From the NCBI GenBank assembly GCA_035454885.1, contig DATIGE010000064.1, positions 1 through 64,000 on the forward strand: a stretch of DNA of 64,000 nucleotides, written 5' to 3'. Below the pieces are notes generated by a model that saw nothing but the letters and a program-made list of their open reading frames with translations, made no database searches and had not been told where the DNA came from. The stretch comes from a bacterium (lineage in GTDB: Bacteria; UBA10199; JACPAL01; GCA-016699445). Both the position numbers and the translations under genes were made by a program. Positions 1 to 64,000 of this stretch are shown piece by piece. How positions within the stretch are numbered: position 1 is the stretch's first letter; every line of letters begins with the position of its first letter.

Positions 1-774
1 GCCATTCACTACGAGGATCACGGCCCCAGGGAGGCGGGGCCCCTTGTCCTCATCCACGCCTTTCCCCTCAACCTCACCATGTGGAACGCTCAAATTCAGG
101 CCCTTTCCGCGGAACGCCGTGTGATTGCCTACGACCTCCGAGGGCATGGGGAAAGCGATGTCGGCGATGGGCAGTACACGATCGAGCTCTTTGTGGACGA
201 CCTGATCGCCTTGCTGGATCATCTGCGGATCGACACGACGGCGGTCTGCGGCCTCTCCCTCGGGGGCTACATCGCCCTGCGCGCCCTTGAGAGGCATCCG
301 GAGCGTTTTAACGCCCTTGTTCTGTGCGACACGCGAAGCGAGGCGGATTCCGACGAAGCGAAGATCAAGCGCTCGGCGGGCCTAAGACTTCTCAAAGAGA
401 AAGGGGTTCCGTCGTTTGCGGAGGAATTCGTCAAACCGGCCTTTGCGCCGGAGACGTTCAAGACAAATCCCGAGATCGTCCACACGACCAAGGGGATGAT
501 CCTGAAGAATTCGCCCCTGGGAATCGGGGGCGCCCTGCTGGCCTTGGCTTCCCGGACCGATACGACGGAATCGTTGAAACGAATCAACATTCCGACCCTC
601 GTCCTGGTCGGCGAGAAGGATCAGATCACCCCGCCCTCAGCGGCTCTCTCCCTGAAAGAGAAAATACCGAACGCGCAGATGCACGTCATTCCGACCGCGG
701 GGCATTTAAGCAATTTGGAAAATCCAGCGGAATTTAATCAAAGGCTCGCCGCATTCTGTAGGGAAATCCCCTAG
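1..774 (+). CDS. alpha/beta hydrolase, 5' end outside window
   Basis: The reading frame is open from base 1, so the gene begins before the window; 257 codons are visible. It shows an alpha/beta-hydrolase fold: an oxyanion-loop stretch LIHAFP near the visible start, the nucleophile elbow GLSLGGY (Ser at window residue 86), the acid in VGEKDQIT and the catalytic His in AGHLSNLENP near the C-terminus. The layout resembles 3-oxoadipate enol-lactonase and related carboxylesterases, but substrate cannot be told from sequence, and no other beta-ketoadipate gene is nearby. Its TAG stop lies inside the operator of the next transcription unit, so the downstream promoter overlaps the end of this gene. 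Confidence 0.85.
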   Translation, partial: AIHYEDHGPREAGPLVLIHAFPLNLTMWNAQIQALSAERRVIAYDLRGHGESDVGDGQYTIELFVDDLIALLDHLRIDTTAVCGLSLGGYIALRALERHPERFNALVLCDTRSEADSDEAKIKRSAGLRLLKEKGVPSFAEEFVKPAFAPETFKTNPEIVHTTKGMILKNSPLGIGGALLALASRTDTTESLKRINIPTLVLVGEKDQITPPSAALSLKEKIPNAQMHVIPTAGHLSNLENPAEFNQRLAAFCREIP

Positions 775-825
775 TCGAAAATCCAGTTTCCCCCGATTGT
801 AGGCCCTTTCCATCTCCTGTAGCCT
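759..825 (+). promoter_or_regulatory. composite stress-regulon promoter, copy 1 (EF-hand operon)
   Basis: Operator TAGGGAAATCCCCTAGTC at 759-776, second block ending GATTGT at 800, -35 TTGTAG at 797-802, 17-bp spacer, -10 TAGCCT at 820-825. The operator-to-minus-35 offset is 38 bp, as in all seven copies. A 7-bp inverted repeat (CTCATTT/AAATGAG, 824-846) follows in the leader and ends just before the ribosome-binding site, so it could fold and mask translation. The regulator is unknown. Confidence 0.75.
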
Positions 826-857
826 CATTTTTGAATCACAAATGAGGGAGGCGCATT

Positions 858-1595
858 ATGCTTTTGTCTAAACCCATCATGTCCCTTTTTCTGTTCGCCT
901 TGATCCTGTCCCTCTCAGCGGGGATGGCCCATGCGCAAAAGAAAAAAGAAAACATGAAATACCGGGGCATGGATCGGAATAACGACGGCGTGATCACGCG
1001 CGAGGAATGGCGAGGGGACAGCGACAAGTCTTTTGACAACCAGGATTGGAATGGTGACGGTGTCCTCTCGGGTGATGAGGTGAGGCCGGGTGCGCGTCGC
1101 CCTGAGAAGGCAGATCCATTTCGCGCCTTGGATCGCAACAACAATGGCGTGATTTCCGCCAACGAATGGACGGGTTCGACGCAGGACTTTGACCGTCTGG
1201 ATCGGGATCATAATGGCAACTTAAGCGTTGAGGAGTTCCATCAACGCTCGGGGATGGATCAATTTGGCGAGCTCGATCACAATAACAACGGGGTCATATC
1301 ACGGGATGAATGGCATAACACCAGCCGGTCATTTGATGGACTGGATCTCAACCGCGACGGACAATTAAGCCGTGACGAATTTAATAATCGGGAGCAGCGC
1401 CCCGTTTCCGTCTTTGGGGAACTCGATCAAAACAACGACGGGAGGATCTCACGCAGCGAATGGCGCAGCACGACCGTGGGCTTTGACCGTCTGGACACCA
1501 ATGGGGACGACTTCTTGAGCAAGAATGAATTTAACGGCCGTCAAACCAGTAACCTTGTTGAGCAAATCTTTCAGGAGATCTTCAGACCGCGATAA
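858..1595 (+). CDS. secreted protein with eight EF-hand loops
   Basis: A 245-residue protein with a signal peptide (hydrophobic residues 8-25, cleavage likely after AHA) followed by eight EF-hand-like calcium loops of the form DxNxDGxIxxxEW or DxNxDGxLxxxEF. The loops start near residues 39, 63, 92, 115, 140, 163, 190 and 213. They alternate strictly between loops ending in Trp and loops ending in Phe or Val, giving four loop pairs and suggesting tandem duplication of a pair. It is predicted periplasmic or exported; calcium binding is inferred from intact acidic positions. ATG at 858 follows GAGGGAGG. It heads a unit that may continue into the lipoprotein 13 bp downstream. Confidence 0.8.
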   Translation: MLLSKPIMSLFLFALILSLSAGMAHAQKKKENMKYRGMDRNNDGVITREEWRGDSDKSFDNQDWNGDGVLSGDEVRPGARRPEKADPFRALDRNNNGVISANEWTGSTQDFDRLDRDHNGNLSVEEFHQRSGMDQFGELDHNNNGVISRDEWHNTSRSFDGLDLNRDGQLSRDEFNNREQRPVSVFGELDQNNDGRISRSEWRSTTVGFDRLDTNGDDFLSKNEFNGRQTSNLVEQIFQEIFRPR

Positions 1596-1608
1596 AGAGG
1601 TGACGTCT

Positions 1609-2745
1609 ATGAAATGGAACAAACTTGTCAAATCTCTCGTTGTGACGCCGCTCGCGGCGTTCTTTCTATGGGGCTGTGGTAGCAGCGGAGGCAACGGAAC
1701 CCTGTCCGTCGGCCTGACGGACGCATCGACGGACCAGTATCAGGCCGTCTACGTCACCGTCAAAGCCGTCGAGGTCCACATGTCCGGAGATGCAGAGGAC
1801 AGCTGGGAGACGGTCGGGACTCCGAACAAGACCTACGACCTCTTGCAACTCGTCAACGGCGTGCGCGAGACGCTGGGGATCGCGGATCTGAAAGCCGGCC
1901 ATTACACCCAGATGAGACTGATCTTGGGAGACACACCGGAAGGCTCCATCAACATCTTAAGCCTCGCCCATCCGTTCGCTAATTACGTGATCGACCTGGA
2001 TGGGAATGCCCATGAGCTGAAAGTCCCCAGCGGCATGCAGACGGGAATCAAGATCGTCCATGGCTTTGACATCAACGAAAACTCGACGACGGAGCTTGTC
2101 CTCGACTTTAACGCCGGCGCCTCGGTCGTGATCGCGGGCAACAGCGGCAAGTACCTGCTCAAGCCCACGATCAAGGTGTTGGATACCCGGAAAGCCTCGA
2201 TCATCAGCGGAGAGGTCACACAGTCCCCGGATGACAGCGGGCTGGCTGGCACGACGGTCTCGGCCCAGATCTTCGACGGCGCAGCGGCCGATGCGAAAGA
2301 CCGAGTGACCGTGCAAGCCGCCACGATATCGGACGATGACGGCCGCTTTTCGCTCTTCCTGTCGCCCGGCACCTATAATCTGGTCTTTTACAAGCAGGGC
2401 TTCCAGGCCTTCGTGACCAAGATCACGGTCGCGGCCGGCGAGACCGCCACTCAGGACGCTGCACTCGGTACCGCCGCGACCGGAACGCTCTCGGGAACCA
2501 CAAGCTTCAGCGGCGGCGATCCAGATGCATTCATCACCTTGAGCTTCCGCCAGGACCAGACGATCGAAGGCAATGCGGAACAAATCGAGATCACATCGCT
2601 CAACGTCGCGAATGGAGGTAGCTATTCGGCCACGCTGCCTGAAGGCGCTGTGACTATTGTCGGATCGTCTTTCGGCCAGGAGACAGACACAGAGATCTCG
2701 GCGGTCATCGCGGGCTCGAACACGACCATGGATATGAGCCTGTAA
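1609..2745 (+). CDS. DUF4382-type lipoprotein with carboxypeptidase-regulatory-like domain
   Basis: The start was set at ATG 1609 because an AGAGG precedes it and the protein then opens with a lipoprotein signal (lipobox L20-W-G-C23). Residues about 30-200 match the DUF4382 pattern seen in bacterial lipoproteins (GTLSVGLTDA, a VYVTVKAVEVH strand, LLQLVNG, LKAGHYTQMRL, and a KIVHGFDI strand). Residues about 210-300 look like a carboxypeptidase-regulatory Ig-like domain (ISGEVTQ, GRFSLFLSPGTYNLVFYKQGF). It is likely outer-membrane or periplasmic-face anchored; function unknown. It lies 13 bp after the EF-hand gene and is probably co-transcribed with it. Confidence 0.75.
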   Translation: MKWNKLVKSLVVTPLAAFFLWGCGSSGGNGTLSVGLTDASTDQYQAVYVTVKAVEVHMSGDAEDSWETVGTPNKTYDLLQLVNGVRETLGIADLKAGHYTQMRLILGDTPEGSINILSLAHPFANYVIDLDGNAHELKVPSGMQTGIKIVHGFDINENSTTELVLDFNAGASVVIAGNSGKYLLKPTIKVLDTRKASIISGEVTQSPDDSGLAGTTVSAQIFDGAAADAKDRVTVQAATISDDDGRFSLFLSPGTYNLVFYKQGFQAFVTKITVAAGETATQDAALGTAATGTLSGTTSFSGGDPDAFITLSFRQDQTIEGNAEQIEITSLNVANGGSYSATLPEGAVTIVGSSFGQETDTEISAVIAGSNTTMDMSL

Positions 2746-2769
2746 TCGAATGAAAAGGGAGGGTGTCAA

Positions 2770-3009
2770 ATGAAGAAAATTCTTTTTCTGGCCGTTCTTT
2801 TTGCGGCCATACCGTTCCTGGGCCTATCGGAGGAATCGGGAATAAAAGTTCAGACCCCGGAAGGGAGTATTGAGGTCAAGACGGGCACCCCCGCGCCCCC
2901 TCCCGACCCTCAGGTGATCGTCGTCCGTCCCTCCAAGACGACCGTCAATCAGCCGCAGGGTTCCGGCGGATGCGGTTGTAGCCTGGATTCCGGGGCAGCT
3001 TGCAAATAG
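2770..3009 (+). CDS. small secreted hypothetical protein
   Basis: A 79-residue protein with a signal peptide (residues 1-20). The mature part has a beta-like stretch (IKVQTPEGSIEVKTG), a proline-rich segment APPPDPQ, and a C-terminal Gly/Cys-rich tail with three cysteines (GGCGCSLDSGAAC). ATG 2770 follows AGGGAGGG. It is 24 bp after the DUF4382 gene in the same direction and probably belongs to that operon. The Cys-rich tail could hold disulfides or a metal; I do not recognise the family. Confidence 0.6.
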   Translation: MKKILFLAVLFAAIPFLGLSEESGIKVQTPEGSIEVKTGTPAPPPDPQVIVVRPSKTTVNQPQGSGGCGCSLDSGAACK

Positions 3010-3061
3010 CCTGGCATCCGGGCGCCCGCGTCGTGGGCAGGTGATTTCGAAGGAAAGGGCC

Positions 3062-3508
3062 ATGAAAAGGTTCAAGTCATTTCAGTTGTTGGGATTCGCG
3101 GCCCTGGCGCTCGGCTTGATCGTTTGGTCCGCCGCCGATGCGCGCAACGGGCGCTCGAAGAACGCGTTGAACTCGGCTTCCGCTAACTTCATCAGTGCGC
3201 GCCTTGTCGACAAGACAAAGAACGCGGCCAACAGGACTGCGACCGTTGAGGTGACGGTCCGGGGCGTCCGCCTCGTGGATCCCGCGTTCGCATCCCAGGT
3301 TCCGGGCTCGATCCAAGGGCATCTCCTCTTCCAGTTGGACGGGGGGCCGATCATCGCCACCCCGACCTCCAGACTGAGCTTCCGAGAGCTGGCTCCGGGG
3401 GAGCACACGATTTCGGTCAACCTGGCCGACGACCATCACATGCCGATGGGGCTGCCGGTTCTGCTAACGGTGAGTGTTCCGGCCCCCAAGACTGTATTAG
3501 CGTACTGA
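3062..3508 (+). CDS. secreted hypothetical protein, DUF4399-like C-terminus
   Basis: A 148-residue protein with an N-terminal signal (hydrophobic residues 7-21). ATG 3062 is preferred over the in-frame ATG at 3041 because GGAAAGGG sits just upstream of it. The C-terminal half, with LSFRELAPGEHTISVNLADD followed by HHMPMG, has the look of Ig-like secreted domains such as DUF4399, in which a His-bearing strand ends the fold; that likeness is by eye only. It is the last gene before the second composite promoter and is likely the end of the EF-hand operon. Confidence 0.6.
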   Translation: MKRFKSFQLLGFAALALGLIVWSAADARNGRSKNALNSASANFISARLVDKTKNAANRTATVEVTVRGVRLVDPAFASQVPGSIQGHLLFQLDGGPIIATPTSRLSFRELAPGEHTISVNLADDHHMPMGLPVLLTVSVPAPKTVLAY

Positions 3509-3518
3509 GCTCCGTCCG

Positions 3519-3585
3519 TAGGGAAATCCCCCAGTCAAAAATCCTGTTTGCCCCGATTGTTCTTCCCTTGCTCCTCCCATAATCT
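3519..3585 (+). promoter_or_regulatory. composite stress-regulon promoter, copy 2 (DUF1328 unit)
   Basis: Operator TAGGGAAATCCCCCAGTC at 3519-3536, second block with one change (TTTGCCCC), -35 TTGTTC at 3557-3562, 17-bp spacer, -10 TAATCT at 3580-3585. It starts 10 bp after the preceding stop codon and drives the DUF1328 gene at 3620. Confidence 0.78.
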
Positions 3586-3619
3586 CATCGCATCAATCAA
3601 ACAAAGGGAGGAGGGGGTT

Positions 3620-3790
3620 ATGCTTTACTGGGCGTTAGTGTTTTTCCTATTCGCGGTGGTCGCCGCGGTATTGGGATTCACCGGAATTGCGGCCAGCGCC
3701 GCCTACATAGCGAAGATTCTTTTCGTCGTCTTCGTCGTGTTGTTCATTGTCTCGCTTGTATTTCCGAGATTCAGACGGCCAGCGGCCTGA
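3620..3790 (+). CDS. DUF1328 family membrane peptide, copy A
   Basis: A 56-residue protein, almost all hydrophobic, with two predicted membrane helices separated by the small-residue turn [11 protein letters not shown], ending in the basic tail FRRPAA. This is the layout of the DUF1328 (YtjA-like) family often found with CsbD and other general-stress peptides. The start at ATG 3620 is fixed by GGGAGGAGGGGG just upstream and by the equal-length paralogue at 7418. Inner-membrane location is inferred. Its promoter is the conserved composite type. Confidence 0.85.
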
Positions 3791-3841
3791 GGCGAATTGG
3801 TGAAGTAAGAACGATCACGAATAAACCAAGGAGAAACGAAC

Positions 3842-4036
3842 ATGGACCAACAAAAACAACCCACGCCCCCCGGCACCAAGACCGGGGCGGAAGTGAAGCC
3901 CTCGCAACCACAACAGCAAAAGGGCAACAGCCCGCAAGAGCAAGGAATCAAGCAGGCAAGCCCCACGAGCGGCAATCAGCCGCCTCTTCCAAAAGAGGCG
4001 ACGGCACCGACAGGCGCAGCTCCGAAGGCGCTCTAG
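3842..4036 (+). CDS. short Gln/Pro-rich hypothetical protein
   Basis: A 64-residue hydrophilic, low-complexity protein rich in Gln, Pro, Lys and Ser, with no signal peptide and no hydrophobic core, so probably disordered. The start ATG 3842 follows AAGGAG at 3829-3834. It lies 51 bp after the DUF1328 gene, probably on the same transcript. The composition resembles hydrophilin-like stress proteins, but I do not recognise a family. Ribosome-binding site and reading-frame bias make it likely to be real. Confidence 0.55.
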   Translation: MDQQKQPTPPGTKTGAEVKPSQPQQQKGNSPQEQGIKQASPTSGNQPPLPKEATAPTGAAPKAL

Positions 4037-4060
4037 GTTTTCAACACCCCGCGAGTGCGT

Positions 4061-4080
4061 CCTGAACAATTATGTTCGGG
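4061..4080 (+). other. hairpin in intergenic region
   Basis: CCTGAACA and TGTTCGGG form an 8-bp stem (one G-T pair) around the loop ATTA. No T-run follows, so it is not a canonical terminator. It could be an operator or an mRNA-processing structure between the 64-residue gene and the secreted protein at 4125. Confidence 0.4.
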
Positions 4081-4124
4081 TCGCTCTCCGCGGGGCACCT
4101 GCTCAATGATAAGGAGAGATTCCT

Positions 4125-4661
4125 ATGGGTAGAAAAAGATGGACAGGGATGCTGGTCTTGGCTGGAGTTGCTCTGCTTTTGTCGAACGGCACCCTCCTTG
4201 CCGACAATCCGTTGGTGATGAAGGGAAACGCATGGACTTATAATAATGAGATCATGGGAGAGAAGCCGAGCGAGCAGTGGGACACGCAGCAAACCAATGA
4301 GATGGCAAGGCCGGTCAAGTGGGTTCTTCACAAGTCGGGCGGCAATCCAGTCATCTGGTTGATCTACGATGATGCCGTTTCCAAGTGGACAACGGCCAGC
4401 ATCGCCTCGGATCTTCAGAAGGCCTACAAGTCACGGGGAATCAACCCCGATGCCGTGCAGCAGATGACGATCAACAACAATGACGTCTACATCATCGGCG
4501 GCACCGATCCGGTCAAGAATGTCCGTTACAACACGGCGGTGTTCTGGAGAGTGGGAACCAAGCGGGCTTATAACATCGAACTGTCGGTTCCGACGAATGA
4601 ATTCAGCTCTTATGAGCCTGCCTACAAGGGGATGATACAGACGGTCAAATTGTTACCGTAG
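4125..4661 (+). CDS. secreted hypothetical protein
   Basis: A 178-residue protein with a clear signal peptide (hydrophobic residues 9-20, cleavage near LLA-DNP). The mature domain is mixed alpha/beta with a repeated Trp/aromatic pattern (AWTYNNE, WVLHKSG, WLIYDDAVSKWTT, VFWRVG) and no cysteine. I do not recognise the family. ATG 4125 follows AAGGAGAG. The gene ends 15 bp before a strong terminator. It may share the DUF1328 promoter or have its own; no composite operator lies directly upstream. Confidence 0.65.
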   Translation: MGRKRWTGMLVLAGVALLLSNGTLLADNPLVMKGNAWTYNNEIMGEKPSEQWDTQQTNEMARPVKWVLHKSGGNPVIWLIYDDAVSKWTTASIASDLQKAYKSRGINPDAVQQMTINNNDVYIIGGTDPVKNVRYNTAVFWRVGTKRAYNIELSVPTNEFSSYEPAYKGMIQTVKLLP

Positions 4662-4675
4662 ACTTCTACGGTTCC

Positions 4676-4716
4676 CCCGCCTCTCTCCCCACCGGGAGAG
4701 AGGCGGGTTTTATTTT
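4676..4716 (+). terminator. Rho-independent terminator
   Basis: A perfect 14-bp GC-rich stem (4676-4689 with 4694-4707), loop CACC, followed by TTTTATTTT. It closes the plus-strand unit and also separates it from the minus-strand CsbD gene that converges on it. Confidence 0.92.
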
Positions 4717-4752
4717 GAAAGGTTGCGGACGCCCGGCTTCGGGACCATCTTC

Positions 4753-4911
4753 TTACTTGCCTTGCAGAGCCTTCCTGACCTTTTCGATGCCGGATTTTAT
4801 CTTCCCAGCCGCCTTGTCGATCCGGCCTTCGTTTGCCAGCTTCTTGTTTCCGGTCAACTCGCCGACCGCCTTTTTGATGCTCCCTTTGGCTTTATCAATC
4901 TCGCCCGCCAT
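4753..4911 (-). CDS. CsbD family stress protein, copy A
   Basis: Encoded on the minus strand and only 52 residues long. The translation begins MAGEIDKAKGSIKKAVGELT and ends KVRKALQGK, matching the CsbD family of small Lys-rich helical general-stress proteins. AAGGAG lies 7-8 bp upstream of the start. It is the same length as, and differs at only a few positions from, the plus-strand copy at 6388. The leader carries the reversed composite promoter at 5042-4975. In other bacteria CsbD genes belong to general-stress regulons; the biochemical role is unknown. Confidence 0.9.
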   Translation of the reverse strand: MAGEIDKAKGSIKKAVGELTGNKKLANEGRIDKAAGKIKSGIEKVRKALQGK

Positions 4912-4974
4912 AGTGGTTCTCCTTTTGATTTTCTTTCAAGCGGTGAGGGAGATTCCCCTTTACCGCAAGAAATA

Positions 4975-5042
4975 TTTTTAGAACGGAATCGACGGGACGC
5001 ACAATCGGGGGAAACAGGATTATTGACTGGGGGATTCCCCTA
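4975..5042 (-). promoter_or_regulatory. composite stress-regulon promoter, copy 3 (minus strand, CsbD)
   Basis: Reading the minus strand: operator TAGGGGAATCCCCCAGTC from 5042, the canonical second block, -35 TTGTGC at 5004-4999, 18-bp spacer, -10 TAAAAA at 4980-4975. The only copy on this strand, it points at the minus-strand CsbD gene, which supports function in a fixed orientation relative to the gene. Confidence 0.78.
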
Positions 5043-5081
5043 GTCGCCCGGAGTCAAAAGTTTCCATCTTCCCTTGTTAAG

Positions 5082-6254
5082 ATGCTCAAGACTGATATTC
5101 TCGCCAAGGTGCTCCACCACATTTATTTCGTCCCGGGGCTCTTCGGCTTTGCGCGCCTCGCCTCGTATGACTACTTCGCGCACGTCAGGAGCGCGCTGCA
5201 GGCGCGGTTTCGGGACGCCGGCCAGCAAATCGAGACTCACGCCGTGGACGTATTGCCCACGGCCTCGGTGCGCCGGCGGGCGGCGAAGCTCGCGGCGCTG
5301 ATTGACCGGACATCCGGAGGCAAAGGGCCGATTCACCTCGTGGGGCACTCGACGGGCGGGCTGGACGCCCGCCTGGCGGCATCGCCGAGCACGACGCTCC
5401 CGATACCGGCGCGAGTGATGCGCTGGCTCCCGCGGCTGCGAAGCGTTACGACGATGAATACCCCGCACTACGGCACACCGCTGGCAAGCTTCCTGGTGAC
5501 CTCGAACGGCCAGCGCTTGCTCTCCGCGCTGTCGGCGTTCACGTTGGGCGGGCTCTCCCTTGGTGCGCACCCCCTCGGCGCCGCGGGCGCACTCATCGGG
5601 CTCATCGGGCGCGGCGACGACGCGCTCGGGATCAAGCTTCGGATCCTGGACAAATCGGTCGGCCTGCTGCTGGGACTGGTCAAAGACGCTCGACGCCCGG
5701 ATGTGCTCGCCTACATCAACGCCGTCAAGGAGGATCAGGGTTCGATGCTTCAGATCAGCCCGGAGGCCATGGACCTCACGGTGGCCGGCTTCCGGGACCG
5801 TCCGGGCGTCGCCTACCAGTCGACCGCCTCGATGGCGCCGACACCTTCGCCCGGGAAGTGGGTCCGGACGCTTGGGCATCCGTGGCGGGCGGCTTCCTTG
5901 GCGCTGTTCACCGCGCTCCACGGCATTACGTCGCGTCATGACGATCGCTACCCATGCGCCGCCGCGCGGGCCGGCCGGCGGACGGAGGTGATGCTCGCGC
6001 GGGCGCTCGGCTTCGTGCCCGATCGGAGCGCCAACGACGGCGTCGTCCCCATTCGCTCGCAGCTCTGGGGGACTCTGGTGTGGGCGGGGCTCGGAGATCA
6101 CCTGGATGTCCTGGGGCATTATCGCGATGACCGGAAGGGGAGGCTCGCGACGTTGCGCCACCGCGATTGGCTGACCAGCGGCTCGTCGTTCGACAGCACG
6201 AACTTTGGCGCGCTGATGGACGCGGTTACGAACGGGATGCTGAAGTCCGTCTAA
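5082..6254 (+). CDS. lipase-like alpha/beta hydrolase
   Basis: A 390-residue protein with an alpha/beta-hydrolase N-terminal half: FVPGLFGFARL oxyanion strand, then HLVGHSTGG with Ser90 as nucleophile, and a late NDGVVPIRS segment plus a GDHLDVLGHY region carrying the likely acid and His. It resembles triacylglycerol-lipase or acyltransferase-type esterases. No signal peptide is evident. No Shine-Dalgarno precedes ATG 5082 and there is no composite promoter on this strand, although it sits in the middle of the stress island. Its GC content and codon use are visibly higher than those of its neighbours, which suggests separate origin. Confidence 0.75.
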   Translation: MLKTDILAKVLHHIYFVPGLFGFARLASYDYFAHVRSALQARFRDAGQQIETHAVDVLPTASVRRRAAKLAALIDRTSGGKGPIHLVGHSTGGLDARLAASPSTTLPIPARVMRWLPRLRSVTTMNTPHYGTPLASFLVTSNGQRLLSALSAFTLGGLSLGAHPLGAAGALIGLIGRGDDALGIKLRILDKSVGLLLGLVKDARRPDVLAYINAVKEDQGSMLQISPEAMDLTVAGFRDRPGVAYQSTASMAPTPSPGKWVRTLGHPWRAASLALFTALHGITSRHDDRYPCAAARAGRRTEVMLARALGFVPDRSANDGVVPIRSQLWGTLVWAGLGDHLDVLGHYRDDRKGRLATLRHRDWLTSGSSFDSTNFGALMDAVTNGMLKSV

Positions 6255-6256
6255 AC

Positions 6257-6323
6257 TAGGGAAATCCCCCAGTCAATAATCCTGTTTCCCCTGATTGTTC
6301 CACCTTTCTTTCTCTTGTAGATT
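6257..6323 (+). promoter_or_regulatory. composite stress-regulon promoter, copy 4 (CsbD)
   Basis: Operator TAGGGAAATCCCCCAGTC at 6257-6274, second block CCTGTTTCCCCTGATTGT, -35 TTGTTC at 6295-6300, 17-bp spacer, -10 TAGATT at 6318-6323. It begins 2 bp after the lipase stop and precedes the plus-strand CsbD gene by a 60-bp leader. Confidence 0.78.
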
Positions 6324-6387
6324 CCACTCCAGAGATACAGAGATATTCTGTAAAGTTCGGGGCAGACAAACAAAAGGGAGAACCATC

Positions 6388-6546
6388 ATGGCGGGCGAAA
6401 TAGACAAAGCCAAAGGCAACATCAAGCAGGTGGTCGGCGAGTTGACCGGAAACAAAAAGCTGAAAAACGAAGGCACGATCGACAAGGCGGCTGGGAAGAT
6501 AAAATCCGGCGTCGATAAGGTTAAGAAGGCGTTGCAGGGCAAGTAA
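6388..6546 (+). CDS. CsbD family stress protein, copy B
   Basis: A 52-residue Lys-rich helical protein beginning MAGEIDKAKGNIKQVVGELT and ending KVKKALQGK, clearly CsbD. ATG 6388 follows AAGGGAG. It is a near-duplicate of the minus-strand CsbD at 4753-4911; the two flank the lipase gene and each has its own composite promoter. A hairpin with a T-run at 6607-6629 probably ends the transcript. Confidence 0.9.
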   Translation: MAGEIDKAKGNIKQVVGELTGNKKLKNEGTIDKAAGKIKSGVDKVKKALQGK

Positions 6547-6606
6547 GAAGGGATCCCGCCGGGCAAAAGCGTCAGCGGCTTCGTGCAATTCCGGAAGGCG
6601 GGTGAA

Positions 6607-6629
6607 CTGAGCCCCCTCAGGTTTTTTTT
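6607..6629 (+). terminator. probable terminator after CsbD
   Basis: CTGAG-CCCC-CTCAG forms a short 5-bp stem followed by G and eight T. The stem is short but the T-run is strong, and it sits between the CsbD stop and the next composite promoter. Confidence 0.6.
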
Positions 6630-6666
6630 CAAGGTCGCAAAGAGTGCCTTCCGGTTCGAATTTCAA

Positions 6667-6733
6667 TAGGAAAATCCCCCAATCAAAAACCCTGTTTTCC
6701 CCGATTGTTCGTCCTTTATTACTCTTGTAATCT
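6667..6733 (+). promoter_or_regulatory. composite stress-regulon promoter, copy 5 (BON operon)
   Basis: Operator TAGGAAAATCCCCCAATC at 6667-6684 (two changes from consensus), second block CCTGTTTTCCCCGATTGT, -35 TTGTTC at 6705-6710, 17-bp spacer, -10 TAATCT at 6728-6733. The predicted transcript start near 6740 leaves no room for a ribosome site before ATG 6748, which argues for the BON start at 6766. Confidence 0.75.
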
Positions 6734-6765
6734 CATGACGTCATTCAATGAAGTCAGGACCCATT

Positions 6766-7170
6766 ATGAGCGATGGTGTCGGAATTCTGAAGCTTTTAAG
6801 AATAGCCGGTTGCCTTGGAATTTTGGCGGCAATAGCCTGGTTCGTCTCGGACAACCAGGCTTATGCCGGTTCACGAAGAGTTTATGCCCAGATCATTCCC
6901 CAGGATGTCTCCCAGAGCACCGAGATTCCCAAGGGGGACGTGTGGCAAACCGAATCCGACAGGATGGTGACGGCTAAAATCCGTGAGGCCTTGGAGGAGG
7001 ATGTCTCGTTGTTCGAGAAGGTCAGGAACATAAGGATCATCACCATCAATGGAGAGGTAACGCTTCGCGGCCAGGTGAATACCGGCAGCGAACGCCAACG
7101 CATCGAAGAAAAAGCCCGCAAACCGATCGGGGTCGGGCGGGTTATCAACCAAATCGATGTTTCGCCTTAG
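6766..7170 (+). CDS. BON domain protein
   Basis: A 134-residue protein with an N-terminal hydrophobic segment (signal peptide or anchor, GCLGILAAIAWFV) and a single BON domain in the second half: TAKIREALEED, NIRIITINGEVTLRGQV, and IEEKARKPIGVGRVINQID, matching the BON pattern of OsmY-like periplasmic stress proteins. BON domains are thought to bind phospholipid or envelope surfaces. The alternative in-frame ATG at 6748 lies almost at the predicted transcript start and lacks a ribosome site, so 6766 (preceded by CAGGA) is chosen. It heads the unit with DUF3309 and DUF1328. Confidence 0.85.
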   Translation: MSDGVGILKLLRIAGCLGILAAIAWFVSDNQAYAGSRRVYAQIIPQDVSQSTEIPKGDVWQTESDRMVTAKIREALEEDVSLFEKVRNIRIITINGEVTLRGQVNTGSERQRIEEKARKPIGVGRVINQIDVSP

Positions 7171-7218
7171 TTCCGATTTTAACAGCAGGGTCGCCCCTGC
7201 GAACGGAATGGAGACAAT

Positions 7219-7380
7219 ATGTGGACGATAATCCTGGTTGTCGTGTTGGTGCTGGCTCTCGGCGGCGGTGGAGGTTATTACGGTTCTCGCCGCTGGGGTT
7301 TCGGAGGCGGTGCAGGCATCGGGTTGGGGACCATATTGGTGATTCTGCTCATCGCCTACCTGTTGGGCGTGTTTCGCTGA
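7219..7380 (+). CDS. DUF3309-like membrane peptide
   Basis: A 53-residue peptide: one hydrophobic helix (TIILVVVLVLAL), a Gly/Tyr/Arg-rich linker (GGGGGYYGSRRWGFGGG) and a second helix (TILVILLIAYLLG) ending in FR. This two-helix layout with an aromatic glycine linker is that of the DUF3309 family, which is often found next to CsbD/BON stress genes. ATG 7219 follows AATGGAG. It lies 48 bp after the BON gene; a small hairpin (GCAGGG/CCCTGC, 7185-7200) sits in the gap without a T-run. Confidence 0.8.
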   Translation: MWTIILVVVLVLALGGGGGYYGSRRWGFGGGAGIGLGTILVILLIAYLLGVFR

Positions 7381-7417
7381 CGGTAGCGAAGACCGGCGAG
7401 CAAAGAGAGAAAGAGTC

Positions 7418-7588
7418 ATGCTTCACTGGGTGTTAATACTTTTCCTATCCGCGGTCCTCTCCGCGGTGTTGGGATTAACCGGAATCGCGGCCGGCGCCGC
7501 ATACGTGGCGAAGATCCTTTTCGTCGTCTTCTCCCTGTTGTTCCTCATCTCGCTGCTGTTTCCGGCATTCAGACGGCCGGCGGGTTGA
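7418..7588 (+). CDS. DUF1328 family membrane peptide, copy B
   Basis: A 56-residue paralogue of the peptide at 3620, same length and same two-helix design, beginning MLHWVLILFLSAVLSAVLG and ending FRRPAG. ATG 7418 follows AGAGAAAGAG. It is the third gene of the BON unit, 37 bp after DUF3309, and has no composite promoter of its own, unlike copy A. Co-expression with BON and DUF3309 is inferred. Confidence 0.85.
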   Translation: MLHWVLILFLSAVLSAVLGLTGIAAGAAYVAKILFVVFSLLFLISLLFPAFRRPAG

Positions 7589-7621
7589 GGCGCCGGTCTC
7601 CTATTTTTCCCCATCGGTTCC

Positions 7622-7688
7622 TGGGAAAATCCTCCAGCCGAAAATCCTGTTTCCCCCGATTGTCCGCCCGAGCCCGCTCCTGTACGCT
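7622..7688 (+). promoter_or_regulatory. composite stress-regulon promoter, copy 6 (48-residue orphan)
   Basis: The most diverged operator, TGGGAAAATCCTCCAGCC at 7622-7639, with a canonical second block, -35 TTGTCC at 7660-7665, 17-bp spacer and -10 TACGCT at 7683-7688. The inferred transcript start (about 7695) falls right at the GGAGG of the 48-residue gene, so the leader would be very short. Confidence 0.72.
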
Positions 7689-7707
7689 GGTCCATGGAGG
7701 GTTTCTT

Positions 7708-7854
7708 ATGATCGACGGCGTCATGCAGCTAAGGCAAGTGCTTCTCCATCCCTGGGGCGTCGTTTGGTCCTATGGGCTTTTGAAGTTCTGCGAAATCCTG
7801 GTGAAGGGCGTCTCCAAGCGGCACTACCAGTTTCTTCAGATCGTCTTTTCCTAG
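7708..7854 (+). CDS. 48-residue orphan under the stress promoter
   Basis: A short protein beginning MIDGVMQLRQVLLHPW and ending KRHYQFLQIVFS. It is amphipathic, with an aromatic-rich centre (GVVWSYGLLKFCEILVKGV) that could form one membrane-associated helix. ATG 7708 follows GGAGG with a 7-nt spacer. It has its own composite promoter upstream, and the next composite promoter starts 13 bp after its stop, so it is a monocistronic member of the regulon. I recognise no family. The promoter context is the main support that it is real. Confidence 0.65.
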   Translation: MIDGVMQLRQVLLHPWGVVWSYGLLKFCEILVKGVSKRHYQFLQIVFS

Positions 7855-7866
7855 GCCGCTTGCCGC

Positions 7867-7933
7867 TAGGGAAATCCCCCAGTCAACAACCGTGTTTCCC
7901 CCGATTGTCCGCCCCCTCCGGTTCTTCTAGACT
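7867..7933 (+). promoter_or_regulatory. composite stress-regulon promoter, copy 7 (OmpA)
   Basis: Operator TAGGGAAATCCCCCAGTC at 7867-7884, second block CGTGTTTCCCCCGATTGT, -35 TTGTCC at 7905-7910, 17-bp spacer, -10 TAGACT at 7928-7933. It precedes the OmpA-domain gene by a 40-bp leader. Confidence 0.78.
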
Positions 7934-7973
7934 TGTTGTGTCGGTCAAAAAAGGAAAGAAGGAGGATGTCTCT

Positions 7974-8696
7974 ATGTCAAAGAATAACCGTCTCACCATA
8001 TGGGGGATCGCCGTTTTGGGGGCGTTTTTAGCCTCAAGCGCGCTCCTCGCGGAAAAAACGGGGCCTCTGGTGGCTCCGACGAATCCCGATTCGCCTGCCT
8101 GCGTAACCAACGATCAGGCCGGAACGAAGTGTCCGAACTGGAACGCGATTCCCGAAAAGTTCCATCCGGATGCCTGCATCTCCGACGCCAAGCAGGCCGG
8201 CAAAGTGAAGTGCGCCCGTTGGTATTCCTACGGAACACCCACGGAAGTGGTCATCCGGACCAACCTGATCCACTTCGAATTCGACAAGTCGCGCATTTTG
8301 GCATCTTCGTATCCGGTCCTGAATCAGATCGTCGCGACGATCCAAGGCGCGAACGTTCAGCATGTCACGATCGAGGGGCATACGGATAGCAAGGGATCGG
8401 ACGCCTACAACATGTCGCTTTCCGATCGGCGCGCCGCGTCGGTGAGGGAGTATCTCAGCGACCACGGGATTCAGTCGAGCGAGATGAACTCCGTCGGAAA
8501 GGGTGAGAGTCAACCGGTCGCCGCCAACGAAATCAACGGCCGGGATAACCCTGCAGGCCGTGACTTGAACCGCCGTGTGGAATTCCGTCTTCAGCTCGCA
8601 TCGGGTTCCAAGGCGAAGATGACGAAGGGCGACTCGGGCCCGACCTTCCCGGATTCCAAGAGGCAGGCCGGGTCGGGAGAAGTCTCCAGTCGATGA
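7974..8696 (+). CDS. OmpA family peptidoglycan-binding protein
   Basis: A 240-residue protein. ATG 7974 follows GGAGG and starts a signal peptide (hydrophobic residues 8-25). Residues about 43-80 hold four cysteines in two pairs, PACVTNDQAGTKCP and DACISDAKQAGKVKC, a likely disulfide-bonded region. Residues about 90-207 are an OmpA C-terminal domain: IHFEFDKS, GHTDSKGSDAYNMSLSDRRA with the diaminopimelate-binding Asp/Arg pattern, and NRRVEFRL. The tail is basic and disordered. It is predicted to anchor to peptidoglycan in the periplasm. It ends the stress island and faces a hairpin shared with the convergent gene. Confidence 0.88.
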   Translation: MSKNNRLTIWGIAVLGAFLASSALLAEKTGPLVAPTNPDSPACVTNDQAGTKCPNWNAIPEKFHPDACISDAKQAGKVKCARWYSYGTPTEVVIRTNLIHFEFDKSRILASSYPVLNQIVATIQGANVQHVTIEGHTDSKGSDAYNMSLSDRRAASVREYLSDHGIQSSEMNSVGKGESQPVAANEINGRDNPAGRDLNRRVEFRLQLASGSKAKMTKGDSGPTFPDSKRQAGSGEVSSR

Positions 8697-8737
8697 GGAA
8701 CAGTGGCGGCCGCGAACAGGTCGCAGCAAAAATGGAC

Positions 8738-8773
8738 GAAGCCCAGGCTCCTCTGGCGAGGAACCTGGGCTTC
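8738..8773. terminator. bidirectional hairpin terminator
   Basis: GAAGCCCAGG and CCTGGGCTTC form a perfect 10-bp stem, extended inside by TCCTC/GAGGA. It lies between the convergent OmpA gene and the minus-strand gene at 8790. On the minus strand an ATTTTTG run follows a few bases later; the T-run on the plus strand is poor. Confidence 0.65.
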
Positions 8774-8789
8774 ATGCGCCCCACTGGTG

Positions 8790-9254
8790 TTACTTGACAG
8801 GCGTCTTGAAGGTCAGGTCGACCGCCCACTTCTCCCCGAACGTGTCGATCTCCCCGCCCGTCGTGACCTTGGCGGAGATCACGCCCTGGTCGAGCTTGTA
8901 GTTCTCGGTCTTGATCCGCCCGAGCGAGCTGAATCCCTGCTTTTGATGGGCGGAATGGACGACCTGGCAGCCGATGATGTCGCCCGCGCTATCGATCTTG
9001 AGGATGAGGGCGCTGCCGAAGTCCCCGAACATGGCCTTGAAGGGATTGCCGCCCGTGTCTTTCTCGGTCAACGTGACCTCGACGGTCTCCTTGCCGCCGA
9101 AGGGATCGCTCTTTTTGGCGATGGCGAAGGCCAGCTTTCCGTCCTTGCCGTTGCCCATGAAGGTGCCGCTGACGGCCGGATCGGCCGCGCACGCAACGGA
9201 CGCGGCGATGAGGAAGGCGGCGAGCGCGAGGGTGCGGGACAGGGTCTTTCTCAT
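8790..9254 (-). CDS. secreted hypothetical protein with decayed paralogue nearby
   Basis: A 154-residue protein with a signal peptide (cleavage near ACA-ADP). The mature domain is mostly beta: SGTFMGNGKDGKLAFAIAKK, ETVEVTLTEKD, then alternating strands ending in DLTFKTPVK. I do not recognise a named family. GGAGAA lies 8 bp upstream of the start. It is divergent from arsR, and the ArsR-type palindrome at 9363-9384 lies in the shared upstream region, so it may be repressed by that regulator. A degenerate copy of its first half lies at 9966-10097. Confidence 0.7.
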   Translation of the reverse strand: MRKTLSRTLALAAFLIAASVACAADPAVSGTFMGNGKDGKLAFAIAKKSDPFGGKETVEVTLTEKDTGGNPFKAMFGDFGSALILKIDSAGDIIGCQVVHSAHQKQGFSSLGRIKTENYKLDQGVISAKVTTGGEIDTFGEKWAVDLTFKTPVK

Positions 9255-9362
9255 GATTTTCTCCTTGATGAAAAGGGGATGTTAGATGCCTGAGCCGCGA
9301 ATGAAAAGTGTTTTCAGAGTGAACACGAATTTCCGCCCTTGATCCTGCCAACGTAAAAGGGT

Positions 9363-9384
9363 TATATGAATATAAAGTCATATA
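9363..9384. promoter_or_regulatory. putative ArsR operator
   Basis: TATATGA and TCATATA are perfect 7-bp inverted repeats separated by 8 bp of AT-rich sequence, 26 bp before the arsR start. ArsR/SmtB repressors typically bind such imperfect 12-2-12 or similar palindromes over their own promoters. The site could serve both arsR and the divergent secreted gene. Confidence 0.65.
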
Positions 9385-9409
9385 GAGAACATGAGCCGGA
9401 GGGTTCCTC

Positions 9410-9754
9410 ATGAAAACGCTCACCAACGAGACGCTCGTCCAGGTCGCGAAGTTCCTCAAGGCGATGGGCGAGCCGACCCGGCTCAAGATTCTGCGCACGC
9501 TGCACGACGGAGAGTTGACGGTGACGGACATCATCGCGGAGACGGCTGCGACCCAGTCGAACGTCTCCAAACACTTGGCCGTCCTGACCGTGGAGGGGAT
9601 CGTCGCGGCGCGGAAGGATGGGACCTCCACGTATTACTCGATCGCCGATCCGAACATCACGGCCATCTGCGACACGGTCTGCCGGAGCATCGCCGACCGG
9701 ATCCGCCACGCGCGGACCACGCTGAAGAATATCGAGAAGGGGGTGGCCCTGTGA
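9410..9754 (+). CDS. ArsR family transcriptional regulator
   Basis: A 114-residue winged-helix repressor. The GEPTRLKILRTL helix, the recognition region TQSNVSKHLAVLTVEGIV and the wing RKDGTSTYYSI are all typical of ArsR/SmtB. The usual alpha-3 metal motif CVC is absent from its normal place. Two cysteines in the C-terminal helix (Cys87 and Cys91, CDTVC) might form a different metal or redox site. ATG 9410 follows GGAGGG. A palindrome upstream suggests autoregulation. The next gene starts 25 bp downstream. Confidence 0.88.
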   Translation: MKTLTNETLVQVAKFLKAMGEPTRLKILRTLHDGELTVTDIIAETAATQSNVSKHLAVLTVEGIVAARKDGTSTYYSIADPNITAICDTVCRSIADRIRHARTTLKNIEKGVAL

Positions 9755-9779
9755 TCGCGCTCAAAAAAGAGGAGGAATC

Positions 9780-9977
9780 GTGTTGCACGCACTCATGACA
9801 GGCCTGTTGCCCGAAATAAGCGAACATCTTCGGGCCCGCTTTAAGCGGCGCTCGCAGGATGTTCTCCGTGTTCTCGGCATTCCCACCAAACGGGACTTTG
9901 TTCGCTTCGAGGAGAGGGTCCTGCAGGTGGAGCGGGTGCTCGATTCGCTCGGACGGCGGAAACCGCTCAAGCAATAA
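9780..9977 (+). CDS. small helical protein downstream of arsR
   Basis: A 65-residue basic, helical protein. The GTG start at 9780 follows GAGGAGG with good spacing. The C-terminal half, VLGIPTKRDFVRFEERVLQV, resembles the short coiled-coil tail of phasin-type proteins (LGIPTK-type turn followed by a heptad helix), but this likeness is weak. Likely co-transcribed with arsR. Its end overlaps the pseudogene fragment on the other strand. Confidence 0.55.
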   Translation: MLHALMTGLLPEISEHLRARFKRRSQDVLRVLGIPTKRDFVRFEERVLQVERVLDSLGRRKPLKQ

Positions 9978-10097
9978 ACGTCCCTCGCCTGTCTCCTGGC
10001 CGCTCAAGGCATCGCCCTCCTTGGCCAGGGCACAGACGAGCTTTCCATTCATCCCGTTGTCCATCAAGGTGCCGGCGACCGCCGCTGCGGCGTGACA
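9966..10097 (-). pseudogene. decayed 5' fragment of a paralogue of the 8790-9254 protein
   Basis: Minus-strand translation from 10097 reads CHAAAAVAGTLMDNGMNGKL and continues VCALAKEGDALSGQETGEG. This lines up with ACAADPAVSGTFMGNGKDGK and LAFAIAKKSDPFGGKETVEV in the intact protein at 8790-9254, without gaps over about 40 residues. No signal-peptide start precedes it, and the similarity stops where the 65-residue gene begins on the opposite strand. It is best read as a remnant of a duplicated gene. Confidence 0.7.
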
Positions 10098-10102
10098 ACA
10101 GC

Positions 10103-10131
10103 TTGCGCTTGAGGGGGGCCTTTGCTAGTGT
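10103..10131 (+). promoter_or_regulatory. putative tRNA promoter
   Basis: TTGCGC at 10103-10108, a 17-bp spacer and TAGTGT at 10126-10131, 15 bp before the first tRNA. A plausible sigma-70 promoter for the tRNA pair, and perhaps also for msrAB. Confidence 0.5.
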
Positions 10132-10146
10132 CCGCAAACTTTTTCG

Positions 10147-10219
10147 GAGCCCTTAGCTCAGTCGGTAGAGCACATCCCTTTTAAGGATGGTGTCCCGGGT
10201 TCGAATCCCGGAGGGCTCA
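10147..10219 (+). tRNA. tRNA-Lys (UUU)
   Basis: Full cloverleaf: acceptor GAGCCCT/AGGGCTC, D-stem GCTC/GAGC, anticodon stem CATCC/GGATG with loop CTTTTAA (anticodon TTT), T-arm CCGGG-TTCGAAT-CCCGG, discriminator A. CCA is not encoded. Confidence 0.97.
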
Positions 10220-10220
10220 C

Positions 10221-10293
10221 GTCCCCATCGTCTAGAGGCCTAGGACACCACCCTTTCACGGTGGTGACGCGGGTTCGAATCCCGCTGGGGACG
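10221..10293 (+). tRNA. tRNA-Glu (UUC)
   Basis: Acceptor GTCCCCA/TGGGGAC, anticodon stem CCACC/GGTGG with loop CTTTCAC (anticodon TTC), T-arm GCGGG-TTCGAAT-CCCGC, discriminator G. It begins one base after tRNA-Lys, so the pair is co-transcribed. Confidence 0.97.
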
Positions 10294-10337
10294 CATTCTC
10301 CGAGACTTTTGTCTTCGGCACGCATCTCATCCGGCAT

Positions 10338-11438
10338 ATGGGAAAGAAACTGAACATCCTTGGAAGCTTGGCCCTGGCGGCCGTTCTTGGGGCCTGCCTG
10401 GGGCTGGAGGGCCGGGACAAGGGAGGGAAAACAACAATGAACGACCAAACCCGTCTGGAAAAGGCGACCTTCGCGGGGGGCTGCTTCTGGTGCATGGAGC
10501 CGCCCTTCGAAAAGATGGCCGGAGTCGTCGAGGTCGTCTCCGGTTACACGGGGGGCCGGAAGGAAAACCCGACCTATGAAGAGGTCTCGTCGGGGCGCAC
10601 GGGCCACGTCGAGGCGATCCAGATCCTCTTTGATCCGGCCAAGACGGGCTACGCCGAGCTCCTCGAGGAGTTTTGGAAAAACATCGACCCGACCGACGCC
10701 GGCGGCCAGTTCGTCGACCGGGGTTCGCAATACGCCACGGGCATCTTCTACCACAATGAGGAGCAGAAACGGCTGGCGGAGGAGTCCAAGAATCAACTGC
10801 AGGCCTCGGGGCGTTTCAAGAAACCGATCGTGACGGAGATCCGGCCCTATGAAAAGTTCTACGCAGCCGATGACTACCACCAGGACTTTTACAAGAAGAG
10901 CCCGGCTCGTTACCAGTCCTACAAGATGTTTTCGGGCCGCGAACAGTTCATCGAATCGGCCTGGAAGGATCAGGAGACGGACGCCTTGAAAACAACTCAG
11001 TACAACAAGCCTTCCGACGAGGAACTCAAGAAGAGACTCACGCCCCTGCAGTACCGGGTGACCCGGCAGGAGGGGACGGAGCCGGCGTTCCAGAACGAAT
11101 ACTGGGACAATCACCGCGAAGGGATCTACGTCGACGTCACGACCGGCGAGCCCCTCTTCAGCTCCAAGGACAAGTTCGACTCGGGCACGGGCTGGCCGAG
11201 CTTCACCAAGCCCATCGACGACGGGATGGTGAAGGAGAAGACGGACACGAACTTTGGAATGACCCGCGTCGAGGTCCGCAGCAAGACGGGCGACGCCCAC
11301 CTGGGCCACGTCTTCCCGGACGGTCCCGGACCGGAAGGCATGCGCTACTGCATCAACTCGGCCTCGCTCCGGTTCATCCCCAAAGAAGACCTGGAAAAGG
11401 AAGGTTACGGGCAATTCAAAAAGCTTTTTGCGAAATAG
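10338..11438 (+). CDS. msrAB: MsrA-MsrB fusion, predicted lipoprotein
   Basis: A 366-residue bifunctional methionine sulfoxide reductase. Residues 1-20 are a lipoprotein signal with lipobox L17-G-A-C20. Residues about 43-200 are MsrA, with the GCFWC active site (Cys49, Cys52) that reduces the S-sulfoxide. Residues about 215-360 are MsrB, with [17 protein letters not shown] and the catalytic Cys in [11 protein letters not shown], which reduces the R-sulfoxide. The CxxC zinc pair of many MsrBs is missing ([11 protein letters not shown]). It probably repairs envelope proteins. ATG 10338 has no good ribosome site; the tRNA promoter may drive it. Confidence 0.93.
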
Positions 11439-11444
11439 GGCGGG

Positions 11445-11711
11445 TCAGCGAAGCAGATTCAGGATCTTGAGGATGGCGATCAGGAGGATCGCCCCGAGGA
11501 CTCCCCACAGGATTCCATAGAGGCTGAGGCCTCCGGCCGTGTGGGCGCCGCCGATATGGAGAATGCCGCCAAAGAGCCACCGTCCGAGCCAGGCCCCGGC
11601 GATGCCGATGATAACGTTTAACAGCGCGCCTTGCTGGGCGTTCGTCTTCATGACCAGGCTGGCGAGCCAGCCAATCACACCGCCGACGAGGATTGTGATC
11701 AGGATACCCAT
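11445..11711 (-). CDS. GlsB/YeaQ/YmgE family stress membrane protein
   Basis: An 88-residue protein with three hydrophobic helices and conserved glycine patterns ([52 protein letters not shown]), typical of the transglycosylase-associated GlsB/YeaQ family. The start at 11711 is fixed by AGGAGG 8 bp upstream. It is functionally akin to the stress island but has no composite promoter. Convergent with msrAB, 6 bp between stops. Confidence 0.9.
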
Positions 11712-11806
11712 AAGGAACCTCCTTGCCCCTGCGTAACCCAAGAGCGGAAAAAAGACGACAAAAAGCAACAGGCAACCTTCTGGAAGCAGGGGACGATAGG
11801 CAGACC

Positions 11807-12499
11807 GTGTCGGGACTTCACATTGCACCCCTGACGACCATCCCGGCGGCCCTCATTCAGGCCCTTGCGGACTCGCCCGCCTATCGGAGCGCGGGGAGCT
11901 TGCTCCTGGGGGACGTCTGCGCATTCGACGCCCATCTGGGCCATGCCGGCATCGCCAGGCCCGCCGAGGGTCGGACGGACTATTTTCTGGACTGCCGTCA
12001 AATGGATCTACCCGCGGTCAGGGAGATTTTCCTGGCCATCCGCGCCCGGAAGGACGAGATCGAGGCCGGATCGCCCCTCCTCGCCCCCGTCGCAAGCCTC
12101 GTCGACTATTTTTGCCACATGACCGCCAACGTCCTCCCCCTGACCGACCGGGAACCGCGCCTCTTCGCCTCAGTCGCCGAGGGGGACGCGGAGATCACCT
12201 TCCCATGGGAGTCAAATGAAACGAGGGCCTTCGAGTGGTCCGTCGCCGTCTACCTCGGTCTCTCGCCGCTTCCCGTGTTCGGCTACGGCCTTCAGTATTC
12301 CGACCCCAGGGTCATCCGTTCTCTGTCCACCTTCGGTTTGGGCGTCTTCAGCTATCTCCATTACGCGATCGTTCCGGCCTTGGCGGCGCACCAGGGCATG
12401 ATCCCCCACGATATCGCCGTCACCGTGGCCAACCGTCCGATCGCCCCCGCCCTGATCCAGCGCCAGGGCGACGGCTCCTACGTCCTGACCCCTCCATGA
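11807..12499 (+). CDS. hypothetical protein
   Basis: About 230 residues. The GTG at 11807 is preferred; an in-frame ATG at 11723 would place the start within 12 bp of the divergent GlsB start. No signal peptide or membrane helix. The sequence is alpha/beta with features such as [26 protein letters not shown] and [20 protein letters not shown], and contains several His/Cys residues, but I recognise no catalytic signature or family. It is followed closely by the VOC gene and carbonic anhydrase, probably one operon. Confidence 0.6.
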
Positions 12500-12558
12500 G
12501 CCCGGTGGTCACGGCTCCGGTCCGCGTAACGGTGGACTTCCGGAGAACCTTGCGTAGA

Positions 12559-12999
12559 ATGCCGCGCGTGCCCAAGATCCTTTTTCATCTCGCATTTCCC
12601 GTCCGCGACCTGAAGGCTGCGAAACGCTTCTACGTGGACGGCTTGGGTTGCCGGGAGGGACGGGCCTCCGAACATTCGCTCATCCTCAATCTCAAGGGCC
12701 ACCAGATCGTCGCCCAACGGACGGAGGCCCCCTGGCCCGCCCAGAAGGGGATCTACCCACGGCATTTTGGACTGGTCTTTGAGGACCTCAAGGAGTGGAA
12801 GGCCCTGGTCCGACGGGCAGTAAAGAAAAACTTGAAGTTTTATCAACAACCACGCGTCCGGTATCAAGGAACACCCCTCGAACACCACACGACGTTTCTC
12901 CAGGACCCGTCCGGAAATCTCCTGGAGTTCAAGCATTACGCGAAGGTTTCGGCCATATTCGGCCAGAAATCGTACCGGAAGGTCGGTGACCGCCCATGA
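12559..12999 (+). CDS. VOC (glyoxalase/dioxygenase-fold) family protein
   Basis: From ATG 12559 the protein is 146 residues and starts directly with the VOC strand ILFHLAFPVRDLKAAKRFYV, followed by GLGCREG, HFGLVFEDL, and the closing HHTTFLQDPSGNLLEFKHY. Metal ligands are likely the first His and the C-terminal Glu. An upstream ATG at 12496 overlaps the previous stop (ATGA) and would add 21 unconserved residues; it remains possible by translational coupling. Substrate unknown. Overlaps the carbonic anhydrase start by 4 bp. Confidence 0.8.
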   Translation: MPRVPKILFHLAFPVRDLKAAKRFYVDGLGCREGRASEHSLILNLKGHQIVAQRTEAPWPAQKGIYPRHFGLVFEDLKEWKALVRRAVKKNLKFYQQPRVRYQGTPLEHHTTFLQDPSGNLLEFKHYAKVSAIFGQKSYRKVGDRP

Positions 13000-13625
13000 A
13001 CGCGCTGAAACATCTCTTTCGAAACAACCGGTCTTGGGCGGAGCGGCGCGAGGAGAAGGAGCCTGGCTATTTTCGCCGCCTCGCCAGAATCCAACGCCCG
13101 GATTACCTCTGGATCGGCTGTTCGGACAGCCGCGTGCCCGCCAACGAGATCGTCGGGCTCGACCCCGGCGAGTTGTTCGTGCACCGGAACGTGGCCAACG
13201 TCGTCGTCCATACGGACTTGAACTGCCTTTCCGTCATCGAGTTCGCCGTGCGCCAGCTGAAGGTGAGGCACATCATCGTCTGCGGTCATTACGGCTGCGG
13301 GGGGGTCCAGGCGGCGATGGAGAGCCGATCGCACGGGGTGATCGACAACTGGCTCCGCCACGTCAAGGACGTCTACAGCGACAACGCCCGTGAGCTCGAC
13401 CGGCTGCGGAACAAGCGGGAGAGGTCCAATCGTCTCTGCCGGCTGAATGTCCGTGCCCAGATGATCAACGTTTGCGCGACGAGCACGGTGCAGGACGCTT
13501 GGAAGAGGGGGCAGAAGCTCTCCGTGCACGGATGGATCTACGACATTCATGACGGCCTTCTGGACGACTTGTGCCGCCCGATTGAATCGAAACTCCAGAT
13601 CGACCGGATCTTCCGCCGGCGCTAG
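12996..13625 (+). CDS. can: beta-class carbonic anhydrase
   Basis: A 209-residue enzyme interconverting CO2 and bicarbonate. Zinc ligands are Cys42 (in GCSDSRVP), His98 and Cys101 (in CGHYGCGG), with the catalytic Asp44-Arg46 dyad intact. It lacks a signal peptide, so it is cytoplasmic, and its length is normal for the class. It overlaps the VOC gene by 4 bp (ATGA), the last gene of this operon. The convergent methyltransferase begins 3 bp past its stop. Confidence 0.95.
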   Translation: MNALKHLFRNNRSWAERREEKEPGYFRRLARIQRPDYLWIGCSDSRVPANEIVGLDPGELFVHRNVANVVVHTDLNCLSVIEFAVRQLKVRHIIVCGHYGCGGVQAAMESRSHGVIDNWLRHVKDVYSDNARELDRLRNKRERSNRLCRLNVRAQMINVCATSTVQDAWKRGQKLSVHGWIYDIHDGLLDDLCRPIESKLQIDRIFRRR

Positions 13626-13628
13626 GTT

Positions 13629-15005
13629 TCAGAACTCCCTCTCGAAGACCGTTCCCTTCGCCATGTAGGCGTATTGCCACGGGGCCTTTCGCTTCAGGCC
13701 GGCGCCGCCGAAAAGGGCGTCCAGGTTCTCGCGCGCGTAGCCGGGGATATAAGGCTCGTGAAAGACGCCGGCGCGTTCCGCCTTTCCGTGCCCGCTCTCG
13801 CCGAAGGCGCGGAGGAGGCTGTCCATGCCGTCGCCCGCCTGGACGGAGTCGAAAAATACGAACCTCCCGCCGGGCCGGAGGGCGCGGGAGATCTCCCGGG
13901 CCGCCTCCCGACGCACGTCCGGAGGCAGTTCGTGGAAAAGGTTGACGGCGACGATGACGTCAACGTTCGCGTCCTTGTAAGGCAATGCCTCCGCGGCGGC
14001 CCGGTCATGCTCCCAATCAAAGTACTTGACGCGATCGCCCCAGCGCTCGAGACGGTCCCGGGCAAGCTTCATGTTGGAGGGACTCATTTCGACGAACCCG
14101 TACTCCACACCCTCCAGCCTCCCGAGCCAGCGCGCCGTCTCCAGGAAATAGTTCGCATAGGTCCCTGTGCCCGCCCCGATCTCGACCACGCGGACCGGCC
14201 CCCGCTTCGGGTTCGAACGTCTTTGGTTGTCCGCCCTGAGAAAACCTTCCAGGGCGCCTTGCAGGGCGTCGCGCTGCATGGCGCCGTAAAGTCCCGCGAA
14301 GAGCAGCTCCGTCTTTGAATCCCAGCTGAAGGCCGATTCGTCGTCGAACCAATCCCGCCAATGGTAGCGGTGAAGGAAGTAATCCGGCCACAGCGAGGCG
14401 TCGTACCCCCGGCGCTCCCGGACGTAGCCGACGCGCGAACGGATGGCCTCCATCATCTGGCGGCGTGTCCGGTAAGTGGACTGGAGGACCCGCTCCCCGT
14501 CCAAGTCCCCGAAGGCGACGTTCAGGATGTGCCGGGGATACAGCCGCCCCGCGTTCCGGGCGTCGCGTTCGACCAACTCGAAATACCTCTCTCTCATCAC
14601 CGCCAGGTCCCTGCGGGTGAAACGGACGCCCGCGGGGTTCGCGCCGTAGAGGAAGCCTCCCAAGAGCGGGGCGATCATGGCGGACAGGGCCAGGTGCCGC
14701 GCCACGTACTCGCGCCTCTGCCAGGTGGAAAGAGGCCGGCGCGAGAGATCGGCCGGAAACCCGGCCCAGCCGCTCAGCCGGGAGACCATCCGGCCGGGAA
14801 TCGACGTGATCAGGCGATCGGGATGCGTGCGCTGGGCGAGGCCGTAGAAAACCTGGCCGACGCGGGGCTCCACGCGGGGATCGGCGACAAGGCGGTCGAC
14901 GACCGTCATCATGCCGGAGACCGCCCCGTTAACATAGGCGGCCGTGCGTTCCGCGGCGGCCTGGGCTTGGGCCTGATACGGAGCGATGAGAGCGGACCAG
15001 ATCAT
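13629..15005 (-). CDS. class I SAM-dependent methyltransferase with long N-terminal region
   Basis: A 458-residue protein. The first about 240 residues are a helical region without a recognised domain (DYFLHRYHWRDWFDDESAFSW near its end). Residues about 260-400 are a Rossmann methyltransferase: motif I VVEIGAGTGTYANYF, acidic end of strand 2 (VEMSP), VIVAVNLFHELPP as motif IV and LRPGGRFVFFDSV as motif V/VI. The substrate is unknown. The N-terminal extension may bring lipid or protein substrates. It is divergent from the 15152 gene. Confidence 0.8.
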   Translation of the reverse strand: MIWSALIAPYQAQAQAAAERTAAYVNGAVSGMMTVVDRLVADPRVEPRVGQVFYGLAQRTHPDRLITSIPGRMVSRLSGWAGFPADLSRRPLSTWQRREYVARHLALSAMIAPLLGGFLYGANPAGVRFTRRDLAVMRERYFELVERDARNAGRLYPRHILNVAFGDLDGERVLQSTYRTRRQMMEAIRSRVGYVRERRGYDASLWPDYFLHRYHWRDWFDDESAFSWDSKTELLFAGLYGAMQRDALQGALEGFLRADNQRRSNPKRGPVRVVEIGAGTGTYANYFLETARWLGRLEGVEYGFVEMSPSNMKLARDRLERWGDRVKYFDWEHDRAAAEALPYKDANVDVIVAVNLFHELPPDVRREAAREISRALRPGGRFVFFDSVQAGDGMDSLLRAFGESGHGKAERAGVFHEPYIPGYARENLDALFGGAGLKRKAPWQYAYMAKGTVFEREF

Positions 15006-15151
15006 GGATGTCCTCCCGGGCGTGGTCCCCCGTCCATTTCATTAGACAGTCTTGACGTGTCCGGCGGCGAATTTAGGAAACGATTCTCCGTCGGGCCCCG
15101 ATAACCGAAACGCGCGGCCGACCGATGGCCGCCAGGAGAAAGGAATCCGCC

Positions 15152-15787
15152 ATGACCAAGGCCATTGTCAACCGGGACCTCTTCCGGAGAGTCTCCGTCG
15201 CCGACTACAACGCCCGCCAGGGGGAACGGGGTTCGCCGACCCGGGTCAGGGACGTCAACGGCAACCGCATCGTCGATCATGAGGACATTTTTTCGCCCCG
15301 GAACGACGTTTACGGAAACCTGAGAAACCCGTCCTACCTCCTGCATGAGATGTGCATGGAGAGGCGTCCCGTCGGCTCCGCGTGGAGTCTGAGCGAAAAG
15401 GCGATCGCCTTGATCCAGCGTTTTCACCGTACCATGCTTTGGACCGTTGACCCGGATCGCGGGAACCGGTACCGGGGCCTGCCAACGGGTTCCTACGAGG
15501 TCGTTTCGGGAGAGGACATCGGGGCCCTGGTCATCTTGGGTCGAGGCTACGATGTGAGCGGCCTCCTCACAGGCGAGGCGGACTTGGTCCTGGGCCCGGA
15601 CGGGGCCTTATCCGTCTACGGCTCCTACGACCCGGAACTCCAAGGCTGCAATTACAACCGGACCCTCGAGGTCCATCCGGGTCGCGGCCTCCGCCGTGAC
15701 TCGCTGCGATTGGACTTTGAGAACGCCACAGGCCGCCACGTCGCCTTTTGGGACCTCCGCGACCGGACGATTGACGTCCGGCGCTGA
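15152..15787 (+). CDS. hypothetical protein
   Basis: A 211-residue soluble protein. ATG 15152 is preferred over 15125 because AGGAGAAAGGA lies between them. It starts with a polar region (VNRDLFRRVSVADYNARQG), then a beta-rich second half with PTGSYEVVSGEDIGALVILG, ADLVLGPDGALSVYGSYDPE and GRHVAFWDLRDRTIDVRR. No recognised family. It stands between two methyltransferase-like genes. Confidence 0.6.
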   Translation: MTKAIVNRDLFRRVSVADYNARQGERGSPTRVRDVNGNRIVDHEDIFSPRNDVYGNLRNPSYLLHEMCMERRPVGSAWSLSEKAIALIQRFHRTMLWTVDPDRGNRYRGLPTGSYEVVSGEDIGALVILGRGYDVSGLLTGEADLVLGPDGALSVYGSYDPELQGCNYNRTLEVHPGRGLRRDSLRLDFENATGRHVAFWDLRDRTIDVRR

Positions 15788-15906
15788 AGTCACCCGAAAA
15801 CATTGATAAAGTTTAGCAACTCGCGCATCTGCGCTCCGAAGAAAGCCGCACACCGAGGCCCTCCGGCTTCGGTGCGATCGGATTTCAAGTTTGCTAAGGA
15901 GCTCAT

Positions 15907-17859
15907 GTGTTTCGCATCCCCCCCGCGGCCGCCTCGGCCGGCTTTCAGGTCTTAGGCCTCGCCGCGGCGACGGCCGATGGCGTTTCCGCCCGGATTGACG
16001 CCTTCACCGGCGGAACGTCGATACGCGGTCTCTTGGAAAATGCGGCCCCGCAACTCGCGATGGGCGTTGAGAGGGTCTTGGGAGGTCTCTCCGGGCTCCA
16101 GCGGCAGATCCAGACCAGCCGTCCGTATCTCTCCGCGTATTTTTCGCAGTTTCCAGAGCTTTTCAAAACCCCGTCCGGCGAACGCCTTCTTGAACTCGCC
16201 TTAAGGCCCGCCACGCAAGGGCCGGACGGGTTTCCCCTCATCGAAGAATCGGTCTTTCGTTCCTTTGTCGACGGCGTCCCGCATCTCTTCTCGCGGGGGG
16301 GAGAGGTCCTGCGGTGGGTCGAGGTCCTCAGGCGATCGGTCGAGAAGCCGCGCGGACTTTCCTCCGCGACCGTGACCTCGATCCGGCGGGCCGCGGAGGC
16401 GTTTCACACCCTGGCCAACACGGCCGCCGTGACGGCCCCTCCCGACCTCTGGCTCATGCGCCAGATCCTCGCCACGCACGCGCGGTCGGGGCTCTTGGAT
16501 CTCCTCGATCAGAGACGCGAGGTGATCACCCGCGAGGACGCCGAACTCTTGGACCTGGAACCCGAACAGCTCTCGTTCGACCTTCAGTTTCTCTGGACCC
16601 GCGGCGTCTTGGAGCGCTTCGCCGACGGCTATGCCAAGTCGCCGACGCTCCCGTACCGCTTGGACAGGCGCCTGGACCTGCCCGACGAGTTTCGGACCGA
16701 CATGGCCGGCGAGCTCAGCGTTTGGCTCGGGGGACAAAGAGGCCCGGAGCGCGAGTCGCTCCTCCGCCGGTGGCTGACGCTGCCCGCCGAATCCCAACGG
16801 ACGGCCGACTGGACGGCGAGCCGCCGTGACCTGGAGATCGGCTACCGGCTCCTGCCGGCGGTCCTCGCCCTCAAGGCTTCGGGTCTCTTGCAAGGATTGC
16901 GCGCCGGCGACGAGTTTCCGGACGACCGCGTCCTCCCGGGCCTTCGCAACCTCCTCGTCGCGGCGGGTCTGGTCGCAGGAAGCCGCGTCACGACTCTCGG
17001 GGCCCGCGTCTTCGAAAGGGGACCTGGGGTCTACGGCATCATCGGGGCCTACCATCCGTATTTGAACCGCCACGCCGATCTGCTCAGCGCCTCGGGCGCT
17101 CGCCCGTCGGTGGAGCGAGGGAGGAACATCGCCGCCAGCCGGGACGCCAACCGCAAGAGCTTCAAGGACGCCGTCCAGATCCTGTGGGATTACGCGCGGG
17201 CGACGGACACCCGCTACTGCATCGTGATCGAGCACGCCATGGGGCTTTGCGTGGGCGTCCAGGAGTTTAGGCGAAAATTCGGAGACGAAGGGGTGCGCTA
17301 CTTTGGAGCGGACTTCGAGGACGCGGCGATCGAAGGGGCCAAGCGCGAGCTGGAGGCAAGGCGCCTGCCGCCGGGCATGAAATTTCTTCAGGCCGACATC
17401 GCCAAGCCGGCGCCCCTCGTGGAATTCCTCCGCGCAAACGACGCCCTGGGCGACTCTTCCGGCGGCAGCACCGTCATGATCGTCGGCAACGGGTTCCACG
17501 AGGCCCGCGGAAAATCCGACGACGAGATGATCTCGGTCCTCCGGCAATACCGGGAGGCGGGGATTACGATCGCCTTTTCCGAAGAATCGGGCCTCACCGA
17601 CCGCCAGATCCGGGACTCCGGGTGGAATTCCTACCACGCGGGTTTCCGGTGGACCCACCAGGTCTCCGGCCAAAGGCTCCGCACCCCTTGGCCGATGGAC
17701 CCGCCGACCGAACGGCTTTCGTGGACCGAGGTCTTCGAACGCGCGGGCTATCGCGTCCCGCGCGAATTCCGCCGCGGCACACGTCCGGTCTTTCCCTGCG
17801 ATCTGCCGGGAGAGAGAAACCCGCCGATTAGCGTGACCTTTCTCTGCCTTCCCTCGTAG
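15907..17859 (+). CDS. large protein with C-terminal methyltransferase-like domain
   Basis: A 650-residue protein from GTG 15907, which follows AAGGAG. The first about 390 residues are helical and winged-helix-like, with no recognised domain (LLDLEPEQLSFDLQFLWTRG; LKASGLLQGLRAGDEF). Residues about 430-600 look like a Rossmann fold: YCIVIEHAMGLCVGVQEF, YFGADFEDAAIEGAKREL, MKFLQADIAKPAPLVEFLRA and VMIVGNGFHEARG, arranged like methyltransferase motifs I, II, III and IV. The glycine-rich loop is poorly conserved, so activity is uncertain. The N-terminus MFRIPP recurs in the protein at 29893. Confidence 0.6.
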   Translation: MFRIPPAAASAGFQVLGLAAATADGVSARIDAFTGGTSIRGLLENAAPQLAMGVERVLGGLSGLQRQIQTSRPYLSAYFSQFPELFKTPSGERLLELALRPATQGPDGFPLIEESVFRSFVDGVPHLFSRGGEVLRWVEVLRRSVEKPRGLSSATVTSIRRAAEAFHTLANTAAVTAPPDLWLMRQILATHARSGLLDLLDQRREVITREDAELLDLEPEQLSFDLQFLWTRGVLERFADGYAKSPTLPYRLDRRLDLPDEFRTDMAGELSVWLGGQRGPERESLLRRWLTLPAESQRTADWTASRRDLEIGYRLLPAVLALKASGLLQGLRAGDEFPDDRVLPGLRNLLVAAGLVAGSRVTTLGARVFERGPGVYGIIGAYHPYLNRHADLLSASGARPSVERGRNIAASRDANRKSFKDAVQILWDYARATDTRYCIVIEHAMGLCVGVQEFRRKFGDEGVRYFGADFEDAAIEGAKRELEARRLPPGMKFLQADIAKPAPLVEFLRANDALGDSSGGSTVMIVGNGFHEARGKSDDEMISVLRQYREAGITIAFSEESGLTDRQIRDSGWNSYHAGFRWTHQVSGQRLRTPWPMDPPTERLSWTEVFERAGYRVPREFRRGTRPVFPCDLPGERNPPISVTFLCLPS

Positions 17860-17863
17860 GGAC

Positions 17864-17879
17864 GGGGCAACCCCGCCCC
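17864..17879. other. GC hairpin between convergent genes
   Basis: GGGGC-AACCCC-GCCCC forms a 5-bp stem between the stops of the 15907 and M48 genes. There is no T-run on either strand. It may slow convergent transcription. Confidence 0.3.
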
Positions 17880-17886
17880 TGCAGAA

Positions 17887-18681
17887 TCACGGCAGCATAT
17901 CCTTGAATGCCTGATAGTCGCGCCCCGAAGGCGTCGTATCGCAGCCCAGGTTGGCGGCCTTGTCGTGGATCGCCTCGACGCGATTGTCCGGGTTGGGGTG
18001 GGTGCTTAAGAATTCCGGTGGGCTTCCGGCGTCGCCCTCGGCGATTAGTTTTTCGAAGAAACCGGCCGCGCCGTCGCAGGCATAGCGGGTCTTGGCGAGA
18101 TATTCCACCGAGTGTGCGTCGGCGTCGGCTTCGTTGTCGCGGCTGAAGGCGAGAGCGCTCAATCCGCTTGCGATGTCCTGAACAATTCCCAAGTCATCTC
18201 CCAGAGCCGCACTCAGGAGCAGATCCACCCCGTAAACCTCCGTCAGCGCCTCCGTCGAGTGGCGCTCGGCCGCATGCGTGATCTCGTGGCCCATGACGCC
18301 CGCAAAATGATCTTCGCTGTCGAGATACTTGATGAGGCCCGTGTAGAAATAGAGGTATCCGCCGGGCGTCGCAAAGGCGTTCAAGACCGAGTCGTCATGA
18401 ATGATATTCACCTCCCAAACAAAATCGTCCCGGTGGGCGACCTCTCCCGAGTCAAGAATTTCATCACGGATGTCTCTCAAATAGGCGTATGCCGCGGGAT
18501 AGTCGCTTTCGTCCAAGAGAGGGTAGTCCGACGGGCTCGATTTGATCTCGTCGTCGACCTGCGCCCCCAAGTCCTTGTCGTCCTGGACGCTGAAGAGATT
18601 GATGCCGCTGCACGAAGAGGCGCCCCAAAGCAGGGTGAGACCCATCAAGGCTCCGGCGAAAAGGGCGAGGGATCGTTTCAT
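17887..18681 (-). CDS. M48 family zinc metalloprotease, exported
   Basis: A 264-residue protein starting at 18681 with a signal sequence that ends in GASSC, a weak lipobox (Cys24). The zinc site HEITH is at residues 132-136, with the downstream ligand Glu184 in NEADADAHS. The flanking FATPGGYLYFYTGLI and LSTHPNPDNRVEAI segments are typical of BepA/LoiP-like periplasmic M48 proteases that act in outer-membrane protein quality control. It lacks the TPR domain of BepA, so it is closer to LoiP/YcaL-type enzymes. It is monocistronic. Confidence 0.9.
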   Translation of the reverse strand: MKRSLALFAGALMGLTLLWGASSCSGINLFSVQDDKDLGAQVDDEIKSSPSDYPLLDESDYPAAYAYLRDIRDEILDSGEVAHRDDFVWEVNIIHDDSVLNAFATPGGYLYFYTGLIKYLDSEDHFAGVMGHEITHAAERHSTEALTEVYGVDLLLSAALGDDLGIVQDIASGLSALAFSRDNEADADAHSVEYLAKTRYACDGAAGFFEKLIAEGDAGSPPEFLSTHPNPDNRVEAIHDKAANLGCDTTPSGRDYQAFKDMLP

Positions 18682-18733
18682 AACTCTCCTTGTATCGGAT
18701 TGGACACCCGACAGGGTATTGCGTTGACCGTCT

Positions 18734-19426
18734 TCATAACAACTTAATTTCCTTAACGAAAGCAGGACCCCCCGCATAGGCGAGGGTCCCGATGCAATCC
18801 TCGGCCGGCCAGAAGCGGTGGAATGACCACCGGGCCGGCTCCCGGTCGTCCCATCCGACCCAGGTGAGCCGGGGCGGATTCTCCCAGGGGTCCGAGAAAG
18901 AATGGCTCTTGAGCCCGCGCGACAGGCCGTCGCCGCGCGCCTTGAGATAGGCCTCCTTCGCGGTCCAAAAGTGGAAGAAGGCGAGCCCCTGTTTTTCCGG
19001 CAGGGTGGCGCGGTAGAGGATGGCCTCCGGGGCGGAAAAATATCGCTCGACCAGGGCGTCGTTTTCGGGGCGGATCCTTTCCAGGTCGATGCCGACATCG
19101 CGGTCTTTGGCGACGGCGATCGCCACCCTGTCCGCCGAATGCGCGAGGTTGAAGCTCAGGTTCTTCCCCTCCAACCTGGGCTTCCCCTTCGGGCCGTATG
19201 AAAACCTCAGGGAGGCGGGATCTTCGCCCAAAATCCCGCCCAACGCCCGGCGAAGGAGGCCTCGCGCGAGAAGGAAGCGCTCCTCGGCCCCCCGTGCCTT
19301 GAAGCGGTCCGCACGTTCGCGCTCGTCGGGGCTCAAGAGGGCGGCGGCCTCGCCGCGAAAGGCGCCAAAATCCTTCAAATTCATCAGAATGAGCTGGATT
19401 TCGTCGTCTGGAAGGGGGCTTGCCAT
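18734..19426 (-). CDS. 4'-phosphopantetheinyl transferase (Sfp type)
   Basis: A 230-residue enzyme that transfers phosphopantetheine from CoA to carrier proteins. Signature motifs are GIDLE at residues 112-116 (Mg-binding Asp114 and Glu116) and FWTAKEAYLK at 153-162, with FNLAHSADRVAIAV before them. The length is that of the broad-substrate Sfp/Gsp group. ATG 19426 is preferred to an upstream in-frame TTG at 19468. No polyketide or peptide synthetase is in the window, so the partner is elsewhere. Divergent from the kinase-like gene at 19501. Confidence 0.92.
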   Translation of the reverse strand: MASPLPDDEIQLILMNLKDFGAFRGEAAALLSPDERERADRFKARGAEERFLLARGLLRRALGGILGEDPASLRFSYGPKGKPRLEGKNLSFNLAHSADRVAIAVAKDRDVGIDLERIRPENDALVERYFSAPEAILYRATLPEKQGLAFFHFWTAKEAYLKARGDGLSRGLKSHSFSDPWENPPRLTWVGWDDREPARWSFHRFWPAEDCIGTLAYAGGPAFVKEIKLL

Positions 19427-19500
19427 GGAAGGTTCCGGGAGAAATACCAGGTCGTAAACAACCCGCAACCCATTTTTCCAAGGGGCGATGAGGCCTTATC

Positions 19501-20664
19501 ATGACCGCACCCTGGTCTCATTTGGGCGTTCTCCGGCCCGCTCTGATCACCCCCATCCAGCCCAACACGCAGTGGATCGCCGTCGTGAATCCACAGGCCG
19601 GGAACTTCGAGGCGGTGGACATCGCGTCCGCGGTCCAGCACGAGGTCGGTTCCCGAATGACCATCTACGAAACCGATCCGGACCCGGACCAACGGCTCCG
19701 GGAGATCACGGCCCTCGTCGCGGAAAAGGAGCCTTCGCTCCGCAATCCCCTGGGCGTCATCGCCCTGGGAGGGGACAGGACCGGAAGCGACGCCGTTATG
19801 GGCGTCCTGCGGTACGCCTTTCCCCGGCTCCACGATCTCTGGGAGGGCGCTCCCGAGCTCGTCTACGAGCGGATGCTGCAAAGCGGCATTCAGGTGGGGA
19901 TCCTGCCCCTGGGTGGGGCCAACGACAACGGCAGCATCTATGGCGCGCCGAAAATCCGGGCCTCCGACAAGTCGGCCGCCAAGAAGGCGCTCAAGTTCAT
20001 GGACGAGGCCCTGGTCACCACCCTGAATCTCGGCGTCGCCTTTCTCGGGGAGGAACGGATCCCTCAGGTCTTTTGCCACAGCTTGAGCGCCGGAGAGACC
20101 ATCGCGCCGGTCTACGAGAGCACGGTGGAGGAACGGGGAAGAAAGGCCAAGCGTCACCGCGAACGGCTTTTTCTCGGAAACGCGTGGGCGCAACGCTCTT
20201 TTCACGCCCTCTGGAACGCGCCCGGCGGCGCGGGAACGTCACAGGAGATTCTTGAGGTCCTCTTCCATTCCGTCGTCCGCGCCGACGAAAAGATGGGACT
20301 TCCCGGAACGCCGCGACCCGGCCTAGGCGTCAAGATATTCCCAGCCAAGGGACGCTGGAACACCGTGAAGATGTTCCAGGAAGTGCTCTGGGCGGGGATC
20401 AAGTCACGCAACGGGAATCCGGCCGGCCTCGGGCCGGAAGACCGTCTGAAATCGTTTTCGGAAACGAACCAGCCCCGTCTCCAGGTGGGGGAGGAGATGG
20501 AGTTCACTTTCCGGAGCGACGACGGTTCGCCTTTCGCGGCGGCCGTCCAGTCGGAGGGTGACTTCGTTGACCGCGCGAGCGTCCTGCGAGTCCGGGCACT
20601 CCCGCCGTTTCCCCGCATGATGGTCGCGGACGGATCCCTCGCCGCCAATCTCCGCAAGAAATAG
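19501..20664 (+). CDS. divergent diacylglycerol-kinase-catalytic-like protein
   Basis: A 387-residue protein. N-terminal motifs follow the lipid-kinase fold in order: VVNPQAG at 28-34, ALGGDRTGSDAVMG at 88-101 in place of GGDGTxxxxxxG, and ILPLGGANDNGS at 134-145 in place of LPLGTANDFA. The remaining 230 residues are an enlarged beta-sandwich-like half with an insertion (EERGRKAKRHRERLF) and a DDGSPF segment. The Gly-to-Arg change in the nucleotide loop is notable: either a different nucleotide geometry or loss of activity. It likely acts on a lipid or sphingoid base; substrate unknown. Confidence 0.65.
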   Translation: MTAPWSHLGVLRPALITPIQPNTQWIAVVNPQAGNFEAVDIASAVQHEVGSRMTIYETDPDPDQRLREITALVAEKEPSLRNPLGVIALGGDRTGSDAVMGVLRYAFPRLHDLWEGAPELVYERMLQSGIQVGILPLGGANDNGSIYGAPKIRASDKSAAKKALKFMDEALVTTLNLGVAFLGEERIPQVFCHSLSAGETIAPVYESTVEERGRKAKRHRERLFLGNAWAQRSFHALWNAPGGAGTSQEILEVLFHSVVRADEKMGLPGTPRPGLGVKIFPAKGRWNTVKMFQEVLWAGIKSRNGNPAGLGPEDRLKSFSETNQPRLQVGEEMEFTFRSDDGSPFAAAVQSEGDFVDRASVLRVRALPPFPRMMVADGSLAANLRKK

Positions 20665-20710
20665 ATTCCGCTTCGTTTTCTCGATCGTTCCGATATGATA
20701 ATAATTCTTC

Positions 20711-21517
20711 ATGAAACGCGCCTCGTTGACCCTTCTCGTCATTGACTTGGTCCTGTCCATAGCGGCGGTCCGCGCCGATGCCAAACCCGCCGTCTGGCAC
20801 TTGATCGAGAGAGTCAGACCCAAGTTCGATACGCATCATCCGCAGGGACTGGTCAAGATCGGAAACCGGTTTTACCTTTCGTCCGTCGAGGTGCAGGAAA
20901 AGGGCGAGGGGAAGGGGATCGGCCACTTTTTCGAGTTCGACCTCGAAGGCAATCTCCTCCGCCAAACGACGCTGGGGGAGGGGCAGATGTACCACCCCGG
21001 CGGCATCGACTTCGATGGCCAGTCCATCTGGGTGCCCGTGGCCGAATACCGTCCCCGCAGCCGGTCCATCATCTACAAGATCAATCCAGCGACGCTCAAG
21101 GCCGTCGAGGCCTTCCGCGTGGAGGACCATATCGGCGCCGTGGTCTTTAACCGGGAGGTCGGAACCCTCGTCGGCATGAACTGGGATGCGCAGGCCTTTT
21201 ACGAATGGACCCCGAACGGCAGGCTCATCCGGAAGGTCCTGAACGAGGTTGACGAGTATTCCTACCAGGACTGCAAATATCTGCGCGGGCCCGCCATGCT
21301 CTGCTCGGGAACGCGGGCGAACGCGAACGGGGGACTCGCCGTGGTGGACCTGCTGGACTTCGACCTGATCCAGGATGTGAGCTTCATTCCGCGCACCCTG
21401 AAAAAAATCCTCATGACCCGGAATCCCATGGCCCTCGAACAGACCGGCGACCAGCTTCGCTATTATTTTCTGCCCGAGGACCACGACGGGGATCTGTACG
21501 TGTTTGAAATCCAGTAG
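20711..21517 (+). CDS. secreted beta-propeller-like protein (DUF6454-like)
   Basis: A 268-residue protein with a short signal (MKRASLTLLVIDLVLS). The mature sequence has repeating four-strand blocks typical of a propeller: HPQGLVKIGNRFYLSSVEV, GHFFEFDLEGNLLRQTTLG, YHPGGIDFDGQSIWVPVAEY, SIIYKINPATLKAVEAF and GAVVFNREVGTLVGMNWDA. It resembles the DUF6454 group of unknown function. A -10-like TATGAT at 20694-20699 is only 12 bp before the ATG, and there is no ribosome-binding site, so the message may be leaderless. Confidence 0.65.
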   Translation: MKRASLTLLVIDLVLSIAAVRADAKPAVWHLIERVRPKFDTHHPQGLVKIGNRFYLSSVEVQEKGEGKGIGHFFEFDLEGNLLRQTTLGEGQMYHPGGIDFDGQSIWVPVAEYRPRSRSIIYKINPATLKAVEAFRVEDHIGAVVFNREVGTLVGMNWDAQAFYEWTPNGRLIRKVLNEVDEYSYQDCKYLRGPAMLCSGTRANANGGLAVVDLLDFDLIQDVSFIPRTLKKILMTRNPMALEQTGDQLRYYFLPEDHDGDLYVFEIQ

Positions 21518-21523
21518 GGGCCC

Positions 21524-22000
21524 CTACGCGGCCTTTTTTAGGGACAGCGTCAGTTCGAAGGTCGCCACCGGCTCCAAGCCGGAGACCTTGGGCGTCGTTG
21601 CGGTGATGACGATGGACCGGTTCGTGCGTTTTCCGGCCTTGAGGGTCTCCCGGATCTGCTTTCGTATCCTCGCCCCGTCCCGGCAGGTGAAATGGACCTC
21701 CCCCGTCGGTCTCTTGTGGAAATCCGCGCGGAACGACTTGAAGACCACTGAGATCTTCGCCTTCGCTTTTTTGATCAAATGAAACGCCAGCAGGCCTCCC
21801 GCGCAGTCCGCGCCCACGGCAAGCGTTCCGAAGTACATCGATTTGAGGTGATTCCGGGTCCGGTAACCCAGCGGGATCCTGACGACGGCCTCGTCGTCGC
21901 TCAGCCGCACCACCGATGGGCGCACGTAATAGATGAGAGGGACCTGCAACAGCCCGAAGGCCCGGAGGGCGAGGGTTTGCCCGAGCGTTTCGAGGTTCAC
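21524..22000 (-). CDS. DUF4442 hotdog-fold protein
   Basis: A 158-residue protein with the DUF4442/YiiD-C thioesterase-like pattern: YVRPSVVRLSDDEAVVRIPL, the NHLKSMYFGTLAVGADCAGG helix, and a long central strand (KISVVFKSFRADFHKRPTG). Members are hotdog-fold proteins probably acting on acyl-thioesters. It starts inside the last codons of the upstream FAD oxidoreductase gene (4-bp overlap), so the two are translationally coupled. Confidence 0.8.
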   Translation of the reverse strand: MNLETLGQTLALRAFGLLQVPLIYYVRPSVVRLSDDEAVVRIPLGYRTRNHLKSMYFGTLAVGADCAGGLLAFHLIKKAKAKISVVFKSFRADFHKRPTGEVHFTCRDGARIRKQIRETLKAGKRTNRSIVITATTPKVSGLEPVATFELTLSLKKAA

Positions 22001-23346
22001 GGGGAGGCCTCCCTCAGATTGAAATGAAACTTGTCGTACAGATCGCGGAAGAAATTGTCCGGGTCCGTCCGCTTCTTGATTCTTTCATATTCCGGACGGT
22101 TGTAGATCGTCCAAAACCTCCCGCGGTCGTAGAAATTGTGCGAGATCAGAGTCTTGATGCCGCGGCATTCGTACGTCATCTCCTCCAGAATCTCGTAATA
22201 GTTGGCCTTCCGGTCCCTGTTCGAAAGTCCATAGACGGCCAGGTCGAAGAACATCCGGTCGCCGATCGCCTTGTCGTAGTCGGGATGAATCCAGGGGTAG
22301 GGCTGGACGCGGCGGTAGGGGACCACCCAAAGCGGGTAGTAGCCGATCTTCTCCCGGTATTGCCGCATGAAGGTTTCCAACCGGTTCACGGGAATAAAGA
22401 CATCCACGACGACGTCCGGGCGCTTGTCGAACTTCAGCAGGGGCGCCAGACGCTTGGACCAGGTGAGGAGGTTCGTCGAACCGAGAAGGAACTTGCCGAG
22501 GAGGAACCTCAGAAGCTTGGTCTCCAGGCCGGGCACCGTGCGAGAGAGCCAGTGGCACTCCGTGTCGTAGCGAAAGAAATAATCGTAGGTCGTGAGGTAG
22601 TCCCGGGTCTTTTCCCGCGTGCTCTTGTAAAAGACGTTCAACCAGGTGTAGTCGCTCGGCCTGACCCCGGTGGGCGGGGCCTCCATGAAGGTTCCCGCGC
22701 AGAGAACGTTCCTGTCCGGGGAGTGGACGATCGCGTCGATGAAGTCGGCGTCCGTTTGCTCCAATACCCCCTTCGTCAGGTCCCCGAAGGTCTTGTACGT
22801 CACGTAGTCCATCCGGACGAAGGGTTTGGCGTCGATCAGGCGGAACTTCAGCTTCGAGATGATCCCCAGCGTTCCATAAGAGCCGTGGATCATGTGGAAG
22901 ACATCCGCGTTCGCCGAAGGGGAGCAGGAGAGCACGTCGCCCGCGGCCGTGATGACCTCGTATTCCAGGCAGGAATCGTGGAAGCCGCCGTACTTGTGGG
23001 ACATGGACTCGACGGAGCAGCCGGAGACGGCTCCGCCGATCGTGATGGTCTTGAGCTCCGGCACGAGCATCGGGGCCAAACCCCGCTTCAGAGTCTCCCG
23101 AACCAGCCTTTCAAAGGTGACGCCGGGTTCGGCCGTGCAGGTCTTCGCCCCCGGATCGATCTCGAGAATTTCATTCAGGTCGCGGACGTTGATCTTCCGG
23201 TCCCTGTGTTTCGGGTCGTTGGGATTGGGGACGAAGTGGGAAACGCCGCCCTTCTGAAGCGACAGGGGACCGGCCTTGGCGTCGCGCGAGCGTAGCTCGT
23301 TCGCGATGCGGTCAATCTTCACGACGTGGGTCGCGTTCGCATCCAT
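21997..23346 (-). CDS. FAD-binding oxidoreductase, delta24-sterol-reductase-like
   Basis: A 449-residue protein from ATG 23346. The N-terminal half is a PCMH-type FAD domain: a rather short strand region (LSLQKGGVSHFVPN), then LNEILEIDPGAKTCTAEPGVTFERL, LVPELKTITIGGAVSGCSVES and SYGTLGIISKLKFRLID. The C-terminal half (WVVPYRRVQPYPWIHPDY, MTYECRGIKTLISHNFYD, RFWTIYNRPEY) resembles the DWARF1/DHCR24 family of flavin-dependent ene reductases. In bacteria the substrate is unknown; a lipid or isoprenoid is plausible, given the coupled DUF4442 gene. No membrane helix is seen. Confidence 0.82.
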   Translation of the reverse strand: MDANATHVVKIDRIANELRSRDAKAGPLSLQKGGVSHFVPNPNDPKHRDRKINVRDLNEILEIDPGAKTCTAEPGVTFERLVRETLKRGLAPMLVPELKTITIGGAVSGCSVESMSHKYGGFHDSCLEYEVITAAGDVLSCSPSANADVFHMIHGSYGTLGIISKLKFRLIDAKPFVRMDYVTYKTFGDLTKGVLEQTDADFIDAIVHSPDRNVLCAGTFMEAPPTGVRPSDYTWLNVFYKSTREKTRDYLTTYDYFFRYDTECHWLSRTVPGLETKLLRFLLGKFLLGSTNLLTWSKRLAPLLKFDKRPDVVVDVFIPVNRLETFMRQYREKIGYYPLWVVPYRRVQPYPWIHPDYDKAIGDRMFFDLAVYGLSNRDRKANYYEILEEMTYECRGIKTLISHNFYDRGRFWTIYNRPEYERIKKRTDPDNFFRDLYDKFHFNLREASP

Positions 23347-23396
23347 GGCGTATGCGATGACTGTTGCATCACGACGGCGTTGAAGACAAGGCGATT

Positions 23397-25409
23397 TCAG
23401 AGCGCGGGAAACCCGGAGGAGGAAAGGCGCTTCCTCTGCCCCTCCTGATCCTGGAGGACGGCCTTGAGGAGGAAGAGGCTGCCGACCCCCACCTGCGATT
23501 GAACTGAAAGCTCCCAGCCGGGATGGCTCTTCAAATGACGGGTGACGGAGGCCAGCCCTCCGCCGTAGCCCTCGGTCTCCTCCGGGTGTTCGCGGAAGCC
23601 CTCCAAGACCCGTTCCACGTCCCCAATCCCCATTCCGTTGTCCTCCACCCGAAAGACGATCGCTCCTTCGCCCTCGGTGACCTCGACCCTCACCTCGGGG
23701 ATCCCGTTTGATCTGCGGTATTTCACCGCGTTGGTGATGAGCTCGGTCAGGATGTCGTCCAGGGACTCGCGCTCCAGCTCGGAAAGATCCGAAAGCTCGA
23801 GGGAGGGAACGCTCGCATCCTTTGAATAGGTGAACTTCAGGTCGACGCCGAATTCCTTCGCGTGCCGAAGCTGCCTCCTGACCATCCATTGCGCCCACCC
23901 GTGGACCGTCTTGACGGTCAGCATCGACTCCTTCCACATCTGCTTGTCGCCGATGTTCAACGTGAGGGTGGCCGCCCGGTTCTTGGCGCCGTGGTGGCGC
24001 GGAAAGAGCTTGGGTCTGGGTTGGCCCTCTTCGAACGACCGGACCATCATTTCCAATTCCATGACGGTGAGGATCAGGTCGTCGACCAATCGCTCCTTGA
24101 CCAGGCGGCGGACGGCCTTCGCATCCTCTTTTCTTGCCGCCATTTCTCGGAAGGCCCGCTCGGTGTCGACGATCCATTTCTCATACCGCCGGTCCAGAGC
24201 GTCATGGTCGACGAGAAAGATATCCGCCAACTCGAACCATTCGTCTTCATGGAAGACCCTCGCCTCGTCGACGTAAAGCCTCCGGTTCAGGGTGATGTGG
24301 GTCCGCAGGCGCCTTTCGATCTCCTGGACGATGCCGGTGGCCAGAAAAGAGGCATCCGTGATCTTGCAGAGGGACGCGACCTCCTTGATCAAGTCGACGA
24401 CGGCCGACCGGGCCAGTTCCGGGATGCGTCTCTCCACCTGGGCGAGGTAGCCGTCGGCCAAATCCAAGATGTCCCGGCCGATGGCTTCCGCGGATTTGAA
24501 GTGCGGAGGCGGCGGAATCCCCTCCAGAATGCCCGTCAATCCGCCTTCGGCGTGCATCCTCTGATCGACCAGGAAGCAATGGACGTCGGAAACGATCGCG
24601 CCGCAAGCGGAGTCTCTTTTCATGATCTCCTCGCGGACAAAGCGGACATCGTCCTGGAAGGGGTGGTTTTTCGGCAGGGACCGGACCTTGCGGTCAACTT
24701 CGGGGTCGTTCACGCAGTCGTTCATCGCCCTCATGAAAGCCACCGGGTCGTGGATGGGGCCTCCCAAGTACGTGGCCAGGGAGGCAAGGAGGGAGGGAGC
24801 GGGCGCGGCCCCATCGAAAGGCCTCAAGAGAAGCGAGGCCGCCCCGCAGCGAAGGGCGTAGTCCCTCTGGCCGGGGTTGGCCGTCACGATCAACAGTTCA
24901 TCCAACGTCACTCCCAGCCTCTCGAGGACCAGTTCCAAAAACTCCCGCTGGCCCAAGGGCATGCGATAGCTGGTCGAGAGGAAACGGCGCGATCTTGGAA
25001 AAAGACCCCCGTAATGATGGTCGATCAAGTGATGGATCCGGGAGGTGGTTCCGGACAGGCAATTGTCCCAAACTGCGAGGAGCACGCCCGCCTTCGACAT
25101 CTCCTCCAGATCCGCACGGAGAAAAGCTGAGCCCTCGTAGTCCTTAAGGATCGAGGCCTTCACCGTCACGGGCGTCGGCTCGACGCCGCCGAAAAAGGGG
25201 GCCAATATCCCCGGCGCTTGCGCGGCCACACCGTCCCGGCTCGCAAAAAGGGGCGAGAGGGGGTCGTTCTTGGGGTCCAGAACCATTCGATGGAAGATTT
25301 GGGCGCGAAAGAAGGGCAGCTCGGAAGGGGAGGCGGACGATGCCCCCAGGAGAAGGTTGTCCACGCCGAGCGCAACGGCTCTGATTCCGCATCCCGCGAG
25401 GGCCAGCAC
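23397..25409 (-). CDS. HATPase-domain sensor protein with unusual N-terminus
   Basis: A 670-residue protein. Residues about 100-220 contain LLAVWDNCLSGTTSR, YRMPLGQREFLELVLERLG and ELLIVTANPGQRDYALRCGA, which look like a degenerate HAD-type domain. The central 220-450 region is helical. Residues about 540-650 are a GHKL ATPase: N-box DDILTELITNAVKYRRSNG, G1 VFRVEDNGMGIGD and G2 YGGGLASVTRHL. No HisKA dimerisation helix with a phospho-acceptor HExxxP motif is visible, and no membrane span. It may be an orphan kinase-like ATPase or sensor. It lies 50 bp upstream of the FAD oxidoreductase. Confidence 0.65.
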   Translation of the reverse strand: MLALAGCGIRAVALGVDNLLLGASSASPSELPFFRAQIFHRMVLDPKNDPLSPLFASRDGVAAQAPGILAPFFGGVEPTPVTVKASILKDYEGSAFLRADLEEMSKAGVLLAVWDNCLSGTTSRIHHLIDHHYGGLFPRSRRFLSTSYRMPLGQREFLELVLERLGVTLDELLIVTANPGQRDYALRCGAASLLLRPFDGAAPAPSLLASLATYLGGPIHDPVAFMRAMNDCVNDPEVDRKVRSLPKNHPFQDDVRFVREEIMKRDSACGAIVSDVHCFLVDQRMHAEGGLTGILEGIPPPPHFKSAEAIGRDILDLADGYLAQVERRIPELARSAVVDLIKEVASLCKITDASFLATGIVQEIERRLRTHITLNRRLYVDEARVFHEDEWFELADIFLVDHDALDRRYEKWIVDTERAFREMAARKEDAKAVRRLVKERLVDDLILTVMELEMMVRSFEEGQPRPKLFPRHHGAKNRAATLTLNIGDKQMWKESMLTVKTVHGWAQWMVRRQLRHAKEFGVDLKFTYSKDASVPSLELSDLSELERESLDDILTELITNAVKYRRSNGIPEVRVEVTEGEGAIVFRVEDNGMGIGDVERVLEGFREHPEETEGYGGGLASVTRHLKSHPGWELSVQSQVGVGSLFLLKAVLQDQEGQRKRLSSSGFPAL

Positions 25410-25511
25410 GATTCACTCCTTGGTATAGGCCCTTCATCGACGTCGGCTCGAACTCGTTGCGTTTTTTGTCGATTGCCCCTATTTTCCCCCCACGAAACTC
25501 AAGGAGGGGTC

Positions 25512-26342
25512 ATGGCGGACGGAACCGGCAGCGCCAGCGGTGCATTCAAGGTCATCAAGTGGGTCGTCGGGGTCTTTCTCGTTCTCATCATCGTCACGTG
25601 GCTGAATCCCTTCGTGACCATCGGCCCCGGCGAGCGAGGCGTGGTCACGCGGTTCGGCGCCGTCCAGGACCGTATCCTGGACGAGGGGCTTTCCTTCCGG
25701 ATGCCGATCGTCGAAAAGGTCATCGTCGTGGATGTCAAGACGCACAAGATCGAGGTGAACGCTCCTTCGTACTCGAAGGATCTTCAGAACGTCGACACGA
25801 AGATCGCCCTCAACTACCACCTCGATCCGAAGAACGTTCACCGGCTCTTGCAAGAAATCGGGGTTGATTACGAGATCCGGATCATTTCGCCGGCGATCCA
25901 GGAATCCGTGAAAGCCGCCACCGCCAAGTTTACGGCCGCGGAACTCGTCTCCGAACGGCCCAAGGTGAAGGAGGAGATCAAGGCAACGCTCGTGGCGCGC
26001 CTGCACCCCAGCTTCATGGCGGTGGACGACTTCTCCATCGTCGATTTCGAGTTCTCCGAAACCTTCGAGCGCGCCATCGACGAAAAGCAGATCGCCGAGC
26101 AGAATGCCTTGAAGGCCCAGAACGACCTGCGCCGCATCCAGGTCGAGGCCGAGCAGCGGATCGCCCAGGCTACGGCGGAGGCCGAGGCCATCCGCATCCA
26201 ATCCGAGGCCTTGAAACAGAATCAGGGCCTGGTCCAGCTCGAGGCCGTCAAGAAGTGGAACGGGGCCCTGCCGGGAATCATGATGGGGAACACCTTGCCC
26301 TTCATGGACATGGGACGATTCGTCAACAGTGGGCAACAATAA
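25512..26342 (+). CDS. prohibitin/HflC-like SPFH domain protein
   Basis: A 276-residue protein. One N-terminal membrane anchor (residues about 14-33), then an SPFH/band 7 domain: FVTIGPGERGVVTRFGAVQD, LDEGLSFRMPIVEKVIVVDV, TKIALNYHLDPKNVHRL and VKAATAKFTAAELVSERP, followed by a long charged coiled-coil (AEQNALKAQNDLRRIQVEAE) and a short tail. Prohibitin-like members scaffold membrane protease and quality-control complexes. ATG 25512 follows AAGGAGGGG. The CoA transferase gene overlaps its end by 14 bp. Confidence 0.88.
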   Translation: MADGTGSASGAFKVIKWVVGVFLVLIIVTWLNPFVTIGPGERGVVTRFGAVQDRILDEGLSFRMPIVEKVIVVDVKTHKIEVNAPSYSKDLQNVDTKIALNYHLDPKNVHRLLQEIGVDYEIRIISPAIQESVKAATAKFTAAELVSERPKVKEEIKATLVARLHPSFMAVDDFSIVDFEFSETFERAIDEKQIAEQNALKAQNDLRRIQVEAEQRIAQATAEAEAIRIQSEALKQNQGLVQLEAVKKWNGALPGIMMGNTLPFMDMGRFVNSGQQ

Positions 26343-27666
26343 AAAGTCCCTTTCCGAAGTCTTGAGCCTTTTCCGGACTCGGGACCGCCTCGCCGTTCCC
26401 CTGGCGACGGGTCAACCCATGGGGCTCCTCTCCGCGCTTTCCAACCGGACGGATTGGGAGAGGCTGGAGATCTTCACCGGGCTTCTAGCCTTTCCATACC
26501 CCGTCCTGAAGGACCCGCACGTCTATACCACCAGCGGTTACTATGGGCCCGTCGAGCGTTTCCTGAACGAGCAGGGGGCGCACGTGGATTACTTGCCCGC
26601 CGACTTCATAGGGTTCGAGATCATCGAAAAGAAGCGCCCCTCGCGCGTTGTCGCCACGACGGTTTCCGTCCCCGACTCGGAGGGCCACGTCACGTTCGGG
26701 ACACACGGCGCGGCCGCCGACGTCCCGTTTCGGCTCGCCTGCCGCGACAAGGACCGGCTCGGGATCGCCGAGGTGAATCCCACGATGCCGGTCGTCTATG
26801 GCGCGCCGGGACACGGCGACAACAAGATCCGCCTGGACGAGATCGATGTCTATTTCGAGTCCGATCAGGCCCAGATTGAGGTGCCGCCGTCCGAGGCCAC
26901 CGACGTCGAGAAAAAGATCTCCGACAACGTCCTGAGCCTCATCCGCTCGGGAGACACCCTTCAATTCGGGATCGGCGGGATTCCTAACCACGTGGCGACG
27001 CTTCTGGCGGCCGGCCCCTTGGGAGACTTTGGGGTCCATTCGGAACTCGTCTCGGATGGATTTCTGAAGCTCGTCGAATCGGGAAAGGTTTCGAACCGAG
27101 GCAAGGGGACTTTTCAGGGACAAAGCGTCTTTACCTTCGCCCTCGGCTCCCAATCCCTCTACGATTTCCTGGACGAAAGAAAAGGCCGGAACCGCCGTCA
27201 GGCGATTTGCCTCCCGGTCTCCGTCGTGAACGATCCCCACGTGATCGCGAAGAACCGCAACATGACCAGCATCAATTCGGGCTTCATGATCGACTTCAAC
27301 GGGCAGGTCACCTCCGAAGCGATCGGTCTCAAGCAATACAGCGGCGTCGGAGGACAATTGCTTTTCGTGCAGGGGGCCTACGCCTCGGAGGGCGGACGCA
27401 GCATCCTCTGCATCAAATCGACAGCGAACGTGGATGGGAAGAATATCTCGAACATCGTACCCGCGCTTCCTCCGGGAAGCATCGTCAGCACGCCCCGGCA
27501 TTACGTCCAGTACATCGTCACCGAATACGGCATCGCCGACCTCTACGGCGTTCCCGATGAGCTCCGCGCCGAAAGGCTGATCGCCGTAGCCCATCCCGAT
27601 TTCCGGGCCGAGCTGAAGGCCAAGGCCGACGAGATGAACCGGCTCTATTACAAGCGTTCCTCCTAG
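26329..27666 (+). CDS. acetyl-CoA hydrolase/transferase family CoA transferase
   Basis: A 445-residue enzyme of the family I CoA transferases (4-hydroxybutyrate/acetate CoA transferase, acetyl-CoA hydrolase). Visible features are the FGIGGIPNHV oxyanion loop (213-222), the catalytic Glu330 in FNGQVTSEAIG, and the QYIVTEYGIADLYG C-terminal segment. It would move CoA between acyl-CoA and a short acid through a glutamyl-CoA intermediate. The GTG start at 26329 lies inside the SPFH gene (14-bp overlap). No dedicated pathway gene is adjacent, so the acyl donor is unknown. Confidence 0.88.
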   Translation: MGNNKKSLSEVLSLFRTRDRLAVPLATGQPMGLLSALSNRTDWERLEIFTGLLAFPYPVLKDPHVYTTSGYYGPVERFLNEQGAHVDYLPADFIGFEIIEKKRPSRVVATTVSVPDSEGHVTFGTHGAAADVPFRLACRDKDRLGIAEVNPTMPVVYGAPGHGDNKIRLDEIDVYFESDQAQIEVPPSEATDVEKKISDNVLSLIRSGDTLQFGIGGIPNHVATLLAAGPLGDFGVHSELVSDGFLKLVESGKVSNRGKGTFQGQSVFTFALGSQSLYDFLDERKGRNRRQAICLPVSVVNDPHVIAKNRNMTSINSGFMIDFNGQVTSEAIGLKQYSGVGGQLLFVQGAYASEGGRSILCIKSTANVDGKNISNIVPALPPGSIVSTPRHYVQYIVTEYGIADLYGVPDELRAERLIAVAHPDFRAELKAKADEMNRLYYKRSS

Positions 27667-28733
27667 CCGGCCTGGTCCAGGACTTGGGAAAGCTGTTCCA
27701 AGGTGAGCGTGTTGAGGGCCTTCATGCGAAGCGCAGCCGCATCCGGAAACCCCTTGAGATAGCCCACCATGTGCTTGCGAACCGCCTTGAACTCGCGCTC
27801 TCCACGCCCGTCGACAAAGTAGCGTGCATGCTCCAGGGCCACGGAAATCCGCTCCGGCTTGGCCGCTTCCCGGCCAGCGAAAATCCACGGATTGCCCATG
27901 CTCGCGCGGCCGATCAGGACCCCGTCCACGCCGGTCTCCGCGATCCTGCGAAGGGCTTCCGCGCGCGAAGAAACGTCCCCGTTGCCCAGGATCAGGGTGC
28001 CGCTGCCGCGCGCGATGCCGGCGACCCGGGCGATGGCGTCCCATCGAGCGGGTCCACGGTACATCTGCTTGAGCGTCCGGCCGTGGATCGAAATGGCCGC
28101 GGGGCTCTCCGTCAAGAGGGTCTCCACCCAACGCTCGATGACGATCTCGTCGTAGCCCAGGCGGGTCTTGACGGAGTACGGGATCAAACGGCGGCGGCCT
28201 TCGCCTCCCTCCTGGCGACCGCTTCGTCTGTGGTTCATGTGTCGGACGACGGTGATCACCTTTTCGGGAACCTTCAGGTCCTCCAACGACTGCCCTCGGG
28301 ACCAGTCCTGGAGTCCCGCCCGCGTCGCGCGGATGATTTCAAGCGCCAGATCCGGCACACGGATGAGGGCGGCCCCGCAGTTTTTTTGAGTCACCTGCTT
28401 GGCGGGGCAACCCATGTTGATGTCGAGGCCGTCAAAACCCAACTCCGCGACGACATGAGCCGACCGGTAAAAGTCGTCCGGATGGTTTCCGTACACCTGG
28501 GCGACGATCGGCCGCTCGGCCTCCGAATACTCAAAATCCCGCAGGACCTTTTCCGGCGCGTAAAACATGCCGACGGCCGTGGTGAATTCGGTAAAAATCA
28601 CGTCCGGCCGTCCATGCCGCGCGGCGATGGCCCGGCAGGCGAAGTCCGTCACGCCATCCATGGGGGAGAGGGCGATGATGGGCCGCGAAAGCGTGTTCCA
28701 GAAGCCGCTCAAGCGGCCGGAGTGCTGCGTCAT
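27663..28733 (-). CDS. dus: tRNA-dihydrouridine synthase
   Basis: A 356-residue FMN-dependent enzyme that reduces uridines in the tRNA D-loop. Motifs: ALSPMDGVTDFACR at the N-terminus, VAQVYGNHPDDF, DINMGCPAKQVTQKNCGAAL with the active-site Cys, PYSVKTRLGYDE, SIHGRTLKQMYRG and LILGNGDVSS. The substrate class (DusA/B/C) is not clear. The start at 28733 matches a promoter whose predicted start site falls on the ATG, implying a leaderless message; ATG 28754 is an alternative. It converges on the CoA transferase with a 4-bp overlap. Confidence 0.9.
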   Translation of the reverse strand: MTQHSGRLSGFWNTLSRPIIALSPMDGVTDFACRAIAARHGRPDVIFTEFTTAVGMFYAPEKVLRDFEYSEAERPIVAQVYGNHPDDFYRSAHVVAELGFDGLDINMGCPAKQVTQKNCGAALIRVPDLALEIIRATRAGLQDWSRGQSLEDLKVPEKVITVVRHMNHRRSGRQEGGEGRRRLIPYSVKTRLGYDEIVIERWVETLLTESPAAISIHGRTLKQMYRGPARWDAIARVAGIARGSGTLILGNGDVSSRAEALRRIAETGVDGVLIGRASMGNPWIFAGREAAKPERISVALEHARYFVDGRGEREFKAVRKHMVGYLKGFPDAAALRMKALNTLTLEQLSQVLDQAG

Positions 28734-28739
28734 AAAACA

Positions 28740-28769
28740 CTTATACTGCGTCATTGCGCGTTGTGGCAA
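28740..28769 (-). promoter_or_regulatory. putative dus promoter, leaderless
   Basis: Minus strand: TTGCCA at 28769-28764, an 18-bp spacer, TATAAG at 28745-28740. The expected transcript start, 6-7 bp downstream, coincides with the ATG at 28733. Confidence 0.55.
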
Positions 28770-28807
28770 GGGAGCAACTTTTCGCCATTTTCGACGATAG
28801 CGAGGCC

Positions 28808-29860
28808 GTGGTAGAAGCGTCAGTCACAATTACGGCGCTCACTTACAATGCCCACCTCTTCGGGCAGACGGCCCGATTTTTCGTGAACGGCTCGTTGAGG
28901 GAGACCGATTTTTATTTTCATGACGCGGAGAGGGTTCCGCAAATCGGCTCCTCCGTGCTTGGAACGGGCGCGGATATCGTCGGGTTGACGGAGATTTGGG
29001 ACGACGACACCCGCGAGCGCCTCCTGAGGGAACTCTCCGGCCGCTACCCCTACGCGGCGACCTCCCCTTCGGCGCCCGGGATCGGCCGTTTGCTGGAGAG
29101 GACCTACGAAGGCTGGCCGCGCCTGGCGCCGCGCATCGACGGGGCGGTCGGCCACTTCACGCGGCGGCATTACAGCGTCGCCAAGACCGGTCTCGCGACG
29201 GGGCTCGCCGAGTATCTTTCACCCTACCTGACGGAAGACCGGATTGGGCGCGCCTTGTCGGCGATCCTCCGGTCGGGTCCTGTCTGGGGGGCGGGGCTCC
29301 TCTTCCTGAGCCGGTATCCGATCGTTTCTTCGCTCTTCCTGCCGCACCCGGTCCGGGCGGATTGGGAGCACCTGGCCGGCAAGGGGGTTCTGTGGTCACT
29401 CGTCGAACTGCCGAACGGCAGCCGGGTACGCGTCTCCCTGGGGCATTACCAGGAAGGGGAGTCGGCCAAGGCGCGCGAGGCGCGGGGCAACCAGATCGAC
29501 AAGACGCGCAAGGCCCTGGAGTTCTTCGCCCGGCCCACCCTTTGCCTCGGTGATTTCAACGTCATCGGCGGAACCCCGGAATACGACTCTATGTTGTCCT
29601 CGCTCGGGCTTGCCGATTCCGGAAAGGGCCCGACCTACCGCGATCCGAACCCCTATCAGGAGAAATTGGGCGCGCCCCGCCCGGAGCGTCCCCAGGCCCG
29701 GCAGCTGGATTACATCCTGCACGGCCCCGAGTGGACTGCCTTGGAATCTTCAGTCCCTCGGGATGACTTCTGGTCCTCGGAGGGCGGGTTTCATCTGTCC
29801 GACCACGATCCCGTCCTCACCCGGGTCCGGTTGGATGACACAGCTCGTCGCGGAAGCTAG
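28808..29860 (+). CDS. endonuclease/exonuclease/phosphatase-fold hydrolase
   Basis: About 350 residues. The EEP fold is recognised by YNAHLFG (metal Asn), DIVGLTEIWDD (metal Glu), LLFLSRYPIVSS, LCLGDFNVIGGTPEY, QLDYILHG and the C-terminal LSDHDPVLTRVRL catalytic His-Asp. The order and spacing suit sphingomyelinase-like or inositol-phosphatase-like EEP enzymes more than DNA repair nucleases. An insert of about 90 residues (LERTYEGWPRLAPRIDGAVG) is present. Start: GTG 28808 with GAGG upstream; an upstream TTG (28754) is less likely. First gene of an operon with the 29893 gene and maf. Confidence 0.85.
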   Translation: MVEASVTITALTYNAHLFGQTARFFVNGSLRETDFYFHDAERVPQIGSSVLGTGADIVGLTEIWDDDTRERLLRELSGRYPYAATSPSAPGIGRLLERTYEGWPRLAPRIDGAVGHFTRRHYSVAKTGLATGLAEYLSPYLTEDRIGRALSAILRSGPVWGAGLLFLSRYPIVSSLFLPHPVRADWEHLAGKGVLWSLVELPNGSRVRVSLGHYQEGESAKAREARGNQIDKTRKALEFFARPTLCLGDFNVIGGTPEYDSMLSSLGLADSGKGPTYRDPNPYQEKLGAPRPERPQARQLDYILHGPEWTALESSVPRDDFWSSEGGFHLSDHDPVLTRVRLDDTARRGS

Positions 29861-29892
29861 CAACCTCTCCCGCGGCGCGTCGATGACGCCCC

Positions 29893-30924
29893 GTGTTTCG
29901 GATTCCGCTCTCGCTGCCTCCCTATGCGCTCTCCGGCACGCCGCGGGTGTTCGTAAACCCCCTCGTGCCGGTCTGGATCGATCCGGCCGGGGGCATCCAA
30001 CTTCCGCTCACGATGGACGCATCGACGACCGACATCGGCGTCCGGGCGGGGAATCCCGAGGGGCTGGCCACTTGGATCGCCGGCAGACGCCCGTATTTTG
30101 CCTCCCGGGACCCCGAATTCCGCTTCTTCGCCTCCGAGGGCGAGTATCGCGCGGCGGTCCATCCGGCTTGGCTCGACCAGGCGACCGGCAAGATTGACGA
30201 AATCGTCCGTTCCTACGCCGGCACCGCCGCGCGCTTGCTCCACGACCGCTGGAGCCGGATACATCCGCTCCTCGCCGCCACGCTCTATGCGGGTCAGGGA
30301 ACGCTGTCTCCGGGCGATTTTTTCCTGATTCCCCAGGACTTGAGCCTCTTCGGGGCGCCGTTCGATCCGGCGAATGATCTCTTCGGCCTCCTGCATCTCC
30401 TGGAGACCTTCGCGATGGTAGACGGCCTTTTTGCCGCTGGCCTCACGGATCGGATCCAGATCGCAGGAGAGACGGGACTCCGAGAGCTCCATGACGCGCC
30501 GCCAAAATCGGAGGATCCTTGGCTGGAGGTGATCGACGGTTTCGGCGCGAGCATCCGCGTGCCAAAGAGCGAGATCCGTCCCTTTTGCATCTTGGAAGAA
30601 GACGCGGACGGCCGTGTCGATTCGATGACGACGGGCAGTGCCACGGTCCATGTGGCTTATGATCGATTTCAAATCGAACTCGTCCAGCTGAACGCCTTGT
30701 TGATCGGGGCGTACCTCTTTGCCCACTTTGGCTTGACCGACGACGAGCTCAAGAGCCTGGCGGCGCGGATTTCGCACGACGAAGGCATGGGCTTGTTCGC
30801 TGCCAGGGACGATGATATCGTCCTTCAGGAACTCAAACGGAGGGGTTGGAACCCATCCCCCCGGGATGCCGCTGCCGTGGGTTTTATCACGGCGGCCGTC
30901 CGGCGCCTCCGGACCACCGCATGA
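29893..30924 (+). CDS. hypothetical protein
   Basis: A 343-residue protein starting at GTG 29893, 32 bp after the EEP gene and 1 bp before maf, so probably co-transcribed. It opens with MFRIPLSLPPY, like the MFRIPP of the protein at 15907. The middle has EGEYRAAVHPAWLDQATG, a helical region (DLFGLLHLLETFAMVDGLF) and FQIELVQLNALLIGAYLFAH near the C-terminus. No signal peptide or catalytic motif is recognised. The sequence does not point to a family. Confidence 0.55.
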   Translation: MFRIPLSLPPYALSGTPRVFVNPLVPVWIDPAGGIQLPLTMDASTTDIGVRAGNPEGLATWIAGRRPYFASRDPEFRFFASEGEYRAAVHPAWLDQATGKIDEIVRSYAGTAARLLHDRWSRIHPLLAATLYAGQGTLSPGDFFLIPQDLSLFGAPFDPANDLFGLLHLLETFAMVDGLFAAGLTDRIQIAGETGLRELHDAPPKSEDPWLEVIDGFGASIRVPKSEIRPFCILEEDADGRVDSMTTGSATVHVAYDRFQIELVQLNALLIGAYLFAHFGLTDDELKSLAARISHDEGMGLFAARDDDIVLQELKRRGWNPSPRDAAAVGFITAAVRRLRTTA

Positions 30925-30925
30925 G

Positions 30926-31513
30926 ATGATTCCTTCTTTTTACCTCGCCTCCACGTCGCCGCGCCGCAAGGACCTCTTGAGCCGCCTGAAGATTCCTTTC
31001 GTCGTCGTCGCGCCGCCGTTCGAGGAGACACCCACGTCGCTGCCTCCCCGCGATGAATGCCTCCTATTCGCCGAGGGAAAGGCCAAGTCCGCCGGCGAGG
31101 TTCTCCGGAAGACGGTGGGGGAGGGCTGGGTCCTCGCCGCCGACACCCTGATCTCCTGCGAGGGGGAGATTTTGGGCAAGCCCAGGGATGCTGAGGACGC
31201 CTTCCGCATCCTCAAAAGACTGGCGGGCCGCACGCATGAAGTCCATACCGCCGTCGCGCTTCTCGACCTCAAGACGCAAAGGATCCGCCGGCATGACGTG
31301 GAGACGGCGCGCGTGACGTTTCGGCCCATGTCCGAGGGGGAAATCAGGGCCTACGTCGATACGGGAGAGCCTCTCGGCAAGGCCGGGGCGTACGCGGTAC
31401 AGGGGGCGGCGCGGCGGCTCTTTATCGAAAATATCGAGGGCGACGAAGAAGCCGTCATCGGCCTCCCCGTCGCCCTCGTGGCAAAGTGGTTGAAGGAAGT
31501 GGGGCTGATCTAA
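30926..31513 (+). CDS. maf: Maf family nucleotide pyrophosphatase
   Basis: A 195-residue house-cleaning pyrophosphatase of the Maf/YhdE group that hydrolyses dTTP/UTP or modified nucleotides. Motifs: YLASTSPRRKDLL at the start, the VLAADTLISCEGEILGKP loop (catalytic Asp in AADT), GRTHEVHTAVAL, Y-V-DTGEPLGKAGAYAVQG, and the C-terminal EAVIGLPVALV. ATG 30926 lies one base after the previous stop. Its 3' end overlaps the convergent gene at 31510 by 4 bp. Confidence 0.93.
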   Translation: MIPSFYLASTSPRRKDLLSRLKIPFVVVAPPFEETPTSLPPRDECLLFAEGKAKSAGEVLRKTVGEGWVLAADTLISCEGEILGKPRDAEDAFRILKRLAGRTHEVHTAVALLDLKTQRIRRHDVETARVTFRPMSEGEIRAYVDTGEPLGKAGAYAVQGAARRLFIENIEGDEEAVIGLPVALVAKWLKEVGLI

Positions 31514-32358
31514 CGCTGCTGCCAGGTGTGATTGATCACCTGCCAGCGCCCGGAATCCCTCTTGAGGCGAACCTCCAGAACCGGCAGCGTGCCCTTGGCT
31601 TTGCAGACCCCGCGGTAATAACCGCTCTTCTCCGCATTCTGAATGAAGTCCCCCAACATCTGGCCCTTGCAGGCCTCCTGTCCTTCCTTGGCGAGGAGAC
31701 CGTCGACGGAGCGGTGGATACCGGCCGCCTCGACGCTGTTGATCTTCTTTTCGGGGGTCTTGTTGCCGCTCACGAGGTCGTAGCGCTGGCATTCATCCAG
31801 GCAATAGACGAGGGCGCTCTCCCGGTCGGAGAACCCGACAAACTTGAAGAGGCCGGAGATGTTCGGTTCGAGAGACCCTAAAACGACGCGTTTTTCGATT
31901 TGCTGGGGTTCCCTTTTCCCGGCGCGGATCCAGACGTCTCCGTCCATCGATTTTTCCGTGCGCAGCAGGGGAAGCTTGAAGACGGCCACGCCGCGCTTTT
32001 CGGAGACGGCGACGGGCTGCACCCGAATCTCCAAGACCTTGCCCTTGCCCGGGATCTCCTCGGCGAGTTTCTCGGCCGCGGCGCGGTCGGTCTCGTAGCT
32101 CGCCAGGATCACGTCCCCCGTCCCCTCATAATCCACGAAGGGTGACTTGGAGACGACGAAGTTGGCCTGCCCGTGTGAGCGGGCGAATTTCTCGAACTCC
32201 TTGAGCGAGATTTCTCCGTCCCGTTTCATTTCAACCCCGTAGAACGTCAGGGGCTCGGCGGACTTGACCTCCACGGCCCGAAGGTCCCTTGCGAGTCCTG
32301 TCAGTCCGGCGAGACCGAAGACCACTCCCGCCAAGACCCTCAGTGTTTGTTTTCCCAT
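31510..32358 (-). CDS. secreted hypothetical protein
   Basis: A 282-residue protein with a signal peptide (residues 1-27, cleavage near LRA-VEV). ATG 32358 follows AGGAGGGA-type sequence. It begins with VKSAEPLTFYGVEMKRDGEI and has a segment YCLDECQRYDLVSG with two cysteines and a third in QEACKGQ. The C-terminus, LPVLEVRLKRDSGRWQVINHTW, looks like an NTF2/SnoaL-type strand. No family recognised. Convergent with maf. Confidence 0.6.
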   Translation of the reverse strand: MGKQTLRVLAGVVFGLAGLTGLARDLRAVEVKSAEPLTFYGVEMKRDGEISLKEFEKFARSHGQANFVVSKSPFVDYEGTGDVILASYETDRAAAEKLAEEIPGKGKVLEIRVQPVAVSEKRGVAVFKLPLLRTEKSMDGDVWIRAGKREPQQIEKRVVLGSLEPNISGLFKFVGFSDRESALVYCLDECQRYDLVSGNKTPEKKINSVEAAGIHRSVDGLLAKEGQEACKGQMLGDFIQNAEKSGYYRGVCKAKGTLPVLEVRLKRDSGRWQVINHTWQQR

Positions 32359-32419
32359 AGCGATCCTCCCTCCTTTGAGATGATCGCGAATCTTACCCCT
32401 TCGCCCCCTCAATTTCAAC

Positions 32420-32926
32420 TCAGTATGCGTTCCAAACCTTCGGCATTCCCCCTTCTTCATGGAGACGTCTCACTTCCCCGATTTCGCGGCTCGGCACGTA
32501 CTGGAAGTGGGGGCGATCCACGATCCGGCTCCAGTCCCCGCCCCACTCGAGCCCCAGCTCCTTGCCGAGACGGCCGAGAGCCTGCCAGTCATGGCGCTCG
32601 CTCCACGACGGACGCCCGCGCTCGTCGGCGAAGACGACGTCGGCCGCGAGACCGTAGTTGTGAAACGAATACCCCGGCTTGGCGCGCGTGTTGCCGGCGG
32701 GGATCCTCGCTTGCGCCTCGGGACTCCGGTAACCCTCGTGGACCAGAACCTGAAGCCCGTTTTGGGCGGCCCTTTCGATGAGTTTCTCCAATTTGTTCCG
32801 GAAGCCGGGATGGAGATTCCCCGAGGCGAGAATGCCTTTCGGATCCGCCTTTCGAACCGCCTCCGAGGGACCTTCCTCCCGGATGCGGGGCGCGAGTTGA
32901 TAGAAGATGGGCGACAATGCGTTCAT
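32420..32926 (-). CDS. M15 family D-Ala/L-Ala endopeptidase
   Basis: A 168-residue zinc peptidase of the VanY/CwlK (M15C) type that cleaves peptidoglycan peptides. Motifs: VLVHEGYRSPEAQARI, SFHNYGLAADVVF (zinc His and Asp) and the closing RPHFQYV (zinc His), with ELGLEWGGDW before it. The start at 32926 follows AGGAGG. There is no signal peptide; endolysin-like M15C enzymes are often leaderless, so export is unclear. Monocistronic. Confidence 0.88.
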   Translation of the reverse strand: MNALSPIFYQLAPRIREEGPSEAVRKADPKGILASGNLHPGFRNKLEKLIERAAQNGLQVLVHEGYRSPEAQARIPAGNTRAKPGYSFHNYGLAADVVFADERGRPSWSERHDWQALGRLGKELGLEWGGDWSRIVDRPHFQYVPSREIGEVRRLHEEGGMPKVWNAY

Positions 32927-33041
32927 AAATCCTCCTGCGGGGGGATGAGCAAACGGCATGCCTGACAATTCATGAGGAAAATCGGGCCGAGTCGTTTGAA
33001 AACGACCGAAGAATCGGACCCCTCCGTCCGGATTTGGCGGT

Positions 33042-34847
<1,806 letters not shown>

Positions 34848-34915
34848 GGCGATCCTCTAAAAAGGTCCGGCAAACTGGCTGATTGTACCAGGAAAGGCAA
34901 GGGTTTACTCGCCGG

Positions 34916-36727
34916 TCATTCCAGCTCCGCCCAGCGGGCGTAGAGCCGGTCGATCTCGGACCTGGTTTCTTCAATTTGACGCGTAAGATCCACGAGGCGG
35001 GCGGCGTTCGAGGCGTTTTCTTCCGCCTCGGCGGTCAGGCGCTCCAGGGCCGACTCCGCCTCGTGGATGCGGGACTCCATGGAATCGAATTCAAGCTGGT
35101 CTTTGTAGCTTCGTTTCTTGGATTTTTGGGGCTTCGCCGGCGGGGGCGGAGTGGGGCGCGGGGACGAATCGACCTGGGGCTTGGACACGCCTCTCTGCGC
35201 CTCCCTCCATTCCTCCCACTGCGCGAGGTCTGCGAAGGCGAGGAGGGTCCGCGGCCCTTCGTCACTCAAGGGAAAGGCCAAGATCTTGTTCGAAACGGCG
35301 TCCAGAAAGTACCGGTCGTGCGTGACGAGCAGGACGGAGCCGCTGAACTCCTCGAGGCATCCCTGAAGGATGTCCAAGGTCGCCAGGTCCAGGTCGTTCG
35401 TGGGTTCATCCAGGACCAGGACGCTGGCCTCCGTCAGCATGAGCTTGGCGATGAGCAACCGGCTCTGCTCGCCGCCGGAGAGTTTGGCCACCGGCATGTC
35501 GGCCTGGATCCTGGTGAAGAGGAAACGGTCCAAATAGCTTCGGATGTGCAGGGCGTTGCCGCGGTAGACGACCTGGTCTCCCGCCGGGGCCAGGGTCTTG
35601 GCGACCGTCGCGTTGGGATCCAGGGATTCCCGGTTCTGCTCAAAGTACGCGACGAAGAACTGCTCGGATCGGAAGATGTCTCCGGAATCCGGCTTTTCCT
35701 GGCCCAGCAAGACGCGGATCAAGGTGGACTTGCCGCAACCGTTCCGGCCCAGCAGACCGATCCGCGATCCAGGCGAAAGGGTGAGGTCGAATCCCTCGAA
35801 GAGGACCCGTCCCCCGTAGGATTTCGAGATGCACTTTGCTTCCAACAGCTTCTTGGGCAAACGGCGGCTCTGCTGAAAATCGATCCCCGCGGTGCGTGAT
35901 TGATTGCGCGCTTCAAGGTCCGCGACGTCCCTTTGAAGCCCTTCGGCCCGTTGGATACGGGCCTGTTGTTTGGTGGTGCGTGCCTTGGGGCCGCGCCGGA
36001 GCCATTCAGTCTCCCGTCGAAGCGTGTTCCTGAGGGCCTGCTCCTGGCGCTCCCGGGAGGCGAGAAGCTGCTCCTTGGTCTCCAGGTAATCGGCATACGT
36101 CCCACGCACGCTCAAGAGCCCCTTGGGGTTCCGCCGGTCGAGTTCCAAGATGCGCGTCGCCACTCGCTGAAGAAACAGGCGGTCGTGGGTGACGGTCAAG
36201 GTGGCAAAGTCCGAGCGGGCGAGCAGCTCCTCAAGCCAGTAGATGCTCTCGACGTCCAGGTGGTTGGTGGGTTCGTCCAACAGGAGGATCTCGGGCCGCC
36301 GGATCAGCTCGCGCGCCAGGGCGACCCGCTTCCGCCACCCTCCGGAAAGAAGGATGACAGGCTGCCCGGGTGAAAAGGACGAAAGGGAGAGCTTCGCGAT
36401 CTGCTCCGCGACCAGGGCGTGCGATTCGTCGCCGCCGGACAGATGATCGCCCTCCAGCCCGTCGCGGATCGCCGATTCGACCGTCGCCCCGTCGCGGAAC
36501 GAGGGGACCTGTTCCAAGAAACCGATCCTCAGGCCCTTGCGCGGAATGACCCGCCCATCGTCCGCCGTCTCGCGGCCAGCGAGGATCCTAAGGAGCGTGG
36601 ATTTGCCCGCCCCGTTGGGGCCGATGAGGCCCACGTGCTCTCCGTCCTCGATCGAAAACGAGATGTCCTCGAAGAGCGCGCGGTGCGCGTAAGACTTGCT
36701 GGCGTTTTGTAGGCTGATGAGGGCCAT
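34916..36727 (-). CDS. uup: ABC-F family ATPase (Uup type)
   Basis: A 603-residue soluble protein with two ABC domains: Walker A GPNGAGKST near residue 40 and GRNGCGKST near 330, signature motifs ILLSGGWRKRV and KLSGGEQSRL, and Walker B LLLDEPTNHLD and LVLDEPTNDLD. The C-terminal 80 residues are a charged coiled coil of the Uup type (ESRIHEAESALERLTAEAEE). ABC-F proteins act on ribosomes, and Uup also binds branched DNA. Located upstream of typA; greB follows on the 5' side. Confidence 0.93.
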   Translation of the reverse strand: MALISLQNASKSYAHRALFEDISFSIEDGEHVGLIGPNGAGKSTLLRILAGRETADDGRVIPRKGLRIGFLEQVPSFRDGATVESAIRDGLEGDHLSGGDESHALVAEQIAKLSLSSFSPGQPVILLSGGWRKRVALARELIRRPEILLLDEPTNHLDVESIYWLEELLARSDFATLTVTHDRLFLQRVATRILELDRRNPKGLLSVRGTYADYLETKEQLLASRERQEQALRNTLRRETEWLRRGPKARTTKQQARIQRAEGLQRDVADLEARNQSRTAGIDFQQSRRLPKKLLEAKCISKSYGGRVLFEGFDLTLSPGSRIGLLGRNGCGKSTLIRVLLGQEKPDSGDIFRSEQFFVAYFEQNRESLDPNATVAKTLAPAGDQVVYRGNALHIRSYLDRFLFTRIQADMPVAKLSGGEQSRLLIAKLMLTEASVLVLDEPTNDLDLATLDILQGCLEEFSGSVLLVTHDRYFLDAVSNKILAFPLSDEGPRTLLAFADLAQWEEWREAQRGVSKPQVDSSPRPTPPPPAKPQKSKKRSYKDQLEFDSMESRIHEAESALERLTAEAEENASNAARLVDLTRQIEETRSEIDRLYARWAELE

Positions 36728-36742
36728 GACGGGACCGGCGGG

Positions 36743-37222
36743 TCAGACCACCGCCTCATACCGGATGTCGACGATCTCCAACTCCCGAAGCCCCTTGGGC
36801 GAGCGGAACTCGACGACATCGCCGGCCTTTTTTTTCAAGAGGGCAGAAGCGAGGGGGGAGACCCAGCTGACGCGGTTCCTCCCCAGGTCGATCTCGTCGG
36901 CGCCGACGATGGTGTAGGTTTTCTCCTCGCCGTCCTCGTCCCGCACCGTCACCGTCGCCCCGAAGAAGACCCGTTCCGAGGGGTTTTGGGCCGGATCGAC
37001 GACCTCCGCCGCATCGATCCGCTTGGTCAGAAAACGCACGCGGCTGTCGATTTGACGAAGGCGCCGCTTGCCGTAGGTGTAGTCGGCGTTCTCGGAGCGG
37101 TCCCCGTTGCCGGCCGCCCAGGCGATCACCTCGCAGAGTTTCGGGCGTTCGTCGTTCAGGAGGCGGTTCAGCTCGTCTTGAAGCTTCTTGAAGCCGGCGG
37201 GCGTGATGTAGTTCTTGCTCAA
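36743..37222 (-). CDS. greB: transcription elongation factor GreB
   Basis: A 159-residue Gre factor that stimulates cleavage of backtracked RNA by RNA polymerase. The GDRSENADYTYGKRRLRQID segment with the acidic tip pair Asp-Glu and the RVRFLTKRIDAAEVVDP segment are GreB-specific. The FKBP-like C-terminus (GADEIDLGRNRVSWVSPLAS, GDVVEFRSPKGLRELEIVDI) follows. The TTG start overlaps the stop of the upstream gene (TTGA), with AGGA ahead of it, which indicates translational coupling. Confidence 0.92.
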   Translation of the reverse strand: MSKNYITPAGFKKLQDELNRLLNDERPKLCEVIAWAAGNGDRSENADYTYGKRRLRQIDSRVRFLTKRIDAAEVVDPAQNPSERVFFGATVTVRDEDGEEKTYTIVGADEIDLGRNRVSWVSPLASALLKKKAGDVVEFRSPKGLRELEIVDIRYEAVV

Positions 37223-37698
37223 TCTTTTTTCTTGTCCTTTTCGGCCATGATCTTGAACTTGCCGAAGGAGAATCCCAGGTCCCAGCCCTTGCCGGTCCCG
37301 GAGAGGGTGAGGAGGATGTCGCCGTTCCAAAGGGCCTTGGCGTTCGCCGAACTCGAGGCGCCGGCGTGGGCCTCGCTCTCCGCGTAACCGCCGAAAAGCT
37401 CTTTGATGTCCTTGACCTTGGAGAAAGTGCCGTCGCCTTCGATCTGGCTCTCCCCAAAGGTCACACCGCCGCCGTGGGTGCGAATCTTGACGCGCGAAGA
37501 CTGGCCGTTATCGCAGGTAATGGTCCCCTGTCCCTTGCCCGACTTATAAAAGACCGACCAGCTCTTGAGGCTGAATGACAGACGGCAAGCGGTTTTGCCG
37601 TCGTCGGACCCTTTCTTTTCAGCGGCCAATTCATGGAAGGGGACCACGGCGCAGAATACCGCCGCCAGTCCCGCTGCGAAAAAAACTCTTGTTTTCAT
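37219..37698 (-). CDS. secreted hypothetical protein
   Basis: A 159-residue protein with a signal peptide ending near LAA-EKK. The mature sequence has two cysteines (TACRLSF and ITCDNGQ), several glycine-rich strands (RTHGGGVTFGES, ELFGGYAESEAHAG, LLTLSGTGKGWDLGFSFG) and a very basic tail, KDKKKD. It looks like a beta-barrel- or beta-sandwich-like secreted protein. Unrecognised. The stop overlaps the greB start. Confidence 0.6.
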   Translation of the reverse strand: MKTRVFFAAGLAAVFCAVVPFHELAAEKKGSDDGKTACRLSFSLKSWSVFYKSGKGQGTITCDNGQSSRVKIRTHGGGVTFGESQIEGDGTFSKVKDIKELFGGYAESEAHAGASSSANAKALWNGDILLTLSGTGKGWDLGFSFGKFKIMAEKDKKKD

Positions 37699-37765
37699 AT
37701 CGTCTCCCCAATCGAGAAAGTACTGGAAATGACAAAACGGGGCAAGTAAAACGCTGACTCCGGAA

Positions 37766-38518
37766 ATGCTTCGAATCCTCGCTCAGGTGGGAGTCGTCAC
37801 GATCAACGTCCTGTTATGGGCCTGGTTCATCCTCTCGTCCGCCGTCTTCTTCCTGGGGGCCGTCCTCCTCCGGATCGTCACGTGGCCCTTTGATCCGAAC
37901 CTCAGGATTCTCCACCAATATTCGTGTTTCTGGGCCGCCATGTACATTTGGACCAATCCCTTTTGGTCCGTAACCCGCAGGGGCCTCCGGAACGCGGACC
38001 CGAAGAAGGCCTACGTGATCGTTTCCAACCACCAGTCGATAGCGGACATCGTCGTCGTCTTCGCCACCTTCCTGCACTTCAAGTGGGTCTCAAAAAAATC
38101 TCTCTTCAACGCGCCTTTCATCGGCTGGAACATGCGCCTGAACGGCTACGTCCCCATCGACCGCGGCAACGACGAAAGCCGCGAAAAGTGCCTCTCCCGA
38201 TGCCGGGAATGGCTCGCCAAGGGGTCCTCGATGCTTTTCTTCCCGGAAGGGACGCGTTCCCCGGACGGCAAGAAGATGCTCCCCTTCAAGATCGGCGCCT
38301 TTCGCCTGGCGGTCGAGTCGGGACATGACGTCCTGCCCCTCGTTATCAGAGGGTCGGTCAACGCCATCCCGAAGAACTCGCGCCTCCTGCACCGGAAGGC
38401 CCGCATGAGCGTGGAGGTCCTCCCTCCGGTCTCCGTCGACTCGTTCCGGGGCAATCCCTCGGGCGTCGAATCGCTCATGAATCACGTCCGCATTCAGATG
38501 GCGCGGAAACTGGGTTGA
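37766..38518 (+). CDS. plsC: 1-acyl-sn-glycerol-3-phosphate acyltransferase
   Basis: A 250-residue membrane acyltransferase that makes phosphatidic acid. An N-terminal hydrophobic span (residues about 8-38) precedes the PlsC domain: NHQSIAD (His89, Asp94) is the catalytic motif I, RLNGYVPIDRG is motif II, FFPEGTRSPDG (159-168) is motif III and VLPLVIRGS is motif IV. Its length is typical. A hairpin repeat begins right after its stop, and the release-factor-like gene follows. Confidence 0.93.
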   Translation: MLRILAQVGVVTINVLLWAWFILSSAVFFLGAVLLRIVTWPFDPNLRILHQYSCFWAAMYIWTNPFWSVTRRGLRNADPKKAYVIVSNHQSIADIVVVFATFLHFKWVSKKSLFNAPFIGWNMRLNGYVPIDRGNDESREKCLSRCREWLAKGSSMLFFPEGTRSPDGKKMLPFKIGAFRLAVESGHDVLPLVIRGSVNAIPKNSRLLHRKARMSVEVLPPVSVDSFRGNPSGVESLMNHVRIQMARKLG

Positions 38519-38521
38519 CCA

Positions 38522-38573
38522 TCCAGCTTCCCGCTGGACAGCGCTCGCTTCGGCTCGTAAAGGAAGCTAGTGC
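38522..38573 (+). repeat. hairpin-bearing dispersed repeat, copy 1
   Basis: Starts 4 bp after the plsC stop. A hairpin TCCAGC-TTCCC-GCTGGA is followed by a 36-bp conserved block containing ACAGCGCTCGCT, CGGCTCGTA and AAGGAAGCTAGTGC. Copy 2 at 62874-62823 on the other strand has the same design (hairpin CCCGC-TTTCC-GCGGG then the near-identical block) and also starts just after a stop codon. The AGGA and GTG of the next gene are inside this copy. Confidence 0.75.
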
Positions 38574-38980
38574 CGCTCTTCCCCGTTTCTTCGGAAAAGC
38601 AAAGGCAGCTCGAGGAGCGGATGGCCCGCCTGGGCATCCGCGAGGCCGATCTTCTGGAAGACTTCGTGAAGGGGAGCGGGGCGGGGGGGCAGAAGATCAA
38701 CAAAACGTCCATGGCCGTTTCGATCCGCCACACGCCGTCCGGGATCATCGTTCGGTGCCAGGAATCCCGCAGCCAGGCGTTGAACCGTTTCTTCGCGCGC
38801 CGGCTCCTTTGCGAAAAGCTCGAGCGGAAGGTCCTGGGCCTTCAGTCGGAAGAAAAGCAGCGGATCGAGAAGGCACGCCGTCAAAAGCGGAAGCGCTCAA
38901 GGCGAGCCAAAGAGAAGATGCGCGCCAACAAGAAGCACCACTCCGAGAAGAAGGCCATGCGGGGACGCATCATTCTTTAG
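38570..38980 (+). CDS. release-factor-like GGQ domain protein
   Basis: A 136-residue protein consisting of only a class I release-factor catalytic domain: VKGSGAGGQKINKTS with the GGQ at residues 39-41, then VRCQESRSQALNRFFARRLL, ending in a highly basic tail (RRQKRKRSRRAKEKMRANKK). It resembles ArfB/YaeJ/PrfH-type ribosome rescue factors, which hydrolyse peptidyl-tRNA on stalled ribosomes. The family is clear; the exact rescue role is inferred. GTG 38570 and its AGGA lie in the dispersed repeat. It overlaps the convergent stomatin gene by 11 bp. Confidence 0.88.
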   Translation: MPLFPVSSEKQRQLEERMARLGIREADLLEDFVKGSGAGGQKINKTSMAVSIRHTPSGIIVRCQESRSQALNRFFARRLLCEKLERKVLGLQSEEKQRIEKARRQKRKRSRRAKEKMRANKKHHSEKKAMRGRIIL

Positions 38981-39899
38981 CCACCTTACCCACCCTGGCG
39001 TTATCGAACACCGAAAACGCCGTGGCCAGCATCCCGCTCATCTCGCTCGCGTTGGCGGGAACGATCATGGTCGTGGTCTGGCGTGCGAGCTGGCCGAATT
39101 GTTTCACGTACTCTTCGGCCACGCGAAGCTTCGCGGCGTCGGAGCCTCCGGGAGCCTTGAGGACGTCGGAAACCATCTTGAGCCCGTCGGCGGTCGCCTT
39201 GGCGACGGCCAGGATCGCAGCCGCCCGCCCTTCGGCCTCGTTGATCTGCTGCTGCCGGTTGGCCTCGGAATTCTTGATCGTTTCCTGCTTCACACCCTCG
39301 GCGCGGTTGATCTTCGAGTCGCGCTCTCCTTCGGAGGTCAGAATGACGGCGCGCTTCTCCCGTTCCGCCCGCATCTGCTTTTCCATCGCGGCCAATACGT
39401 CCTGCGGAGGGGTGATCGACTTGATCTCGTAGCGGAGGACCTTCACGCCCCAAGGGTCGGTGGCCTTGTCCAGGGCCATGATGACCTGGGTGTTGATGTG
39501 TTCTCTTTCTTCGAACGTGCGGTCCAGGTCGATCTTGCCGATCTCGGAGCGAAGCGTGGTCTGGGAGAGCTGGATGATGGCGATCGCGTAATTGTGGACA
39601 CCATAGGAGGCCTTCGCCGGGTCCATCACGCGATAGAAAAGAACTCCATCGACGCCCACCTGAACGTTGTCCCGCGTGATGCAGATCTGTTCCGGGATGT
39701 CCAAGACGATTTCCTTCAGGTTGTGCTTGTAGCGGACGCTCTCGATGAAAGGGAGCACGATGTGGAGACCCGCGTCCAAGGTCCGGCTGTACTTGCCCAG
39801 CCGTTCGACCACGTAAGCCGTCTGCTGGGGGACAATCCGGACCGTCCGTAGGAACATGACGACGGCGAAGATCAGGAATACGATCGCAGTAATGGTCAT
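38970..39899 (-). CDS. stomatin/QmcA-type SPFH domain protein
   Basis: A 309-residue membrane scaffold protein. N-terminal anchor (residues 2-18), SPFH domain (RIVPQQTAYVVERLGKYSRT, LHIVLPFIESVRYKHNL, ITRDNVQVGVDGVLFYRVMD), alpha-helical stretch (MEKQMRAEREKRAVILTSEG) and a C-terminal region with TTTMIVPANASEMSGML, as in QmcA and slipin proteins. It forms an operon with the NfeD gene just upstream (21 bp). These pairs are thought to organise membrane microdomains. Confidence 0.93.
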   Translation of the reverse strand: MTITAIVFLIFAVVMFLRTVRIVPQQTAYVVERLGKYSRTLDAGLHIVLPFIESVRYKHNLKEIVLDIPEQICITRDNVQVGVDGVLFYRVMDPAKASYGVHNYAIAIIQLSQTTLRSEIGKIDLDRTFEEREHINTQVIMALDKATDPWGVKVLRYEIKSITPPQDVLAAMEKQMRAEREKRAVILTSEGERDSKINRAEGVKQETIKNSEANRQQQINEAEGRAAAILAVAKATADGLKMVSDVLKAPGGSDAAKLRVAEEYVKQFGQLARQTTTMIVPANASEMSGMLATAFSVFDNARVGKVAKE

Positions 39900-39920
39900 A
39901 GCTCTTCTCCTTAGGTGTTC

Positions 39921-40361
39921 TTAATGCCCTTGGGCAGGTTCGGGAAGGACGACGAGTTTAACCCCATCGGTCCTCTGTACGTATACTTTGTTTCCTTTTT
40001 TGAAATCTGAATCGGTTTCGTTCACCGCCGTCCAGGCCACGCCTTGATAGGTAACGGAGGCCGTTCCGTGCGCGGGGATATCGTCCGTGAGTATGATCAC
40101 GGCGTTCTGGTCGATGGATATCCCGCTTTGGGTATGAAGGCTCTGCTTCAGTTTGTTGCGGAAAAGGAGCATGCTGCCAATGCCCAGCACGGCGAAGAGG
40201 ACGATTTCCCAAGGGAGGTTGTTCAGGCCCAGGAACTTGGCGAGTGCGACCAAGAGGGCGGCGACGCCGAAGAAAAGCAGGACGAGGCTCAAGCTGAACA
40301 TCTCGGCGATAATGAGCACCAGACCGGTCGCAACCCAAAAGAACGTCGGCGTCAGGTTCAT
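39921..40361 (-). CDS. NfeD-like membrane protein
   Basis: A 146-residue protein of the short NfeD type: three membrane helices (FFWVATGLVLIIAEMFSLSL, VLLFFGVAALLVALAKF, EIVLFAVLGIGSMLLF), then a soluble OB-fold C-terminus (GTASVTYQGVAWTAVNE, GNKVYVQRTDGVKLVVLP). Start at 40361 follows GGGGGAGAG. It lies upstream of the stomatin gene. NfeD is the usual partner of stomatin-type SPFH proteins. Confidence 0.9.
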   Translation of the reverse strand: MNLTPTFFWVATGLVLIIAEMFSLSLVLLFFGVAALLVALAKFLGLNNLPWEIVLFAVLGIGSMLLFRNKLKQSLHTQSGISIDQNAVIILTDDIPAHGTASVTYQGVAWTAVNETDSDFKKGNKVYVQRTDGVKLVVLPEPAQGH

Positions 40362-40546
40362 CTCTCCCCCAAAGCGGGTTTTCTTATACCCAATCCCCCG
40401 CCAAGAGGAAACCAAATTCCATTCCCGTATTCATGTGTATTCGAAACTTGACCGCTGGAATTGTGCTTTTTCCCAAAAACATCTAGAAGTTAAGACACAC
40501 GCTACGGGTGCGATGAAGGGCATAGGACTTTCGGAGGAGCTTAAAC

Positions 40547-41392
40547 GTGAAAGAGAGGGGAAAGTCCGTCAATCTCTACGCCTATCTCGATTATCGGGCG
40601 TATCTCCGTGATTGGTACGAGGCGGCCAAGCGTTCGGGAAGGCCGTTCTCCTTCCGCGCCTTCTCCAAAAGGGCCGGCTTTCAGTCGCCCAATTTCTTCA
40701 AGCTCGTCATGGACGGGTCCCGGAACCTCACCGAGGACTCGCTGGCCAAGTTTGTCGTGGGCCTCAAGCTCGCCAAACCCGAGGCGGAGTTTCTTCGGAA
40801 TCTTGTCTTTTTCACCCAGGCCAAGAGCCACGACGAAAAGAACCTGTTCTACAAACGCCTCCTGCAGTCGCGAGAGTTCAGCCACCTGAAATCGCTGGAA
40901 AAAAACCAATACGAGTATTATTCGACATGGTATCATCCCGTGATTCGGGAGTTGATCGCGTCCCCGGATTTTGACGGATCGGTGGAGTGGCTGGCGCGCA
41001 AGGTCCATCCGCCCATTCTGCCGGAGCAGGCCGAGCAGTCTCTCAAGCTCTTGGAAAATTTGAAGCTGATCCGCCGCGTGGGACCGCGACGTTGGAAACA
41101 AACCAGCGTGCTGGTCACGACCGGGCCGGAAGTGGCCTCGCTGATCCTGATGAACTATCACCAGACGGTGTTGGGATTGGCGCGGGAAGTCCTGCCGGTC
41201 ATTCCGGCGGCGCAGCGGGACATCAGCGCGGTGACTTTGGGAATTTCAAAAGATAAGCTACCCGAACTCAAAAAAAGGATACAAGCCTTTCGCCAGGAGG
41301 TTCTAAAGTTTGTGTCCTTGGAGGAGAAGCCGGAATCGGTTGTCCTGATGAGCATTCAGCTCTTTCCGCTCACGCAACCGATCCTAAAATAG
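40547..41392 (+). CDS. TIGR02147-type regulator
   Basis: A 281-residue protein of the TIGR02147/DUF4423 group. It begins with the diagnostic YAYLDYRAYLRDWYEAAKRS and FSFRAFSKRAGFQSPNFFKL, a helix-turn-helix-like start, followed by helical segments (EQAEQSLKLLENLKLIRRVG) that look like a winged helix. TIGR02147 is expanded in Fibrobacter and Bdellovibrio relatives; its function is not established, but DNA binding is likely. GTG 40547 follows GGAGGAG. It is 7 bp from the lipoprotein gene, so the pair is an operon. Confidence 0.85.
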   Translation: MKERGKSVNLYAYLDYRAYLRDWYEAAKRSGRPFSFRAFSKRAGFQSPNFFKLVMDGSRNLTEDSLAKFVVGLKLAKPEAEFLRNLVFFTQAKSHDEKNLFYKRLLQSREFSHLKSLEKNQYEYYSTWYHPVIRELIASPDFDGSVEWLARKVHPPILPEQAEQSLKLLENLKLIRRVGPRRWKQTSVLVTTGPEVASLILMNYHQTVLGLAREVLPVIPAAQRDISAVTLGISKDKLPELKKRIQAFRQEVLKFVSLEEKPESVVLMSIQLFPLTQPILK

Positions 41393-41399
41393 GGGCTTG

Positions 41400-42443
41400 A
41401 TGATTAAGGCCTTCACCATCTTGGGGCGTAGCCTGATGGCTGCAGCCCTCGCCGCATTTTTGGGGGCGGGGATCGCGGGGGCGGGGGGTTGCGGCTCGGC
41501 CACCGGCGGTTCGGAGGCGGGGAATCCGAGCCGGAGCATCGTGGGCAGCCTCGCGGCCTCTCCGAACGCCGCCTTGACCGTCGGTTCGACTTCCCTGTCA
41601 AGCCAAGCCGCCTGTCCGGCGGACACGATCGTCGCCGTCGACTCCCGGAAACAAGAATGGGTTTTTCCCGTCGCCTCCGACTGTTCGTTCGAACTCGAAC
41701 TTTTCTTCAACAAGGCCTATTCGATCCGGTTCCGGCTCGGGGACATCGATGTCGGATCGATGATCTTTCACAATTCGCCCGACCGCTTTCCCTCGCCCGT
41801 CATGGAGATCGCCGAGGAGAGCGTGGGCATCTCGCTCGGAACCGTCGTGGTCGACGACGGCCAATCGCTACCGGAGAATGAGCCGGCCGCCCAAAACGAC
41901 GCCGATCTGGACGGGCTGCCCGACCTGGAGGACCCGGACGACGACAACGACGGCATTCTCGACATCGACGAGCCTGACTGCGACCTGGACGGCATCACCG
42001 ACGATTTCGACGCCCGCAACACCGACTGCCTTCCCGTCAGCACACTGCCCGACAACACGGTGCTGGAGGTCCTGCCGCGCAATGGGTCGGGCATCACGAC
42101 GCCGGAGGATGCCGTGCCCCTGGACCGGGCCGTCCAGGCGCGATTTTCCTGCAGTGTGGACGCGGCGAGCGTCAACGGCGAGACCTTCTTCGTAACGGCC
42201 AAGGATGCGCCGGACAGCGTCCTCCAATGCGGATTCGTGATCTCGGAGGAGGGGACGACGGCCACGTGCGAACCCGTTGGTCTCGTTCCCGACACCGCCT
42301 ACCAGGCCACGATCCGAAGCCTCCGCTGCAAGAACGGCGCCGCCATCGCAGAGACCACCTGGGAGTGGAGGACGACGACCGTCAGCACAGCAACCCTTCC
42401 CGTCGCCGTCCCGACGGCTCCCGTCGAAAAGATCCCCGAATGA
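41400..42443 (+). CDS. secreted lipoprotein-like protein with thrombospondin-type 3 and Ig-like repeats
   Basis: A 347-residue protein. An N-terminal signal ends in AGAGGCG, with Cys as a possible lipidation site, followed by the SEAGNPSR motif seen in lipoproteins of deltaproteobacterial lineages. A middle acidic segment (NDADLDGLPDLEDPDDDNDG, CDLDGITDDFDARNTDC) is a thrombospondin type 3-like calcium-binding stretch. The C-terminus has an SbsA/Ig-like domain (VPLDRAVQARFSCSVDAASV, GLVPDTAYQATIRS). It is co-transcribed with the TIGR02147 regulator and may be its target or partner. Confidence 0.7.
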   Translation: MIKAFTILGRSLMAAALAAFLGAGIAGAGGCGSATGGSEAGNPSRSIVGSLAASPNAALTVGSTSLSSQAACPADTIVAVDSRKQEWVFPVASDCSFELELFFNKAYSIRFRLGDIDVGSMIFHNSPDRFPSPVMEIAEESVGISLGTVVVDDGQSLPENEPAAQNDADLDGLPDLEDPDDDNDGILDIDEPDCDLDGITDDFDARNTDCLPVSTLPDNTVLEVLPRNGSGITTPEDAVPLDRAVQARFSCSVDAASVNGETFFVTAKDAPDSVLQCGFVISEEGTTATCEPVGLVPDTAYQATIRSLRCKNGAAIAETTWEWRTTTVSTATLPVAVPTAPVEKIPE

Positions 42444-42458
42444 TTCCTTGAAACGGGT

Positions 42459-43130
42459 TCAGCGCGGATCAATGCCGAAGGCGCCTATCACGAGGGTGTG
42501 GGACTCCTGGTGGAGACGGTGAGGGACAAGATCCGTCCTCTCCGGCCCGAGTTTTTCCTGCCCGAGGTAGACCCGGAGAGCGGTGACGACACCCGCACCG
42601 AGGCGGTCATCGGCATCGGCTCCAAAAACGAAATCCTCCGGGATGCCTTGGGCTGCTTCGCGCGAAAGAATGGATCGTAGCGCCTTCTTGGTCTCCAGGC
42701 CCAAAAACTGAGGAATCGCCGTCCCCCCCATGATGACGATGTTTGCTCCGGTCATCATGGCCCAACCTGCGGTCGCGGCTTGCGATTTTCCGGGTTCCCG
42801 CAGCTCCGTGACCGTCTGGCTCGCGATCTCCTCGATCCGTCCGATAAACCGGGACTCATCGGCGTTGTAGGGGGGCCCTAGCTTCCGGCTCGATCCTCGC
42901 TCCGTCGCCCGGGACTGGCGGATGAGGGTCGCATTGACCTTGTCCGGATCAACGACAAACTCCAGGGCGCCGGAAGAATCCCGCGAAACTCGGGTGATTT
43001 CAGCGAGGTGCTCACCGAACCTGACGTACGAATCGAGGCGACCGCGCGCCCATTCGACGCCCACGTAGGTCGTCGCCGTCGGGATCATGAAAACGCGGGT
43101 GATCTGGGGAAACAAAGCCGGAAGATTCAT
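42459..43130 (-). CDS. hypothetical protein
   Basis: A 223-residue soluble protein with no signal peptide. It starts NLPALFPQITRVFMIPTATT and has a strand/helix pattern with TTYVGVEWARGRLDSYVRFG, a central NIVIMGGTAIPQFLG stretch and a C-terminal GQEKLGPERTDLVPHRLHQES region. I recognise no domain. It lies 15 bp from the histidine kinase stop, on the same strand, upstream-to-downstream order RR-HK-this gene, so it may be the last gene of the two-component operon. Confidence 0.5.
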   Translation of the reverse strand: MNLPALFPQITRVFMIPTATTYVGVEWARGRLDSYVRFGEHLAEITRVSRDSSGALEFVVDPDKVNATLIRQSRATERGSSRKLGPPYNADESRFIGRIEEIASQTVTELREPGKSQAATAGWAMMTGANIVIMGGTAIPQFLGLETKKALRSILSREAAQGIPEDFVFGADADDRLGAGVVTALRVYLGQEKLGPERTDLVPHRLHQESHTLVIGAFGIDPR

Positions 43131-43144
43131 CGCCCCTCTCTACA

Positions 43145-45127
43145 TCAAGCCGCTGGAAATTCAAGCACCACCTCAAGCCCGCCTCCCTCGCGGTTCCGGG
43201 CTCGAATCTCGGCGCCCATCGCATGGGCCAGCATCCGGCTCATCGCGAGCCCGATGCCCGTACCTTGGGTCTTGCGCGTCATCTCGTTCTCGACCCGGTA
43301 AAAATTCTCAAAAACACGCGACAGCTCCTTGTCAGGAATGCCGGGCCCGCGATCCCTCCAGAGCCAAACAACACGGTCGCCCTTCCGCTCCAGAGAGGCC
43401 TCCAGCGACTTGTCGGCTGAGCCGGAACCGAATTTGAGGCTGTTATCCAGGAGAGACAGGAAGATCTGTTTGATCGCCTCGGGGTCGTAGAGAAGGGGAG
43501 GAAGGTCCTCGTCCGCCTTCCATGACAGGGCGAAGCCTGGCCGTTCGGCGATACCTTTCAGTTCACCACACAGCTCTTTAAAATCAGCCGTTGGAACATC
43601 CTTCTTGAGATTCAACTTGTAGGTTTTCTTTTCCAGACGGGCCAATTGAAGCACATTCTCGATCAGGCGAGACAACCGCCCGCTTTCCTTGCTGATCTGG
43701 CGGTAATATTCCGATATCTTGTCCTCGTCCTTGGCCCAGCCGTCCTCCAACATTTCCGCGTACATCCGAATGGACGTCAAAGGCGTCTTGAGCTCATGGG
43801 TGACCGCCGAGACGAAGTCCTGCCGCTTTTGCGAATAAGCCACCTGGGAGGCGGCCGTGCGGTAAATAAGGTAGAGGCCGATCGTCGCGAGCAGGACAAC
43901 CGCCGCGGAGAGAGCGTTCAGGAACCACCGCGTGCCGATGCGCGGCAGCACCGACGCATAAACGCCCCAGTCGAAAAGATTGAGGGGGTAACCGAGGGAA
44001 CGCTTGAAAAAGGGCGGCAGGCCATACAGCGCCAAATCCACGATGCCGTATTGGGCCAAGGTCCGGTCTCCCAGCTCCAGCCGGGCCAGGGCGAATTCGG
44101 GGAGCTCGGAGTTGGCGAAACTCTGGTCCATCAGCCATGAATAGAATTTCTCGAGATCCACCGCGAACCCTTGCAGGTACTGACGGTGATCCACCCAGAC
44201 CTTTCGATAGAAGAGGAGATACTGCTCGTCGACCAGACGGGCCTGAAACGGATCCGCGAGGACGGATTGGGGGAGCGTGACTTCCGGACGCCGCTCGGGC
44301 TCGGCCGGTTTCGAGGTCGCGGCTCCGGCGTAACCTTCCTGAGCGGGGGCCGAGGCTGAAACGGCGGGAGGGGAGGCCGGCGCCGGGGGAGGCGCTTCCT
44401 CCTTTTTGGGCGCCAGGGCGACCTTGGCCGATGACATCTTTCGTTTCTCCAATTGGACCGCCTGTTCCTGGATGGGATTGGGGTACACGTTCTTGGAGCG
44501 GGCGACCGACGCCTTGCCGACGCCCTGGGCCAACTCGGCCTCTGCGACGTCGCGAACGTCCTTCTGAACGTTCCCGCGATCGAAGTCGTCCATGGCCCCG
44601 GCGAGGCTCTTTTTGAGATCTCCCAATTCGACGTATCCGGGCACCCGAAACATGGCACCCTTCGGCTCCTTGCCCGCCCGCAGGGAAGAGGTCATGTCTT
44701 GCAGCTTCTGAAAGATCTCGCGCCGCCCTTGAGGCCGATGAATGAGGGAGTCCATCCCGGTGGGCCATCCTTCGGGAAGATAGGGCGTCGAAAACTCGCC
44801 GTCCGGGTCGATCTGAAAATAACCGATCAAGCCGCGCGCGTCGTCCTGGGGAAGGCGGGAGAGGGGGGAAAATCCAACGAGCTGCTTGGGGTACTTGTCG
44901 GGGGTCAAGGTGCCCCAAAAACGGTAATCGCTCCAGCGACGCCCGTCCTCGGCGGTCAGAAAATCGCTCACCGCCGCCTGCATCTGGTTGTAGACCTTCT
45001 CCGCCTGCCCCCGCCAAAGCTCCCGCTCTTCGCGACCCAGCTGGCGGTAGGAATTCCAGACGAAAAAACCCAAACTTCCCGCCAGGAGGATGAAGAAGAG
45101 GATGAATTGGAGGCGGAGACGTGTCAC
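43145..45127 (-). CDS. sensor histidine kinase with large periplasmic domain
   Basis: A 660-residue membrane kinase. TM1 spans residues about 5-23 and TM2 about 400-425, so about 375 residues are extracytoplasmic. That region includes a Pro/Ala-rich linker near residues 240-280. Then the HisKA helix with VTHELKTP (phospho-acceptor His444) and a HATPase domain: N-box LLDNSLKFGSG, G1 DRGPGIPDKEL, and G2 GTGIGLAMSRML. The sensor region resembles no named domain. It overlaps the response regulator by 4 bp. Confidence 0.92.
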   Translation of the reverse strand: MTRLRLQFILFFILLAGSLGFFVWNSYRQLGREERELWRGQAEKVYNQMQAAVSDFLTAEDGRRWSDYRFWGTLTPDKYPKQLVGFSPLSRLPQDDARGLIGYFQIDPDGEFSTPYLPEGWPTGMDSLIHRPQGRREIFQKLQDMTSSLRAGKEPKGAMFRVPGYVELGDLKKSLAGAMDDFDRGNVQKDVRDVAEAELAQGVGKASVARSKNVYPNPIQEQAVQLEKRKMSSAKVALAPKKEEAPPPAPASPPAVSASAPAQEGYAGAATSKPAEPERRPEVTLPQSVLADPFQARLVDEQYLLFYRKVWVDHRQYLQGFAVDLEKFYSWLMDQSFANSELPEFALARLELGDRTLAQYGIVDLALYGLPPFFKRSLGYPLNLFDWGVYASVLPRIGTRWFLNALSAAVVLLATIGLYLIYRTAASQVAYSQKRQDFVSAVTHELKTPLTSIRMYAEMLEDGWAKDEDKISEYYRQISKESGRLSRLIENVLQLARLEKKTYKLNLKKDVPTADFKELCGELKGIAERPGFALSWKADEDLPPLLYDPEAIKQIFLSLLDNSLKFGSGSADKSLEASLERKGDRVVWLWRDRGPGIPDKELSRVFENFYRVENEMTRKTQGTGIGLAMSRMLAHAMGAEIRARNREGGGLEVVLEFPAA

Positions 45128-45816
45128 ACGCGTCCAATTTTGTATCCTTCACCGCGGATGGTGAGGATCATCGCCGGCTCTTCGGCATTTCTTTCAACCT
45201 TACGGCGCAGTTTGGTGATGTGGATGTCGACGGTCCGCGTCTCCATGTGGGCGTTGCCGTAGCCCCAAACCTCCTTCAAAAGTTCCTGACGGCTGACGGG
45301 ACGGTCGCAGCACTGGATGAGGTACCGGAGGATGTCCACCTCGCGGCGGGTCAGCTCGATCGAGCGCCCGTCGATCGTGGCCACGAGGTTTCTCGGATCA
45401 ATCTCCAGCCCCTTCCAGACGACCTTTTCCTTCTCTTCCGTCAGTTTGCGGCTCCGGCGCAGGACGGCCTCCACGCGCGCCACGAGCTCGCGAACCGAGA
45501 AGGGCTTTGGGATATAATCGTCGGCGCCGAGCTTCAACCCCCGAATCACGTCCTCCTCGTCTCCCTTCGCCGTCAACATGATGATGGGCTGGGCCCGGTC
45601 GAGTTTGCGGATCTCGTTGCAAACCGCAAGCCCGTCGAGCCCCGGAAGCATAATGTCGAGGATGACCAGGTGATAGCGGCCCGACTGGGCTTTCTTCAGG
45701 CCTTCCTTGCCGTCGGAGGCCGCGTCGACGTCGTAACCGTTGTAGATGAAGACGTCGCAGAGACCTTTGCGAATCGACTCCTCATCCTCCACGATCAAAA
45801 TCGAAGGTTTCGGCAT
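45124..45816 (-). CDS. OmpR/PhoB family response regulator
   Basis: A 230-residue transcription factor. Receiver domain residues 1-118: acidic pocket DEE (11-13), phospho-acceptor Asp54 in ILDIMLPGLDG, and the switch Lys in KPFSVREL. The C-terminal winged helix has IELTRREVDILRYLIQ, RQELLKEVWGYGN and VDIHITKLRRKVERN. It is cotranscribed with the kinase. A direct repeat TTGTAAA (11-bp period) lies upstream in the divergent region and is a candidate binding site. Confidence 0.95.
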   Translation of the reverse strand: MPKPSILIVEDEESIRKGLCDVFIYNGYDVDAASDGKEGLKKAQSGRYHLVILDIMLPGLDGLAVCNEIRKLDRAQPIIMLTAKGDEEDVIRGLKLGADDYIPKPFSVRELVARVEAVLRRSRKLTEEKEKVVWKGLEIDPRNLVATIDGRSIELTRREVDILRYLIQCCDRPVSRQELLKEVWGYGNAHMETRTVDIHITKLRRKVERNAEEPAMILTIRGEGYKIGRV

Positions 45817-45850
45817 GGTTAGGAAGTTACCTTAATTCCATCTCTTGAGG

Positions 45851-45868
45851 TTGTAAAAGGTTTGTAAA
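45851..45868. promoter_or_regulatory. putative response-regulator direct repeat
   Basis: TTGTAAA occurs at 45851-45857 and 45862-45868, exactly one 11-bp turn apart, which is the usual half-site spacing for OmpR/PhoB-type dimers. It sits between the response-regulator gene and the divergent VWA gene and could regulate both. Confidence 0.5.
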
Positions 45869-45949
45869 GCGATCCTTCAAGTTTTTACCGGCCTGGGCCT
45901 ACCGTCCCGCGGGGATCACCGTAAGATGGCCGTCAAAAGGAGACCTCTT

Positions 45950-47431
45950 ATGAACCCCAAATTCAATCTTCACCCCCGCCGGATCGGCCAAGCCCTTGTG
46001 GCCGTTCTTTTGGCGGGGCTCATCGTCTACGGGGCGGTCGGCCGGGCGTCGTCACATCGGGCGGCGCCGGCCGGCCCTGCGGACACCGGCTGGAAGACCC
46101 AGGGCGCGGCCGGAGGCCACGTCAAGGTCCGCTCGAACCTCTCGCAGACCAAGGTGGTCCAGGGCTCGGACGGACTGGTCTATCTCGAGGTTGATCTGGA
46201 GGCCCCGGAGGCGTCCGATCTTTCCCGCGCGCGCCGCCCAACCGACTTCGTGATCGTCCTCGACCGCAGCGGCAGCATGGCGGACTACCGCAAGATGGAG
46301 TTCGCCCAAAAGGCGATCGGGTCGCTCATCAACCAACTGAAGACGGGCGACCGGTTCGCGCTCGTGGACTTCGACAGTGTCGTCGAAACGCCGATTCCGC
46401 TGACCGAAGTCTCCGAATCCGCCAAGGACCGCTTTCGGGGCGAAGTCCTGCGGATCACGCCCAGGGACGGCACCAACCTGGGCGGCGGGCTCATCGCCGG
46501 CATCGACGCGATCCAGTCCGCCGGCCGGAGGACGGGCCATCCCGAAGGGACCGCTTCGCGAGCCCAGCGAATGATACTTCTCTCGGACGGTTTGGCCAAC
46601 GAAGGCATCACGGACACGGCGGAGTTGGGACGCATCGCGGCGCGAGCGGTGAGCGGCGAGTTCGCCCTCTCCACCATCGGCGTCGGATTGGACTTCAACG
46701 AAGACCTCATGGCCTCGATCGCCGACCACGGGACCGGCAACTACACCTTCCTGGAGGACCTTTCCTCCCTCGACAAGGTCCTGGCCCAGGAGTTCTACGG
46801 GGCAAGCCGCATCTATGCGAGCCAGATCAAGGTGAAGCTGGACTTGAGTTCCGGCATCGAGGCCGTCGAGGCCTCCGGTTACCCGATTGAAAAGGAGGCG
46901 GGGGTGGCCGTCATCCGGCCAGGCCACCTTTACGCAGGACAGAAAAAGACCCTCTTCGTCACGCTCAAGCTCCCGACCGACGCCCTTTACACGAAGCCAC
47001 TCGGGTCGGCGACGGTTTCCTATGCCGTGAAGGAGCAGGGCTATACCGTCCCTCTTTTCGGATCGGACCTGAAGGTCGCCTGCCTGCCGCAGGAAAAGAG
47101 GGAGGAAGCGACGGCGTCGATTGTCCCCGGCGTCTACAAGGAGGCCTGGACCAAAAACAATTACGGAAGGCTCCTGAAGGACAACGCGGACAAGGTCCGT
47201 TCCGGCGACCGGGAAGGGGCCCTGGGGACCATCAGCGCCCACCGCGCCAAGCTTGAGGAGGCCTACGCCGCGGCGCCCGTTCCGGAAATGAAGGCCCAAT
47301 TGGACGACCTGAAGAAGATGGAGGACGAGGTGAGGGACGCCTTCAACGGGCCGGACGCGTCGGTGAAATCGAAACGTCTCTCGAAGGGCTACCAGTACCA
47401 GGGGATTCAACAACAGAGACAGTCAAACTAG
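45950..47431 (+). CDS. VWA domain protein, membrane-anchored
   Basis: A 493-residue protein from ATG 45950, preceded by AAAAGGAG; 45926 lacks a ribosome site. One N-terminal hydrophobic span (residues about 13-30) serves as anchor or signal. Residues about 97-280 are a VWA domain with the MIDAS motif DRSGSM (105-110), DGTNLGGGL and LLSDGLANEG. The C-terminal part has beta-sandwich strands and a charged, helical tail (LKKMEDEVRDAFNGPDASVK). It is probably periplasmic. Two further genes follow in an operon. Confidence 0.85.
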   Translation: MNPKFNLHPRRIGQALVAVLLAGLIVYGAVGRASSHRAAPAGPADTGWKTQGAAGGHVKVRSNLSQTKVVQGSDGLVYLEVDLEAPEASDLSRARRPTDFVIVLDRSGSMADYRKMEFAQKAIGSLINQLKTGDRFALVDFDSVVETPIPLTEVSESAKDRFRGEVLRITPRDGTNLGGGLIAGIDAIQSAGRRTGHPEGTASRAQRMILLSDGLANEGITDTAELGRIAARAVSGEFALSTIGVGLDFNEDLMASIADHGTGNYTFLEDLSSLDKVLAQEFYGASRIYASQIKVKLDLSSGIEAVEASGYPIEKEAGVAVIRPGHLYAGQKKTLFVTLKLPTDALYTKPLGSATVSYAVKEQGYTVPLFGSDLKVACLPQEKREEATASIVPGVYKEAWTKNNYGRLLKDNADKVRSGDREGALGTISAHRAKLEEAYAAAPVPEMKAQLDDLKKMEDEVRDAFNGPDASVKSKRLSKGYQYQGIQQQRQSN

Positions 47432-47440
47432 GGAGGAATT

Positions 47441-48061
47441 ATGTCACTTGCCTACCGAATCAAACGTCTCGTCAAGTCCGACGCCCACGCCCTCGTGGAG
47501 GGGCTCGAGGCCCCCAAGTGGGTCCTCGCCCAGGCCTTGCGCGACATGGAGGAAGAACTGGAAAAAATGGAGGCGGACCTGGGCATCCGCCGATCGCAGA
47601 TCGCGAAGATGAAGGACCACCTGATCGCCAGCGAGGCGATTCTGTCGGCCCTCGAAAACGACATTGAGTTCGCCATGAGCGAGAAGAGGGAGGACATCGC
47701 CAAGAACCTCATCCGCAAACTTCTGACGGCCAAGAGCGCCCTCGAGGATCTGTCCCGGAGATCGAAGGCCTGCGAGGAGGAGCTCGTCTCCGTGGAAGAG
47801 GACTACCGGGTCAAAAAAGGGGCCTACGAAGATATCAGGGGCCGGTGCGAAATCCTCAACTTGAGCCGCATCGACGACGACGCCTTCCAAGCGGCCGCCC
47901 GCCTTGTCTCCCAGGAAGGAGGCCCGGACGTGTCGCTCGATCACCAGGTGGAGATCGAGTTCCTGCGCAGGCTTCAAAGACACAAGGAGGCCGCTTCCCG
48001 CGGCACGTCATCCAGCACGCTGGATCATGGAAGACAGGGAGGGGACCATGAGCCGTCTTAG
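47441..48061 (+). CDS. PspA/IM30-like coiled-coil protein
   Basis: A 206-residue helical protein. The opening LAYRIKRLVKSDAHALVEGL, then LRDMEEELEKMEADLGIRRS and EDIAKNLIRKLLTAKSALED, follow the PspA/IM30 pattern of a short amphipathic first helix and long coiled coils. PspA/IM30 proteins form ESCRT-III-like assemblies on stressed membranes. The sequence is somewhat shorter than PspA, and lacks a clear PspF partner. ATG 47441 follows GGGAGG, 9 bp after the VWA gene. Confidence 0.72.
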   Translation: MSLAYRIKRLVKSDAHALVEGLEAPKWVLAQALRDMEEELEKMEADLGIRRSQIAKMKDHLIASEAILSALENDIEFAMSEKREDIAKNLIRKLLTAKSALEDLSRRSKACEEELVSVEEDYRVKKGAYEDIRGRCEILNLSRIDDDAFQAAARLVSQEGGPDVSLDHQVEIEFLRRLQRHKEAASRGTSSSTLDHGRQGGDHEPS

Positions 48062-48266
48062 CCTTTTCCATTTGGGAGTCTCGCTGGTGTTGGGGGCGGC
48101 GGCGGCGGCCTTTGTTCTCCCCGTCAGCCTCCCCGGGGCCATTACGGCCTTCGGCTCGGTGCAGATCCTCTTTGCACTCCGTGCTCATCGAAAATCCCGC
48201 GGAAACAGATTCCGGGAGGCTCATAAAACGGCGGAGCGCATCCTCGAGGAATGGAAATTTACTTGA
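48048..48266 (+). CDS. small membrane protein of the VWA-PspA operon
   Basis: A 72-residue protein, with its start inside the end of the PspA-like gene (14-bp overlap) after GGGAGGGG. Two hydrophobic segments (LFHLGVSLVLGAAAAAFVLP and AITAFGSVQILFAL) are followed by a basic cytoplasmic tail (AHRKSRGNRFREAHKTAERI). It could be a membrane partner like PspB/PspC or a PspA anchor, but it is not homologous to these by eye. Confidence 0.65.
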   Translation: MSRLSLFHLGVSLVLGAAAAAFVLPVSLPGAITAFGSVQILFALRAHRKSRGNRFREAHKTAERILEEWKFT

Positions 48267-48774
48267 TGGGCAGGCCCGTGCGGACATTGAAGAGGAGCCA
48301 TTGCCCGCCGGCAAGCTCCACGACGTAATGATCCTCGGGGTTCAGTCCGAGATATTGGCCCCACTGGTAGTGGGAGACGGTTTTCTTGAGCTTTGAAAAG
48401 TCGGGGATCATCTCGTTCAACCGCACCTGACGGATCAGCCTCCCCCGGTCGTAAAAGGAAAGCATGACCTGGTCCTTTTTGAAGTCGAGCGGGAGAAGAT
48501 TCACGCCGTCGAAGCCGGTCACCAGGTATTCGCCGTCGTTGGAGAGGGAGGCCACACGGAACCAGCCGGGCATCGACCACAAGGGCTCCTGGATGCCCCC
48601 GGCGCGTCGGCGGTAGACGGTCGTGACGCGCTGTTCCGGATTCATTCCGGCGCAGAAAAAACCGTTCTGGGAACACACGGTCTTGAACTCGGGCGCAGGG
48701 AGGGGCTCGTCGGCACAAACCGTCGGCGCCAAAAACACGCATAAGGTTGCCAGAAGAGCCGATGTCCTCACCAA
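48259..48774 (-). CDS. secreted hypothetical protein
   Basis: A 171-residue protein with a signal peptide (LLATLCVFLAPTVCA). It has two Cys pairs (VCSQNGFFCAG) and a beta-rich core with WFRVASLSNDGEYLVTGFDG, QVMLSFYDRGRLIRQVRLN and HYVVELAGGQWLLFNVRTG, resembling a single propeller-like or lipocalin-like unit. The start is TTG 48774 or GTG 48771; neither has a good ribosome site. It is 9 bp from the end of the diadenylate cyclase gene on the same strand. Confidence 0.6.
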   Translation of the reverse strand: MVRTSALLATLCVFLAPTVCADEPLPAPEFKTVCSQNGFFCAGMNPEQRVTTVYRRRAGGIQEPLWSMPGWFRVASLSNDGEYLVTGFDGVNLLPLDFKKDQVMLSFYDRGRLIRQVRLNEMIPDFSKLKKTVSHYQWGQYLGLNPEDHYVVELAGGQWLLFNVRTGLPIK

Positions 48775-48783
48775 ATTATTTTA

Positions 48784-50055
48784 CTACTTGGCCTCGATTT
48801 CGACCAGAACCATCGTCGGATCGATGTCCTCCAGGATCGTCCCGGGTGGTACGGTCATGTTCGCATCGGAGAGAGACACCGACCATTCGCCGCGGCCATA
48901 ATTGTAGAGCTTGAGGACGGCGCGTATCTCATTGGGATCCATAAACTGGAAGGCATGGCGGGGCCCGGAGAAGGTCACCGAGACGACTTTGGGCTCGACC
49001 GACTCGACGTACAGTTCCGGAGAGGGATCGGTGTACTCGACGGGGAGGACGAAGGTCCGGTGGATGATGCGGGTCTCGTGCACGACGGCGTACCAAAGCG
49101 CCAGCGTGATGAGGAGTGAGAACGCCTTTTCTCGGAAATTCCGGACGAAGAGATTCGCCAGGAAGCTCCGCTTCTTGGACGGAGCGAGATCGGCGTAGAA
49201 TTTTTCCAGGACGGCGCGAAGGCGGCGCGCTTCGCCCGGAGCGCCCAAATCCTCCAGGCGCCCCCCAACCGCGGCCGAAACCCGTCCCGTCTCCTCCGAC
49301 ACGACCAGGCACAGGGCGTCGCTCACCTCCGAGATGCCCACCGCCGCCGCATGCCTCATGCCGCCGCGGCCCGAGCGCGAGAAATCCTTCGCCAGAGGCA
49401 GTTGGCAACCGAAGCGGACCACGCGCTCGCCGTCGACCAACACCGCCCCGTCGTGTCCCACGGAATGCGGATCAAAAATGCTCTTGAGGAGGGGTTCGCT
49501 CAGGTCGCCGTTCAACCCGAACCCGCCGGTAATGTGACGGTCGATGGTCCCCATGCCCTTGAGGACGACCAAGGCGCCGATCCTCTGGCCGGACAGGTCC
49601 GTCAGCGTGTTGGTGAGAATGTCGACGACCCGGGGCGTCTGGGACGACGGCGCGCTCGACCCCCTGAACTTGCGGTTCAGGCTCCACACGGCCACCTGCT
49701 CAAAGAAATACTTCAGCTCCTCCTGAAAGATAATGATGACCGCGATCAGGATCACGGCGAAGAACGACTGGAGGACGAAGGAGGTCAGGATCAGTCCGAA
49801 CTCGTGGGCCAAGAGGTAGACCAGGCCGACGATCGCGATGCCCGCCAACACGAAGAAGGCCCGTCTCCGTTTGAACCAGACGAAGACGGCGTAGAGGATC
49901 ATCGACATGAACGCGATGTCGACGAATCCGGCGACGCCGATCTCGCGGGTCAGGGACCAAAGATCCAACGGATGAATGTCGAAGTGGGCCACCCGCCGCC
50001 GCTTAGCAAAGGACGCAAAGTCTGTCCATCCCGTGTCAAAAAGTATAGACTTCAT
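48784..50055 (-). CDS. diadenylate cyclase fused to YbbR domain
   Basis: A 423-residue protein that would make c-di-AMP. Three N-terminal membrane helices (residues about 42-110), then a DAC domain with the DGA motif at 202-204 (GHDGAVLVDGE) and the second motif as RHAAAVGISE (234-243), where the usual Arg in position three of RHR is Ala. Residues about 300-423 are a YbbR-like domain (YAVVHETRIIHRTFVLPVEY, VEPKVVSVTFSGP). In most bacteria cdaA and ybbR are separate neighbours. The Ala substitution bears on activity, so it needs testing. GTP or ATP use is not shown. Confidence 0.85.
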   Translation of the reverse strand: MKSILFDTGWTDFASFAKRRRVAHFDIHPLDLWSLTREIGVAGFVDIAFMSMILYAVFVWFKRRRAFFVLAGIAIVGLVYLLAHEFGLILTSFVLQSFFAVILIAVIIIFQEELKYFFEQVAVWSLNRKFRGSSAPSSQTPRVVDILTNTLTDLSGQRIGALVVLKGMGTIDRHITGGFGLNGDLSEPLLKSIFDPHSVGHDGAVLVDGERVVRFGCQLPLAKDFSRSGRGGMRHAAAVGISEVSDALCLVVSEETGRVSAAVGGRLEDLGAPGEARRLRAVLEKFYADLAPSKKRSFLANLFVRNFREKAFSLLITLALWYAVVHETRIIHRTFVLPVEYTDPSPELYVESVEPKVVSVTFSGPRHAFQFMDPNEIRAVLKLYNYGRGEWSVSLSDANMTVPPGTILEDIDPTMVLVEIEAK

Positions 50056-50070
50056 GATTGGAGGTTAGAG

Positions 50071-50673
50071 ATGAAATCGAGACGTTTGACCTTCTTCCTG
50101 GCCATGACCCTCTTTCCGGCCCTGGCCTCCGCAGGCGCGGAGGGTCCGCTCTCCCTGGACGTGATCAAGGTGAATTCCAAGGGAAGCTGGACCGAGGTCC
50201 AGATCGCCATCCAGAACAACGGCGACACGGACGCCCAGTTTGAGTGCTGTACGGTCTTTCTCGAAAACTCGGACGGATACGCCGTCGCCTCGCTCAATCA
50301 GGGGGAGGTCCGCTCGCAGATCCACAACAAAGCCAAGACGGGAGCGATCCTCGGGGGCATCGCGGCCGGCGGCCTGGGATTGGGCGGGCTCATCAGCGGC
50401 CACGAAGAGCTGGGTTACGCCGCCGTGGGCGTGGGCGCCGGCAGCGCCATCGCGGGCACGGTCGGGGAGGCGGGCGCCGAAGGCGCCGCCCGGGACATCG
50501 TCATCGACGACATCATGCGGAACCATCTCTTTCCGGCGGGTTTGAAAGTCGCCGGAATCGCCTATTTTCCCCCTAAGAAGAAATGGCCGGGCTCCAAGCG
50601 CGCCGAAGAGATCCATCTGACCTACAAGATGGGGAATCAGACCTATCGCGCCTCCTCACCCGTGCCGAACTAG
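50071..50673 (+). CDS. secreted glycine-zipper-like protein
   Basis: A 200-residue protein with a signal peptide (ALASA-GAE). The first half is a beta-domain (LDVIKVNSKGSWTEVQIAIQ, CCTVFLENSDGYAVASLNQG). The middle is a glycine-rich hydrophobic region with GxxxG-like spacing (TGAILGGIAAGGLGLGGLIS and LGYAAVGVGAGSAIAGT), typical of glycine-zipper membrane insertion. The C-terminus is soluble. ATG 50071 follows GGAGG. Divergent from the diadenylate cyclase. Confidence 0.6.
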   Translation: MKSRRLTFFLAMTLFPALASAGAEGPLSLDVIKVNSKGSWTEVQIAIQNNGDTDAQFECCTVFLENSDGYAVASLNQGEVRSQIHNKAKTGAILGGIAAGGLGLGGLISGHEELGYAAVGVGAGSAIAGTVGEAGAEGAARDIVIDDIMRNHLFPAGLKVAGIAYFPPKKKWPGSKRAEEIHLTYKMGNQTYRASSPVPN

Positions 50674-50713
50674 CAGCTTGTTGAATTCGCGCCGTTCGCG
50701 TTAAGATCCGTTG

Positions 50714-51859
50714 ATGCGCGAAAAACCCTTCGTTGAGATCGAATGCGCGGGTTCGCCCTATGAGATGGGTCTCGCGCAAGGCCGATGGCTGAAACCGCAC
50801 GCGGAAGGCGTTCTGAGGGCCTTGGTCGACAACCGCTACGTCCCTCGATGGTTCAAATTCGCCGGGATCCCGACGCTCAAGACGCTGCTCACGCTGAAGG
50901 GGATCCATGTGCGGAGCCGGCATTTCGCCAGTCTCTGGAAGCATTCCGCCGACCAGTTCGAGCGGCTCCGGGGCATCTCCGAGGGTTCAGGCCTCCGCCT
51001 GACGCTTCTCCTGGGGATGATGAGCGTCGAAACGATGATGGCGACCTTCCAGTACGTGATGGGTTGCACATCCCTCGGCATGGGGAAGACGCGGTCCAAG
51101 ACCGGCTCGCCGTTGATCGGCTACAACCACGACTTTCCCGACTTTCTGAAGGGTCACCTGCTCGTCCGCCGATCCGAGCCCCGGAACGGCCACCGTTCCG
51201 TCCAGCTCACGTACCCCTCGATCGCAGGCTCGATCGCCGGGGTGAACGACGCCGGGCTCGCGATCTCCCTGAACCACGCCTTTTCGGTCGAGCCCGCGAA
51301 CGACGGGGTTCCTCCGACCCTCATGGTCCAGCAAGCCCTGGATCGCTGCGCGGACGCCGAGGCCGCTGCCCGCCTCTTCGAGCAAACCAAGTTCTCGAAC
51401 GGATCGATGGCGACGGTGGTCGACGCGCAGGGCGGCGTGTTCGCGCTTGAACTCGCCTGCGGCCGTTTCGGCGTGCGGAGGCCCGAAAACGGCGTGAGCC
51501 TGACGCTCAACGAGTATCAGATCCCGGAACTCAAGGAGATCGAGGTCCCGCAGGACGCGGTCTTCAATCCGAGGAAGTACCCGAAGTTTTTCGCCGGAGT
51601 CGCCATCCACCAGGCCAATTGGGAACGCCGACGACGTTTCGATAAACTCCTCGCTTCGGGGAAAAGAATGGGCGTCGAGGACGTCAAAAAGTTCCTGGCC
51701 GACCACAACGGAAACGGAAAAGGCGCCCTGGGCACGATCTGCCGGCACCATCCCACCAGCGACACCATCGCCTCCGCCGTCCTCCATCCCAAGGAGGGCG
51801 TCTTGGAGGCCAGCCGCGGCTTCGCCTGCGAGGCGCGGTATCAGAGATTCGAATTGTAA
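50714..51859 (+). CDS. C45-type autoproteolytic acyltransferase/hydrolase
   Basis: A 381-residue Ntn-hydrolase of the acyl-CoA:6-aminopenicillanate acyltransferase (C45) type. The nucleophile is likely Cys118, in VMGCTSLGMGK, at which autocleavage would occur. The following GSPLIGYNHDFP, SIAGSIAGVNDAGLAISLNH and STATVVDAQGG-like ATVVDAQGGVFALELACG segments match the family. The N-terminal domain (YEMGLAQGRWLKPHA) is the GxxxG region of these enzymes. Substrate unknown; no beta-lactam pathway is nearby. No signal peptide. Confidence 0.82.
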   Translation: MREKPFVEIECAGSPYEMGLAQGRWLKPHAEGVLRALVDNRYVPRWFKFAGIPTLKTLLTLKGIHVRSRHFASLWKHSADQFERLRGISEGSGLRLTLLLGMMSVETMMATFQYVMGCTSLGMGKTRSKTGSPLIGYNHDFPDFLKGHLLVRRSEPRNGHRSVQLTYPSIAGSIAGVNDAGLAISLNHAFSVEPANDGVPPTLMVQQALDRCADAEAAARLFEQTKFSNGSMATVVDAQGGVFALELACGRFGVRRPENGVSLTLNEYQIPELKEIEVPQDAVFNPRKYPKFFAGVAIHQANWERRRRFDKLLASGKRMGVEDVKKFLADHNGNGKGALGTICRHHPTSDTIASAVLHPKEGVLEASRGFACEARYQRFEL

Positions 51860-51884
51860 CCACCGAATGGGAGTCCGTGGCTGG

Positions 51885-53057
51885 TTAGAGGCCCAGTTCG
51901 GAGGCGAGCTCGGCGTCCTTGCCATAGACGTCGTCTCGGAAGTTGACGCGGCCCTGATCGTCCACCCAAGTGGTGATGTAGATGATATGGACGTCGACCG
52001 GCTTCGGCAACGGGACGTCCCGATTCCTGCGCGAGGCGATGGCTTTTTCGATCTTTTCGCGCGGCCATTCCGGATCGTCCTTGAGAAGATATTCGGCAAG
52101 TTCCATCGGCTTCTCGACACGCACGCATCCGTGGCTCAAGGCCCGCATTTGCCGCTTGAAGAAGCCCTTCTGCGGGGTGTCGTGCAGATAGACGGCGTAG
52201 GGATTCGGAAACATGAACTTGACCCGGCCCAGCGAATTGCCGGCTCCCTCGCGCTGGACGATCCGGTAGCCCGGGTTTCTGGCGCTGACCTTCGTCCAGT
52301 CGATGGTCGCGGCGTCGACCGCCTGGGTCTTCCCGTCCACATTTCCCAAAACCACCATGTTGTTCTTAGCCAGATAGTCCGGATTCTTCCGCAGGTGGTG
52401 GATCATTTCCTTCTCAAAGATACCGTCGGGGACGTTCCACTTGGGATTGAAAATCAGGTACTTGATCTGGCTGTCCAAGAGGGGGGTTTGCCACTCCTTG
52501 CGTTGCCCCAAGACGACTTTCATCTCGAGGGCCTTCTTGCCTCCATCGATCACCTTCAAGCGGTAGTCCGGGACGTTGACGATGACGGCGGGGTCTCCCA
52601 AATCCTTGGGCAGACGCTCCCGCGCGGCGAGGCCGACTTGGAGCTGCCGGACGCGGTCCTCGACGGGGACGTTCAAGGCCGCCAAGGTCTCTTTGCCGGC
52701 GACGCCGTCCGGGTCGAAGCCGTGCCGTTCCTGAAATCGCATCAGCGCCTGTTCGACGTCGTCGTCAAAGACGTTTCCGTCCTGTTTTCCCTTTGGAAGA
52801 TCTCCGGTCACCGCGAGACGCTTTCTCAGAGAGAGGACCCCCGCTCCCGTATCACCCTTCTGAAGCTTGGTTGCGGAAACCGTCGGCCAGCCCCCGTTGG
52901 AGGCGATTCTCTTGTAAACCTCGAGGGCCTGCTGGAGTCCGGTCAGGGAAGGTTTCGCGGCCTCCGGCGCCTTGGCCCTTGTCGGGGGCTGTTTGGAGGC
53001 GCAGCCGGCGGCCATCACGAGCGCAAAAACCGACAGGCAACGGAAAAAATGACGCAT
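51885..53057 (-). CDS. L,D-transpeptidase (YcbB-like), lipoprotein
   Basis: A 390-residue envelope protein. It begins with a lipoprotein signal, lipobox AAGC (Cys19). A peptidoglycan-binding type 1 domain (LQKGDTGAGVLSLRKRLAVT, DDDVEQALMRFQERHGFDPD) precedes a YkuD domain ending in SHGCVRV (His309, Cys311), the catalytic site for 3-3 crosslinks or lipoprotein attachment. The PNPYAVYLHDTPQKGFFKR strand is characteristic of the YcbB/LdtD group. It may crosslink peptidoglycan independently of penicillin-binding proteins. Upstream in the same direction are prmA and the FKBP gene. Confidence 0.93.
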   Translation of the reverse strand: MRHFFRCLSVFALVMAAGCASKQPPTRAKAPEAAKPSLTGLQQALEVYKRIASNGGWPTVSATKLQKGDTGAGVLSLRKRLAVTGDLPKGKQDGNVFDDDVEQALMRFQERHGFDPDGVAGKETLAALNVPVEDRVRQLQVGLAARERLPKDLGDPAVIVNVPDYRLKVIDGGKKALEMKVVLGQRKEWQTPLLDSQIKYLIFNPKWNVPDGIFEKEMIHHLRKNPDYLAKNNMVVLGNVDGKTQAVDAATIDWTKVSARNPGYRIVQREGAGNSLGRVKFMFPNPYAVYLHDTPQKGFFKRQMRALSHGCVRVEKPMELAEYLLKDDPEWPREKIEKAIASRRNRDVPLPKPVDVHIIYITTWVDDQGRVNFRDDVYGKDAELASELGL

Positions 53058-53113
53058 GCTCCCTTAACTTGCGTTTCGACGGGTCGAAGTCAAGGGATCT
53101 CGCAATGCCAAGA

Positions 53114-53959
53114 TCAATCCGGGCGCGCGAGCGTCAGGCAACACCAATCCTCGGCGTCGTTCCGCTCCAGGAGCCGGAAACCGCGGAAGGCTTCCTCGAC
53201 TTGACCGGCTTCATCGTGCGTGATTCCGGAGAGGATCATCCGGCCCTTCGGCGCGAGAACCCGGAGCAACTCGGCCTTGAGATGCAGGATCGTCGGCGTG
53301 AGCAGGTTGCCCAAAACGGCCTCATAAGGCCCGGACGCCTCCGTCACGGAGCGCAGGAGCGGGATCGTCGCGCAGCCGTTTCTGAGAAAATTCCCCCGGG
53401 CATTCTCGATGGCTTCCTCCGAGATCTCGACGGCCTCAACCCTGGGAATTCCCATTTTCTTGGCCAGGATCGCGAGGATGCCGCTGCCGGTCCCCACATC
53501 CAGCGCCGAGGCGGGCGGCGGAACCAAGTGCCAGAGGGCCCGCGCAACGAGCCTCGTGGTCTCATGCCTCCCCGTCCCGAAGGCCGGACCTGGCATGAGG
53601 ACGATGTCGTTCGCCGAGCGTACCGCGTCGGGGGAACTTCCTTGTAGTTCCTTCGGCGGAACGACCCGGACGCTGGAGACGAGCGGAAACGGCTCGAAAG
53701 GGGCGGGGAGAAACGTCGCGTCGGTCAGACCGATGGTCGTCGCGTCCAGGATGGAGGCGTCCGGCAACCGGCGTTGTAAAATTTCCAAGAATTCGGCGAG
53801 GGGGACCCGGGCGTCAAAATAGGCCTTGAGAACGACCCTGCCGTCCTTTTCGGACTCCTCGAGCCCCAGACAACCCAAATCGTAAAGACGCCCTTGCAGG
53901 AGGTCCGTTTCTTCCAGGGATGCGCCGACGCGCACGGCATGGTACGACGGCGGGGCCAT
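53114..53959 (-). CDS. prmA: ribosomal protein L11 methyltransferase
   Basis: A 281-residue SAM-dependent enzyme that trimethylates L11. N-terminal substrate-recognition region, then GPAFGTGRHETTRLVARALW and motif I ALDVGTGSGILAILAKKMG, the GNLLTPTILHLKAEL catalytic segment (NxLT, PrmA-specific) and the closing GMILSGITHDEAGQVEEAF-like RMILSGITHDEAGQ. Length and motifs are standard. The stop of the upstream FKBP gene is 2 bp away. Confidence 0.93.
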   Translation of the reverse strand: MAPPSYHAVRVGASLEETDLLQGRLYDLGCLGLEESEKDGRVVLKAYFDARVPLAEFLEILQRRLPDASILDATTIGLTDATFLPAPFEPFPLVSSVRVVPPKELQGSSPDAVRSANDIVLMPGPAFGTGRHETTRLVARALWHLVPPPASALDVGTGSGILAILAKKMGIPRVEAVEISEEAIENARGNFLRNGCATIPLLRSVTEASGPYEAVLGNLLTPTILHLKAELLRVLAPKGRMILSGITHDEAGQVEEAFRGFRLLERNDAEDWCCLTLARPD

Positions 53960-53961
53960 CG

Positions 53962-54381
53962 TCAGGCGGTGACATCGACCACTTCGACCGCGAAACGAAG
54001 CACCTTGCCCGCCAGCGGGTGATTAAAGTCGAGCGTGATCTCTTCCAGGCTCAAGTCCGAGACGACCGCGTTGAACACCTGTTCGCCCATCTGGCCGCTC
54101 ACCATGTCGCCCACCTTGAGATCCTTCGCGTTTTCGAAGGCGCCCCGAGGCACCTTTTGAAAGGCGTTGGGGTCCACGGAGCCGTAACCCTTCTCGGGCG
54201 CGACCGTGACCTCCTTCTTGTCGCCGGCCTTGAGCCCCTCGAGCTCGTACTCGAGTCCGGGGATGATCTGTCCCGATCCCTGGACGTAGACCAAGGGGTC
54301 CCCCTCGGCCGAGCTGTCGAGGATCACGCCGTCGACGGAAAGCGTGTAATGGATCTTCACGGTGGAGCCTTTTTTAATCAT
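53962..54381 (-). CDS. FKBP-type peptidyl-prolyl isomerase, SlyD-like
   Basis: A 139-residue FKBP protein of the SlyD group: opening VKIHYTLSVDGVILDSSAEG, PLVYVQGSGQIIPGLEYELE, VAPEKGYGSVDPNAFQKVPR, then the IF (insert-in-flap) domain, with the SLEEITLDFNHPLAGKVLRF closing strand. It lacks the His-rich metal tail of E. coli SlyD. It is a chaperone and prolyl isomerase, cytoplasmic. Start at 54381 follows AAGGAGAA. Divergent from the deoxyhypusine synthase-like gene. Confidence 0.93.
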   Translation of the reverse strand: MIKKGSTVKIHYTLSVDGVILDSSAEGDPLVYVQGSGQIIPGLEYELEGLKAGDKKEVTVAPEKGYGSVDPNAFQKVPRGAFENAKDLKVGDMVSGQMGEQVFNAVVSDLSLEEITLDFNHPLAGKVLRFAVEVVDVTA

Positions 54382-54476
54382 TGGTTCTCCTTGATATTAT
54401 TCTATTTTCCACTTTTTTGAGCCCTTGGAAAGATGAATCTTGCCACCAAAAACCTCTCACGTTATGGGGCTCACCT

Positions 54477-55547
54477 ATGCCATCCAAATCCGACTACCTG
54501 AAGCGCCCCATCGAGCACATCGACGTCAAGAAGCACGATCTCACCGGGTATGTCGACTCCCTGCAGGGTTTGGCTTTCCAGGCCCGCAACCTCCACCGGG
54601 GGGCGCAAATCTTCGATCGGATGGTCGCCGACCCCGACGCCGCCGTCATCCTCTGCCTCGCCGGCTCCATCGTCAGCGCGGGACTCAAGCAGGTCGTCGT
54701 CGACATGGTCGAGAGCCGCATGGTCGACGCCATCGTTTCCACCGGCGCCAACATCGTCGATCAGGACTTCTTCGAGGGACTCGGGTTCAAACACTACATC
54801 GGCTCGCCGGCCGTGGACGACAACCTCATGCGGGATCTCCACATCGACCGCATCTACGACACCTTCATCGACGAGGACGAGCTGCGCGTCTGCGACGAAA
54901 CCACCGGCAAGATCGCGGACGAACTCCCGCCCCGGCCGTATTCCTCGCGCGAGTTCATCCGCGAGATGGGGCGCTACCTCGACGGTCTGGGCAAGAAGAT
55001 CCCCTCGATCGTGCATTCGGCCTACAAGAACGACGTGCCCATCTTTTGCCCGGCCTTCTCGGACTGCAGCGCGGGCTTCGGCCTCGTCATGCATCAGACC
55101 AAGAACCCGGACCGGCACGTGTCGATCGACTCGGCCAAGGATTTTAAGGAACTCACGGAGATCAAGATCAATTCAGGCCAATCGGGCCTCTTCATGATCG
55201 GCGGGGGCGTTCCCAAAAACTTCGCGCAGGACATCGTCGTGGCGGCGGATCTTCTGGGCAAGGAGGTCCCCATGCACAAGTACGCGGTCCAGATCACGGT
55301 CGCGGACGAGCGGGACGGGGGGCTTTCGGGCTCGACGCTCCGCGAAGCGAGCTCCTGGGGCAAGGTGGACACGGCCCTGGAACAGATGGTCTACGCAGAG
55401 GCGACGCTCGCCATGCCATTGATCGTCAGCTACGTCTATCATCGGGGAACGTGGAAGAACCGCAAGGAACGGCGTTTCTCGCGTCTCTTTGAAAAGACCG
55501 GGCTCCCCACAGGCGCCGCCAAGGCATCCGCCACGGCAAGCCGTTAG
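54477..55547 (+). CDS. deoxyhypusine synthase family protein
   Basis: A 356-residue NAD-dependent enzyme of the deoxyhypusine synthase family. Features: LCLAGSIVSAGLKQVVVDMV, IVSTGANIVDQDF, FCPAFSDCSAGFGLVMHQTK, LFMIGGGVPKNFAQDIV and the catalytic region STLREASSWGKVDT, where Lys296 matches the lysine forming the enamine intermediate. Eukaryotes and archaea use it on eIF5A, and bacteria have no eIF5A, so this member probably makes homospermidine or another aminobutylated product. It is a well-known but poorly characterised bacterial branch. Confidence 0.9.
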   Translation: MPSKSDYLKRPIEHIDVKKHDLTGYVDSLQGLAFQARNLHRGAQIFDRMVADPDAAVILCLAGSIVSAGLKQVVVDMVESRMVDAIVSTGANIVDQDFFEGLGFKHYIGSPAVDDNLMRDLHIDRIYDTFIDEDELRVCDETTGKIADELPPRPYSSREFIREMGRYLDGLGKKIPSIVHSAYKNDVPIFCPAFSDCSAGFGLVMHQTKNPDRHVSIDSAKDFKELTEIKINSGQSGLFMIGGGVPKNFAQDIVVAADLLGKEVPMHKYAVQITVADERDGGLSGSTLREASSWGKVDTALEQMVYAEATLAMPLIVSYVYHRGTWKNRKERRFSRLFEKTGLPTGAAKASATASR

Positions 55548-55568
55548 ACGTTCATCGACACATGGGGG

Positions 55569-56537
55569 CTAACTGACCGGGCAGGGAATCCTCCGGGGGA
55601 GGGGAGCCCCGTCATGACGAGCCGATTCCACCTGACGGATCAGGTCCACCAAGACCATCGCGGCCTCCGGGGTCTCCACCAATTTCAAATGATCGAAACC
55701 GGCGAAGACCTGAGCCGGCCCGCGAAGGACCGCCGAATCCATGGGAACAATCCCGTCGTTGACCGAACCATGATCGAGGAAGGGCGAGAAGACGCGCATA
55801 CCACCCTGGATGATCAGGCTGGAGATCTTTGAAAAGCAGCCGCCGTGGAAAGCCGGGGTGCCGTCATTGCTGACAAGGTTGGCGTCAATGACCTCGTCGG
55901 GCCGGCGCCGGACGCGCCCGTAAAAGGCCTCCAGGTTGGGCGCCGTGATGCCGCTCAAGAGAAGGGGAAGACGGGGCTCGACAAGGACACGGTTCACGCA
56001 GCGCCCGACGCGCGTCAACCGTACGCCCCTCAAGGGCGAAGCCAAGGACACGAATAGCCCTTCCGAGAGCCGTCTCCCCAACGCCTCCAGGGCCGAAAGC
56101 GAGACGCCTTCCAGGCCCGGGCACTCGTCGCGGATGGCCGCAACATCCCCGCCCTTGGCCAAGGCCGCCACCGTATAGACCGTCAGTCCGCCCGCGGAAT
56201 GTCCGCAGAAGACCGGACGCTCGCCAAGCGTTTCGGGCCGCTCGATAAAATGACGCAGGACGTCTCCAGTGTTCTCGCGCCACTCGCGCAGGCGGTTTCT
56301 TTCCCCCTCGCGCGTGAAGCGGAACACTTCAGGCTGAAATCCATAAGCCCTCAGCGTTCCCAAAAACGGAGACGCCGGCTCGAAATGAAGCATGCCGCGT
56401 AAGAAGTGAATCGGACGGCGATCGACGGCGGAGATATCGGGCAGAGCAGGCAGAGAGCGATGCGACGCGCAGCCGTAATAAACGCCCAGGGCGTTTCCGA
56501 CGGTCCAGTTGGCGAGTTGAACGATGCCTCCCAGCAT
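55569..56537 (-). CDS. alpha/beta hydrolase
   Basis: A 322-residue protein of the alpha/beta-hydrolase type. Nucleophile elbow VFCGHSAGGLTV (Ser114), an early HFLRGMLHFEP oxyanion strand and a late NDGIVPMDSAVLRGP and FDHLKLV, carrying the likely Asp and His. The DGIVPMDS motif mirrors DGVVPIRS in the lipase at 5082, which suggests a related subfamily, although overall similarity is low. An N-terminal hydrophobic stretch (LANWTVGNALGVYYGC) may be a signal or membrane contact. Convergent-side neighbour is the deoxyhypusine synthase-like gene, 22 bp between stops. Confidence 0.72.
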   Translation of the reverse strand: MLGGIVQLANWTVGNALGVYYGCASHRSLPALPDISAVDRRPIHFLRGMLHFEPASPFLGTLRAYGFQPEVFRFTREGERNRLREWRENTGDVLRHFIERPETLGERPVFCGHSAGGLTVYTVAALAKGGDVAAIRDECPGLEGVSLSALEALGRRLSEGLFVSLASPLRGVRLTRVGRCVNRVLVEPRLPLLLSGITAPNLEAFYGRVRRRPDEVIDANLVSNDGTPAFHGGCFSKISSLIIQGGMRVFSPFLDHGSVNDGIVPMDSAVLRGPAQVFAGFDHLKLVETPEAAMVLVDLIRQVESARHDGAPLPRRIPCPVS

Positions 56538-56612
56538 GCGAATGATTTTATGTTCGCTCTATCGCACAAAAAGGTTGCCTCGTCTCCGTCAAAAAAATTA
56601 ATATTTGACGCA

Positions 56613-57941
56613 GTGAGACGAAATTCGCCCCTACGTTCTCCTTTTTTTTCCGCTCTCGCCGTCTCTTTTTTCTTCTGCCTCGGCGCCGCCCCCGTCAAAC
56701 TGAGCCTGTCTCAGGCCATGACGTTGGCGCTGGAGCGTCAGGTGGAGGTGATCGTCGCCGACGAGCGCGTCCGGCAGGCGTTGAACCGCATCACCCAGGC
56801 CCGTTCGGTCCTTCTTCCGCAATTGAACGGTTCGGCTTCGATCGTCCGGCAGACGGCGAATCTTGAGGCCAGAGGCATCCGCATTCCCGGACAAGACCCG
56901 TTGGTTGGGCCCTTCAACACGTTCGATGCGCGGCTGTCGGCGACCCAGGCGATCTTCGACGTCGCGGCGATCCAGAGACTGCGCGCGATGAAGGCGGGAC
57001 GGGACGTCTCGGAGGCGGAGCGCCGGAAGGCCGAACAGGACGCGATGGCCCTGGCGGCATCGTTCTATTTGGAGGCGCGCCGCGGTCAGGATCAGATCGC
57101 GCTGGCGCAATCCCTTTTGCATTTGGCCGAGCGAAGGCTGACCGTGGCGCGCGAAGGCCAAAGCGCGGGTTCGGGCACGGAGCTGGACGTCCTTCAATTG
57201 GAATCGGACGTGGCCGATCGGCGCGAGGGCCTGGCGGCCGCGAAGACCCGGGCCCTCGAGGCTCGATTGGACCTCCAGGCGGCGCTCGGACTGCCGGAGG
57301 ACCGGGCCATCGCCTTCACTCCGGGGGATCCCTTTCCGAAAGCGGGCGAGCCGACGGACGACCAGATCGCTGCGGCCGTCTCCGGACATCCGGACGTCGA
57401 CATTTCGGAAAAAACCGCCATCCAGCGTAAAAGGGAAACCTTGGTCGAAAAGGCGGATTTTTTCCCGCGCCTGTCCGTCGCCGCCGACTACGGCGCGAGC
57501 GGCAGTTCGCCGTCAAATTCGGAGGGAACCTATACCTTCGGGGGGCAGCTGACCGTTCCGTTCTTTCGCGGGGGCTTGCGCTCGGGACGCATTCGCGAGG
57601 CCCGGAGCCGCGAGCGCGAAAGCGCCGCGAGAAAGGACGACGCCGCCCGTCAAACCGAGGCCAAGGCCCGGACGGCCCGCGAGAATCTCAAACAGGCCGT
57701 CTATCTGCTCGCGGCGGCGCGCAGCGATCAAAGCGAGGCCGAGCGGAGATTCGCGCTCGCGCAGGACCGCCTGGCCAGCGGGGCCGGAAGTTCCCTCGAA
57801 CTGACCGAAGCCGAGGCCGGTTCCGCCGCCGCGCGCGACCGGACCCGGGAGGCCGAGGCCTCCGCGCTCTTGGCGCGGGTTCAACTGGAACACGCCCTGG
57901 GGCGCCTCGACGATTTGATCGACCCGAAAGGAAGCCCATGA
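56613..57941 (+). CDS. TolC family outer-membrane efflux protein
   Basis: About 442 residues from GTG 56613, which gives a clean signal peptide (RSPFFSALAVSFFFCLGAA); an ATG at 56550 would add 21 residues, with no better start signal. The mature protein has two OEP repeats: SLSQAMTLALERQVEVIVAD with RSVLLPQLNGSASIVRQ, and the second with VSGHPDVDISEKTAIQRKRE and ADFFPRLSVAADYG, plus long coiled coils. It forms an outer-membrane channel. It starts a four-gene operon whose members overlap: tolC, hlyD, ATPase, permease. Confidence 0.88.
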   Translation: MRRNSPLRSPFFSALAVSFFFCLGAAPVKLSLSQAMTLALERQVEVIVADERVRQALNRITQARSVLLPQLNGSASIVRQTANLEARGIRIPGQDPLVGPFNTFDARLSATQAIFDVAAIQRLRAMKAGRDVSEAERRKAEQDAMALAASFYLEARRGQDQIALAQSLLHLAERRLTVAREGQSAGSGTELDVLQLESDVADRREGLAAAKTRALEARLDLQAALGLPEDRAIAFTPGDPFPKAGEPTDDQIAAAVSGHPDVDISEKTAIQRKRETLVEKADFFPRLSVAADYGASGSSPSNSEGTYTFGGQLTVPFFRGGLRSGRIREARSRERESAARKDDAARQTEAKARTARENLKQAVYLLAAARSDQSEAERRFALAQDRLASGAGSSLELTEAEAGSAAARDRTREAEASALLARVQLEHALGRLDDLIDPKGSP

Positions 57942-58630
57942 AAGCCCTCGCGATCGCTCTTGCTCTCTTGCTGACGTCGGTTTCCTCCGGCTGCCGGTTG
58001 GGTCGGGATTCCGAACTGAGGCTCTCCGGGACCCTCGAGATGACCGAGCATACCGTCGGCGCCCGGGTGGCCGGCCGCATCACGACCCTGAACTTCGACG
58101 AAGGCCAGGAGGTAACAAAAAGCCAGCTGTTGGCGACCCTGGACCGTTTCGAACAGGCTCAAAGGGACATCGAGCGCCTCAAGAGACAGTTGAGTCAAGG
58201 CGGCGTGTCTCAGCAGGCGGTCGAGCAGGGGGACTTGAACGTCGATGACCAGAGAGTCCTCTCTCCGGTCGACGGCGTCGTTCTGGTCAAGGTCCGAGAG
58301 ACCGGCGAGATCGTCGCCGCCGGGGGCCCGGTCGCCGTCATCGGAGACACGGCGAGCGTCTGGGTGCGCGTGTACGTGCCCGAAGGAAGCATCGCCCGCG
58401 TGCGCCTGGGAACCCCGGCATCGATCTCCTTCGACGGCGCCTCGAGAGACGTGCCAGGCAAGGTCATCTACATCGCCCCGCAAGCCGAATTCACGCCGCG
58501 GAACGTTCAATCCGAAGACGAGCGCGTGACCCAGACCTTTGCCGTGAAGGTGGCGCTGGACCGGCCCGAGCCATGGCTCAAACCCGGCATCGCCGCCGAC
58601 GTCACCTTGAAGCTCGAGGCCCGGCCGTGA
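57938..58630 (+). CDS. HlyD-type membrane fusion protein, short
   Basis: A 230-residue lipoprotein (lipobox SSGC, Cys19). It shows a lipoyl-like domain (TVGARVAGRITTLNFDEGQ and SPVDGVVLVKVRETGEIVAA), a very short hairpin (ERLKRQLSQGGVSQQAV) and the C-terminal barrel (VWVRVYVPEGSIARVRLGTP). The coiled-coil hairpin is much shorter than in HlyD/EmrA proteins, so contact with TolC may be direct through the barrel. Overlaps tolC by 4 bp (ATGA). Confidence 0.85.
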   Translation: MKALAIALALLLTSVSSGCRLGRDSELRLSGTLEMTEHTVGARVAGRITTLNFDEGQEVTKSQLLATLDRFEQAQRDIERLKRQLSQGGVSQQAVEQGDLNVDDQRVLSPVDGVVLVKVRETGEIVAAGGPVAVIGDTASVWVRVYVPEGSIARVRLGTPASISFDGASRDVPGKVIYIAPQAEFTPRNVQSEDERVTQTFAVKVALDRPEPWLKPGIAADVTLKLEARP

Positions 58631-59574
58631 GCGGCGATTCCGGCGGCATCGCCATCGAGGCCAAGGATCTCACGCGACTCTTCGGCGGCGTCACCGCGGT
58701 CGATCACGTGAGTTTTCAAATCCGGTACGGCGAGATCTTCGGCTTCCTGGGAGCCAACGGCGCCGGCAAGAGCACCACCATCCGCATGCTCTGCGGCATC
58801 TTGGAGCCGACCTCGGGAACGGCGCGCGTGGCGGGCTTCGACGTCGTCGAGGACCCCGAGAGGATCAAGGAGTCCATCGGTTACATGTCGCAGAAATTCA
58901 GCCTCTACAGCGACCTGACGGTCGACGAGAACCTCGAATTCTACGGAAGCATCTATCAGCTCTCGGGACAGGACTTGAAGACGCGGATGCAGGAGGTCTT
59001 GGAATTGACGGGGCTCAAGCCCTGGCAATATCATCGCGCCGATCAACTTTCCGGCGGTTGGAAGCAGAGGCTGGCCTTGGCCAACGCCCTCCTGCACAAG
59101 CCCCGCATCCTCTTCCTGGACGAGCCGACGGCCGGCATCGACCCGCTCTCGCGCCGGGCGCTTTGGGAAGTGCTCTACCGCATCGCCCACGGAGGCGTCG
59201 CCCTCTTCGTCACGACGCATTACATGGAAGAGGCCGAGCGCTGCAATCAGATCGCCTTCATCAGCCGGGGAAGACTGCTGACCCTGGGCACGCCGCAGGA
59301 ATTGAAAACGAAGGTCGGCGGCAAATTGCTGGAGGTCGAATGCCGGCCGCTCATGAAGGGGTCGAGCGTCTTCGGCAGGTTGGACGGCGTGACCGGCGTC
59401 ACCGCCTACGGGACGACGCTCCATTTGAACGTCACCGACGAGACCCAGGTCAAAGGAGAGATCCGGGCGGCGGCCGCGAAGGAGGACATCGAGGTCACGA
59501 ACGTCCGTCCGATCGCCGCCTCTCTCGAGGACGTCTTCGCCGCGCTTACGGAGGGCAGCGATGAGGCGCCTTAA
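58627..59574 (+). CDS. ABC transporter ATP-binding protein
   Basis: A 315-residue ATPase from GTG 58627 (4-bp overlap with hlyD). Walker A GANGAGKST at residues 42-50, signature LSGGWKQRLA, Walker B ILFLDEPTAGID and switch His in VTTHYMEEAE. The C-terminal about 85 residues (LLEVECRPLMKG through EDVFAALTEG) are the extension found in the YbhF/CcmA-type drug and lipid exporters. It energises the downstream permease. The next gene overlaps by 14 bp. Confidence 0.93.
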   Translation: MSGDSGGIAIEAKDLTRLFGGVTAVDHVSFQIRYGEIFGFLGANGAGKSTTIRMLCGILEPTSGTARVAGFDVVEDPERIKESIGYMSQKFSLYSDLTVDENLEFYGSIYQLSGQDLKTRMQEVLELTGLKPWQYHRADQLSGGWKQRLALANALLHKPRILFLDEPTAGIDPLSRRALWEVLYRIAHGGVALFVTTHYMEEAERCNQIAFISRGRLLTLGTPQELKTKVGGKLLEVECRPLMKGSSVFGRLDGVTGVTAYGTTLHLNVTDETQVKGEIRAAAAKEDIEVTNVRPIAASLEDVFAALTEGSDEAP

Positions 59575-60664
59575 GGCCATCCTGTGGAAGGAAGTCCTCC
59601 ACATCCTCCGCGACCCGCGGACGCTCATGATGATCATCATGATGCCCGCAATGCAGTTGACGATCTATGGCTACGCCATCAACACGGACGTCAAACACAT
59701 CCGCTCGGCCGTCTTCGACGAGGACAGGAGCCCCTTGAGCCGCCGACTCGTGCAGGCCTTCGAGCAATCCGCCTATTTCGATTTCCGGGAACACGCCCGA
59801 TCCCAGTCGGAGCTCCAGCGGATGCTCGACCGGGGAGACGCCAAGGCGGCCCTGCACATTCCGCCGGATTTCGCCAAGGACCTCCTCGCGGGACGCAATG
59901 CACTTCTGCAACTTCTGGTCGACGGCACCGATTCGAATCCGGCCAATACCGCCTTGAACACGAGCCAGGCCATCGTCATAGCCTTCATGCAAAAGGAAAA
60001 TCTCGTGCCGGCCGCCGTCGCGCCGGTCGATTTCCGCCCGCGCCTCTGGTACAACCCGGACCTGAAAAGCGTCTATTTCATGGTGCCAGGACTCGTGGGC
60101 CTGCTCCTGCAGGTCTTGATCCCGATGATCACCGCCACGGCGATCGTGCGCGAGAAGGAGCGGGGGAACATCGAGCAGCTGCTGGTCACCCCGATCCGGC
60201 GCTGGGAACTGATGCTCGGGAAACTGATCCCCTACGTCGGCATCGGGATGGTCATCGCCCTCCTGATCGTCACGGCGGCGCGCTTCCTCTTCTCGGTCCC
60301 GATCCGCGGGAATTTATTCACGCTGATGGCCACGTCCTTCCTCTTCCTGTCGGTCTGCCTGGGAGTGGGGCTCTTCGCCTCAACGGTGGCGAACAACCAG
60401 CAACAGGCGGCCCAGATGGTCATGTTCCTCGTGCCGCCGTCGATCCTCCTTTCGGGCTTCATCTTCCCTCGGGAGAGCATGCCGCGGTTGATCTATTATT
60501 TGAGCTTCGGAATCCCTCTCACGTACTACCTGACCATCGTGCGCGGCATCATCCTGAAGGGATTGGGGTGGATGGATCTCTGGAAACAGATCCTGCCTCT
60601 CGTGGTCATGTCGATCGGCGTCCTGACGATGAGCGTGCTGAAGTTCCGCAAGCGCTTGAGCTGA
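59561..60664 (+). CDS. ABC-2 type transporter permease
   Basis: A 367-residue permease of the YbhS/YbhR (ABC-2) group. One N-terminal helix (DPRTLMMIIMMPAMQLTIYG), a large extracytoplasmic region with a DEDRSPLSRRLVQAFEQSAY stretch, then five helices from residue about 180 on (FMVPGLVGLLLQVLIPMITA, MVIALLIVTAARFLFSV and others). Members export drugs, lipids or antibiotics. Only one permease gene is present, so it probably acts as a homodimer, whereas YbhS and YbhR are a pair. Ends the TolC-HlyD-ABC operon. Confidence 0.9.
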   Translation: MRRLKAILWKEVLHILRDPRTLMMIIMMPAMQLTIYGYAINTDVKHIRSAVFDEDRSPLSRRLVQAFEQSAYFDFREHARSQSELQRMLDRGDAKAALHIPPDFAKDLLAGRNALLQLLVDGTDSNPANTALNTSQAIVIAFMQKENLVPAAVAPVDFRPRLWYNPDLKSVYFMVPGLVGLLLQVLIPMITATAIVREKERGNIEQLLVTPIRRWELMLGKLIPYVGIGMVIALLIVTAARFLFSVPIRGNLFTLMATSFLFLSVCLGVGLFASTVANNQQQAAQMVMFLVPPSILLSGFIFPRESMPRLIYYLSFGIPLTYYLTIVRGIILKGLGWMDLWKQILPLVVMSIGVLTMSVLKFRKRLS

Positions 60665-60673
60665 CGGGTTCCG

Positions 60674-62272
60674 TCACTTCCTGAGAATGCCTTCCAGGAC
60701 ATTCTTCCCCAACACCACGGAGGCCGCGAGAACCCCTCCCATCAGCGCCCCGCCGAAACCGACAGAGGCGACGTCTTGTCCCGTCAAATAAAGGCCGTCC
60801 ACCGGCGTGCGGGGCCTCAACCAACGCAGCCGGAAGCGTTCGGGCGTATGATCGAGCCCGTAGATTTCGCCGTGATCGTAATTCGCGAAATGCCGCGTCG
60901 ACAGGGGGGTCGATACCTCCGAATAGTCCACCTTCCCCCGGATCTGCGGAACCATGCGGTAGACGTTTTCAAGGAGGCGGCCCGCCAATTTGGATTTCAG
61001 GCCCTCGTAATCGCCGCCGCGCTTCATCCAGGGCGTGTCCCGCCATTTCTCGAACCATTCATAAGGGACGAATCCCACGGCCTCCATCGTCGCCGTTCCG
61101 GGGTGTTTCCGGTCCCAGTCCGGATCCTTGGCCGAGGGAAACGAAATATAGGTGACGGGAAGGGGGGCTTCGGGGTCGCGGATGTAATTTGCGATGTTCG
61201 CGTCGTGGTCATAGCCGGGATAGACCCAAAAATTGGACGCCGGCAGCCCGTGGTCCGCGGCCGTGCCCTTGAGTCCGATGTAGAGGCAAACGTGGGCAAG
61301 AGAAGGCGAGACCTGACGGAGCTTCCGGGTCAGGCCGAGGGATTCGGAGAGGGGTGAGGGCAACATTTTTCCGAACGTATTGAAGACCCCCGCGTCGCTC
61401 ACGACGGTCTTGGCGGCGATCCGGTCCCCGTTGGCGAGCCGGACGCCCGCGGCCCTACCGTTCTCGACCAGGATCTCCGCAACCTCGGCCTTGACCAAGA
61501 CGCGCCCCCCGGCGCCTTCGATCTCCGGAAAGATGGCTTCCGCGATGGACTCCGCGCCTCCCGCCGGGTAGGAACCGCCCTCATAGTAGTGCCTTGCGAC
61601 GATGGCATGGATGGCGAAGCTCGACCGGCGGGGGGGAAGTCCGTAGTCGCCGTACTGCGACGCCAGGACGCCGATCAGTTTCTCGTTTTTCGTCAAGGAC
61701 GAGAGCACGTCCCAGGTCGTCCGGTCGGACAGCTTGAGGAATCGGCGCCGGAGGAAGGGCGCGGCCACGGCGGCGGGAATCGGTGGAAGGGCCTTTTCCA
61801 TAAAATACCCGCGGGCGGCCCGTGACACCTCGTCCACGAGATCAAAATAACCATCGATCACGGGGCCTTCTCCGGGGAAATAATCCTTAAGCCTGGACTT
61901 GAGGTTCTCGCGCCCGGCCACGAAGTCGTAGACCTCGTCGCGGCCGTTCTGATGAAAGACCGCCCGGTCGTAGACCTCCGGCATGGGCGCCCAGGTGAGC
62001 CTTCCCCCGGAGACGGCGTCGCAGACCTTCCGAAGGACCGAGTTTTTCCGCTGCATCTCGCCCACGTAGTGGATGCCGACGTCCCACCGGTACCCCTTGC
62101 GCTCAAAGGTATGCGTGAACCCGCCGGCGACGTAGTGCCTCTCCAAAACCAGAACGCGGCGGCCTTCGCGGGCGAGCAATGCGGCGGCGGACAGCCCCCC
62201 GATGCCCGAACCAATGACGACGGCATCCCAGGACTCTTTCGCCAGATCGGTTTTGTAAACGCGTGCGGGCAT
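60674..62272 (-). CDS. phytoene-desaturase/retinol-saturase family oxidoreductase
   Basis: A 532-residue flavoprotein. Dinucleotide-binding motif DAVVIGSGIGGLSAAAL (GSGIGG at 21-26) with ERH at 44-46, followed by VAGGFTHTFERKGYRWDVGI. The C-terminus has GLYLTGQDVASVGFGGALMG, the family's second FAD motif. It resembles CrtI/CrtH and all-trans-retinol 13,14-reductase proteins. The substrate may be a carotenoid, retinoid or other polyprenoid. No carotenoid gene is nearby. The start at 62272 (MPARVYK) has no ribosome-site match. Convergent with the permease gene. Confidence 0.87.
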   Translation of the reverse strand: MPARVYKTDLAKESWDAVVIGSGIGGLSAAALLAREGRRVLVLERHYVAGGFTHTFERKGYRWDVGIHYVGEMQRKNSVLRKVCDAVSGGRLTWAPMPEVYDRAVFHQNGRDEVYDFVAGRENLKSRLKDYFPGEGPVIDGYFDLVDEVSRAARGYFMEKALPPIPAAVAAPFLRRRFLKLSDRTTWDVLSSLTKNEKLIGVLASQYGDYGLPPRRSSFAIHAIVARHYYEGGSYPAGGAESIAEAIFPEIEGAGGRVLVKAEVAEILVENGRAAGVRLANGDRIAAKTVVSDAGVFNTFGKMLPSPLSESLGLTRKLRQVSPSLAHVCLYIGLKGTAADHGLPASNFWVYPGYDHDANIANYIRDPEAPLPVTYISFPSAKDPDWDRKHPGTATMEAVGFVPYEWFEKWRDTPWMKRGGDYEGLKSKLAGRLLENVYRMVPQIRGKVDYSEVSTPLSTRHFANYDHGEIYGLDHTPERFRLRWLRPRTPVDGLYLTGQDVASVGFGGALMGGVLAASVVLGKNVLEGILRK

Positions 62273-62296
62273 GAAAATGACCCCCTGAGTTTTGGG

Positions 62297-62325
62297 TTGC
62301 AGGCGACGGCATGAAATCCTATATT
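62297..62325 (+). promoter_or_regulatory. putative promoter of a leaderless gene
   Basis: TTGCAG at 62297-62302, 17-bp spacer, TATATT at 62320-62325. The expected start site near 62332 is 2 bp before the ATG at 62334, and there is no Shine-Dalgarno sequence. Confidence 0.6.
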
Positions 62326-62333
62326 TTATTCTT

Positions 62334-62615
62334 ATGAAAAAGAAAATCTCGCAGTGGGCCGCCTTGGCGGCCGTCATCGTCTTCGCCGGATCGCCCCTGA
62401 CCGCCTTGGCCGGGGAGGTCAAGACGAAGGAAGAGCCCGAGAAATGCGGGGGATACCACGACGGCCAGTATCACCTGAAGTGCAAGGACGAGAAGACAGC
62501 CAAAGAGGGCTACGTCGAACGCGAGCACAAGTGGAAGAATCCGTTCTCGGGGTTCACGAAGGCCTCCGGCACGTCCAAGACCAAGAAACAGGGGTCGATG
62601 CCTCATTCGAGGTGA
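62334..62615 (+). CDS. small secreted His/Cys-containing protein
   Basis: A 93-residue protein with a clear signal peptide ([20 protein letters not shown]). The mature segment [20 protein letters not shown] contains two Cys and two His, and the C-terminus is basic ([20 protein letters not shown]). It could be a small metal- or disulfide-containing periplasmic protein; unrecognised. It has a promoter immediately upstream and is followed by yacG after 4 bp. Confidence 0.6.
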
Positions 62616-62619
62616 TGCC

Positions 62620-62829
62620 ATGGCCGCGGCACCCAGGTGTCCTCATTGTCTCGGGCCGAGCCGGTGGGAGGACAACCCTCACCGTCCTTTCTGCTGCGAA
62701 CGCTGCCGGATGATCGACCTGGGCCACTGGCTGAAGGGCGACTACAAGCTGCCGGAGGACGCCAACCGCCTCTCCGAGGAAGAAATCGCCGTCTTGGAGC
62801 GGGAGTCCAAGGAATCAACGGTGCACTAG
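62620..62829 (+). CDS. yacG: YacG family zinc protein (DNA gyrase inhibitor)
   Basis: A 69-residue zinc-finger protein with two Cys pairs, CPHC (7-10) near the start and CCERC about 15 residues later, then [15 protein letters not shown], the typical YacG layout. YacG inhibits gyrase by binding GyrB in E. coli. Its last 7 bp (GCACTAG) fall inside the dispersed repeat on the opposite strand. Transcribed with the upstream secreted protein. Confidence 0.85.
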
Positions 62830-62874
62830 CTTCCTTATACGAGCCGTAGCGAGCGCTGTCCCGCGGAAAGCGGG
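62823..62874 (-). repeat. hairpin-bearing dispersed repeat, copy 2
   Basis: Reading the minus strand from 62874: hairpin CCCGC-TTTCC-GCGGG, then a block containing ACAGCGCTCGCTACGGCTCG and TATAAGGAAGCTAGTGC. It begins 1 bp after the stop of the YciI gene, as copy 1 begins shortly after the plsC stop. The match to copy 1 in the 36-bp block differs at only a few bases. Confidence 0.75.
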
Positions 62875-62875
62875 A

Positions 62876-63142
62876 TTAAGGCAAGACCTTCTCGAACGGC
62901 TTGATCTCGTATCTCTCGAACACCCGGTGCATCACGTAGGGGTCGGTCTTCGCGATCAACTCCACCTCCGTCTTGGTCGCCACGTCGAACACGATCAGGC
63001 TTCCGGAACCATCGGTGAACGGACCCGCAGCCACGATCTTGCCCGCCCGGGCGAGGGCCCTTAACTTTTCGAGGTGGGCCTCCCGGTGAAGCTTCCGTAA
63101 CTCTTGACCATTTGGGGCGTCATATCCGATAAGTACATACAT
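62876..63142 (-). CDS. YciI-like protein
   Basis: An 88-residue ferredoxin-like-fold protein of the YciI family: MYVLIGYDAPNGQELRKLH, HLEKLRALARAGKIVAAGPF, TDGSGSLIVFDVATKTEVEL and DPYVMHRVFERYEIKPFEKV. The conserved His (HREAH/RxxH) and Asp-Pro are present; function is not established for this subgroup. It lies in front of lipA in the opposite direction, the two start codons overlapping in the tetranucleotide CATG (63140-63143). Confidence 0.88.
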   Translation of the reverse strand: MYVLIGYDAPNGQELRKLHREAHLEKLRALARAGKIVAAGPFTDGSGSLIVFDVATKTEVELIAKTDPYVMHRVFERYEIKPFEKVLP

Positions 63143-64000
63143 GGATCTCCCTGTATTGAATTCCCAGCCGGATCGTCAACGACTTCCTCGCTGGCTCGTG
63201 AAACCGTTCGGCTTTTCGGAAAACATCCATGCCCTGAAGTCCCGCTTGCGCGCGCGCGGCCTTCACACTGTTTGCGAAGAGGCCCGATGCCCGAATCTCG
63301 GCGAATGTTGGTCCCGTAGGACGGCCACGTTCATGATTTTGGGCGACGTCTGCACGCGGCACTGCGGTTTCTGTTCCGTGACCGCCGGCAAGCCGGCCCC
63401 GGTCGACGCCGAGGAGCCCGCGAAGGTCGCCGAAATGGTGTCCCTTTTGGAGCTTAAACACGTCGTGATCACCTGCGTGGCCCGGGACGACTTGGAGGAC
63501 GGCGGGGCGGCCCACTTCGTGAACGTCATTCAAGCGATCCGTTCGCGCGAGCCGGGTTGCAAGGTGGAAATTCTGACGACGGACTTCGGCATGAATCGAG
63601 ACGCGATGGAGACGGTCTGCCATGCGCGGCCGGACGTGTTCAATCACAACCTCGAAACGGTTCGCCGCCTCTCGCCGCGCGTCCGCCACCGGGCGAGCTA
63701 CGAGAACACGCTCGGGTTCCTGCGCCGCGTCAAGGACTTCGATCCTTCGATGGCGACCAAATCGGGCCTCATGCTGGGCCTGGGCGAGACGCGCGCGGAG
63801 GTCCTGACGGCGATGGAGGACCTGAGGAACGCCGGTTGTTCGATTCTCACCATCGGCCAATACTTGAGGCCGGAGTCCCGGAATCTGCCGGTCGTCGCAT
63901 ACGTCGAACCCAAGGTTTTCGAGGATTATGAAAAGATCGGATACGACATGGGCTTTGAATCCGTCGCCTCCGGCCCCTTTGTCCGTAGCTCCTACCACGC
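63141..64000 (+). CDS. lipA: lipoyl synthase, 3' end outside window
   Basis: A radical SAM enzyme that inserts sulfur at C6 and C8 of octanoyl groups to make lipoate. The auxiliary-cluster Cys45, Cys50 and Cys56 (CEEARCPNLGECW) and the radical SAM CxxxCxxC (Cys71, Cys75, Cys78 in CTRHCGFC) are intact, as is the RSSY segment at the end of the visible 286 codons, so almost the whole protein is seen. The start is ATG 63141; it overlaps the start of the divergent YciI gene by 2 bp. No lipB is present in the window. Confidence 0.95.
   Translation, partial: MDLPVLNSQPDRQRLPRWLVKPFGFSENIHALKSRLRARGLHTVCEEARCPNLGECWSRRTATFMILGDVCTRHCGFCSVTAGKPAPVDAEEPAKVAEMVSLLELKHVVITCVARDDLEDGGAAHFVNVIQAIRSREPGCKVEILTTDFGMNRDAMETVCHARPDVFNHNLETVRRLSPRVRHRASYENTLGFLRRVKDFDPSMATKSGLMLGLGETRAEVLTAMEDLRNAGCSILTIGQYLRPESRNLPVVAYVEPKVFEDYEKIGYDMGFESVASGPFVRSSYH

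Follow-up and report, generated by a model that had tools for sequence, protein, structure and literature searches.

Seven copies of a composite promoter-like element in an uncultured bacterium of the phylum UBA10199 and a probable NarL/FixJ response regulator of the element in its relatives

Seven element copies and their genes

Base 1 of contig C64 is also the first base of the analyzed stretch of 64,000 nucleotides (the window), which opens within the gene of an alpha/beta hydrolase. The sequence upstream of the first element copy is therefore missing beyond the contig edge, and no overlapping contig was found among the others of this genome bin (G000, 2.76 Mb in 82 contigs). The stop codon of the hydrolase overlaps copy 1, an arrangement that is also present in the relative G027. 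The first-pass annotation had proposed seven copies of one composite promoter in fixed geometry in the region 759-7933. A pattern and matrix scan of both strands of the window recovered all seven at these places (Table 1).

In every copy, the -35 TTGT starts 38 bp after the operator start. TAnnnT begins at element position 62, after a spacer of 17 bp, in six of the seven. In the minus-strand copy, the spacer of 18 bp described earlier was confirmed, but its -10 region reads TAAAAA and is thus TA-rich rather than a strict TAnnnT. The distance between element start and start codon is 81-131 bp.

Table 1. Features of the element-bearing locus (positions in the window).
Feature	Position	Strand	Remarks
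Alpha/beta hydrolase, cut by contig start	1..774	+	78.5% identical to G027 hydrolase likewise ending on an element
Element copy 1	759..800	+	Site 1 759-776; site 2/-35 block 783-800; -10 TAGCCT 820-825; would drive EF-hand unit
EF-hand repeat protein, 245 aa	858..1595	+	Pfam
DUF4382/carboxypeptidase-regulatory-like lipoprotein, next in EF-hand unit	1609..2745	+	Pfam
Element copy 2	3519..3560	+	-10 TAATCT 3580-3585
DUF1328 small membrane protein	3620..3790	+	Pfam
CsbD-like stress protein	4753..4911	-	Pfam
Element copy 3	5001..5042	-	-10 region TAAAAA 4975-4980, spacer 18
Element copy 4	6257..6298	+	-10 TAGATT 6318-6323
CsbD-like stress protein	6388..6546	+	Pfam
Element copy 5	6667..6708	+	-10 TAATCT 6728-6733
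BON-domain protein	6748..7170	+	Pfam
DUF3309 small membrane protein	7219..7380	+	Pfam
DUF1328 small membrane protein	7418..7588	+	Pfam
Element copy 6	7622..7663	+	Most divergent of the seven; -10 TACGCT 7683-7688
48-residue protein	7708..7854	+	Conserved in G027 (64.5% identity), where it also precedes an element
Element copy 7	7867..7908	+	-10 TAGACT 7928-7933
OmpA-family C-terminal domain protein	7974..8696	+	Pfam

With a matrix of 42 columns, derived from those seven copies themselves, the copies score 61.5-68.9 bits, and the next best of the ~128,000 positions in the window reaches 8.6 bits. The remaining 56 kb are thus free of further copies, in line with the first-pass annotation, and the same holds for the rest of the genome, by pattern as well as by model. 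At up to three mismatches, the operator pattern has six matches in the window and the second-block pattern seven, compared to 0.14 and 0.07 expected from shuffles. A reversed control pattern has no match in the whole genome. The operator half (site 1) alone is not enriched elsewhere in this genome: its matches outside the cluster have three mismatches, which is the level of the control. Pfam agrees with the genes named in the earlier annotation (EF-hand, two DUF1328, two CsbD, BON, DUF3309 and OmpA). The gene of the 48-residue protein, called an orphan in that annotation, is genuine, as its copy in G027 has the same start context.

Anatomy and distribution of the element family

Of the 46 genomes of the class, 14 had matches to a first sequence-only profile, built from the seven copies, and 13 to a second, built from 51 copies, with 1-23 copies each (23 in G039). 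The phylum-level search covered the same 46 genomes. A weak match of the first profile in G032 (E 8e-4) is absent with the better model. The element is not scattered throughout its own genome regardless of gene type, in agreement with the compact regulon suggested earlier; however, it is not peculiar to this locus, as 13 of the 46 phylum genomes carry copies, and the fixed spacing is kept in them. An exact degenerate pattern, scanned against 84,980 species genomes, matched only metagenome-assembled genomes named 'Deltaproteobacteria' or 'delta proteobacterium', plus one stretch of Parabacteroides, treated as a chance match (12.8 bits). No element match was found in viral contigs.

The family consensus is TAGGGAAATCCCCCAGTC - AAAAAT - CCTGTTTCCCCCGATTGT, followed by a variable spacer and TAnnnT. 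Information amounts to ~25 bits at positions 1-18 and 24 bits at positions 25-42; conservation ends at position 42, is low in the spacer and returns only at the -10, where TAnnnT occupies position 62 in 32 of the 41 copies having this motif in range. Site 1 is TAGGGAAATCCCCCA, with the consensus half-sites TRGGGRA-W-TCCCCYA. It is also the best palindromic position (center 8, TAGGGAA-A-TCCCCCA), with a mean of 0.68 complementary over the 7-bp arms. The palindrome is perfect in 2 of 51 copies and at least 6/7 in 14 of 51; TGGGGGATTCCCCCA is an example of the perfect or near-perfect forms. The operator of G000 is the most canonical of all. The C-run is repeated 22 bp downstream, in fixed register beside the -35 (CCCCC at 10-14 and 32-36, TTGT at 39-42). 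In site 2, good conservation is restricted to the right half. The elements are oriented like promoters: an ATG frame led by a Shine-Dalgarno sequence lies 66-200 bp downstream of 57 out of 69, versus 11 when the mirror direction is read.

Across genomes, the element precedes genes of the same kinds (CsbD, DUF1328, DUF3309 and OmpA). In relatives, the list also includes ice-binding domains with Ig-like repeats, ferritin-like, PRC-barrel and DUF883-like proteins, a TPP enzyme, a transaldolase and secreted proteins without assigned function. Strong CsbD matches occur in 10 of the 13 element-bearing genomes, versus 2 of the 33 others. Envelope or osmotic stress as the signal is a guess; because of the ice-binding and ferritin-like proteins, the transaldolase and the TPP enzyme, a broader stress or stationary-phase response fits the wider gene set equally well. 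Two junctions of the window are kept in G027, which is the nearest element-bearing relative (a hydrolase stop over an element and the 48-residue gene before one), so that the two loci are homologous. Other genes stand behind the same element in G027 than in G000, and copies are kept across families while their flanks differ.

In the literature searched, the motif had no match in a bacterial regulatory context; only unrelated papers were retrieved, several of them on NF-kB. No title or abstract of the papers naming the GTDB phylum UBA10199 indicates a study of regulation. The proposal of one composite promoter with one activator and an undescribed regulon is well supported by this result, together with the phylum-wide fixed geometry and the bias in downstream frames. 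The regulon looks undescribed but conventional, with NarL-family two-component control and no new mechanism.

A response regulator as the probable activator

The first lead came from two relatives, in which an element stands in front of a response regulator with a LuxR-type helix-turn-helix or of its kinase. The regulator is of the NarL/FixJ type, composed of Response_reg (PF00072) and GerE (PF00196) domains in G036 and G039; the kinase consists of HisKA_3 and HATPase domains. At an identity of at least 57%, a cut-off picked after the data had been seen, an orthologue of the regulator occurs in 10 of the 13 element-bearing genomes and in none of the 33 others (Fisher 7e-8); permutation within families gives p=1.5e-4. 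At 48% or more, the counts are 11/13 and 3/33. Genomes with only paralogous NarL regulators (43% identity at most) number 0/13 and 8/33, which is no association. The HisKA_3 kinase, at 47% identity or more, is found in seven element-bearing genomes and in none of the others.

Linkage points to the same protein. The regulator or the kinase-regulator operon is immediately preceded by an element in G036, G035, G027, G039, G002 and G031, and the regulator is immediately followed by one in G039, G002, G012 and G031, as well as weakly (16.8 bits) in G004. The order is element-kinase-regulator-element in G039, G002 and G031, element-regulator in G036, G035 and G027 and regulator-element-DUF1328 in G012. 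By chance, an element would fall within 1.5 kb of any one locus with a probability of 0.1-1.5% per genome. A HisKA_3 kinase adjoins the regulator in G031, G002, G039, G004, G014 and G012, and a hybrid kinase in G036. Furthermore, the regulator is the sole GerE-domain protein in the assemblies of G036, G035, G002 and G001. Its recognition helix, KTIESHYA(N/K)IK, does not vary among those close orthologues of element-bearing genomes that span it, with an intermediate form in G001, which has one element; three close relatives from element-free genomes have KTVE.H..HIK instead. The regulator is thus probably the activator of the element family. The single activator postulated by the first-pass annotation is supported, but it is no longer unknown in kind.

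The element is best read, with a probability of about 0.8, as a two-component-controlled sigma-70-type promoter, with the NarL/FixJ protein encoded beside the elements in relatives as its regulator and small envelope and general stress genes as the output. A head-to-head dimer of the regulator would bind the inverted heptad of site 1, around -66. A second dimer may occupy the half-conserved site that lies two helical turns (22 bp) further downstream, around -44, abutting the -35 TTGT; RNA polymerase would then start from the TAnnnT -10 after 17 bp. This two-dimer reading follows from the element geometry, which is that measured for BvgA. CsbD, DUF1328, DUF3309, BON, OmpA and EF-hand genes would be switched on, and in relatives also ice-binding adhesins, a ferritin-like protein and metabolic enzymes. 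Since the regulator, usually encoded with a HisKA_3 kinase, is preceded or followed by an element, it is probably autoregulated.

The regulator shares a genome with the operators in 10 (or 11) of the 13 cases. The G000 assembly, estimated to be 100% complete, contains no GerE/LuxR-type protein and no match to the regulator or the kinase at the cut-offs used, and G045, with three elements, likewise has neither a GerE-domain protein nor a match to the regulator or the kinase. These two genomes might use an activator of another, non-LuxR type, the ancestral regulator being lost or replaced. This is considered unlikely: the operator of G000 is the most canonical of all, the helix is constant wherever a close orthologue and elements coexist, and a replacement with identical specificity is improbable. 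Moreover, regulator genes are prone to contig ends. Such an end truncates or adjoins the gene in 5 of 10 relatives (expected 1.2, p=0.003), and in G027 only the first 103 residues are left at a contig end, the helix-turn-helix half being lost. A lost contig is therefore favored over a lost gene, and the reading that the G000 regulator lies in an assembly gap at a contig end is supported but unproven. A binned genome may thus be without the regulator of its own most conspicuous regulon even when it is rated complete.

A promoter recognized by an alternative sigma factor, without a separate activator, would account for the strong block CCCYGATTGT adjoining the -10-like element at fixed spacing. 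It is very improbable, as ~25 bits are conserved in a palindrome at about -55 to -75, outside any sigma contact, the -10 is sigma-70-like and the linkage and co-occurrence of the regulator would be left unexplained. The clustered, near-identical copies in G000 and the many copies in some relatives, such as G039, could also suggest a dispersed mobile repeat (REP/MITE-like) or a product of gene conversion without regulatory function. This is hardly credible for a sequence whose conservation breaks off at position 42 and is regained only at the -10, which has the bias in downstream frames described above and whose copies are kept between families despite different flanks. A transcribed, riboswitch-like RNA leader, suggested by a conserved block preceding several operons, was rejected, as no Rfam match reached the gathering score and the block, being upstream of its own -35/-10, falls outside the predicted transcript.

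Within the two-component reading, promoter, two-component system and stress genes might form a portable, self-contained module, spread patchily between families of the phylum. Effector genes would then join when they acquire the composite promoter and leave when they lose it. This possibility, which is tentative and rather doubted, comes from the largely joint presence or absence of regulator, elements and CsbD and from the fact that the element precedes different genes in G000 than in G027.

Significance and relation to known systems

The analysis proposes, from sequence alone, a probable activator, an operator and a promoter logic for an undescribed stress regulon of an uncultured lineage. 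The model can be tested in E. coli with one regulator gene and one reporter. Many CsbD, DUF1328, DUF3309 and ice-binding genes would come under a common control, and small genes without known function, such as that of the 48-residue protein, gain a functional context.

BvgA binds as head-to-head dimers on inverted heptads, with centers 22 bp apart and the last abutting the -35; its high-affinity fha site is TAAGAAATTTCCTA (PMC7250471). The BvgA promoters of Bordetella (fha) resemble the element in the NarL-family regulator and the inverted heptad, TAAGAAATTTCCTA for BvgA versus TAGGGAAATCCCCTA for the element. The 22-bp dimer spacing and the proximal site abutting the -35 are also alike, as judged for the element by sequence spacing. 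On the other hand, the element has two sites, compared to three or six for BvgA, its heptads are GC-rich, its targets are stress proteins and its kinase is usually a small HisKA_3 protein instead of a hybrid of the BvgS type. The regulator would work like BvgA, and the analogy carries no claim of orthology. The nearest solved relatives, VraR, DevR/DosR, DesR and NarL, share the receiver and the LuxR-type helix-turn-helix over nearly the full length but are distant (about 91-109 bits), and their operators and regulons differ.

The Rcs system of enterobacteria is similar in that a NarL-family regulator, RcsB, controls envelope and osmotic stress genes through a short palindrome. Unlike Rcs, the loci examined contain no RcsC/RcsD/RcsA relay, and the site sequence and tandem geometry are different. 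The outputs of the RpoS and PhyR-EcfG general stress regulons overlap with the genes behind the element (CsbD, BON, OmpA-like and DUF1328). In contrast to these regulons, the element appears to be controlled through a dedicated response regulator operator rather than a sigma-specific promoter.

A small gene beside the element

The 48-residue protein had been called an orphan in the first-pass annotation. A homologue, 64.5% identical and with the same start context, is encoded in the related genome G027, there too immediately ahead of an element (composite stress promoter). It is a real small gene.

Surroundings of the elements

A GC-rich gene for a lipase-like hydrolase (390 residues), flanked by two element-driven CsbD units, lacks its own element; no homologues were found in the related loci examined. 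At three related loci, divergent elements lie back-to-back on opposite strands and either overlap or are separated by under 120 bp.

Coordinates of the features (L, loci of related genomes, local numbering)
Feature	Position
48-residue protein gene	window 7708-7854
Homologue, G027	L046:398-544
Lipase-like hydrolase	window 5082-6254
Divergent elements	L045:6028-6150; L055:1149-1333; L050:117-268
Truncated regulator, G036	L042:5106-5528 (G036:C11 about 57.1-57.5 kb)
Apparently split regulator, G002	L060:6515-7203
PtsP-like gene (Pfam)	L137:944-3175; L058:4304-6496; L130:1767-3953

The candidate activator in relatives

G036 carries a second, truncated copy of the NarL/FixJ response regulator, the candidate activator, immediately upstream of an element. 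The G002 regulator, apparently split across two overlapping frames, appears frameshifted, either truly or by sequencing error. The genome search gave 33 GerE-domain matches in G012, against 0-4 in most genomes of the phylum. In G027, G031 and G014, the regulator's neighbourhood includes a PtsP-like, GAF-domain PEP-phosphotransferase gene; nitrogen-PTS signalling is possibly linked to the element regulon.

Follow-up and report, generated by a model that had tools for sequence, protein, structure and literature searches.

A two-component system divergent from a VWA-PspA operon with a cross-phylum conserved operator: a candidate envelope-response module

We analysed a stretch of 64,000 nucleotides from a bacterial contig (the window) and conclude that it probably encodes a self-contained envelope-response module, in which a two-component pair drives a divergent operon for a VWA protein, a PspA-like protein and a small membrane protein. 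The genes of an OmpR/PhoB-type regulator and a sensor kinase lie on the reverse strand, divergent from the VWA-PspA-membrane-peptide operon on the forward strand, and the regulator gene overlaps the kinase start by 4 bp (Table 1). An initial annotation of this DNA had proposed such a two-component pair opposite a VWA, PspA-like and peptide operon, and every one of these elements was found. The interval it had given, 45124-48266, covers the regulator and the operon, but the kinase gene (45127-43145) falls outside. The VWA gene probably starts at 45950 rather than at 45926, because the sequence aaaggag, a Shine-Dalgarno motif, precedes the former position and the related genes begin there.

Table 1. 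Features of the module and of its intergenic region (window coordinates)
Feature	Position	Strand	Basis
Sensor histidine kinase, 660 aa	43145..45127	-	Pfam HisKA, HATPase_c; predicted structure; relatives
OmpR/PhoB-type response regulator, 230 aa	45124..45816	-	Pfam Response_reg, Trans_reg_C
Direct repeat TTGTAAA-N4-TTGTAAA, both half-sites facing the VWA gene	45851..45868	+	Single exact genome copy; cross-phylum conservation
Inverted third half-site TTTAC, 15 bp past the direct repeat	45884..45888	+	Invariant in 14 aligned operators
Possible degenerate fourth half-site	45895..45899	+	GGGCC here, TTGNC-like in relatives; putative reading as half-site
-10-like element TAAGAT, VWA operon promoter	45922..45927	+	TANNNT at +34 to +36 after TTTAC in relatives
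Exported VWA protein, 493 aa	45950..47431	+	Pfam VWA, MIDAS residues, model, PDB comparison
Short PspA/IM30-family protein, 206 aa	47441..48061	+	PF04012; PDB Vipp1/PspA matches
72-aa membrane peptide, gene overlapping the PspA gene	48048..48266	+	Alignment with membrane proteins of relatives

Two-component control of the divergent operon is well supported by comparison of gene order and intergenic regions. Here, a TTGTAAA repeat with an 11-bp period had been noticed before; it is indeed present and conserved across phyla, but it is merely part of a larger operator. The direct repeat, TTGTAAAaggtTTGTAAA (45851-45868), has its sole exact copy in the 2.76-Mb genome at this place, and a reversed control pattern had zero matches in the genome at up to one mismatch. 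As a tandem direct repeat with an 11-bp period and cross-phylum conservation, it is a predicted site of the OmpR/PhoB type. The full operator reads GTAAA-N6-GTAAA-N15/16-TTTAC, and 41 distinct copies of it were recovered. In 158 kb of module loci the N6 spacing gave 33 matches and the spacings N2-5 and N7-11 at most one each, and reversed control patterns gave 0; the third spacer measured 15 or 16 in 30 of 32 matches. We rejected a chance repeat on account of the single exact genome copy, the clean reversed controls and the strictness of the spacing.

For the anatomy counts the 41 distinct operators were aligned on TTTAC. Both GTAAA half-sites and TTTAC itself were invariant in a 14-sequence operator alignment, and a C at +11, inside a TTGNC-like element, was present in 40/41 operators. 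Two loci (L078 and L083) carry a perfect TTTAC at the fourth position, so that two tandem pairs face each other. Together, this arrangement suggests that the operator may hold two regulator dimers, each bound head-to-tail and the two inverted relative to each other, the fourth half-site being degenerate. A TANNNT motif follows TTTAC at +34 to +36 in about 25 of the 41 operators. We searched the VWA promoter for a canonical -35 element and found none there. The TTGNC element was rejected as a -35, since its distance of 22 bp from the -10 exceeds what ordinary sigma-70 promoters allow.

The module recurs in close and distant relatives. A protein matching the VWA protein of the window along most of its length was found in 4/46 genomes of the phylum, that of the window included. 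In G041, a genome of the same class but of another family, all five genes occur in identical order, and two further genomes (G044 and G008) keep kinase, regulator and VWA gene without PspA alongside. G041 and G008 carry exact copies of the repeat and G044 one with a single mismatch, its position is conserved in each, and in an alignment of these close relatives the downstream TTTAC and then the -10-like element follow the direct repeat in register. Searching the genome collection with the sensor region of the kinase revealed 17 loci labelled Acidobacteria, Gammaproteobacteria, Deltaproteobacteria, Phycisphaerae and Fibrobacterales. The layout including PspA was found in loci with the first three of these labels; the regulator-kinase and VWA-PspA genes are divergent in L072, L073, L074, L076 and L079, and the membrane protein is present too where the contig reaches. 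In L075 the PspA gene directly follows the operator region, and the Phycisphaerae locus keeps kinase, VWA gene and operator. GTAAA-N6-GTAAA with TTTAC 15/16 bp further on, facing the VWA or PspA gene, was recovered in 15 of 16 intergenic regions (shuffle P <= 0.002 each); the exception is L080, whose intergenic region revealed no operator.

Searches with the C-terminal domain of the VWA protein yielded matches in 8/347 genomes of the phylum of L073 (one of them weak), in 11/301 genomes of the order of L076 and in 69/331 genomes of the phylum of L079. Approximately 24 matches in the last phylum had E < 1e-20, and the weaker ones there were mostly without module features. At VWA loci with sufficient upstream DNA, a divergent regulator was present in about 30/36 (L133 is doubtful) and the direct repeat in 31/36. 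Other genes lie upstream of the VWA gene in L127, L129, L130 and L131, and the operator is still kept. PspA was encoded in 23 of the 34 VWA loci with sufficient downstream DNA and absent from 11; with roughly one locus in three lacking it beside the VWA gene, it is not obligatory. Two loci, L075 and L080, are permuted, with PspA first and a VWA protein further downstream that matches the PF25106 family. The Acidobacteria genome G062 apparently has two copies of regulator and operator on different contigs (L071 and L077).

In the mechanism that we propose, the kinase would sense a periplasmic or membrane signal and phosphorylate the regulator, which in its phosphorylated form would bind the operator as tandem dimers and activate the VWA-pspA-membrane-protein operon. 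The regulator probably also adjusts its own gene, whose start codon lies about 35 bp from the operator in the window. PspA would work at the inner face of the cytoplasmic membrane. The small membrane protein would assist it there and could recruit it through a conserved tail, and the VWA protein would work on the periplasmic side. We infer the signal, the protein contacts and membrane repair; an envelope-stress or membrane-repair role is suggested by the PspA homology together with the possible tolQR link described below. The earlier proposal that the pair controls the VWA operon through the repeat is strongly supported by the gene order and the operator, both conserved across phyla. The VWA promoter is without a canonical -35, and the direction of control, activation and not repression, is therefore a matter of inference.

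An operator about 35 bp from the start codon of the regulator gene could also act on the regulator promoter, and it might serve nothing but autoregulation of the regulator-kinase pair, leaving the VWA-PspA operon as a conserved neighbour under its own control. This is very improbable, since the operator is retained before VWA genes that are not beside the regulator (the four loci named above), is always oriented toward the VWA or PspA gene, and has the -10-like element at a fixed distance on the VWA side. That VWA genes apart from the regulator retain it makes a function of the operator at the VWA operon very likely. The regulator could still act there mainly as a repressor, with the signal relieving repression: the promoter is without clear activation geometry, and a bound regulator could mask the conserved TTGNC, 22 bp from the -10. 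However, OmpR-family regulators usually activate from positions well upstream of the -10, which is where the main half-sites are found, and there is no good -35 with which a repressor would compete, so that we regard repression as unlikely.

Another question is which protein is the real output. The VWA protein may be the main one, and kinase, regulator and VWA protein would then form a unit for surface or periplasmic assembly, or for kinase feedback, in which PspA is optional. The VWA genes without adjacent PspA in G044 and G008, the 11/34 loci lacking it downstream and the VWA model, a well-formed Sec23/24-core-like structure with an intact metal site, all fit this idea. Nevertheless, three record groups have PspA and the membrane protein downstream, the gene right after the operator in L075 is that of PspA and not of VWA, and a missing PspA could be encoded elsewhere; we consider a unit of this kind possible but doubtful. 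Our preferred reading remains the envelope-response module that includes PspA. A more elaborate form of it, which we put forward only tentatively, is a cross-phylum module in which the pair drives a Sec23/24-core-like VWA protein outside and a short PspA inside through a palindromic operator of four half-sites, with the VWA protein binding the kinase. If true, membrane maintenance by such a pair from both sides would amount to a Psp response of a new kind.

The VWA protein has a clear Pfam match to the VWA domain (E 1.5e-15), and its MIDAS metal site (DxSxS, T, D) is intact and invariant in 9 sequences. A signal or anchor helix is followed by the VWA domain within a beta-sandwich and by a C-terminal helical domain. 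The protein had been described as anchored; an N-terminal signal or anchor helix is present, but a cleaved signal peptide is an equally possible reading, as is a lipobox for the protein of G008. Archaeal ArnB, a cytosolic protein, and the Sec23/24 core (PDB 8s05 and 5a8j) are the nearest structures to the model (pLDDT 82.9), sharing the VWA domain in a beta-sandwich and the helical domain with a TM-score of 0.62 by query and 0.78 by target. At 15% identity, and with an export signal on the window protein, the fold alone is shared.

An exported VWA protein is also a feature of the marine proteobacterial sortase target family TIGR03788, whose system likewise comes with a kinase and a regulator of its own. 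We rejected membership in that system: the window protein scored 50.8 against 551.65 bits, the match was limited to the VWA region, and the sensor region of the kinase gave no match to sortase-system kinase models.

The PspA-like protein belongs to the PspA/IM30 family (PF04012, E 3.8e-11; 43.4 bits against a Pfam gathering score of 33.9). It is short, covering positions 5-138 of the 220 in the Pfam profile, and it stayed below the full-length PspA equivalog TIGR02977 (23.4 vs 242.95 bits) and the LiaH equivalog (15.2 vs 380 bits). A profile of the module PspA matched solved Vipp1/PspA structures in the PDB at E 2e-13. It is the only PF04012 protein found in the window genome, and the same holds for the module PspA in four outside genomes. 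The last gene had been read as a two-helix peptide. A 72-aa membrane peptide is indeed encoded, but we now regard it as the end of a larger membrane-protein family: it aligns with the last third of proteins of 178-206 aa, a similar C-terminal tail included, and these occupy the equivalent place in the modules of relatives.

Both signaling proteins have the expected domains. The regulator combines a receiver (Response_reg, E 1.3e-32) with a winged-helix output domain (Trans_reg_C, E 1.8e-23), which places it in the OmpR/PhoB type, and its GerE match is weak (14.3 bits vs a cut-off of 23.5). It is 50-63% identical to the regulators of loci L071-L078. Its scores were below the equivalog cut-offs for YycF (WalR; 197.9/340 bits), CpxR (146.1/341), PhoB (202.2/296.2) and MtrA (213.9/300). 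The kinase matched HisKA (E 2.3e-19) and HATPase_c (E 2e-21), without a Pfam match to HAMP. We find two membrane segments and, in line with the large periplasmic sensor and Pro/Ala linker of the initial annotation, a large extracytoplasmic sensor, which a disordered stretch rich in Pro and Ala (about residues 153-286) divides. The predicted structure of the sensor (mean pLDDT 62) had no PDB match at E <= 0.001, and Cache-type receptors appeared among the weak matches only, a hint at a Cache-like sensor that we do not press into a claim.

The response had also been called a non-canonical Psp response without PspF. In a local check the adjacent divergent genes encode the regulator and the kinase, not PspF. 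LiaR is of the NarL/LuxR type, while the regulator in the window is of the OmpR/PhoB type with a Trans_reg_C output. PspA under two-component control is not new, being known from LiaRS/LiaIH and from actinobacterial cases (PMC9239133, PMC11237479). LiaFSR/LiaIH of Bacillus subtilis likewise places a PspA-family and small-membrane-protein operon under two-component control without PspF (PMC9239133, PMC11237479). In contrast, the window module is without a recognised LiaF or Toastrack homologue, its operon is headed by a VWA protein, the genes are divergent and the operator is unlike. PspF/PspABC also joins a PspA-family effector to a small membrane protein, but the window operon has neither a PspB or PspC match nor an adjoining sigma-54 activator gene, and its PspA is short and far under the PspA equivalog cut-off. 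The CpxR box is GTAAA-N5-GTAAA, which the window half-sites resemble. They also fit the WalR consensus of the WalRK (YycFG) system, TGTWAH-N5-TGTWAH (quoted in PMC9210968). Different from WalRK and CpxAR, the operator adds an inverted half-site at fixed spacing, and the regulator is under both equivalog cut-offs.

The new elements here are the operator, the use of an OmpR-type regulator and the association with VWA. Two large PSP surveys contain neither VWA nor von Willebrand in their main text (PMC9239133, PMC11237479), and a literature search for VWA paired with PspA or IM30, most subscription papers lying outside it, found nothing relevant. The module links PspA with an exported VWA protein. 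As a regulatory arrangement for PspA-type membrane protection it joins PspF, ClgR and LiaRS, and it occurs in lineages whose Psp regulation has received little study.

The conserved operator can be used as a search key that marks the module and flags extra targets such as tolQR. We built an operator model from the module sites themselves and scanned 14 genomes; the module operator was the top match in each, and other matches were few and mostly weak. In the window genome, TGTAAA-N6-GTAAA occurs at three sites only: in the module, about 160 bp upstream of tolQ, and at one other place. The second of these (C18:46067-46084; L050 at about 1339) reads CTGTAAA-N4-CCGTAAA and lies upstream of tolQR, just before a TTGACT element. 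In G041 and G044, too, tolQ is preceded by a similar site, and G008 has no good repeat site upstream of tolQ. The three best tolQ-upstream repeat matches among 32 phylum genomes come from three of the four module-bearing genomes, with a chance of 8e-4 by simple counting, which is supportive only as the comparison was made after the pattern had been noticed. We conclude that tolQR is a probable second target of the regulator in this class. An operator-like site in three parts precedes the gene of a DUF2306 membrane protein (C43:2719-2755, L103; E 0.008 for the genome) and might be either a further target or a chance match. Another candidate operator site is located at C54:53157 (E 0.33). The gene contexts of these last two sites are not clearly envelope-related, and both may be due to chance.

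Two other loci of the window were recorded. About 3 kb from the module, a Band-7/SPFH protein adjoins an NfeD protein (38970-40415, reverse strand); the PSP surveys report that in other bacteria band-7 proteins neighbour PspA (PMC9239133, PMC11237479). On the other side, a CdaA-type c-di-AMP synthase is encoded at 48784-50055 (reverse strand; DAC E 8e-32). Its C-terminal extension of about 155 aa has no Pfam match and by eye resembles a YbbR/CdaR-type domain; the protein would then be a CdaA-CdaR fusion.
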